This document shows positions 1 through 31,030 of a stretch of 31,030 nucleotides of DNA, one piece after another; within the stretch, counting starts at the first letter, position 1; each line of letters starts with the position of its first letter. The notes under the pieces are model-generated. The model made no database searches, was not told the origin of the DNA, and saw only the letters and a program-made list of their open reading frames with translations. A program made the translations under genes and the position numbers. The stretch comes from Candidatus Hermodarchaeota archaeon (lineage in GTDB: Archaea; Asgardarchaeota; Hermodarchaeia; Hermodarchaeales; Hermodarchaeaceae). The stretch is taken from the NCBI GenBank assembly GCA_016840185.1, contig JAEOSV010000249.1, forward strand, positions 1-31,030, written 5' to 3'.

Positions 1-2
1 AT

Positions 3-1016
3 GAAGCCGTATTACTGGAAGTTCTTTTACATGACGCTAATCTCCATGGGGCTTCGTTAACAAAAGCTAATTTACAAGGTGCTAACCTTTCCCAAGCTAG
101 CTTATTCGAAGCAGACCTTTGGGGAGCCAATCTCAAGGGAACCATTCTTTGGGGAGCCAACCTGCAAGGTGCACAACTAATTCTCACTCAGTTACAGTTT
201 GCGGATTTAGTTCGAGCGAATCTGGAAAATGCTATGCTTGATGGTGCAACTTGTGAATACACCGATTTTCGTGGTGCCGACCTACAGCTAGCCCATTTTG
301 AGGGGGCTCATATCACAAGTTGCTATTTCGCAGGTGAATTCGGATCGGCCCGTCTCATGCTGTGTACACTGAAAAACGCCGCTTCACTTAATCAATTGGT
401 AGCACACAAAGGACGATTGGGTCTACGTTCGGATTTAAGTTCAGGTGATAAACTTCGAGCGTACACAATTGATGATTACATTATCAAACCTCGCGACTCC
501 CGAGATATTGCCCGAGACCATCGTGTACTCAAAATCTACTTCAAGCAAGAAGGACGGTTAGATCGAAGCAGCAAGCATTATTTAGATGAGATGCGAACGA
601 TGCGCCAATTCTATTGGAACCAAGCATCCGGTCAGCAACCCGAGAAAAACGAGATTGACCCACCGACAACCGGTGAAAGGATAAGGTTTGCAATTCGAGG
701 TACCAGCAGTAAATTACTGGACACCCTTTTTGGGTATGGTGAAGAACCATCAAAGCTCATAGCCTGGACATTATTTTCCGTTTTTCTCACCGCCATTGTT
801 TTATTCTGGTTTGATTTGCTGCAAGGAATTCCGATGACAACACTGCTTAGTGGGTTCCTAACAAGCCTAGCAACCGCCCTTGTTGCCTTTGCCGTAGCAC
901 CACCTATACCAGTGGAGCAAGTTCCACAATTTTGGTTCGCGAGCGTTACCGCATTCGTTGGCAAGTTCTTCTTAGCACTCTTTGTATTCATTCTTGGCCG
1001 AAAGGTTGAACGCTAG
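3..1016 (+). CDS. Pentapeptide-repeat membrane protein with channel-like C-terminus (5' end cut by window)
   Basis: The frame is open from base 3, so the true start lies left of the window; 337 residues are visible. The first ~110 residues carry A(D/N)LxG/A-type pentapeptide repeats, which fold as a right-handed beta helix. A charged linker follows, then about three hydrophobic segments over the last ~90 residues, ending in LFVFILGRKVER. That ending is typical of archaeal and bacterial proteins that fuse pentapeptide repeats to a two-helix ion-channel pore. The pore region, however, shows no TxGxGD selectivity filter; the aligned stretch reads SLATALVAFAVAPPIP. It is therefore either a degenerate channel or a related membrane domain of other function. 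The stop codon overlaps the stop of the convergent gene by 4 bases. The family assignment is firm for the repeats and moderate for the channel relationship. Confidence 0.75.
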   Translation, partial: EAVLLEVLLHDANLHGASLTKANLQGANLSQASLFEADLWGANLKGTILWGANLQGAQLILTQLQFADLVRANLENAMLDGATCEYTDFRGADLQLAHFEGAHITSCYFAGEFGSARLMLCTLKNAASLNQLVAHKGRLGLRSDLSSGDKLRAYTIDDYIIKPRDSRDIARDHRVLKIYFKQEGRLDRSSKHYLDEMRTMRQFYWNQASGQQPEKNEIDPPTTGERIRFAIRGTSSKLLDTLFGYGEEPSKLIAWTLFSVFLTAIVLFWFDLLQGIPMTTLLSGFLTSLATALVAFAVAPPIPVEQVPQFWFASVTAFVGKFFLALFVFILGRKVER

Positions 1017-2122
1017 AATTCAAGCACCGGATAGAAGTCCTCCGCTAGAATGCGGGAAACATCGAAATACGTGAACGGGGCATTTCGTTTGCTGACCCCA
1101 TTGATAATCTCAAAACAGAAACTCCGAGCACCTGCATCTACAAAAGCTTGAATCTTTGTCCTAACTTCTTCTGGGGACCCAGCAAGTGTAATGGATTTTA
1201 TCGTGTCCTCAGGGATATCCGCAACAATTGGAAGCAGCTTGCTAATATCTAGTTCTGCAACATCATCTGCATCATAAGTGAGGAGGCTTACTCGGTCAGG
1301 GTGAATCCCTTGTTCCTCGTAAATGGTTGTATACTCATCTTTCCAAAAACCGAGAGCCTTCAATACGGAAGGCTGTAACACGAGTTGCCCACGCAGCCCA
1401 CCCAAATATTGTGAAACACGTGCAGGATCATCATGCATGAAGACACGCCCCCAGAACCCAGCAGAGAGAGTTGAAGGCTCACGCTGGTAGGTTTTCATGT
1501 GTTGGTGAATATCTTTCAAGCCGTCTCGATACATCTTGGGTAACGCGGGGAAAGGAAACCAGCCATTGGCTAACTTCGCGGTGAGCTTCCGTGTTCGTGG
1601 ACCATTCCCAGCAATCCAAATCGGTGGATTGGGTTGTGTAAGTGGCTTGGGTTCAAGAACAGCCCGTTCCAACTGATAAAACCGTCCTTGGTGGCTTACC
1701 GGCCCTGACTGTGTCCAGAGCAGCTTCATGACTTCGATGCATTCCTGTAATCGACTCACTGCATATTTTGAATCAAATCCATATACTGCCAGATTCATTT
1801 TTTCACCCGCACCCATCCCCAAAATAAAGCGACCATTCGACTGATGGTCTAACGAAACTGTATTTTGAGCAAGAATTGCCGGGTGAAGACGAATCGCATC
1901 TGTTACTGCCACGCCAAAGGACATTTCCGGTGCAAGTTCCACAAAGGCGCCAAGCATTGTCCATGGGGAAAGAAACGCATCAATAGCAAAAGGGGGCAGA
2001 CCACGAAGATGATCAGGTACCCAACATGTATGCCAGTTCTTTTGTTCAATCATTTTCACAACTTTGGTTTTCACTAAATCCCAGGATCGTGAATAAAACA
2101 GCTGCTGTCCAAATTCAATCAT
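1013..2122 (-). CDS. LLM-class (luciferase-like) flavin/F420-dependent oxidoreductase
   Basis: This is a bacterial-luciferase-like TIM barrel oxidoreductase of the group that includes F420-dependent methylene-tetrahydromethanopterin reductase (Mer) and F420-dependent dehydrogenases. Visible hallmarks are the N-terminal GQQLFYSRSW strand, the WVPDH segment, the FxLGMGAGEKMN segment that binds the flavin or F420 phosphate, RLQECIEVMKLLW, and PPIWIAGNGPRTRKLTAKLANGWFP. The C-terminus has the usual SPEEVRTKIQAFVDAGA helix. The frame extends 40 codons upstream, but that extension runs into the preceding small gene and is low in family character, so the ATG at 2122 (MIEFGQQ, 369 aa) is chosen. The substrate cannot be read from the sequence. 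It probably shares a transcript with the small membrane protein 70 bases upstream. Confidence 0.85.
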   Translation of the reverse strand: MIEFGQQLFYSRSWDLVKTKVVKMIEQKNWHTCWVPDHLRGLPPFAIDAFLSPWTMLGAFVELAPEMSFGVAVTDAIRLHPAILAQNTVSLDHQSNGRFILGMGAGEKMNLAVYGFDSKYAVSRLQECIEVMKLLWTQSGPVSHQGRFYQLERAVLEPKPLTQPNPPIWIAGNGPRTRKLTAKLANGWFPFPALPKMYRDGLKDIHQHMKTYQREPSTLSAGFWGRVFMHDDPARVSQYLGGLRGQLVLQPSVLKALGFWKDEYTTIYEEQGIHPDRVSLLTYDADDVAELDISKLLPIVADIPEDTIKSITLAGSPEEVRTKIQAFVDAGARSFCFEIINGVSKRNAPFTYFDVSRILAEDFYPVLEF

Positions 2123-2192
2123 TGGCACCACAGAACCCAATGGTGATTCGGTTATGCTTTCACTCTTTAGGATTCTTATATCTGACCTCTGG

Positions 2193-2402
2193 CTAGCCTG
2201 TGGCCCGTCTCGAAGAGATAATAATAACAAGAAGTGAAACAATAATGATTCCGATTATGACCCACCAGACCCAGCCCATCCAAATGAGCAAACCATCAAT
2301 CTCAGCCCAACTGCCAAACACGGCCATGTATCCTGAAATCGTGATTACCACGACAACCATGAAGGCAATACACGCCACGTCAACCTTCCCAAGTCCCGCC
2401 AT
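2193..2402 (-). CDS. Small two-helix membrane protein
   Basis: A 69-residue protein with two hydrophobic segments (about residues 9-30 and 38-62) and a short basic tail (SSRRATG). An AGGAGA ribosome-binding site lies a short distance upstream of the ATG at 2402, which supports real translation. It sits just upstream of the flavin oxidoreductase on the same strand. I do not recognise the family; proteins this small and hydrophobic carry few diagnostic residues. A role as a membrane anchor or a stress-related small protein is possible but unsupported. Confidence 0.6.
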   Translation of the reverse strand: MAGLGKVDVACIAFMVVVVITISGYMAVFGSWAEIDGLLIWMGWVWWVIIGIIIVSLLVIIISSRRATG

Positions 2403-2454
2403 CCTAAATTTCTCCTATTACCAATTAATTGAATGATATTTTGAGTTACCACTT

Positions 2455-2470
2455 CCTCATAATGATGAGG
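2455..2470. other. Short perfect hairpin in divergent intergenic region
   Basis: CCTCAT and ATGAGG form a 6-bp stem around a 4-base loop, between the divergent starts at 2402 and 2620. It could be an operator or simple leader structure. No T tract follows on either strand, so a terminator is unlikely. The rest of the 217-base gap shows only weak TATA-like stretches (for example CTATAAGG near 2510). Confidence 0.3.
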
Positions 2471-2619
2471 CCAATCTTCCCAGATTACCCTTTGAATACG
2501 ACACTATAAGGTTGATGATTTGAGTCGATTGGGTAACAACACGCACACTTAAATTACTCCTGCCAACAATGAAAACGAAAACGCTCCGTATCTATTTTCT
2601 TCCTCATTAGGTGAAACCC

Positions 2620-3678
2620 ATGATTAAAACTAAACTCACCGAAATGCTCGGCTGTAAATATCCCATTATTCAAGCAGCTATGGGACCCTTTTATACCACC
2701 AAACTTTGTGCCGCCGTCTCCAACGCCGGCGCCTTCGGTGTCGTTTCGCACACAAATCTTCGAAACCTTGATCCGATCAAAGAGATGGAAAATAACATCC
2801 TTGACGTGGTCGAAAATACCGATGGCCCCTTTGGTGTGAATATCCGAACAGCTCGACTCCAAATCGACTATCCCGAACTCATCAAATTGATTCCTCGAAT
2901 TCGTAAAGAGAACAAAAAAGTCAGAGAACAACTCCGCTTGGTCATTACCTCTGCAGGAGATCCACGTCCGGGTGCACACCATTTCAAAGATGTTGACCCA
3001 GATCTTTTGGTCTTCCATGTTATTCCTGCAAAATGGCTTGCTGTTAAAGCTCTCAACCCTGATTGGTTCCAGAAGAAATTCCCAGGCACCAAAGGTGTTC
3101 TTGATGGTCTCGTAGCCACAGGCTATGAAGGCGGGGGACACAACTCATATGAAAAAGTCGCAACTACCGTTCTTACCGCAGAAATGGTAGAATTTGCAGG
3201 TGACACTCCCGTGGTGTCTTGTGGTGGCTGGTATGATGGTAAAGGTCTTGCTGGCGCTCTTGCTATGGGTGCTGTCGGTATCCAAATGGGCACCCGATTC
3301 ATCGCCACTAAAGAATGTGAATTCCACGACGAGTACAAAGCACTCATCCTACCTGCGACCGACGAAGATACCGTCATGACTACCGGAGCCTTTGGACCTA
3401 TCCGATTACTCAAGAACGAATACTCAAAGGAGCATGGTGTTGCGGTCCCCGACCGTGAAGCCCGGATGGCTGAAGAATCCTCTATGACCGCGGATGACCT
3501 CCTCGATGAAATGGAACGCTACGAATTCGTCTACAAGGGCGATGTCCAGAAAGGTCCCATCCTCTTGGGCCAAACCATTGGTGGTATCGATACCATCCCA
3601 ACGGTCAAAGAAGTCGTCGAAAGCATTGCCAAAGAAGCTGAAATGCGACTCAAAGCAGTCTCCAAACTAATTAACTAA
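2620..3678 (+). CDS. Nitronate monooxygenase / 2-nitropropane dioxygenase family (FMN enzyme)
   Basis: A 352-residue TIM-barrel FMN protein of the NMO/FabK family, which oxidises alkyl nitronates or, in FabK, reduces enoyl-ACP. Visible motifs are PIIQAAMGP near the N-terminus, NAGAFGVVS, GPFGVNI, the catalytic-His segment GYEGGGHNSYE (His174), PVVSCGGWYDGKG, and GAVGIQMGTRF for FMN phosphate binding. A GTG at 2611 is possible, but AGGTGA six bases before the ATG at 2620 decides the start. The gene uses many C-ending codons, as do korAB and ahcY further on, suggesting high expression. In archaea, family members are often of unknown substrate and frequently sit near CoA or acyl metabolism. A hairpin just downstream probably ends the transcript. 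Confidence 0.85.
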   Translation: MIKTKLTEMLGCKYPIIQAAMGPFYTTKLCAAVSNAGAFGVVSHTNLRNLDPIKEMENNILDVVENTDGPFGVNIRTARLQIDYPELIKLIPRIRKENKKVREQLRLVITSAGDPRPGAHHFKDVDPDLLVFHVIPAKWLAVKALNPDWFQKKFPGTKGVLDGLVATGYEGGGHNSYEKVATTVLTAEMVEFAGDTPVVSCGGWYDGKGLAGALAMGAVGIQMGTRFIATKECEFHDEYKALILPATDEDTVMTTGAFGPIRLLKNEYSKEHGVAVPDREARMAEESSMTADDLLDEMERYEFVYKGDVQKGPILLGQTIGGIDTIPTVKEVVESIAKEAEMRLKAVSKLIN

Positions 3679-3695
3679 CTACTTGACATCGTAAT

Positions 3696-3718
3696 GAGGA
3701 GCAAACAACAAGCTCCTC
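3696..3718 (+). terminator. Hairpin plus T-rich tail after nitronate monooxygenase
   Basis: GAGGAGC and GCTCCTC form a perfect 7-bp stem around a 9-base A-rich loop, 17 bases after the stop codon. It is followed by T-rich sequence through about 3766. Archaeal termination depends mainly on the T-rich stretch; the hairpin is an added feature. Confidence 0.55.
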
Positions 3719-3796
3719 GTTGCACCTATTTTCTTAGCTTCATCCACTTTTGCCTATTTCTTTAGCCTTTAATAATCCGAAATACGAGAACACGGC

Positions 3797-4192
3797 ATGA
3801 AATCAGATGAGGAATATGAGTCAATTCGACAAAGTATCGCTACATTTGTTGAGGGTTTACGGATTTTAGAGTACTCCACCATTTCGAAGATTTTCCATCA
3901 GGATGCACTCTCCTTTGGTGTCCATGCCGGCTCGATTTCATTCGTGCGACGTGAACACTGGAAGGCGATGCGAGAGCGTGAGCTCGCTGATGGGACCTAT
4001 GATCCTGAGAATCAAGCGTGGTTTGAAATTCTTTCAATCAAACGATATGGAAATGCAGCATCGGTTATCGTTGAGCTAGCTTTTACTACGGATTCGGTTG
4101 ATTACATTGATTTGTACCATATGCTGAAAACCGATGATGGGTGGAAAATTGTTAATAAAATTTATCATCATCTCGAGAAGAAAAAACGTTAG
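3797..4192 (+). CDS. NTF2-like / SnoaL-type fold protein (lumazine-binding-like)
   Basis: A 131-residue protein with the NTF2-like cone-fold pattern: an N-terminal helix (EEYESIRQSIATFVEGLRILEYSTISKIFHQDAL), then a beta sheet ending with YHMLKTDDGWKIVNKIYHHLE. This ending (DGWKIVNKxxHH) is characteristic of the nuclear transport factor 2 / putative lumazine-binding families. Such proteins are small ligand-binding or isomerase-type domains, and no specific activity can be assigned. There is no clear Shine-Dalgarno sequence, but CTTTAATAAT at 3767-3776 is a TATA-like element about 25 bases upstream, so a leaderless transcript starting at the ATG is likely. Confidence 0.7.
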   Translation: MKSDEEYESIRQSIATFVEGLRILEYSTISKIFHQDALSFGVHAGSISFVRREHWKAMRERELADGTYDPENQAWFEILSIKRYGNAASVIVELAFTTDSVDYIDLYHMLKTDDGWKIVNKIYHHLEKKKR

Positions 4193-4264
4193 GTAACCCA
4201 TGTGAAACTTGATTAGCAGAAGGATTAAGTGTCGTGAAGAATAGGAAATCATGGGGTAAACTCA

Positions 4265-5047
4265 ATGGCGTCTGAGACAATGGCTGCCCCTGATGCAGTT
4301 GTCGAAGAAGTATTGGGCGTGACGATTACCACTGTTGTTGATAATCACTCCGCTCAAGTCGGATTGAGTAACGTATGGGGATTATCCTTGCATGTGGAAA
4401 TCCAATTTCCCGGACGTACTGAAGCGCTCCTTATAGATACCAGTGGCAGTGCCCAAGTCTTCCGACACAACGCTCAAGCCTTAAATCTCGATTTTTCCAA
4501 TCTCCGTGCACTCGTGATCACTCATTTTCATCACGACCACTTTGGAGCAATTCAACCAGCACTAGAGATGATACAACATACCGATCTCATTGCATACCTA
4601 CCTGCCCATCATGATGATCTCGAAATGACCTTAAGTCGAAGTGGTATTCGTCGAGTAATCGCTGAAGAAGCCCAGATGATTCGATCCGGCGTATCTACGA
4701 CGGGATCCTTAGGTCCAAAGAAGCTCAAAGAACATGCTGTCGTAGTGAACGTTGAAAGCGTGGGGTTAGTGATGCTTACCGGTTGTGCGCATCCGAAGGT
4801 CGGACGCCTACTACAATCTGCGAAAAAAGTGTTTCCCGGACGACCGATTCATGCCGTCATTGGTGGTTTCCATCTCAAAACCGAAGAGGAAGGCATCAGC
4901 CTGGGAGAGCTGTTCAAGAAAGAAGATGTGAAATTAGTCTCTCCGTGTCATTGCACAAAGAAACCCGTGAAGGAAGCACTACGTACAATTGTTGGTGAAG
5001 AAGTGTACCGAGACAATGGGTCTGGCACCACATTTACGATTCAATAA
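4265..5047 (+). CDS. Metallo-beta-lactamase-fold hydrolase, COG1237 type
   Basis: A 260-residue MBL-fold protein. The di-metal motif HxHxDH is seen as HFHHDH at residues 87-92, preceded by ALLIDTSGS and followed by LTGCAHPKVG (His176) and VIGGFHLK (His203). The arrangement GLSLHVE...LLIDT...ITHFHHDH...GCAHP is that of COG1237, which includes MJ0301-like proteins related to the methanopterin precursor enzyme RFA-P synthase naming group. Actual substrates of most members are unknown. ATG at 4265 is taken as the start; Met6 is an alternative. It may be cotranscribed with the NTF2-like gene 72 bases upstream. The 106-base convergent gap after it shows no strong structure. Confidence 0.85.
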   Translation: MASETMAAPDAVVEEVLGVTITTVVDNHSAQVGLSNVWGLSLHVEIQFPGRTEALLIDTSGSAQVFRHNAQALNLDFSNLRALVITHFHHDHFGAIQPALEMIQHTDLIAYLPAHHDDLEMTLSRSGIRRVIAEEAQMIRSGVSTTGSLGPKKLKEHAVVVNVESVGLVMLTGCAHPKVGRLLQSAKKVFPGRPIHAVIGGFHLKTEEEGISLGELFKKEDVKLVSPCHCTKKPVKEALRTIVGEEVYRDNGSGTTFTIQ

Positions 5048-5153
5048 CTTCCTTTAACATTGCTGTCCCCAATCCATCCAGAACAGTGTGGAATCTGTCA
5101 CCACATCGATCAAAACCGGTTGAAAACAGATAGCAGACAAATTACCAAAATAA

Positions 5154-6638
5154 TCATTCATGCAGCCAACAGTAGCCCCACTCGGGAGTTGTAATGTATA
5201 GCGCCCGCTTGATTTCACGATGAATAGCCCGTGGATTCCGTATATTTCGGAGATTGCGCAATACCAGTTTTTTCCGATAAACGAACAGACGAAACAGTTG
5301 ACGGAAAATGTAGGTTATCCGTTGGAAGTAGTAGCGATGCATATCAGTCATGAGGGGTGGCAGGTCTTCTAGGCTCACGTATGGATTGAGTTCAAACCCG
5401 CTGATGGTTTCTTCCCACCGTGCATAGTCATCAATTTTCCCTTCAGCAACAAGTTGACTCCAAATCGGTGTCCCACGATACACCGACAAAGGGTTGAACT
5501 GAGCATAATCTAAATCCAGAGCAGTGGCTTTTGTGATGGTTCCCCACATTTCCTCAACCGTTTCAATTGGAGCACCCAAAATGAAACTGCCCACAATATC
5601 TAACTGGGCTTTCCGCGCTTTTTTCACACCAGCCTTTTGAATTTCATAGGTGGTGCCTTTCCGATAGTATCGAAGAATGCGATTGACACAGCTTTCAATA
5701 CCAAAATAGATCAGCCGGCAACCAGCTCTGTGCATTTCCCGATACATCTTGTCATCAGATTGGTTCACTCGTCCATCAGCATACCATTCAATATCCAGCC
5801 CGTTTTTCCTAAGCAGGTAGCATAACTTGAGAACACGCTTTTTGTTCAAGGTGAAATTATCATCATTGAACATGAATTCGCGAAGACCGAATTTGCTCAT
5901 ATAGTGTTCCAATTCCTCGATAACATTTTCTGGAGAGCGGTACCGAATCGTATGGCCAGTAAAGGAACTATTCGAGCAGTAGGTGCATTTGTAGATGCAT
6001 CCCCGCGATGTTACCATTGTGCCAAGATTCCCTGCAGTACCTTGCAGCAAACCTAATTTTCCATACGTGAGATGCGAAACTAGCTCGAATGCGGGGAAAG
6101 GAAGCGCATCCAGGTCCGTAAGTAGGGGACGATCGGTGTTACATTTAAGGCGCCTATTGTTCCGATAGGAAATCCCAGCAATTTTTGAAAAATCCGGTTT
6201 TGATTTCTCGAGTTGTTGAACTAGTTCAACTGAAGTTTCCTCACCTTCACCTCGTACGATGAAGTCAACATCATGATATTTCGCAAGGATTTTATCATGG
6301 TTAAATGTGGCAAAATGTCCTCCTAGCATGATTGAAACGTTCGGAAGCAGCTCCTTGGAAATATGTGCGATATCAGTAACGTTTTGGAATTTGCTTGTTA
6401 ATGTAGAAATACCCACGATGTTAGGTTTAGTGTGTTCGAGGCGCTCCACTAGAGCTGACTTGGTCCGAACACCTTCGGCATACATATCGAGAACATCCAC
6501 TCGATATCCATGGCGTTGCAACATCGCTGCAACATAGAGAAGCCCTAAGGGAGGTGTCATGGATCCGACATCCACTCCGCCGAGGCGAACATCCTCAAGA
6601 AGATACGAAGGTGCAATAAGGAGAACCTCAGATGTCAT
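5154..6638 (-). CDS. B12-binding-domain radical SAM protein (BchE-like class)
   Basis: A 494-residue protein with an N-terminal Rossmann-like B12-binding-type domain (residues ~1-150, including TPPLGLLYVAAMLQRHGYRVDVLDMY and IMLGGHFATF). A radical SAM core follows, with the CxxxCxxC cluster motif at Cys214, Cys218 and Cys221. Such enzymes use a 4Fe-4S cluster and SAM, often with cobalamin, for methylation or ring formation. The base-off cobalamin motif DxHxxG is seen as DMYAEG (51-56), so Tyr replaces the lower-ligand His. The basic C-terminal ~70 residues (FRQLFRLFVYRKKLVLRNLRNIRN) look like a helical, possibly membrane-associated tail. A GTG at 6653 is an upstream alternative start; the ATG at 6638 begins the conserved strand. 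It probably follows the nuclease-like gene in one transcript (81-base gap). Substrate unknown. Confidence 0.85.
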   Translation of the reverse strand: MTSEVLLIAPSYLLEDVRLGGVDVGSMTPPLGLLYVAAMLQRHGYRVDVLDMYAEGVRTKSALVERLEHTKPNIVGISTLTSKFQNVTDIAHISKELLPNVSIMLGGHFATFNHDKILAKYHDVDFIVRGEGEETSVELVQQLEKSKPDFSKIAGISYRNNRRLKCNTDRPLLTDLDALPFPAFELVSHLTYGKLGLLQGTAGNLGTMVTSRGCIYKCTYCSNSSFTGHTIRYRSPENVIEELEHYMSKFGLREFMFNDDNFTLNKKRVLKLCYLLRKNGLDIEWYADGRVNQSDDKMYREMHRAGCRLIYFGIESCVNRILRYYRKGTTYEIQKAGVKKARKAQLDIVGSFILGAPIETVEEMWGTITKATALDLDYAQFNPLSVYRGTPIWSQLVAEGKIDDYARWEETISGFELNPYVSLEDLPPLMTDMHRYYFQRITYIFRQLFRLFVYRKKLVLRNLRNIRNPRAIHREIKRALYITTPEWGYCWLHE

Positions 6639-6719
6639 GGCACCATTAATCACTAAGAGGGTCTATTTCTCCCTTTCTCAGAATAGGAAAAGACTTCCGT
6701 GAACGAGGGGTCCAAGAGT

Positions 6720-7262
6720 CTACTTGGTGGGTTTTAATTCGGATTTTATAAGTGTGATATCGTCGACTAGCTCAGGTGGGTATTGAATACCTTCAAATGC
6801 CGTGAACAACGAGTGAAGTGCATTTATCTGAGGTCGAGAGAGCCCTTTAGCCTTCAGATCTCGAGCATGCTGGATGAGAGAATGTATGGCAGGATATACC
6901 TGGGTTGTTAGGTAATCGGGAAAGACTTCACGCTTGTTTATATCTACGTAATGGATTTCAACGCCATTTTCATAGCAAGCACCTAGAATCCGTTCGCGAA
7001 TTTCTTCGTTGGCAACTCCGATGGGTAACACGACGACTGGGGTTCCTTCTGGCATGGCAACCTTATTTTGAACCGCCCTACCCACTGCTTCATAAACATC
7101 TCCTGGGCTTCGAATCCATTTGGCCTCAGCAAGAAGAGTACGACTATCAGACTTGGCTAAAAGATCAACGACTCCACCGGGAATTGTGGCTTTTTGTTCG
7201 ACATCATACCCGTTGGCTTCAAGATACCGTCGATACACGGATAATAGCAGAAACTCTGACAT
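6720..7262 (-). CDS. PD-(D/E)XK nuclease-fold protein
   Basis: A 180-residue protein. Near the N-terminus it reads GGVVDLLA (Asp33) and then TLLAEAKW (Glu46, Lys48), the D-x12-E-x-K signature of restriction-endonuclease-fold enzymes in the Mrr/Holliday-resolvase superfamily. A following strand-helix segment (VVVLPIGVANEEIRERIL, then YENGVEIHYVD) fits the rest of that fold. The C-terminal half is helical without a recognised domain. It could be an active nuclease or a nucleic-acid-binding relative. The frame starts with GTG at 7271, but the ATG at 7262 has a GTGA element just upstream and is chosen. No partner methyltransferase or helicase lies next to it, so a classical restriction system is not supported. 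Confidence 0.65.
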   Translation of the reverse strand: MSEFLLLSVYRRYLEANGYDVEQKATIPGGVVDLLAKSDSRTLLAEAKWIRSPGDVYEAVGRAVQNKVAMPEGTPVVVLPIGVANEEIRERILGACYENGVEIHYVDINKREVFPDYLTTQVYPAIHSLIQHARDLKAKGLSRPQINALHSLFTAFEGIQYPPELVDDITLIKSELKPTK

Positions 7263-7367
7263 TACACTCACATCTTCTGTCTAATACTGCCTTCGACGAC
7301 CTATTTGTGACTGTCGGCATATCAACTCACATTCATAAAAACTAGTACTTTTTCTCAGAAAGCGACA

Positions 7368-7397
7368 GGAAGAGAATGAGAAGCGGGGGACTCTTCC
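7368..7397 (-). terminator. Possible terminator hairpin after C39-like peptidase gene
   Basis: GGAAGAG and CTCTTCC form a 7-bp stem with a 16-base loop, about 50 bases beyond the peptidase stop in the direction of transcription. It lies between that stop and the start of the next minus-strand gene. The long loop makes it weak. Confidence 0.3.
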
Positions 7398-7445
7398 CAT
7401 TCTTTTCCTTCTTGACAGAGGATATAGTTACAAACAGATTGGAAG

Positions 7446-8981
7446 TTAAGCACCAGCAGTCTCCGGACTTGTTGAGTGCCGTAATCTCCGTCGATATAGG
7501 AAGAACCCAGCGATCGCGAGAATTATTATAATTGACACCCCAAGTCCAACGGAAATTAGTAATGGAGGAGGATTGTGCCCTAGGAGTGTAGAAAGATGAA
7601 GCCCCGCGGCTTCCCATACATTTGCGATTGCTGTAAGATGTCCCGAAATCTCTGTCAATTCAGCTGAATAGGAAGCGAAGCTGTATCCTAAGTTACCGCT
7701 ATTTTGTAATTCGCGCCCTAATCCGAGGAAGGTGTCCATCATCAAGGAGTGATGAGTAGGGGAACCGATTACGGTTAGGGAGGCATTGTGACTGAGGGCG
7801 GCTAAATGGGGTAGTGCTTGTTTTCCAATTTCGATGAAGGTTGTCAAATCATAATCTGTTACGATCTTTGGAAGGGCCTCCAATGCGCCCTTGTATGACC
7901 AATACTGAATGGTCATCATTGTTTCTATGTATGGTCCCAAGATAGCAAGAGAGTCGATGTGGATTTGGCGGATTGTTGAAATTGGACTCTTTTCATTGAG
8001 ATATTCTGTTAATCCTTGAGGATTCAGGTCAAACGCAAGCTGCCTGAACGCACTTGAACCAAAAAATACACTGGGTACATCGACAAGATCCGGGGCGTAT
8101 GATGCCCGATCTCCAAGTAATCGGCTGCATATCAGGTTCACGAGTTGGTAATCAAAATCCGCAACAGGTCCACTGCCCGGTTGCATAATAATAGTCCCAT
8201 ATCCAAGGGCAGCCCATGCATCGTTGAGTGTTGTGTAATTGATGGGGTAGTTCCAGCGTCCATCAGAGGGGTAGCCATAATTCGGTTCACATGCTCCGGT
8301 ACCAGGGTCCATTATCAAAGCAGTTTGGGCTGTATCATTATAACCAACTGCCACAATGGAGTGTCCAGCAGAGGTTTGAGCGTATGTGATGTTGAGGGTA
8401 CGAACGATGTCGTAATCTTCCGGTGGAAGATAATAGGGGTCAACCCAAAGTGAGAGCGGATATCCAGCATCAATCGTGGCGCGTAAAATGTCAAATGCTT
8501 CAATTTCACCGGATGTGCGTTTAACATTGAAACCGGCGCTTTCTAGAATTTGTGCCAAACTCGACCCTAGTTCTGATTCTGAATCCATGCAAAATGTTGT
8601 ATTGAGTCCATAGAACTCACTCAGGATCATCACAGGTCCCATTTGTCGAACCCAAGGACCTGGCCAGAAGTGCATAGCAGCCTCTTCACGAACCATGAAT
8701 GTGGCACATCCAATGCCAGAAGCCGCAAACACTCCTGCTAAATCTAAGGGTACGCCTGCACTTTGCAGTATCATGGATATGGCTGCCCAATGGCAGTATC
8801 CATTGAGTTGCTGCCATTCATAGTGGACACCGTCCACTTGTTCAGCTGACTGCCGCGAGAATACGGCATTATCTGAGAGGTTTTGGATGCCTGATGTCTC
8901 GTATTTTACTGATATTGAGAAGGCACTGAAGGAGAAAAGAAGAATCAGTGTCATTCCGAAGAGCGTAGATTTCACATTCAT
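7446..8981 (-). CDS. Secreted, membrane-anchored C39-like cysteine peptidase
   Basis: A 511-residue protein starting at the ATG at 8981, with a TTG six codons upstream as alternative. Residues 5-24 are a hydrophobic signal segment. The catalytic domain shows Cys63 in NGYCHWAAISMILQ, His207 in SAGHSIVAVGY and Asp225 in ALIMDPG, the Cys-His-Asp order of C39-like and other papain-like peptidases. Residues ~240-470 form a long, mostly helical ectodomain without a recognised family. A single transmembrane helix (about 474-496) and a basic RRRLRH tail anchor it, so the peptidase faces the outside. It is transcribed divergently from a Tfx-like regulator, and inverted repeats abut both starts, suggesting direct regulation. 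Without an ABC transporter nearby, it is unlikely to be a bacteriocin-exporter C39 domain. The target is unknown. Confidence 0.7.
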   Translation of the reverse strand: MNVKSTLFGMTLILLFSFSAFSISVKYETSGIQNLSDNAVFSRQSAEQVDGVHYEWQQLNGYCHWAAISMILQSAGVPLDLAGVFAASGIGCATFMVREEAAMHFWPGPWVRQMGPVMILSEFYGLNTTFCMDSESELGSSLAQILESAGFNVKRTSGEIEAFDILRATIDAGYPLSLWVDPYYLPPEDYDIVRTLNITYAQTSAGHSIVAVGYNDTAQTALIMDPGTGACEPNYGYPSDGRWNYPINYTTLNDAWAALGYGTIIMQPGSGPVADFDYQLVNLICSRLLGDRASYAPDLVDVPSVFFGSSAFRQLAFDLNPQGLTEYLNEKSPISTIRQIHIDSLAILGPYIETMMTIQYWSYKGALEALPKIVTDYDLTTFIEIGKQALPHLAALSHNASLTVIGSPTHHSLMMDTFLGLGRELQNSGNLGYSFASYSAELTEISGHLTAIANVWEAAGLHLSTLLGHNPPPLLISVGLGVSIIIILAIAGFFLYRRRLRHSTSPETAGA

Positions 8982-8988
8982 CGCCTTA

Positions 8989-9013
8989 ATGTTTACCAAA
9001 CTTCGGTAATGTT
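8989..9013. promoter_or_regulatory. Operator-like site upstream of peptidase gene
   Basis: ATGTTTAC (8989-8996) is followed 17 bases later (start to start) by GTAATGTT, a degenerate copy of GTAAACAT. The core also forms TTACC-N7-GGTAA. The 12-mer ATGTTTACCAAA at 8989-9000 recurs as its exact reverse complement at 9136-9147. The site lies directly upstream of the ATG at 8981. Confidence 0.55.
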
Positions 9014-9114
9014 ATACCAAAATCAATCATATTAAGTCATGGGAACTTAACGGTTCATTTTTCAGCCTAGAACTATCGAAAGGCAACTAGAATCCGAACT
9101 GACCCAATACAAAA

Positions 9115-9122
9115 CTATATAA
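9115..9122 (+). promoter_or_regulatory. TATA box of the Tfx-like regulator gene
   Basis: The sequence CTATATAAA, preceded by an A-rich BRE-like stretch, lies about 27 bases upstream of the GTG at 9148. Transcription would start at or next to the start codon, so the mRNA is probably leaderless. The flanking inverted repeat overlaps the predicted initiation site. Confidence 0.6.
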
Positions 9123-9147
9123 ATGTTTACTGATATTTGGTAAACAT
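9123..9147. promoter_or_regulatory. Perfect inverted-repeat operator at the regulator's start
   Basis: ATGTTTAC (9123-9130) and GTAAACAT (9140-9147) form perfect 8-bp arms with a 9-base spacer. The site sits between the TATA box and the GTG start codon, where a bound protein would block initiation. The adjacent regulator is the obvious candidate for autoregulation. Confidence 0.65.
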
Positions 9148-9705
9148 GTGAGAAGTAACGTCTTCACGATGATTTACTCTCACAACATCGAAAACACGAG
9201 GAACACTACATTGAGCATCCTTTCCCCCGATGAACAAATCGTGTGGCAACGGTTTCATCACGGGATGTCAACAAGCACGATAGCAAAAGCAGCACCCAAA
9301 AAGAGGTGGTCTGTTGCTTACGTCTCACGCGTGTTGAACCGAGCCCGGGGAAAAATTGCTAAAGCACTGCAAGAACAGGCGAAAAGTCATCGTCTGGATG
9401 TGGAAAGCCTGTTAAATTATAATGGTCTTCTGATCGGATTTGATTACCAAGCAAATACAGTAGTCTATGTCATCTTTACGGTGAAACTCGGAATCATCGT
9501 GTGGTACAAGCATGCCTCATATGCGGGGATGCTGTGCCATAATTGTCCAAAACTAAAGGAGTGTCGAGAAACTCTTGACACCATAATTTCTGAGTATGAC
9601 ATCAAGCTGCGACCCGATGAAGAAGTGCTGCCGATGACACAGCAGTCTTCGGCGATTTTTAACAAGCTGGCAGCGAAAGAAATTCCTCGGTATCAACGGA
9701 GTTGA
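9148..9705 (+). CDS. Tfx-like HTH transcriptional regulator with Cys cluster
   Basis: A 185-residue protein. Residues ~26-75 (LSPDEQIVWQRFHHGMSTSTIAKA...WSVAYVSRVLNRARGKIAKAL) form a helix-turn-helix of the sigma-region-4/Tfx type known from archaeal regulators. The C-terminal part has a beta-rich segment (GLLIGFDYQANTVVYVIFTVKLGIIVWY) and then C-x2-C-x5-C (Cys130, 133, 139), which may bind a metal or sense redox state. A TATA box 27 bases upstream argues for a leaderless GTG start; Met8 is an alternative. Its stop overlaps the next gene by 4 bases, so they share an operon. The perfect inverted repeat at its own start suggests autoregulation, with a partner site at the divergent peptidase gene. 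Target and signal are inferred. Confidence 0.65.
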   Translation: MRSNVFTMIYSHNIENTRNTTLSILSPDEQIVWQRFHHGMSTSTIAKAAPKKRWSVAYVSRVLNRARGKIAKALQEQAKSHRLDVESLLNYNGLLIGFDYQANTVVYVIFTVKLGIIVWYKHASYAGMLCHNCPKLKECRETLDTIISEYDIKLRPDEEVLPMTQQSSAIFNKLAAKEIPRYQRS

Positions 9706-10448
9706 AACACTTGAGTAGAGAAAAAGAAGAAAGTCGTGTAATCCGACCTCCTGGAGAACCTATCTCACATGGACGAGTCTTTAAACCCTCTCCCGCATAT
9801 TACAGGAAACGTCTTCTGGAAATGTTGCTCTTAGCAGCCTTGTATAATATCGTGGCATTGGGCATTTGGTTTGGAATATCACTTATCGGATTTGTTAACC
9901 CTGAATTAATATGGATGAACTTTGCTAATTGGTGGCTCCCCATCACAATTGGCGTTTGGCTTTTCAACTTCTTCTGGTACATCCCCGCGGCGATTCTGAC
10001 TCATATGTACGTTCGAAATATAGAATATTCAGTGATTTCCGAATCAGGGGAAACTATGCCGGAAGTCTATGTCAAGAAAGGCCTATTCAACCTCACTCGT
10101 AAGCACGTACCATTTCGAACCATTACGAACATCAGTACCAAAGCGGGCCCACTGGATCGTCTATTTAGTATTGGTTCGGTGAACATCGAAACCGCAGGAT
10201 TCTCTGGTGAGAAAAAAGAACCTGAAGAAAAACTTGAAGGAATTGAATTCTACGAGGAGGTCCGGGACTTCATTCTCCAGGAGCTACGGAAATATCGTTC
10301 ACCCTATGTAACAGGCACTGAACCCGGAACCTACAGGGATGACGAAATCCCCAAGTTACCTGATTCCTTAGATGACGAAATCCTCATGACATTACGCGAC
10401 ATGAAAACCATCCTAGAAGATATCTCGAAGAAACTGGAAAAAACTTGA
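9702..10448 (+). CDS. PH-domain (bPH2/DUF304) membrane protein
   Basis: A 248-residue protein with two transmembrane helices (about residues 40-63 and 77-99). A bacterial-type pleckstrin homology domain follows, recognisable by YSVISESGE...VYVKKGLFNLTRKHVPFRTITNISTKAGPLDRLFSIGSVNIETAG. This matches the usual rG-l--r---iPl--I-nv---qgplerl-Gigsv-i-tAG pattern of bPH2. The C-terminal ~40 residues are charged and helical (LRDMKTILEDISKKLEK), a likely coiled coil. bPH2 proteins are membrane associated and poorly characterised. The start overlaps the regulator's stop as TTGA; a second TTG at 9711 is possible because GGAG lies nine bases before it. A hairpin terminator follows the stop. Confidence 0.8.
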   Translation: MKHLSREKEESRVIRPPGEPISHGRVFKPSPAYYRKRLLEMLLLAALYNIVALGIWFGISLIGFVNPELIWMNFANWWLPITIGVWLFNFFWYIPAAILTHMYVRNIEYSVISESGETMPEVYVKKGLFNLTRKHVPFRTITNISTKAGPLDRLFSIGSVNIETAGFSGEKKEPEEKLEGIEFYEEVRDFILQELRKYRSPYVTGTEPGTYRDDEIPKLPDSLDDEILMTLRDMKTILEDISKKLEKT

Positions 10449-10471
10449 TAATAGAATTAGTTTGCCCTAAA

Positions 10472-10493
10472 GAGGAAGGAAAAATCCTTCCTC
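10472..10493 (+). terminator. Strong hairpin terminator after bPH2 gene
   Basis: GAGGAAGGA and TCCTTCCTC form a perfect 9-bp stem with an AAAA loop, 24 bases after the stop. T-rich sequence (GTTTTCT) begins some 10 bases later. This is the cleanest hairpin in the window. The remaining gap to 10690 holds the promoter of the next gene. Confidence 0.6.
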
Positions 10494-10648
10494 ATTTCCA
10501 GTTTTCTATAACTGCAACCAGAAGAATTGAAGGAGGGTCGTAGTAATGATCTCTTTTTCTTCAATGATTCTTCTCCTTTTTCCACAGCTTCGTTCTTAGT
10601 TTTCATCCGAATACAGATTCGAAAATATCCATTGGTAAATTGCTCGAA

Positions 10649-10656
10649 TATAAAAA
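10649..10656 (+). promoter_or_regulatory. TATA box for the SPATA20/YyaL-type gene
   Basis: TATAAAAA lies about 27 bases upstream of GTGGGAG (10676-10682), placing the transcription start near 10679. This argues against translation starting at the TTG at 10640 and for the TTG at 10691. Confidence 0.5.
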
Positions 10657-10690
10657 CGCACATGGATTTCTAAATGTGGGAGTTGCGACT

Positions 10691-12760
10691 TTGCCAAAGA
10701 AAACGAAAGAGCCAGTAAACCTGCTCATCCATGAGAAGAGCCCGTACCTGTTACAACATGCTCATAATCCCGTGAATTGGTATCCATGGGGAGATCAGGC
10801 GTTCGAGAAAGCGAAGAGCGCGGACAAACCCATTTTCCTTTCAATTGGGTATAGCACTTGCCATTGGTGTCATGTAATGGAACGGGAATCCTTTGAGAAT
10901 CCGCGAATTGCGAAATTGATGAATGATGCGTTCGTGAATATCAAGGTGGATCGAGAGGAGCGTCCCGATATCGATTCGCTTTACATGTCGGTTGCACAGA
11001 TGATGACAGGAAGTGGTGGTTGGCCCCTGACCATCATTATGCGACCCGATAAAACGCCGTTTTTTGCTGCAACTTACATCCCACCCGAAACGCGGTTTGG
11101 TCGAATGGGAATGGATGAGCTAGTACCTGAGATTCAACGATTGTGGAAACAGGATCGTACACGATTAGATACTATCTCGAAAAACATTCAAGATAGTCTT
11201 GAAGCCTCAGCATCTGGGTCATTTGGTGCTGAATTAGGCGAAGGCGTTTTGGAAATGACCTATGACCGTTTACACGAACGCTTTGATGAAGAGCACGGTG
11301 GCTTTGGTTTTCGCCCCAAATTTCCCTCACCACATAATTTGCTATTCCTGCTCCGATACTGGAAGCGCACTAACAACGGTGATGCCTTGCGCATGGTCGA
11401 AAACACCCTAGATGCGATGCGTTTGGGAGGAATCTTTGATCATGTGGGATTTGGTTTTCATCGGTATTCCACAGATCCCAAATGGTTACTTCCCCATTTT
11501 GAGAAAATGCTATATGACCAGGCCATGCTGATCATGGCTTATGCTGAAGCGTATCAGGCAACACGTAAGGACGAGTATGCACAGACGGTTCGAGAGATTA
11601 TCACCTATGTGCTCCGTGACATGACCAGTCCTGAGGGCGGCTTCTATTCAGCAGAAGATGCCGATAGTGAAGGAGAGGAAGGAAAGTTCTATGTTTGGTC
11701 TGAACGAGAGGTTCGCGATGTCTTATCGAAGAAAACAGCAAGTGCGTTTCTGAAATTCTTTAATTTTACAACACAAGGAAATTTCGTGGAAGAAGCAACC
11801 GGAAAACGCATGGGTACAAACATTCCCCATCTTAAACACACAATTTCTGACACCGCGTTAGTAAAGCTATTAGAAGGCGCAAGAAAGAAACTGTTTGAGA
11901 TACGCGAGGGCCGTATTCATCCTCATAAAGATGACAAAATCCTCACGGATTGGAACGGCCTCATGATAGCGGCACTCGCAAAAGCAGCTCGAATTCTAAG
12001 AGAACCCAAGTATGCTGATGTCGCAAATGACGCCACGAAGTTCATTTTCGAAAAGATGTACGAAAATGGGCGATTACTTCATCGATATCGTGATAGTGAA
12101 GCAGCTATCCCTGCGTTCCTTGATGACTATGCGTTTATGATCTGGGGACTCCTGGAATTGTACGAAACAACTCTTGAATCTACATATCTCAAAAAGGCTA
12201 TCGCTTTGAATGATGTTCTTCTTTCCCATTTCTGGGATGAAAAAGGGGGTGGTTTCTTCTTCACTGCGACTGATGCTGAAGGATTACTGGTGCGTAGGAA
12301 GGATGCATACGATGGAGCTATTCCATCAGGAAACTCTGTGGCGATGCTTAATTTGCTTCGTTTGAGTCGAATAACGGCGAAAACAGATTTGGAGGCTAAA
12401 GCGGCAAAAACTGGACAAGCGTTTTCCGGAGAAGTGCTAGGTGCTCCCGCTGGATTCACGCTCATGGTCAGTGCTGTCGATTTCGCTGTAGGTCCAAGCT
12501 ATGAAATCGTCATAGTTGGCGATCCTGATGCCTCAGATACCCAGACAATGGTTCAGACCATTAATGACCAATTCATCCCCAGCAAGGTGATCCTACTCGT
12601 TCCCACGGATGATAGAGCAGAGACCCTCATTGAACTGGCCCCATTCATCAAGGACTACAAAGGAATCAACGGAAAAGCGACCACCTATGTCTGTGCAAAT
12701 TACGTCTGCCAAACCCCAACAACGGATGTGAAGCACATGCTTCAGCTCTTGAACTCATAG
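10691..12760 (+). CDS. SPATA20/YyaL family protein (thioredoxin-like DUF255 plus six-hairpin barrel)
   Basis: A 689-residue protein close to the usual length of the family (human SPATA20, Bacillus YyaL). The N-terminal thioredoxin-like domain reads [25 protein letters not shown]...[21 protein letters not shown], with CHWC at Cys57 and Cys60. It continues with [14 protein letters not shown] and [25 protein letters not shown]. The remaining ~500 residues match an (alpha/alpha)6 barrel like that of N-acylglucosamine 2-epimerases and GH-type enzymes ([46 protein letters not shown]). The in vivo reaction of the family is not established. The frame opens at TTG 10640, but a TATA box inside that stretch and GGGAG eight bases before the TTG at 10691 favour the later start. 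Its stop overlaps the convergent methyltransferase stop by 6 bases. Confidence 0.88.
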
Positions 12761-13498
12761 ACGTTTCCGAGCACGGAGGCACAGGAAAGTTGGGTTTCGT
12801 GAAGTTTTTTCGTAATTTTCCGGAGAGTGGCGTTTGAATTCCTCTGTTGGTCGCGTTTCAATGAGTTTCTCGAATTGAAAACCTGTTTTATCCAAACACT
12901 CGAAGAAGGTACTCAATGGTCGGCGATACGTTGGTACAATTAACCCAAATCCACTCCAGAAGATTTCCAAATATTCTTTCTCGTAATAGTTCTTTGCGAG
13001 TATTTCTTTCTCTGGATGTTCCTTGTACGAAAATTTCGAAAAGGGGTGTTCAGTGGAGAAAATGACGTGCCCACCATCACAGAGTACCCGGTGAAATTCA
13101 TTAAAAAGTGAGTGCCAGTCTTTAACATAGTCTAGCACGAGTGAAGAGAAGACGATGTCAACAGAGTGATCCGCTAAGAAATCGAGGGATTCTTCAAGGT
13201 TTGCGCGGCGGATAGTTGCTCGATTCCCAACTCGTTGTTTTGTAAACTCAATCATTTTGGGGCTAACATCTATGGCAGTGACTGTTGCCTTTCTATCTAG
13301 GAGAAGTTCCGTGTAAAATCCAGGCCCGCACCCAGCATCGAGCACATGCTTGCCCTTTACTTCTGGCAGTAATGATAAGATTGCAGGACGTTCAATATAG
13401 GCGTTATATGGTGCCGTTTCTATTCGGGCATTGTATCTTTCAGCCATGGCTTCATAGGCATCCAAAGCAATTGGTTTTTCTTTATCGCGCTTACTCAA
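12755..13498 (-). CDS. Class I SAM-dependent methyltransferase in nikR operon
   Basis: A 247-residue Rossmann-fold methyltransferase of the UbiE/COG2226 type. Motif I is [12 protein letters not shown] (52-63), followed by the acidic ribose-binding VTAIDVSP, then [26 protein letters not shown] and [19 protein letters not shown]. The C-terminal part ([23 protein letters not shown]) is the common substrate-cap region. The TTG start at 13498 is preceded by GAGGGTT and lies only 2 bases after the nikR stop, so the two genes are almost certainly cotranscribed and the methyltransferase is expected to respond to nickel. The methyl acceptor is unknown. A link to tetrapyrroles is only suggested by the neighbouring radical SAM gene. 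Confidence 0.85.
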
Positions 13499-13500
13499 GC

Positions 13501-13929
13501 TTAACCCTCGGCTGAGTCTTCGTCTAGCATACTCGTTACTTTCAACTGGTTGATTCCACGCAATCTCTGCAATTGGCTAGCCAACTCTTTGATTTTTCTA
13601 GCCTGCCCATTCACCACGATTACTAACAGACAATGATGGCTATCTAAGTGAATGTGTGTTGCTGAAGAAATAAGAGGGGTATATTGGTGTTGAATGTTGG
13701 TGAGTTCTTCCTCCAATCCAGGAATTTCATGATTGTAGATGATAGTAATTGTACCAACGGCGCGAACCGCTGGATCATGCTCCCATAAATATTCTGAAAT
13801 AAAATCGCGCATCGCTTGTTGAATGGCCTTGGACCGGTCAAATCCGATACTCGATGTCACTTGATCAAATTCATCAAGTAGATTTGGTGGGAGAGAGATG
13901 CTAATACGTGCAACACCAGGCTTTGTCAT
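13501..13929 (-). CDS. nikR: Nickel-responsive regulator NikR (ribbon-helix-helix plus ACT-like domain)
   Basis: A 142-residue protein of standard NikR length. Residues ~7-45 form the ribbon-helix-helix DNA-binding domain (ARISISLPPNLLDEFDQV...FDRSKAIQQAMRDFI). The C-terminal ACT-like domain keeps all four nickel ligands of E. coli NikR (His76, His87, His89, Cys95) at the same spacing: here His81, His92, His94 and Cys100, seen in the THIHLDSHHC stretch. It is therefore expected to bind Ni(II) and then operator DNA. It is first in an operon with a methyltransferase and divergent from a HemW-like radical SAM gene. Inverted half-sites (GTAATA/TATTAC type) fill the shared promoter, pointing to autoregulation. 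No nickel transporter is present in the window. Confidence 0.9.
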   Translation of the reverse strand: MTKPGVARISISLPPNLLDEFDQVTSSIGFDRSKAIQQAMRDFISEYLWEHDPAVRAVGTITIIYNHEIPGLEEELTNIQHQYTPLISSATHIHLDSHHCLLVIVVNGQARKIKELASQLQRLRGINQLKVTSMLDEDSAEG

Positions 13930-13967
13930 TGGATATCACTTCAGTTGAGTCCTCTTTGGTACCGACT

Positions 13968-14015
13968 GTAATATTTATATGACGCTAGTATTACTTTTTT
14001 GGTCGGGAGTAATAC
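13968..14015. promoter_or_regulatory. NikR-like operator cluster in divergent promoter
   Basis: Three half-sites alternate in orientation: GTAATA (13968-13973), GTATTACT (13988-13995) and AGTAATAC (14008-14015). The first two form GTAATA-N15-TATTAC, close to the 6-N16-6 layout of the E. coli NikR site. The last two are perfect 8-bp arms with a 12-base spacer. TATA-like sequence (ATATTTATAT, 13971-13980) serves both strands within the cluster, so binding would block both promoters. Confidence 0.6.
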
Positions 14016-14016
14016 C

Positions 14017-15309
14017 ATGCTGAGCCGTATCGCAAACCAACGACTAGCCAAGAGTTTTTCAAAAATCAGGTTTACATTTACCGACATTGAATGGAAAGAA
14101 ATCTCAGCGGACCATGTAGGAATCTACATTCATGTACCTTTTTGTGAACAACTCTGTTCGTTCTGTCCTTTTCACAAAGTCGTATATCGTCCCGAGTTAA
14201 AATCGTTGTATCTTCAGGCGATTGAGAAGGAAATTCATCGTCGGGGCGTTAGTGGCCAAGTTGAATGGGTATACATTGGTGGAGGAACACCAAATTTACT
14301 TGCCCCCCATGAAATCGGGCAGATTCTTGGTGCCCTCCGTAAACATGTCGATTTGACGAATATCGGGATGGAAGGAAATCCTTTACAGTTTACACCAGAG
14401 TATCTTCAACAGATTCGGGAGTTGGGTGTAGAGAAATTGAGTACCGGCGTTGAATCCCTAAAACCGGACACGCTGAAGCTCGTGAACCGGGCAAAAGCGG
14501 ACGAAACCCATATTCAATCCGTCGTAGATTTTGCTAGGGATTTAGGATTCACTGTAAACGTGGATCTAATGATTGGTCTTCCGAAGCAATCGAGCGAGGA
14601 TTTTCTATATGATGTAGATCGAGTGGGAACGATAAATCCGCAGCAAATTACAATCTACCCATTTATGGACATACCGGGAGTCCGAGTTACCCCCGAAATG
14701 AATTCACGAAGCATGTTCAATCACATCGAACAAGCAGGAGAAATTCTGGAAAGATACAGGTATTTTCGGGAAAATGTCTGGGTCTTTTCAAAGACTAAAC
14801 ACATCTATGATTCAGCCCGAGATGAGCTGGTAATTGATTACCTGGGATTTGGAGCTGCAGCCTTTAGTAAGGTGGGTGGATTACAGATGGTCAACCCACC
14901 CTTCGCGTTATACTTAGATATGCTACAAAATGACAAGGCATTGGCATTTCAAACGACAGTAGATGAAACTTCAGAGGATTGGCGGAAATTTGCTCACCAA
15001 TTGTATAACCTTCGATTAGATCCGAAAATAATTCATGAACTGCCGAAGAGCATCAAGTTTGTACTCTCTTTGTTGAAATTGACAGGAAATGTGAAAGGAA
15101 CACAGGTTACACCGAAGGGCCGATTCTTCGTGCATGATTTAACAAAAACAGTGGTGGAAAGCTTACCTTTCCCAGTGAATAATCCGTCAGCAATCATGAA
15201 CTACGAAGAATATGAAAAACTCTTAATTTCTGCTCAGGCGCTTTTGTTGAAGAAAGAGCAAACTAGTGAACCTGTTTCATCTCCTCTTCCTCAGTCAGTG
15301 AACCTTTAG
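14017..15309 (+). CDS. HemW/HemN-like (coproporphyrinogen oxidase family) radical SAM protein
   Basis: A 430-residue radical SAM protein. The cluster motif CxxxCxxC is Cys43, Cys47, Cys50 in IHVPFCEQLCSFCPFHK, followed by VYIGGGTPNLL, the GNPLQFTPEYLQQIRELGVEKLSTGVESL segment and VNVDLMIGLPKQSSEDFLYDV. This order is that of the HemN/HemW family (oxygen-independent coproporphyrinogen oxidase, heme chaperone HemW and relatives such as HutW). The fourth Cys of true HemN (CxC) is absent, favouring HemW-like or another branch. The usual CDF after the cluster is CPF here. GGGAG seven bases before the ATG at 14017 fixes the start; TTG at 13999 is less likely. Its promoter lies inside the NikR-like operator cluster, suggesting nickel-linked expression. 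Substrate unknown; heme or nickel tetrapyrrole chemistry is a hypothesis. Confidence 0.8.
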   Translation: MLSRIANQRLAKSFSKIRFTFTDIEWKEISADHVGIYIHVPFCEQLCSFCPFHKVVYRPELKSLYLQAIEKEIHRRGVSGQVEWVYIGGGTPNLLAPHEIGQILGALRKHVDLTNIGMEGNPLQFTPEYLQQIRELGVEKLSTGVESLKPDTLKLVNRAKADETHIQSVVDFARDLGFTVNVDLMIGLPKQSSEDFLYDVDRVGTINPQQITIYPFMDIPGVRVTPEMNSRSMFNHIEQAGEILERYRYFRENVWVFSKTKHIYDSARDELVIDYLGFGAAAFSKVGGLQMVNPPFALYLDMLQNDKALAFQTTVDETSEDWRKFAHQLYNLRLDPKIIHELPKSIKFVLSLLKLTGNVKGTQVTPKGRFFVHDLTKTVVESLPFPVNNPSAIMNYEEYEKLLISAQALLLKKEQTSEPVSSPLPQSVNL

Positions 15310-15320
15310 TTCTGATTTGA

Positions 15321-15476
15321 TTAACAATCGTTGGGTATTTCCATGGGGTTTACGACAAGATAGTGAAATCCATGGTCTTCAGGATCTTTGATTAGTTTGC
15401 GGAGAGGATTATCACAGGTTGGACACCGCTCAACATGTTTGGGGAGTTTCCTTTCGCATTGAGGACAATGGATCAT
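15321..15476 (-). CDS. Small two-CxxC zinc-ribbon protein
   Basis: A 51-residue protein with CPQC at residues 4-7 and CPTC near residues 18-21, the pattern of a small zinc ribbon (zf-ribbon type). The short tail is acidic to neutral (DPEDHGFHYLVVNPMEIPNDC). The frame extends 11 codons upstream, but GGGTGACC five bases before the ATG at 15476 gives a clear ribosome-binding site for the shorter form. Such proteins act as small adaptor or RNA/protein-binding modules; the partner is unknown. It is convergent with the HemW-like gene (11-base gap). Confidence 0.6.
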   Translation of the reverse strand: MIHCPQCERKLPKHVERCPTCDNPLRKLIKDPEDHGFHYLVVNPMEIPNDC

Positions 15477-15608
15477 GTTGGTCACCCTTAGGAAAGGCAG
15501 TAAGTCCATCCCTAAAAACTTCGGTGAACCGGATTGTGTCAGTAACTACTGTTTGATAGGAAAACCCAGGAGAAGAGAAGAATTCTCACAATTGGAGAGA
15601 CATCTTGA

Positions 15609-16406
15609 TTAGAACCCGAGATAATCTCCATGGATGAACTGGTGGTTAAACCATGCCACGATTTTATCCATTGTCTCTTCAAAGGCAACGGGATTGGTGA
15701 GGTTATGGTTGGCACCGGGCACCACAACTAGTTCCTTGGGTTCTTTGGCTTTTTCATAGAGCCGAGTGACCCCAGCGAGATCAATTCCTTTGTCAGCATC
15801 ACCCGTAATAATGAACAGTGGAGTGGGCGCAAGTTTGTGGATTTCGTTCATGACATTGTATTTCTTGGCATCTTCAATCATATTTTCAAGGGCTCTTTCT
15901 CGAGTTTCAGGGTCAGCGAGTCCATGAACTTCATCGGGAGCTTCCTTGAGAAGTTCTTCGATAGCTGCTGGGACTAGTGGAGATTTGGCAAAAGCTAAGG
16001 GGTCATAGACCGGTGCGCGAAGGGCTACAGCGGTTATCAGGGAATCTTGAATGGCGGTGATTACTGCCACCGTTGCGCCATAGCTTGGAGCGTAGACTCC
16101 AATCCATTCGGGTGAACAGTATTCAGATGAGAGTAAATGGCGTACTGCGGCTTGTGCGTCTTTGAGTTCACCGGCAAGACTGAATATGCCTTCGCTGGAA
16201 CGGAAACCCCGAAAATCAAAAGTGAGAACCCCAAATCCTGCTTCGGCGAGTCGCGTAGCAATTCCCCTAACTTGATTGGATGAACCGGGTAAGCCATGAA
16301 ATTTAATGACAAAGGAATAGGCACCCTCTTCCTCAGGGAGGACGAAATTACCTCTGATGGTTTCCCCTTCCGATTTAAATTCGGTGGGAACAATTCGAAT
16401 TGTCAA
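15609..16406 (-). CDS. Alpha/beta hydrolase (dienelactone hydrolase/prolyl-oligopeptidase-like)
   Basis: A 265-residue alpha/beta hydrolase. Visible elements are FVIKFHGLPGSS (oxyanion region HGxxG), LTFDFRGFRSSEG, the nucleophile elbow YAPSYGATVA, ITGDADKGI with the acid Asp, and VPGANHNLT with the catalytic His. The elbow reads A-x-S-x-G rather than G-x-S-x-G, an accepted variant. The TTG start at 16406 is supported by AGGAGG seven bases upstream; an out-of-frame ATG lies between. Substrate cannot be told; the family covers esterases, peptidases and acylases. It is on the same strand as the B-box membrane gene, with a 55-base gap, and may be cotranscribed. Confidence 0.85.
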   Translation of the reverse strand: MTIRIVPTEFKSEGETIRGNFVLPEEEGAYSFVIKFHGLPGSSNQVRGIATRLAEAGFGVLTFDFRGFRSSEGIFSLAGELKDAQAAVRHLLSSEYCSPEWIGVYAPSYGATVAVITAIQDSLITAVALRAPVYDPLAFAKSPLVPAAIEELLKEAPDEVHGLADPETRERALENMIEDAKKYNVMNEIHKLAPTPLFIITGDADKGIDLAGVTRLYEKAKEPKELVVVPGANHNLTNPVAFEETMDKIVAWFNHQFIHGDYLGF

Positions 16407-16461
16407 ACATAAACCTCCTCGTCACATGAAGCGATGATGAGTATAGAGGTTAATACTTCGT

Positions 16462-17319
16462 TCAGGTTTTTTTACGTATCTGGTAGAACAAAATCGCCGA
16501 GAGAATGGCTGCTGCTTCAGCTACTGCAAGTATTGCAATAAAGTATGATTCCATGTAAATGAAATGAATGGCAATATTGGAGGAATTAGGCATTTGGAGG
16601 ATGAGGGGGATTTGGAATAGGATAATGACATGAGCCATAACCAGATAGCAAATACTAGCAGCGATTGCGAGTTTGCTTGAAGGCAGAAAGTGTCGAGTGT
16701 GAAGAAAGAGAATAGCCCAGACTATGAAGGTTATGGCCCAAAAAATATATCCCGCCAAGAGTGTTAATTGAAATTGGGGGAAAAGCGGACCTGGTAAGAG
16801 ATTATTATACCAACCTTCCACGAAGAAATCGGGATTATAAAGTAACAAATCCGAAACGACCATTAGCCATCCTGAGAGTAAAGAAAATAGCGAGACACTC
16901 AGGGCAAGAAATGAATTATAATACCTGAAAAGGCCGAAGAAGGTAATTCCGGTTAAGGTGATTGCTAGTGCAATGAAGGCTAGCCCCATGGTTTTGTATA
17001 CATTGGTTACGTTACTTGGAGATGGAACTAATCGTGCACACCAAATGAGGTAAAATCCAACAATCATAATTCCCATGGCAATTATACCAATGATGAAAAG
17101 TGCACGTGTGAAAGGACTGAGAAAGCCAGTGGGCACCTGGTGAGATCCCATATCAGAGGTTTGTGTGCCTAAAGATGGACGATAACGTCCCGCGTCAAGA
17201 CACGGCAAACAAAAGAATATTCCACCGATACGTTGCTGACATTGAGGACACACACCTCCCCCACATGCATTGCATACTCCTATTGCATCTTGGTTAGCAT
17301 GGATAGCACATTTCACCAA
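16462..17319 (-). CDS. B-box-type zinc finger multi-pass membrane protein
   Basis: A 285-residue protein. The first 40 residues carry a B-box-like zinc finger (Cys4, His7, Cys16, Cys19, Cys24, Cys27, Cys37, Cys40). After a linker there are about six to seven hydrophobic helices to the C-terminus, which ends RKKT. The CxxHxxxxxxxxCxxC...CxxC layout is common in prokaryotic membrane proteins whose B-box finger may bind partner proteins. No catalytic motif is visible in the membrane part. The TTG at 17319 or GTG at 17316 is the start, with GGAG a few bases upstream. Function unknown. Confidence 0.7.
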   Translation of the reverse strand: MVKCAIHANQDAIGVCNACGGGVCPQCQQRIGGIFFCLPCLDAGRYRPSLGTQTSDMGSHQVPTGFLSPFTRALFIIGIIAMGIMIVGFYLIWCARLVPSPSNVTNVYKTMGLAFIALAITLTGITFFGLFRYYNSFLALSVSLFSLLSGWLMVVSDLLLYNPDFFVEGWYNNLLPGPLFPQFQLTLLAGYIFWAITFIVWAILFLHTRHFLPSSKLAIAASICYLVMAHVIILFQIPLILQMPNSSNIAIHFIYMESYFIAILAVAEAAAILSAILFYQIRKKT

Positions 17320-17452
17320 TACTCCACTCCAATCGCTTATTCTTGGTTCCCATTTAAATCCATGATGGTTATGACATCACCTCCTAGCACCCAGAGTATT
17401 ATGCTGTGAACGGTGAAGATTTGTGCGTAAGAATTTGCAAAGAGTTTTGAAC

Positions 17453-17486
17453 TGAGACAATATTTTGTCTGAGTGGAGTGAGACAA
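17453..17486 (+). promoter_or_regulatory. Operator-like repeats in the korA leader
   Basis: TGAGACAA occurs at 17453-17460 and again at 17479-17486, directly before the ATG, with TTGTCT, the inverse of AGACAA, at 17465-17470. AGACAA-TATT-TTGTCT forms a palindrome. AT-rich AATATTTT within it may act as the TATA box, so bound protein would block initiation. Confidence 0.45.
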
Positions 17487-19241
17487 ATGGATCAAACGGA
17501 TGAAGTCTCAATTCTGATTGGCGGTGAAGCCGGTGCAGGTATCTCAGCTGCGGGTGTTTCACTGGGCAAAGTGTTCATGCGTGGAGGACTCCACGTGTTT
17601 GGTGTCGTCGATTATCCCTCCTTAATTCGTGGCGGGCATAACTTCTATATGGTCCGCGCAAGTAAAAACTCTGTTTACAACCAGTGGGATAATCACGACC
17701 TAATCATCGCCCTCGATGAAAATACGATTCACCGTCATTGGAAGGAGCTCAAGCCAAATGGAGGTATCATCTTTGACGGTGATCAAATCTCAGCAGAAAG
17801 TTCTGACCTTCCAAAAGAGGTCAAAAACTTATTTCCTATTCCACTCAAATCAATTGTTAAAGAAGTTCAGGGTCGACCCGTGGTTCGAAATACTGTAGCC
17901 CTCGGTGCAGCGTTAGGACTGTTTGGTTTTAACATTGACATCCTTGAAGACATCCTTCGCGAATTTTTCACCCGTAAAGGTGACAAAGTTGTCACCATGA
18001 ACGTCAATGCTGCCAGAGCAGGATACAGCTATGCCCAAGAACACTATGCCAAACAATTGAAACACCAACTTGAACCGGCCAAGAAAATCCAGAAAAACAA
18101 CATTCTTCTCACAGGTAATGAGGCCGTCGCTTTAGGAGCAATTGCCGCGGGATGTCAATTCTATGCAGCCTATCCAATGACCCCTGCCTCGGGTGTACTC
18201 CATTACCTTATCGCCCAATCCGAACACTCCCACATGGTAGCCATACAGGCAGAAAGTGAGATTGCGGCCATCAATATGGCTATTGGGGCATCATATGCAG
18301 GTGTCCGTGCCATGACCGGGACATCAGGTGGTGGGTTCTGCCTCATGACTGAAGCCTTAAGCTTGGCGGGAATGGTTGAAACCCCTCTGGTTATCATGCT
18401 AGGTCAACGAACGGGGCCAAGTACAGGATTGCCAACGTATACAGCACAAAGTGATTTACGGTTCGCAGTTCATGCAGCACATGGCGAATTTCCACGAATC
18501 ATCATCGCCCCTGGCGATGTTACCGAATGTTTTGAATTCACCATTGACGCCTTCAATCTCGCTGATGAATTTCAACTCCCGGTTATTCTACTCACTGATA
18601 AGCACCTCATCGAAAGCCACGCATCTACCTCACCATTCGCTGTTGAAGATGTTGTGATAGATCGGGGGAAGCTTATCCCCATGTCATCGTATTCCGAGAA
18701 GGCTCCCTACCTTCGCCACCAACTTACACCGGACGGTGTTTCCCCACGCCTGATTCCAGGTACTCCCAATGCCCTCATCCACTCGGATTCCGCCGTACAT
18801 AAGGAAAGCGGGTTTCAAGGTGACGATTGTGCTGTTGCATCTAAAATGGCGGACAAACGCTTTCAGAAACTACCGAAACTGCTGAAACGCCTTGAAAAGA
18901 AGCCACGTATTAAACTATATGGCCCTAAGACGGCGGATGTCACCCTTGTGGGTTGGGGGTCAACCAAAGGTGTTGCTCTCGAAGTGCTTCGACTCCTGGA
19001 AAAAGATAACATCAAAGCGAATTTCTTGCAAGTCGTCTATCTCACACCCTTCCCAGCAGAAGATGTGAAAACAGTACTGAAGAATCAAAACCCAATTCTT
19101 GTGGAGGGGAATCAGACTGCACAATTAGGTAGCCTCATCAAAGAGCATACAGGCATTGAGATTACCAAGAAGGTTCTCCGCTATGATGGAAGGGCTTTCA
19201 ATCCCCTTCAACTTACACGACGTATTAAGGAGGAATTATGA
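17487..19241 (+). CDS. korA: 2-oxoacid:ferredoxin oxidoreductase, fused gamma-alpha subunit
   Basis: A 584-residue subunit. Residues ~5-190 are the gamma domain (SILIGGEAGAGISAAGVSLGKVF, DYPSLIRGGHNFYMVRAS). Residues ~205-584 are the alpha (pyrimidine-binding) domain with YPMTPAS (229-235), the OFOR alpha-chain signature, then IQAESEIAAINMAIGASYAG and TSGGGFCLMTEALSLAGM. With the beta subunit it would oxidatively decarboxylate a 2-oxoacid to an acyl-CoA and reduce ferredoxin. Pyruvate, 2-oxoglutarate and branched-chain acids cannot be told apart here; the fused gamma-alpha form is usual for KorA-type enzymes. The ATG at 17487 is preferred over GTG 17478 because GGAGTGA sits five bases before it. 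It overlaps korB by four bases (ATGA). Many codons end in C, suggesting high expression. Confidence 0.9.
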   Translation: MDQTDEVSILIGGEAGAGISAAGVSLGKVFMRGGLHVFGVVDYPSLIRGGHNFYMVRASKNSVYNQWDNHDLIIALDENTIHRHWKELKPNGGIIFDGDQISAESSDLPKEVKNLFPIPLKSIVKEVQGRPVVRNTVALGAALGLFGFNIDILEDILREFFTRKGDKVVTMNVNAARAGYSYAQEHYAKQLKHQLEPAKKIQKNNILLTGNEAVALGAIAAGCQFYAAYPMTPASGVLHYLIAQSEHSHMVAIQAESEIAAINMAIGASYAGVRAMTGTSGGGFCLMTEALSLAGMVETPLVIMLGQRTGPSTGLPTYTAQSDLRFAVHAAHGEFPRIIIAPGDVTECFEFTIDAFNLADEFQLPVILLTDKHLIESHASTSPFAVEDVVIDRGKLIPMSSYSEKAPYLRHQLTPDGVSPRLIPGTPNALIHSDSAVHKESGFQGDDCAVASKMADKRFQKLPKLLKRLEKKPRIKLYGPKTADVTLVGWGSTKGVALEVLRLLEKDNIKANFLQVVYLTPFPAEDVKTVLKNQNPILVEGNQTAQLGSLIKEHTGIEITKKVLRYDGRAFNPLQLTRRIKEEL

Positions 19242-20104
19242 TGGAACCACCTACACGAAGTAACGTAAAGACAGATGAACCCAATACCTGGTGCCCCGGA
19301 TGTGGAAACTTCGGAGTCCTGCGAGCCTTACAAAGTGCTATTGTCGACTTGAAGATTCCTCGAGAACAGATCGTGTTAGTAACGGGGATTGGTTGTCATG
19401 GAAAAATCCACAACTACGTCAATGTCAATGGCATTCACGGTATTCACGGACGGGTTCTCCCCGTCATGACAGGGATTAAACTTGCAAATCATGACCTCAC
19501 TGTCATCGGTCATGCCGGTGACGGAGACCAATACGACGAAGGAATTGGACACTTTCCACACGCCGCACGTCGCAATGTAGATGTCAAATTATTCACTCAT
19601 GACAACAAGGTTTACGGGCTCACAACAGGACAAACCGCACCCACTAGCATCAAAGGATATGTCAGCAAAACCACACCGCTAGGAGCATTTCCACCGAGAC
19701 TTGAACCACTAAAGATTGCCTTGGCCAGCAACGCCTCCTTCGTAGCCCGCGGATGGGTTGGTGATGTTGACCATCTCAAGCAACTCATGATGACAGCCAT
19801 TCAACATCGGGGCTTCGCCCTCATTGATATGCTCCAAGTCTGCTTCACATTCAACCGGGTCCAAAACTATCAATTCTACCGAGACCGAGTTTACAAGCTT
19901 GAAGCTGAAGGACATGACACCTCAGATTACTACTCAGCGGTAAAACGAGCCGATGAATGGGGTGAAAAGATCCCAATTGGAATCTTCTACAAAGAGGATC
20001 GACCAGTTTATCGGAGCTCTCTCCCGCAAATCGAGAAAACAGCGTTAGTCAAGCAATCTCTTAAAGTAGAGAAGGTTTCCGAACTACTTCAAGAACTCAC
20101 GTAA
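19238..20104 (+). CDS. korB: 2-oxoacid:ferredoxin oxidoreductase, beta (TPP-binding) subunit
   Basis: A 288-residue beta subunit of normal length. The TPP/Mg motif GDGD is at residues 94-97 (GHAGDGDQYDEGIGH), with TTGQTAPTS and the N-terminal WCPGCGNFGVLRAL. The four Cys that hold the [4Fe-4S] cluster in this family are all present (Cys19, Cys22, Cys53, Cys202). No ferredoxin-like delta domain is encoded here or next to it, so electrons would pass to a separate ferredoxin. AAGGAGG lies just before the tandem ATG starts at 19238 and 19241. The gene is translationally coupled to korA and converges with the DUF35 gene across a short hairpin. Confidence 0.92.
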   Translation: MMEPPTRSNVKTDEPNTWCPGCGNFGVLRALQSAIVDLKIPREQIVLVTGIGCHGKIHNYVNVNGIHGIHGRVLPVMTGIKLANHDLTVIGHAGDGDQYDEGIGHFPHAARRNVDVKLFTHDNKVYGLTTGQTAPTSIKGYVSKTTPLGAFPPRLEPLKIALASNASFVARGWVGDVDHLKQLMMTAIQHRGFALIDMLQVCFTFNRVQNYQFYRDRVYKLEAEGHDTSDYYSAVKRADEWGEKIPIGIFYKEDRPVYRSSLPQIEKTALVKQSLKVEKVSELLQELT

Positions 20105-20140
20105 ACATGTTCTTGAAAGAAAAAAGAGAAAGGGAGCCCG

Positions 20141-20155
20141 CTAGCAGAATGCTAG
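20141..20155. terminator. Bidirectional hairpin between korB and DUF35 gene
   Basis: CTAGCA and TGCTAG form a 6-bp stem with a 3-base loop. It lies in the 47-base convergent gap and overlaps the minus-strand stop codon. It may mark transcript ends on both strands; no long T tract is present. Confidence 0.35.
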
Positions 20156-20589
20156 GCAGGCTTGATAAAGTAAGCCAGGTTCCCGTTTTCCAGTTCTTGG
20201 GGTGCAACTTTAACTTTCATCCCGACTTTAGGTTTACTTGTCAACCCCTTCATGTGGGCGGCGAGACGGAGTTCGTCTTCGAACTCAATCACGCCCAACA
20301 CATAGGGAACGTTGGTTTGTTTGGCGATGCCTTCTGGGGCAAAATGGACAATCGACCAAGTGTATAAGGTGCCTTCGGGATTGACTTCAAACCATTCTAG
20401 GTCGGTTCCACCACTTGGGCACGTGAACCGTGGGGGCATGAATTTCTTCCCGCACTTTTTACATTTGGTTGCCAAGAATTTACCTTCTTCGAGCCCGGTG
20501 ATGAATTTTCGGAAATCTGCTGTCATACGTTGCCGGTTTTTCACGTCTGATGAAAGTTCAACGACAAATCCCATTTCATGTTCACTCAT
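20152..20589 (-). CDS. DUF35 zinc-ribbon/OB-fold protein, thiolase partner
   Basis: A 145-residue protein with an N-terminal helix (MTADFRKFITGLEEGKFLATKC), a rubredoxin-like zinc ribbon and an OB-fold (GTLYTWSIVHFAP...VPYVLGVIEF...GMKVKV). In archaea, DUF35 proteins bind the adjacent thiolase and channel intermediates in acetoacetyl-CoA thiolase/HMG-CoA synthase complexes. The zinc ribbon keeps CKKC and one Cys of the second pair, but the fourth ligand position reads CPSGG instead of CPxC, so zinc may be held by three ligands or lost. AGGTGA five bases before the ATG at 20589 fixes the start. It lies 10 bases after the thiolase stop. Confidence 0.85.
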   Translation of the reverse strand: MSEHEMGFVVELSSDVKNRQRMTADFRKFITGLEEGKFLATKCKKCGKKFMPPRFTCPSGGTDLEWFEVNPEGTLYTWSIVHFAPEGIAKQTNVPYVLGVIEFEDELRLAAHMKGLTSKPKVGMKVKVAPQELENGNLAYFIKPA

Positions 20590-20599
20590 TTTATTCACC

Positions 20600-21811
20600 T
20601 CAAGGCTCCAGGATAAAGACGTTCACGAACTGCCCATGTTGACCCACATTGTGGGTGAGGGCGACTTCGACATCTGGGACTTGGCGGGGTTTCTCAACTT
20701 TGCCATAGACTTGTTTGTAGGCGTCGACGACTTGTCCGATACCCGTTGCACCGAGTGGGTGACCCTTGGATTTGAGTCCCCCATCTACGTTGGTTGGGAC
20801 ACCTGGTCCGTCGATGTAGGCACCACGTTCAGCGGACCATTCGCCACCTTTTCCACGTTCACAGAAACCAAGGTCTTCATAGGCCATGATTTCGGCGATG
20901 CTGAAGCAGTCATGAACATATGCAACGTCAATGTCTTTTGCGGTCTTGCCGCTTTGTTTGTACGCCATCTGACCTGCCCGAACATTACCTTCGATGTTAG
21001 TTAGGTTCGGACGATCCGTCACACGGAAGGTGTCGGATGAGGTGCCGATACCTGTAAGCCAGAGGGGTTCACTGGACATCTCTTTAGCTTTTTCTTCGCT
21101 GGCCATGATGACGGTTGCAGAACCGTCGCTGATAAGGCAGCAGTCATACAATCGCAACGGTTCAGCAATGGGAATCGAACCAGTCGCATCTTCAATGGTA
21201 ATTTGTCGACGAAGTTGAGCATTCTTGTTGTAGTAACCATAGTGATGGCTTTTCACAGGAACCGATGAAAGTTGTTCACGGGTGAGGCCATCAACCGACA
21301 TTTTTCGGGCCGCATATAGTGAGTAAAACGTGGGAAAACTAATTCCGTAGATGTACTCCCAGCGATGATCACCTGCAACAGACATCAACTCAGTTGCATA
21401 CGAACTGCTCAACCAAGTCATGGTTTCAACGCCAATGGCTGCTATGACATCAAATTGCCCGGATGCGATTTGTGCCCAGGCAGTTCGAATGGCGGTGGAG
21501 CCGGTGGCGCATGCTGTTTCAACGCGCATAGTGGGTTTGCCGATGATGCCGACTTCGTCTGCAACGAGTGCAGCGCCAGCACCTTGACCAGCAAACGCTT
21601 CTGCGGCGATACCCACGACACTGCCTTCAACATCATCATTTGTGATGCCGGCGTGTTCGAGGGCAGGGAAGTATGATTCGTGGGCGAGTTCCCGGAGTGT
21701 GACTGCGGGGTAGGTAGCTTTCTCGCCTTCAATGTCTTCCTGGATTATTTTACCACGTTTGCCGTATTTACTGTGGCCAATGCCCACAATAGCGACTTTT
21801 GGAATTGCCAC
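20600..21811 (-). CDS. Archaeal thiolase (acetyl-CoA C-acyltransferase family)
   Basis: A 403-residue thiolase of the archaeal/SCPx-like type. The nucleophile is Cys101 in VETACATGSTAI, and the second catalytic residue is His351 in GLKSKGHPLGATG. The C-terminal loop reads HNVGQHGQFVN, lacking the usual CxG cysteine of degradative thiolases, as is common in the DUF35-associated type. It would cleave or form a C-C bond between acyl-CoA and acetyl-CoA, either ending beta-oxidation or starting acetoacetyl-CoA synthesis. The GTG start at 21811 has AGGTGA seven bases upstream. A TATA-like CTATAGAAAC at about 21850-21857 and a palindrome further up suggest its own promoter. DUF35 is its expected complex partner. 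Confidence 0.9.
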   Translation of the reverse strand: MAIPKVAIVGIGHSKYGKRGKIIQEDIEGEKATYPAVTLRELAHESYFPALEHAGITNDDVEGSVVGIAAEAFAGQGAGAALVADEVGIIGKPTMRVETACATGSTAIRTAWAQIASGQFDVIAAIGVETMTWLSSSYATELMSVAGDHRWEYIYGISFPTFYSLYAARKMSVDGLTREQLSSVPVKSHHYGYYNKNAQLRRQITIEDATGSIPIAEPLRLYDCCLISDGSATVIMASEEKAKEMSSEPLWLTGIGTSSDTFRVTDRPNLTNIEGNVRAGQMAYKQSGKTAKDIDVAYVHDCFSIAEIMAYEDLGFCERGKGGEWSAERGAYIDGPGVPTNVDGGLKSKGHPLGATGIGQVVDAYKQVYGKVEKPRQVPDVEVALTHNVGQHGQFVNVFILEP

Positions 21812-21884
21812 TTATTTTTCACCTATTTGGGGTTCTAAATTTACTGTTTCTATAGCGGGTTTCGCTAATAGAATCTTTTCTTTT

Positions 21885-21900
21885 GTCCAAGAACTTGGAC
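21885..21900. promoter_or_regulatory. 16-bp palindrome upstream of thiolase gene
   Basis: GTCCAAG and CTTGGAC are perfect 7-bp arms around AA. It lies between the enoyl-CoA hydratase stop and the thiolase TATA-like element, about 30 bases upstream of the latter. It could be an operator for an acyl-CoA-responsive regulator, or a terminator stem without a T tract. Confidence 0.4.
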
Positions 21901-21922
21901 GGGATATGATGATATGCTGAGT

Positions 21923-22735
21923 CTATTTGCCCTTGAATTTGGGCTTGGATTTGGAAAAGACTGCAGCAATACCAGTTGAAAGGTCTTCGGTGTCAAAGGT
22001 TGCTAGTAAGCCGTCGAGTTCGGCTTCGTTGCCTTTTGCAACGGGAACGTCGAAGGAATGGTTCATAGCTTTTTTCGCGAGTTTCAGTGCAATGGGTGCG
22101 TTGTCGGCAATGGATTGAGCCATGAAGAGGGCTTCACCGTGGAGTTCATCGCTGGGCACGACTTTGTTGACTAGTCCGATTTCGAAGGCTTCATCAGCGA
22201 GGACATCTCGTCCAGTGAGGATGATTTCTTTGGCTTTGCCCATTCCGATGATGCGGGGCATTCGTTGAGTTCCACCCCAGCCAGGGATGAGACCGAGTTT
22301 GACTTCTGGGTTACCGCATTTCGTTTCCTTAGAAGCGATACGGAGATCGCAGGCCATGCTCATTTCTAATCCACCCCCGAGGACTAAGCCGTGGAGTTCA
22401 GCGATGATGGGCTTTGGAAAGTTCTCAATTCGACGGAACAGGGCTTGCCCTGACTCCATGAACTTCTTAGCCATGGGACGGTCTTGCGCCATCTGAGCCG
22501 CAGCAGTAAGATCAGCACCGACCGAGAAGGCTTTCTCAGAGGCGGATCGTATGATGACGGCGCGGATGTTGTCGTCTTTTTCGATTGTGTCCAGAACAGC
22601 ATTCATGTCTTTGATAAGTTCGGGTCCAATCGCGTTAAGTTTTCCTGGGCGGTTGAGGGTGATTACGCCGATTTGTTCGGATTCGGCGAGGAAGTGACCT
22701 TCAACTGCATAGGCAATGGTTTCATAATCTGCCAT
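21923..22735 (-). CDS. Enoyl-CoA hydratase/isomerase (crotonase fold)
   Basis: A 270-residue crotonase-fold enzyme. Visible features are ITLNRPGKLNAI, the oxyanion-forming FSVGADL (70-76), HGLVLGGGLEMSMACDLRIAS with Glu124, and NPEVKLGLIPGWGGTQRMPR with Glu144. The two glutamates match the catalytic pair of enoyl-CoA hydratase 1 (Glu144/Glu164 in rat), so hydration of trans-2-enoyl-CoA to 3-hydroxyacyl-CoA is likely. TAGGAGG lies about 12 bases before the ATG. It lies 31 bases after the 3-hydroxyacyl-CoA dehydrogenase stop on the same strand, forming a clear pathway pair. Confidence 0.92.
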   Translation of the reverse strand: MADYETIAYAVEGHFLAESEQIGVITLNRPGKLNAIGPELIKDMNAVLDTIEKDDNIRAVIIRSASEKAFSVGADLTAAAQMAQDRPMAKKFMESGQALFRRIENFPKPIIAELHGLVLGGGLEMSMACDLRIASKETKCGNPEVKLGLIPGWGGTQRMPRIIGMGKAKEIILTGRDVLADEAFEIGLVNKVVPSDELHGEALFMAQSIADNAPIALKLAKKAMNHSFDVPVAKGNEAELDGLLATFDTEDLSTGIAAVFSKSKPKFKGK

Positions 22736-22766
22736 TTTCGTTTTTTTCCTCCTATTTGATAGGTTT

Positions 22767-23618
22767 TTATGAGTATTCGTGAAATCCTTTACCGGATTTC
22801 ATACCGAGTTCGCCTTTTTCCACTTTTTCCAACAGCAACTTTGGAGTTTTATAACATTCACCATAACCTTCATAGAGGGTGGTTGCAGTGGCAGCAGCGA
22901 TATCTAATCCGACAAAGTCTGCAAGGGTGAGGGGACCAACAGGATGATTCGCGCCTAGTTGCATTGCAGTATCGATATCTTCAGCGGTAGCAAGACCTTC
23001 TTGAAAAATCTTAATCGCTTCACCCATGAGGGCTCCAAGAATACGGTTAACGATGAAGCCTGGTGAATCTTTCACTTTCACCGGTGTTTTATCGAGTTTC
23101 TTACTGAAAGCAATCGCGGTTTCAATCGTATCTTCAGATGTTTTATCTCCAACAACAATTTCAACTAATTTCATGGCTGGAACAGGATTGAAGAAATGTA
23201 TACCGACTACTTTGTCAGCACGTTTGGTTACAGTAGCCATTTCGGAGACACTGAGGCTGGACGTATTGGTAGCGAAGATGGTATCAGACCGGGAGGCAGC
23301 CTCCATTTTTGTAAAGAGCTCTTTTTTGGCTTTCATATTCTCATAGATGGCTTCGACGACCATATCGACGTCTTTGACGGCTTCTGCAACGTCGAGAACA
23401 GGTTTAATGCCGTCGACAATTCCTTTCGCAGCTTTGAGATCGATTTTACTTTTGTCGACACCAGTTTTGACCATGGATTTGATTTTGTTCATGCCGTTGG
23501 CGATGAATTCTTGCTTAAGGTCGTTGAGGTTGACTTCGATGCCGAATCGGGCGGCTTGGTAGGCGATACCTGTGCCCATGGCGCCAGCGCCGATGACAGC
23601 TATTCGTTTGATTTCCAT
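22767..23618 (-). CDS. 3-hydroxyacyl-CoA dehydrogenase (3-hydroxybutyryl-CoA dehydrogenase type)
   Basis: A 283-residue enzyme, the standard length for single-domain 3-hydroxybutyryl-CoA dehydrogenases. The NAD(P)-binding motif is GAGAMGTGIA (10-19). The catalytic His141 is in VGIHFFNPVPAMKLVEIV with Glu153, and Ser120 lies in TNTSSLSVSE. The C-terminal NHPVGPLTLADFVGLD and GKGFHEYS are typical. It interconverts 3-hydroxyacyl-CoA and 3-ketoacyl-CoA. The frame extends 26 codons upstream, but AAGGTGA six bases before the ATG at 23618 fixes the start. It heads a run hydratase-thiolase-DUF35, so together they make the hydration, oxidation and thiolysis steps. No acyl-CoA dehydrogenase or CoA ligase is visible here. 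Confidence 0.93.
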   Translation of the reverse strand: MEIKRIAVIGAGAMGTGIAYQAARFGIEVNLNDLKQEFIANGMNKIKSMVKTGVDKSKIDLKAAKGIVDGIKPVLDVAEAVKDVDMVVEAIYENMKAKKELFTKMEAASRSDTIFATNTSSLSVSEMATVTKRADKVVGIHFFNPVPAMKLVEIVVGDKTSEDTIETAIAFSKKLDKTPVKVKDSPGFIVNRILGALMGEAIKIFQEGLATAEDIDTAMQLGANHPVGPLTLADFVGLDIAAATATTLYEGYGECYKTPKLLLEKVEKGELGMKSGKGFHEYS

Positions 23619-23637
23619 TTTTTTCACCTTAATGGTA

Positions 23638-23659
23638 TTCAACAATGAAGTTTGTTCAA
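23638..23659. promoter_or_regulatory. Near-palindrome in the hydroxyacyl-CoA dehydrogenase leader
   Basis: TTCAACAA and TTGTTCAA are near-perfect arms (one mismatch) with a 6-base spacer, just upstream of the ribosome-binding site. TATA-like ACTTATAG on the minus strand lies about 35-40 bases further upstream near 23692-23700. This is a weak candidate operator. Confidence 0.3.
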
Positions 23660-23753
23660 TTGTGTATGCGGAGCTTGAAGGTCTATTAAAATTCAACTAT
23701 AAGTCGAAAAACGACGAGTAAAGACCACATGAAAAACATGACATAGAAGAAAA

Positions 23754-25127
23754 TTAGAGGAGTTCTTGGGTGCGAATCCTTCGGAGTTGGAGTTTGAGTC
23801 GTACGAACTTACGATCATATTCGGCTTCGGTAATGCTCCCGGAGCTAAGAGCGGATTCGAGTTGTTGGAGTTCTTCGTCCAGTTGTGCTTCGTTGCTGGA
23901 AACGATGCGTTCCACGGATTCAGTTGGCGAGGGGGCTGGTAAAGTTGTTTCCACTGCAATGGGTGTTGGTGCCATGGGTGCAGGTAGTTCTTTAGGCTCT
24001 TCTAGGGTTATCGGTTCTGGTTGGGGTCGAGTGGGAATCACTGGTTCTAGTGGTGGCTCTTCTTTGACTTTCTTCTTACGGGGGGTTTTTGCAGACTTTT
24101 TCGCTTGCTTCGCTGGTTTTGCGAGGAGAAATTCAAGTTCTGAAATTAGCGCTGGGTTGAGTACGTATTTCTTGAGGATGGTGATTCCGGCGTTTTCGGG
24201 TTCGGTAATATTGTGACAGGAGTGGCAGACGAAGATCATTTGGGGGTGTTTGAATGATGAGTTGCACTGGGGGCATTGGTAACCACGAAAAATGCGGAAT
24301 TCATGTTCATCTTTGGTGCGGATACCACAGCGATTGCAGTAGATTTCCTTTTCATCGGTGATTCTGACACTGATCGTTCCACAAGTAAGATGTTCGAAGA
24401 GTTCAACTGGTTGAGCAGAGGTCTGACATCCGGGACAAAGGATATGGGGATGGAGATGAAGAGAATTACATTTGGGACAGGCTAGTGAACTATCGGTAGG
24501 TTCTGAGAGGAGGGTGCCAAAATCAGCGAGACGCTCGAGGAGTATCATGGCTTCCTCGTCATCAAGTCCAGTAAGAGATGAAGCTAAGGGATATGAGTAA
24601 CCAATTTGGGTAGTAGCTAGCTCAGGGACTAGTTCAGCCTGTTGCCGTGACAGTAGTGCCTGTACGAGGGTTCGAGCTTCCTCCTCTCGAAGAATCGCCA
24701 GTTCAGATAAATCGGAAGGCGCTTTACGGGTCGCAAATCGGTCCAGTTCAGTGGTAATCACTTCAAGCAGTTGTTTCCGGAATTCTATGGTGACGGCTTT
24801 GAAACCGTTGGGTTCCCGGTGCATTTGAGCCAACACGGGATCGACTTTAGCTTCGATGTTAACGAAAAACTGATCATACCGAGCATCAGGGTCACGAGCT
24901 CCCACGGCAAGCACTTTCATTAAGACACGTCCGCGTCGAATGAGGAGCTTGAAGTTGCCCATTGCGATGGAGCTGAGTTTGCCACCTGAGGTTTCTGCTG
25001 CGAAGTCGTGACTTGCAGCGATGAATCCTGAGAACAGATCAGGATTAAAGGAAAATCCCGGAACGGTGATATGAGAGAGGAGCAGTCCACTATTTGCATC
25101 GATCAGCCAGATGCCGTAAAGTACCAT
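23754..25127 (-). CDS. Longin/roadblock-like plus TackOD1-like zinc domain plus SHOCT-like tail
   Basis: A 457-residue multidomain protein. Residues ~1-100 (MVLYGIWLIDANSGLLLSHI...FIAASHDFAAE...SIAMGNFKLLIRR) have the alternating strand-helix pattern of longin/roadblock-like domains, common in Asgard archaea and linked to small-GTPase and trafficking functions in eukaryotes. Residues ~165-330 match the TackOD1 output domain in layout: a winged-helix-like start (YPLASSLTGLDDEEAMILLERLADFGTLL), then Cys pairs at 217/220, 231/234, 264/267, 285/288 and 301/304 with His246 and Cys249. Residues ~335-410 are Lys- then Pro-rich and disordered. The last ~45 residues (LDEELQQLESALSSGSITEAEYDRKF) resemble a SHOCT-type helical hairpin. 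Neighbours are acyl-CoA genes, but it has its own 190-base upstream region. Domain calls are by pattern only. Confidence 0.65.
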   Translation of the reverse strand: MVLYGIWLIDANSGLLLSHITVPGFSFNPDLFSGFIAASHDFAAETSGGKLSSIAMGNFKLLIRRGRVLMKVLAVGARDPDARYDQFFVNIEAKVDPVLAQMHREPNGFKAVTIEFRKQLLEVITTELDRFATRKAPSDLSELAILREEEARTLVQALLSRQQAELVPELATTQIGYSYPLASSLTGLDDEEAMILLERLADFGTLLSEPTDSSLACPKCNSLHLHPHILCPGCQTSAQPVELFEHLTCGTISVRITDEKEIYCNRCGIRTKDEHEFRIFRGYQCPQCNSSFKHPQMIFVCHSCHNITEPENAGITILKKYVLNPALISELEFLLAKPAKQAKKSAKTPRKKKVKEEPPLEPVIPTRPQPEPITLEEPKELPAPMAPTPIAVETTLPAPSPTESVERIVSSNEAQLDEELQQLESALSSGSITEAEYDRKFVRLKLQLRRIRTQELL

Positions 25128-25317
25128 TTAGGCTCACACCTCGCACTGGAAAGTCACCCTGCAATCCAGAGTATCTTTCAGTTCCCGCAGATATCCAAAG
25201 TGTGCATAAAGCCGCAAGCTATGCATTCTTCGGCAATTCAGCCTCTGTCAAATATGACATTTAATACTGTTCCTTCAAGAAAAATCCCAGCTAAAAAATG
25301 GAGTTTCACGTAATCCG

Positions 25318-26130
25318 CTAGATTTGACAATGGCGACAGAAATTCGCTACCCGCAATCCAGATTTCACGGACGAAATCGTCGTCCCACATACGGGACAAG
25401 TTCCACCGCCCTTTCCATGCACTTGAAGGAAGTCACGAACCTCAAATTGAAGTGTACTACCAACTCGAGCACTGATTATTGAAATGGCGTTTTCCAACAC
25501 TGATTTCGTGCAACTAAACAAAGCATCGATTTCAGCATCAGTTAACGAGGACCGCTTACGAAATGGGAGAACCTGCGCTGCAAACAAAATCTCATCAGCG
25601 TACGCATTCCCGAGTCCAGCAATGAAGCGCTGATTGACCAACACATGTTTGATGACAGCATTAAACTGCCTAATTCGATGGCGAAACACGTCCATCTTCA
25701 AGGCGGGATCGAGGGCATCAGGACCCTGCTCGTCATATTTTGGAATCAACGAGGTGGACTCCTCTTTCAGCAGCAAATAGAATTTCCCCATTTGTCGAGA
25801 ATCAATATAACGCAAATCTGATCCCGTATCGAGCTTGAATCGGAATCCCATGGTCTTTTGCTTTGCAGTGGAGGGTGACTGAAATTTCAGCCGACCTGCC
25901 AGCATGAAGTTGATGTATAATTTCGCTTCTGACTCAAACTGGAAGATGAGGTATTTGCCATACCGGTGAACCGTGTTGAACGAGCGGTTTTGCACTTCTT
26001 TGACGAAAGCTTCGGCTGTGGGTCGACGGAGGAGAATTGGGTTGCCGATTTCTGCTTCCTCAATGGTCTGACCGGGTAGTGTCCAGGTGAGGACTGATTT
26101 TACCACTTCGAGATCTGGTAGCTCTGGCAC
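25318..26130 (-). CDS. fpg: Fpg/MutM-family DNA glycosylase (formamidopyrimidine-DNA glycosylase)
   Basis: A 270-residue protein of normal Fpg length (E. coli 269). The N-terminal PELPDLE supplies Pro2 (the Schiff-base nucleophile) and Glu3. Lys59 lies in HRYGKYLIF, Asn175 in FIAGLGNAYADEILF within the helix-two-turn-helix, and the zinc finger has CPVC (245/248) and CRHC (265/268) with Arg260 in GLRVANFC. It would excise oxidised purines such as 8-oxoguanine and cleave the strand. Fpg is mainly bacterial, with oxidised purines in many archaea handled by Ogg-type enzymes, so transfer from bacteria is plausible. GTG at 26130 (GGAG four bases upstream) is the start. It lies 37 bases after the YhfC-like gene and is probably cotranscribed. 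Confidence 0.93.
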   Translation of the reverse strand: MPELPDLEVVKSVLTWTLPGQTIEEAEIGNPILLRRPTAEAFVKEVQNRSFNTVHRYGKYLIFQFESEAKLYINFMLAGRLKFQSPSTAKQKTMGFRFKLDTGSDLRYIDSRQMGKFYLLLKEESTSLIPKYDEQGPDALDPALKMDVFRHRIRQFNAVIKHVLVNQRFIAGLGNAYADEILFAAQVLPFRKRSSLTDAEIDALFSCTKSVLENAISIISARVGSTLQFEVRDFLQVHGKGGGTCPVCGTTISSVKSGLRVANFCRHCQI

Positions 26131-26167
26131 GATGCTCCGCTCGCAGGCTTTCCCTGCACATCAAAGT

Positions 26168-26962
26168 TTATGTGGGTTTTGTCTCCGGCGCGGGTTCTTT
26201 CTCAATCTTAGGGGGTCCACCTTCTCGTTTAAAGAGCCAGTATGTCAAAACCAAGAAGATGATGGCGAAGATTGCGAAGAGGCATTCGCCGATGATTCCT
26301 CCAATGAATGATCCCAAGAGCGGATAGAGAATGTATTGTAAGAGCATGATGGGAATATAGTCAAACAGGAAGTGTGCGAGTATCGCCATCAATGCATAGA
26401 GGGGTTTGCTATGCCATATGGCTAATGCTACAAGAATGGTGGCAGTCACATGGAAGACAATGGCGATATTTCGTTCAAGTGCACCAAGTAGGAAACTAAA
26501 GACCAGATAGGATTCCGGTGGTAATGTAATGATGGTAATTAGCCATTCGTAGAGAAATCCGTAGGTCAGTACTGTAAGGACATAAAGAAGAAGAGCCTCA
26601 CAGAGCCCCCAACCAAGACCGAAACATAGGGCATGCTTCATTGTTTTGATAAAGGATGGATATTTTTTCAGAAATCCATATTTGATACCTTCTTCAAATA
26701 AGCCCGCCATGAACGCGCCCATGAAGATTATGATTGCTACATAGATTGCATAGAATGCTGGTGAGATAGTTAGCCCCCAGAACTCAAGGACGAGGAGAAT
26801 GGGTGTTCTAGCTAGGAGGGCGAGAAACCAGAAGAGACCACCAATGAAGGCGGATAACCACATGCTGCCTTTGAACCGGGCGATATACAGGAAGAGGAGA
26901 AACGCAGGTAAGACGGCGATGAGACTTCCGACAATTGCTACGATAATGAGAAACAGACTCAT
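26168..26962 (-). CDS. YhfC/PrsW-like putative intramembrane protease
   Basis: A 264-residue polytopic membrane protein with about seven helices and a charged, Pro-rich tail. Conserved polar residues sit inside helices: Glu90-Glu91 (LFEEGIKYGFLKK), Glu122 (GWGLCEALLL), Glu163, His171 (ERNIAIVFHVTA), and His197 with Asp201 (LAHFLFDYIP). The EE...E...H...H-D pattern is that of the YhfC family, related to the CPBP/PrsW group of putative intramembrane metallo- or glutamic peptidases. AGGTG lies about eight bases before the ATG. The substrate is unknown. It is upstream of fpg on the same strand and divergent from the S-adenosylhomocysteinase gene. Confidence 0.7.
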   Translation of the reverse strand: MSLFLIIVAIVGSLIAVLPAFLLFLYIARFKGSMWLSAFIGGLFWFLALLARTPILLVLEFWGLTISPAFYAIYVAIIIFMGAFMAGLFEEGIKYGFLKKYPSFIKTMKHALCFGLGWGLCEALLLYVLTVLTYGFLYEWLITIITLPPESYLVFSFLLGALERNIAIVFHVTATILVALAIWHSKPLYALMAILAHFLFDYIPIMLLQYILYPLLGSFIGGIIGECLFAIFAIIFLVLTYWLFKREGGPPKIEKEPAPETKPT

Positions 26963-27058
26963 TTTTCACACCTGACCCCTCCATGTATTGAGCTTTCATA
27001 AATAGGTGTGTGCATGTTCGGAGATTCATCCTTCTACTACTCTAAAAAGTGGTGAAAT

Positions 27059-27066
27059 CCTTATAG
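27059..27066 (+). promoter_or_regulatory. TATA-like element for ahcY
   Basis: CTTATAGG lies so that initiation would fall about 27 bases downstream (near 27089), leaving a short leader containing GGTG before the ATG at 27104. On the opposite strand, TTTATGAA near 26992-26999 may serve the divergent YhfC-like gene. Confidence 0.4.
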
Positions 27067-27103
27067 GAAAGATGATACTCAAAACAGGGATAGGTGTATA
27101 CTC

Positions 27104-28360
27104 ATGGTAGACCACAAAGTTCGAGATCTAGCCCTCGCAGAAGTAGGGCGCAGAAAAATCGATTGGGCAGAATCCCAAATGCCCGTACTCATGGGAATTC
27201 GTAAGAAATTCTCGAAATCCAAGCCCCTTGAAGGGATGCGAATTGCTGGTTGTCTACACGTGACCAAGGAAACCGCCGTTCTCGTCGAAACCTTCGTCGC
27301 CGCAGGTGCAGATGTTTCGTGGAGCGGTTGCAATCCCTTATCTACGCAGGATGATGTGGCGGCAGCACTTGTCACTAATAATGTGCCCGTGTTTGCCTGG
27401 CACAACCTGAGTACGGAAGAATACTACTGGTGTATTGACCAGACACTCAAGATTAATCCTCAACTAACCTTAGATGATGGTGCTGACCTTATTTTCACCG
27501 TTCACACCAAACAACCCGAGCTTGCGAAGAAGGTACTCGGTGCCTCGGAGGAAACCACCACAGGCGTCCATCGGCTACGAGCCATGGCAGCAGACGGTAA
27601 ACTCCTCTATCCAGTCATTGCAGCCAATGATTCGGTGACCAAACGTGAGATGGATAACATCTTTGGGACCGGGCAATCTGCACTCGATGGTGTGCTACGT
27701 GCCACTAACATTCTATTTGCAGGAAGCACTGTGGTCGTGGGTGGATTCGGTCACTGTGGACGTGGACTAGCCCTACGGGCCCGCGGATTAGGTGCCGATG
27801 TCATCGTCACCGAAGTCGACTACCTCCAAGCCCTGAAGGCGCGTATGGAAGGCTATCGTGTCATGCCCATGATTGACGCGGCACCACTCGGTGATGTCTT
27901 CGTCACTTCAACAGGTATGCGTGATGTCATTACCAAGGAGCATTTTGAAGTCATGAAGGATCGTGCGATTCTTGCGAACGCGGGTCACTTCAATGTCGAA
28001 GTAAACGCTGAAGAACTATCAAAAATGGCCAAGTCAGAGCGTGTGATTCGAGAAAATAACCGCGAATACACCTTGAAAGATGGTCGTCGGATTTATCTGC
28101 TCGGAGAAGGCCGCTTAGTGAATCTTGCGGCCGCTGAAGGGCATCCCTCATCGGTGATGGACCTGTCATTTTCCAATCAGTTCTACGCAATGATGTATCT
28201 GAAAGAACATCACAAAGAGCTCTCCAATGAAGTCTACGTTCTCCCCCGAGAAATTGATGAAACCATCGCAAAGCTGAAACTGGAATCCATGAGCATCAAC
28301 ATTGACAAACTGACTCCCGAACAGGAAAGCTATCATCAAGACTACGCTGAAGGAACCTGA
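27104..28360 (+). CDS. ahcY: S-adenosylhomocysteinase (archaeal type)
   Basis: A 418-residue NAD-dependent hydrolase that reversibly splits S-adenosylhomocysteine (or, in some archaea, S-inosylhomocysteine) to homocysteine and the nucleoside, keeping methylation running. Visible motifs are GCLHVTKETAVLVETFVAAGADVSW, GCNPLSTQDDVAAAL, LTLDDGADL, NDSVTKREMDNIFGTGQS, the NAD-binding GFGHCGRG (214-221), NAGHFNVEV and LGEGRLVNLAAAEGHPSSVMDLSFSNQ. The C-terminus is short (YHQDYAEGT), without the Lys-Tyr end of eukaryotic enzymes, as in other archaea. GGTG lies seven bases before the ATG. The window also holds radical SAM and SAM-methyltransferase genes whose by-product this enzyme would recycle. Confidence 0.95.
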   Translation: MVDHKVRDLALAEVGRRKIDWAESQMPVLMGIRKKFSKSKPLEGMRIAGCLHVTKETAVLVETFVAAGADVSWSGCNPLSTQDDVAAALVTNNVPVFAWHNLSTEEYYWCIDQTLKINPQLTLDDGADLIFTVHTKQPELAKKVLGASEETTTGVHRLRAMAADGKLLYPVIAANDSVTKREMDNIFGTGQSALDGVLRATNILFAGSTVVVGGFGHCGRGLALRARGLGADVIVTEVDYLQALKARMEGYRVMPMIDAAPLGDVFVTSTGMRDVITKEHFEVMKDRAILANAGHFNVEVNAEELSKMAKSERVIRENNREYTLKDGRRIYLLGEGRLVNLAAAEGHPSSVMDLSFSNQFYAMMYLKEHHKELSNEVYVLPREIDETIAKLKLESMSINIDKLTPEQESYHQDYAEGT

Positions 28361-28446
28361 CCTTTCAAAACCTGCCCAACACGAGAATTTTTCAACCAGC
28401 GCCAGAGTATTCTATGCCTTCAACACGAATTGAAGGTGGATTCGGT

Positions 28447-29241
28447 ATGACAGATGTAAAACCCTTCATGCTCGGAAAACTCACATGGCAAGAAGCCAAG
28501 GCCCTCTTCGAAGAAACCGACATCGCAATTATCCCCGTTGGCTCCCAAGAACAACACGGTCCCGCACTCCCACTTGATAATGACTCATACCAAGCCCAAG
28601 AATTTGCAAACCTCGTCGCCGACAAGTTATGGCCAAAAATCAAAACTGCTGTAACCCCGCTCATCTCATACGGGGTTTCCCCCCATCATATGCCCTTCTC
28701 AGGCACCATCACCCTCCGTCATGAAACATTCATCGACCTCATTGTTGATGTTGGAAAAAGTCTCGCCAAACACGGTGCAAAGAAACTCATCGTCATGAAC
28801 AGCCATGGCGGCAACACCGCTGCCCTCTCCATCGCCCTCCGAAAACTCTACGACGACGAGGGATTGTGGTGTGTCGGAATCGAATGGTGGAAAATCACCG
28901 GCGACCTCGTGAAAGAAACCTTTGAACCCCCACACTTTCACGCTGACGAAATGGAAACCTCCGTCGCTTGGGCACTTGGACAACGCGTCCTAGAAGACAA
29001 ACGCGTAGATGAACCTGGACGAGAACCGATCCCCGGTTTCACCAAAGCTACGATGTTTCCACCCCAACCCAACATTATGCCAGTGTGGGATACAACCGAT
29101 TTCACTGACTCTGGGACCATTGGATATGCTACAAAGGCGGACCCGAAAAATGGTCAGAAAGTTGTTGACGAGGCAGTGAAGCGTATCGTTACTTTCATAG
29201 AAAAAGTGGTAGAAATGAAAGGTTCGTTGCCCCTCAGATGA
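28447..29241 (+). CDS. Creatininase-family amidohydrolase
   Basis: A 264-residue metalloenzyme of the creatininase fold. The metal-binding pattern is clear: Glu35 and His37 in PVGSQEQHGPALPLDND (Asp46 as next ligand), His120 in NSHGGN, and HFHADEMETS (163-172). Family members include creatinine amidohydrolase, the archaeal FAPy deformylase ArfB of riboflavin/F420 synthesis, and mycofactocin MftE; the specific substrate is not readable. The frame begins at ATG 28414, but AAGGTGGA seven bases before the ATG at 28447 favours the later start. It sits 86 bases behind ahcY and shares its C-ending codon preference, so cotranscription is likely. Its stop overlaps the convergent membrane gene by 8 bases. 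Confidence 0.88.
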   Translation: MTDVKPFMLGKLTWQEAKALFEETDIAIIPVGSQEQHGPALPLDNDSYQAQEFANLVADKLWPKIKTAVTPLISYGVSPHHMPFSGTITLRHETFIDLIVDVGKSLAKHGAKKLIVMNSHGGNTAALSIALRKLYDDEGLWCVGIEWWKITGDLVKETFEPPHFHADEMETSVAWALGQRVLEDKRVDEPGREPIPGFTKATMFPPQPNIMPVWDTTDFTDSGTIGYATKADPKNGQKVVDEAVKRIVTFIEKVVEMKGSLPLR

Positions 29242-29767
29242 TTTCTTGAACCTCAGCTGGCGCACGGGAGTCCTTACTTCGAATTCCGTAGATACCAGCA
29301 AGCATCCCTACAATTGGAGCCATAAGCCCAGTAATTAGGGCTATGAAACTATTCGTAAAGATGAACGTGAAAAGAGCCCCAACGAAACCAATTAACAAAC
29401 CAATTATGGAAATCACAAGAATTAACGCTGAGCCCACTCGGCGATTAATGAAGTAAACGAGTGTAGCCCCGATTAGTAGAATGATGCAAAAGGCGACATA
29501 CCAGCCAATTAACCCTGGGATAAGTTGGAGCAAAAGGATGTTGAAGTAAGAAAACGGATCTAACGGGTCCACTGTACCACCTAGTTGAGTGAGAATTAGG
29601 AAAAGCTGATAGATTTGAAAGACATTGAAAAGACACGCTAGAAGTACTAATGCCGGTTCACGTAATGGACGATCAGGATTTCCTTCAATGAGTTGGCTGA
29701 CCGGAGTGGTCTTTTCTGAAAACACACTCTCTATTTCCTGTAGAACCAATGAATTAAAACCTCTCAA
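29234..29767 (-). CDS. Four-helix membrane protein of unknown function
   Basis: A 177-residue protein with four hydrophobic segments at about residues 38-62, 73-108, 112-136 and 140-162, and a charged N-terminus and tail. No conserved motif is recognised. The start is uncertain: TTG at 29767, or another TTG six codons in, which has GAGAGG upstream. The stop overlaps the creatininase stop on the other strand. It is divergent from the FtsX-like permease. Confidence 0.55.
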   Translation of the reverse strand: MRGFNSLVLQEIESVFSEKTTPVSQLIEGNPDRPLREPALVLLACLFNVFQIYQLFLILTQLGGTVDPLDPFSYFNILLLQLIPGLIGWYVAFCIILLIGATLVYFINRRVGSALILVISIIGLLIGFVGALFTFIFTNSFIALITGLMAPIVGMLAGIYGIRSKDSRAPAEVQEII

Positions 29768-29839
29768 AATTGAAAAGTAAATATCACCTTAAAGCTTTTA
29801 TGTGTTAATTCAGAAGAAGTCGAAGAGCAGGGATTCGGT

Positions 29840-31030
29840 GTGTATCGGTACGCCATTCGACGCACAATACGGAATAAGAAGCTCTTTCTTGCCATCCTAA
29901 TTGGAATTACGATAGCCACTTCTCTGTTTGCTGCTTCCAATATTGGTGCTAACTCTCTAGTAGGTGCGATGTTGGAAGAAACTCTGAATAACGTCGTCGT
30001 GGATATGGTTTGGGAATCCCAGGGTTGGGGGGATATTCCCAATAGTACTGAATTTTATCATATAAGAGAAGACATTGAAAGTGTTGAAGACGTGGAATAC
30101 ACAGAAACCCAGATATCGCATTTAAATTATTCATTCACAGATGTGGATTTCCAAATTTTGTTGACAAGTGGGATTCAAAGCAATTCCACAATCAAGGATA
30201 AAATGACGCTTGTTGCTGGTAATATGACGCTTGGAGCCAACGAAACGCTCATATCAGCAGATTCAGCAGTGATCGGCGATTACCCAATAGGAAGTAACTA
30301 CTCAATCATCTTGGACATTTGGACCGACAACGGTTCGGTGGAATACGATATTACACTCAAAGTAGTCGGACACGTTGAATTGTCCGATGAAGCTTGGAGA
30401 ACTTTTGTGGTTGGCCAAGGCTTCGAAACCCTGCCCGATGAATACCTATTCCTGATTCGCCAATATTATTCAATATTTATTGTGGATGTTGAGTTAACAT
30501 TCTTCCCTGTTTTTGATTGGGTCCACAGCCAGCCTATGGCACAAGGAGTCCCGTTGACCGCATATACGGTAATCTATCTTGATCGGTCGACTCTTATCAA
30601 TCCATATAATATCCAACTATCGAATCAGAACGTGCAACGCATTTCCAATCAGATCCTAAATGTTCTCTATTATCGGTATGACGGATACCTTCAAAATATC
30701 CTCGGGGGTACCCTTCAGACATTTTCTGCTGGAGCAGAGAACTTCCGGATGATATTCCTTCAGTTATCAATTCCGGTGTTTTTCATTGCGCTCTACTTGG
30801 GTATAACCTTAAACGATGTTTCATATTCCATTCGACGCCGTGAAGTTGGACTCCTACTCACAAAAGGGGTGACTCGCGGTACCATTACAAGCTTATTTGT
30901 ATGGGAAGCAATTCTCACCGGAATCTTGGCGAGTATTTTTGGAATCTTAATAGCCGTATTTGTTATTCCGTTTTTTATTCCCACGATAACATGGTTCACG
31001 ATTTTTGCAACGGGTATTGGAATTGATACG
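29840..31030 (+). CDS. FtsX/MacB-type ABC transporter permease (3' end cut by window)
   Basis: The frame is open from GTG 29840 to the last base (397 codons) and continues beyond the window. It begins RYAIRRTIRNKKLFLAILIGITIATSLFAASNIG, the usual first helix of MacB/FtsX permeases. A ~260-residue extracellular domain rich in Asn-x-Ser/Thr follows, then two helices flanking the signature VSYSIRRREVGLLLTKGVTRGTITSLFVWEAI, as in FtsX-domain permeases (xRRREIGxLxAxGxxxxxI). The ATPase partner is not in the window and may lie downstream. The permease would move lipids, lipoproteins or peptides, or transmit force to an outer partner. A TATA-like CTTTTATG lies about 30-40 bases upstream. Confidence 0.8.
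   Translation, partial: MYRYAIRRTIRNKKLFLAILIGITIATSLFAASNIGANSLVGAMLEETLNNVVVDMVWESQGWGDIPNSTEFYHIREDIESVEDVEYTETQISHLNYSFTDVDFQILLTSGIQSNSTIKDKMTLVAGNMTLGANETLISADSAVIGDYPIGSNYSIILDIWTDNGSVEYDITLKVVGHVELSDEAWRTFVVGQGFETLPDEYLFLIRQYYSIFIVDVELTFFPVFDWVHSQPMAQGVPLTAYTVIYLDRSTLINPYNIQLSNQNVQRISNQILNVLYYRYDGYLQNILGGTLQTFSAGAENFRMIFLQLSIPVFFIALYLGITLNDVSYSIRRREVGLLLTKGVTRGTITSLFVWEAILTGILASIFGILIAVFVIPFFIPTITWFTIFATGIGIDT

Follow-up and report, generated by a model that had tools for sequence, protein, structure and literature searches.

When TackOD1 (PF18551, thaumarchaeal output domain 1, arCOG06883) received its name in 2018, it was described as an output domain whose function was obscure; the architectures published for it are TackOD1 alone, REC-TackOD1 and REC-wHTH-TackOD1 (PMC5847659). 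The same paper gives its pattern as five CxxC motifs and one HxxC motif and compares the domain with double zinc ribbons and PriA; the words "longin" and "GTPase" are absent from its main text. It also relates NitrOD3, another REC-associated domain, to Roadblock/LC7, which places modules of the roadblock type alongside response regulators of archaea. Asgard archaea are known to encode longin, roadblock-longin and longin-GTPase proteins (PMC10933270; PMC4917890). Not every longin regulates a GTPase (SNAREs, for example, do not), and in MK-D1 the GTPase genes generally do not share operons with genes for roadblock, longin or TRAPPC3 proteins (PMC10933270). Our searches of open-licence PMC papers found no paper on a longin-TackOD1 protein.

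The window analyzed in this study is a stretch of 31,030 nucleotides from the genome of a Candidatus Hermodarchaeota archaeon. A 457-codon open reading frame (ORF) at positions 23754-25127 is on its minus strand; the sequence-only reading of this DNA gave the same coordinates and no strand. Different from the published TackOD1 proteins, the encoded protein has a predicted longin domain before TackOD1 and a linker plus a helical hairpin after it, and different from the described Asgard longin proteins, its output part is TackOD1 rather than a GTPase, roadblock or TRAPPC3 domain. The features of the gene and its two neighbors are as follows.

23754..25127, minus strand: whole gene, 457 amino acid residues, longin, TackOD1 (modeled as a winged helix bearing zinc ribbons), Pro-rich linker and helical hairpin (ORF, translation, protein search)
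24723..25127, minus strand: predicted longin domain, residues 1-135
24480..24716, minus strand: residues 138-216, predicted core of the winged helix, made up of its helices and the first strand of the wing
24165..24689, minus strand: TackOD1 Pfam match, residues 147-321 (E 2.5e-21, 76.5 bits, gathering cut-off 32)
24189..24479, minus strand: residues 217-313, zinc ribbons inserted into the wing and predicted to bind zinc, with 11 invariant Cys (alignment A1; CxxC/HxxC pattern)
24123..24188, minus strand: residues 314-335, which complete the winged helix with its second wing strand and its closing helix (predicted model; VIA alignment)
23916..24122, minus strand: disordered Pro-rich linker, residues 336-404, 69 residues (pLDDT < 50 at 339-407; variable in A1)
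23757..23915, minus strand: SHOCT/GvpG-like helical hairpin, residues 405-457 (predicted helices 405-428 and 434-456)
25318..26130, minus strand (same strand): Fpg/Nei-type DNA glycosylase gene, upstream neighbor (Pfam Fapy_DNA_glyco, E 1.8e-24)
22767..23696, minus strand (same strand): 3-hydroxyacyl-CoA dehydrogenase gene, downstream neighbor (Pfam 3HCDH_N, E 1.5e-60)

The domain order proposed from the sequence was borne out by the predicted structure and by Pfam TackOD1. The whole-protein model had a mean pLDDT of 76.7 and a pTM of 0.43, so that the placement of the domains relative to one another is not predicted. The protein search returned 49 rows, including the query, with identities down to 44%, and thus defines a conserved family rather than a chance occurrence. 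The few relatives with NCBI names were from metagenome-assembled Asgard genomes labeled Promethearchaeota, Hermodarchaeia, Thorarchaeota and "Odinarchaeota." Alignment A1 contained 32 of these rows, including the query. Five related loci (L001-L005) were taken from GTDB genome contigs, four from Hermodarchaeota/Hermodarchaeum and one from archaeon isolate H03M_Hermod_104. The full-length window-type protein was found in at least 5 of 227 Asgard genomes when up to 7 candidates were scored per genome, and the Hermodarchaeal genomes of L001, L004 and L005 were three of these.

In the predicted model, the topology of the N-terminal domain was b1b2a1b3b4b5a2a3 with an extra C-terminal helix and without an N-terminal helix, which agrees with the longin fold description in PMC10933270. 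Roadblock identity was rejected on topology, as the N-terminal helix that precedes b1b2 in roadblock/LC7 was missing from the model. Hence, of the "longin/roadblock" N-terminus in the sequence-only reading, longin held on the predicted fold and roadblock did not, and structure prediction did not place residues 1-100 in another fold. The accompanying remark on eukaryotic longin roles was incomplete, since Asgard longins had been reported before (PMC10933270; PMC4917890). No curated longin Pfam family was among the protein's 13 hits at E ≤ 10 or among the 25 families listed, of 68 in all, for the 32 A1 members. Fuz_longin_1 was reached one step away, via the relative at L052 (27.5 vs. 26.1 bits). 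PDB sequence searches with the whole protein or its alignment found no convincing relative, the best E values being 0.38 and 0.34. With alignment A4, which combined the window domain with its Asgard relatives, 10 of the first 13 rows carried the molecule names of longins (VAMP7, AP sigma, MON1), although their E values were only 0.027-0.24. The N-domain profile was built without the partial sequence P0048. FUZ/MON1/HPS1-CCZ1 and TRAPP Trs23/Bet5 have the longin fold in common with the window protein, and Fuz_longin_1 connects to it via a relative, but they lack TackOD1. These regulators are multi-longin or multi-subunit.

The best rows in the structure comparison of this domain included the SNARE longins Sec22b and VAMP7. 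Together with a window-type gene that has no GTPase neighbor (see below), they would suit a longin with a structural or trafficking role independent of any GTPase, as in the longins of SNAREs, adaptors and the SRP receptor, with TackOD1 as a metal-stabilized scaffold. However, no SNARE family was among the protein's 13 Pfam hits at E ≤ 10, TackOD1 relatives are linked to GTPase genes, and a relative of the window longin carries a fused Arf-like GTPase. We regard such a GTPase-free role as improbable.

Other longin proteins were also observed. At L058 (790-1176 and 1648-2199), a stand-alone member of the window longin family has a Ras-family GTPase gene about 470 nt off on the same strand. Proteins combining a longin with a winged helix recurred in Asgard genomes (L052, L054-L056, L070, and L071), and N-domain matches in frames of about 240-260 amino acid residues occurred in many of genomes G093-G157, of which L054, L055, L056, and L071 were read. 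At L057:947-2773, a longin is fused to repeats matching the MIT domain (E 4.2e-7). In eukaryotes, the MIT domain binds ESCRT-III.

A TackOD1 match was found in all 32 A1 members at E ≤ 5, the best being 1.6e-24. The eleven Cys of the window protein (217, 220, 231, 234, 249, 264, 267, 285, 288, 301, and 304) were invariant across the 32 rows and formed the published arrangement of five CxxC and one HxxC (H246-C249). The eleven regularly paired Cys noticed from the sequence were counted correctly, their assignment to a TackOD1-like zinc domain was supported by the Pfam score and the published Cys pattern, and Pfam did not assign the region to an unrelated zinc ribbon family. Zinc binding by the window TackOD1 is predicted from this pattern.

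According to VIA-align and the predicted structure, TackOD1 can be modeled as an ArsR/MarR-like winged helix whose wing bears zinc ribbons, different from the comparison with double zinc ribbons and PriA made previously. The model contained a helical core, a wing hairpin and a closing helix; the second wing strand and the closing helix corresponded to model residues 205-214 and 216-227, and the VIA-aligned ranges extended to model residue 229. Foldseek with TackOD1 alone returned no row at E ≤ 0.001, and TFE-alpha was among its rows at a weak E of 0.76. TFE-alpha is a winged helix with a zinc ribbon. The model and this match would fit a transcription regulator, in which the winged helix and zinc ribbons of TackOD1 bind DNA or the basal transcription machinery, much as TFE-alpha does, and the longin is a sensor or dimerization unit, as would the fusions of TackOD1 to Lrp/AsnC DNA-binding domains in Asgard L006 and to REC in other archaea (PMC5847659). 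However, the position of the recognition helix had a net charge of -5 in the window protein, whose whole winged helix had -11, and was negative in 29 of the 34 TackOD1 sequences of alignment A2 (34 of 38 TackOD1 fragments). TackOD1 thus lacks the basic recognition helix of winged-helix DNA-binding regulators, although charge alone does not exclude DNA binding. Moreover, the Lrp/AsnC part of the L006 fusion supplies its own basic HTH, and the gene context seen had no regulator-like character. A transcription regulator is therefore an unlikely reading, and the acidic recognition-helix position suggests that TackOD1 docks a protein partner rather than DNA.

The C-terminal hairpin of the window protein scored 16.7 bits against SHOCT (PF09851; cut-off 27) and 19.1 bits against GvpG (cut-off 30.6). 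At E ≤ 5, SHOCT matched 26 and GvpG all 32 of the A1 members. Similar to the SHOCT domain, the window protein has a C-terminal two-helix hairpin with a weak SHOCT match. SHOCT membership, however, was rejected on the score below the curated cut-off, and GvpG scored slightly above SHOCT; the "SHOCT-like tail" of the first reading thus survives as a predicted hairpin and not as a SHOCT match. Oligomerization by SHOCT was not supported in the published experiment (PMC3581485). Two other TackOD1 proteins (L025 and L028), whose genes are directly downstream of a Ras GTPase gene, have an N-terminal hairpin (residues ~10-55) resembling that of the window protein, with a GvpG E of 0.03 in L025.

The window gene is separated from the Fpg gene by 190 nt, and further downstream the window contains enoyl-CoA hydratase, thiolase and ChsH2-type genes (Pfam). 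Reading by eye, 3-hydroxyacyl-CoA dehydrogenase was downstream in all five relatives (L001-L005), and Fpg was upstream in L001, L003, L004, and L005; the contig of L002 begins a short way upstream of the gene. The order Fpg, gene, 3-hydroxyacyl-CoA dehydrogenase, which is shared by the window, L001, L003, L004, and L005, could point to a role in the neighboring CoA-thioester cluster or in DNA repair (Fpg). However, this synteny comes from close relatives only (67-83% identity), where order can be inherited, the gap to Fpg is 190 nt long, and no domain suits either pathway, which makes this role very improbable. A YhfC-type intramembrane metalloprotease gene (26168-26962, E 1.4e-13) is upstream of Fpg in the window, an order that is kept, by reading, in L001, L004, and L005. 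Elsewhere in the window, a 185-aa ORF (9148-9705) contains an HTH-like stretch by eye and has no Pfam match at E 1e-5. A scan with GTPase HMMs found no GTPase gene beside the window-type gene at any of 6 loci (window and L001-L005).

Among other Asgard TackOD1 genes, GTPase genes were direct neighbors. A search of 8 genomes recovered orthologs of the paralog H3, at least 47% identical, in 7 of them, and each of the 7 is arranged tail-to-tail with a gene of the Ras family at a distance of 4-15 nt. In genomes G081 (ATGA overlap) and G083 (4-nt gap), a TackOD1 gene of a second type precedes a same-strand Ras gene, whereas in G173 and G174 the Ras gene comes first and a hairpin-TackOD1 gene follows with a TAATG overlap. 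Both G077 and G078 have a GTPase gene of Ras type, whose product has a longin-like N-terminal part by eye, about 460 nt from a TackOD1-Lrp gene. Overall, a GTPase was present within flanks of at most 1.5 kb at 8 of 36 distinct TackOD1 places; these places are the best matches with loci retrieved, a subset of TackOD1 genes, and the GTPase HMMs were built partly from the linked genes themselves. Because ten Asgard genomes had 20-67 Ras-family matches each, the chance of a GTPase neighbor was estimated at about 4% per place, and the binomial P of 0.002 for the linkage assumes 15 groups and this 4%, both guesses. The linked places fall into about four groups and are not independent, and their GTPases are 25-47% identical between groups; thus, the linkage may be old and shared. 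GTPase neighbors were found at none of 3 H2 paralog places, two of which are on short contig ends, and at none of 9 Thor-type loci. For the second-type TackOD1 gene of G079 (L091), the nearest GTPase is about 1.9 kb off with one ORF between, and for that of G078 (L090) no GTPase was found on the 6.7-kb contig. Beside the TackOD1-GTPase pair of G083, L087:5946-9985 encodes two GTPases with Gtr1_RagA as best Pfam match, one with Arf as best match, and a small Pfam-unmatched protein with a longin/roadblock look by eye.

TackOD1 scored over the cut-off in at least 56 of 227 Asgard genomes when up to 13 candidates were scored per genome. Its other layouts were TackOD1-Lrp/AsnC (L006), TackOD1-Mrr nuclease-like (L017), HHH-TackOD1-Mrr (L020, HHH sub-threshold), hairpin-TackOD1 (L025), and a second-type N-terminal domain of about 110 residues followed by TackOD1. 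The Mrr-type domain of L017 and L020 is restriction-endonuclease-like, and L023 is similar by reading. A protein search with an H3-type member of the second type returned 40 rows, all with TackOD1. The Thor, Loki-like, H2, and H3 TackOD1 proteins have N-terminal domains whose assignment to the window longin family was not supported by hhalign; these domains are therefore called a second family of unproven fold. For the GTPase-linked paralogs, hhalign gave 0.8% against the Hermod profile and 16% (E 0.0016, full-length, not significant) against the wider longin family. A link of the second family to the N-terminal domain of the Arf fusions at L086/L087 was not significant either (3.2%, hhalign).

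The nine Thor-type loci, including L075, were probed with L075 genes. In each of them, a stretch of about 5 kb contained TackOD1, a methylene-H4MPT dehydrogenase, a membrane-type HHH protein and a longin gene with sub-threshold winged-helix matches. Four of the 9 also yielded a second longin gene at almost full length, and a MinD-like gene was present in 4 of 9. The Thor longin domains matched the wider family of the window longin at 99.1-99.2%, but the window profile directly at only 56.5% and 92.3%. Given these longin matches and the proximity of the genes, the window protein may fuse parts that Thor genomes keep as neighbors. Two Thor proteins of 425-436 aa (L076:11426-12703 and L075:1615-2925) have a longin-like N-terminus and a winged-helix-like C-terminus, all Pfam matches being sub-threshold; HTH_NPRL3 reached E 0.015 in the L076 protein (15.7 vs. 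27.2 bits), and a MinD/ParA-like ATPase gene adjoins. They possibly represent an archaeal NPRL-like architecture.

We judge the chances about even that the window protein acts as a cytosolic adaptor in a small-GTPase pathway of Asgard archaea. The domain make-up, the predicted longin and winged-helix folds, conservation and the GTPase linkage of some other TackOD1 proteins support this reading, and the adjacency of some relatives' TackOD1 genes to Ras-like GTPase genes makes a role as adaptor in an archaeal GTPase pathway probable. The longin, alone or as a dimer, would be a platform contacting a Ras/Arf-like GTPase, TackOD1, as a winged helix with a zinc-ribbon wing, would be a protein-docking output, and the flexible linker would tether the SHOCT-like hairpin, which probably adds another contact. 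For the window protein itself, we infer GTPase binding, a signaling direction (GEF, GAP or effector) and partners. The single-chain adaptor linking GTPase signals to zinc-domain output, as originally suggested, thus gains indirect support from the relatives' GTPase neighbors and the Arf-like fusion, but not from the window gene, which lacks a GTPase neighbor at 6 of 6 loci. It also counts against the adaptor that the N-terminal domain of the GTPase-linked paralogs belongs to a sequence family different from that of the window longin.

NPRL2/NPRL3 of GATOR1 have the same fold-type order as the window protein, longin then winged helix (PMC5681675); for sequence homology, nothing was found beyond the weak HTH_NPRL3 match in a different, Thor protein. 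More speculatively, TackOD1 could be the output arm of an unrecognized Asgard module of Ras/Arf-like GTPase, longin and zinc-ribbon winged helix, fused or adjacent and exchangeable. The window protein would then be its single-chain longin-plus-output form, and the longin-winged-helix order an archaeal counterpart, perhaps forerunner, of NPRL2/NPRL3-type nutrient-sensing GTPase regulators. Asgard genomes contain dozens of small GTPases, with 20-29 of the Ras family in a Hermodarchaeal genome, and their regulators are hard to infer from gene order. The recurrence of TackOD1, with its predicted winged-helix/zinc fold, directly beside GTPase genes gives named GTPase-partner pairs that are experimentally tractable, and bears on the wiring of GTPase control before eukaryotes.
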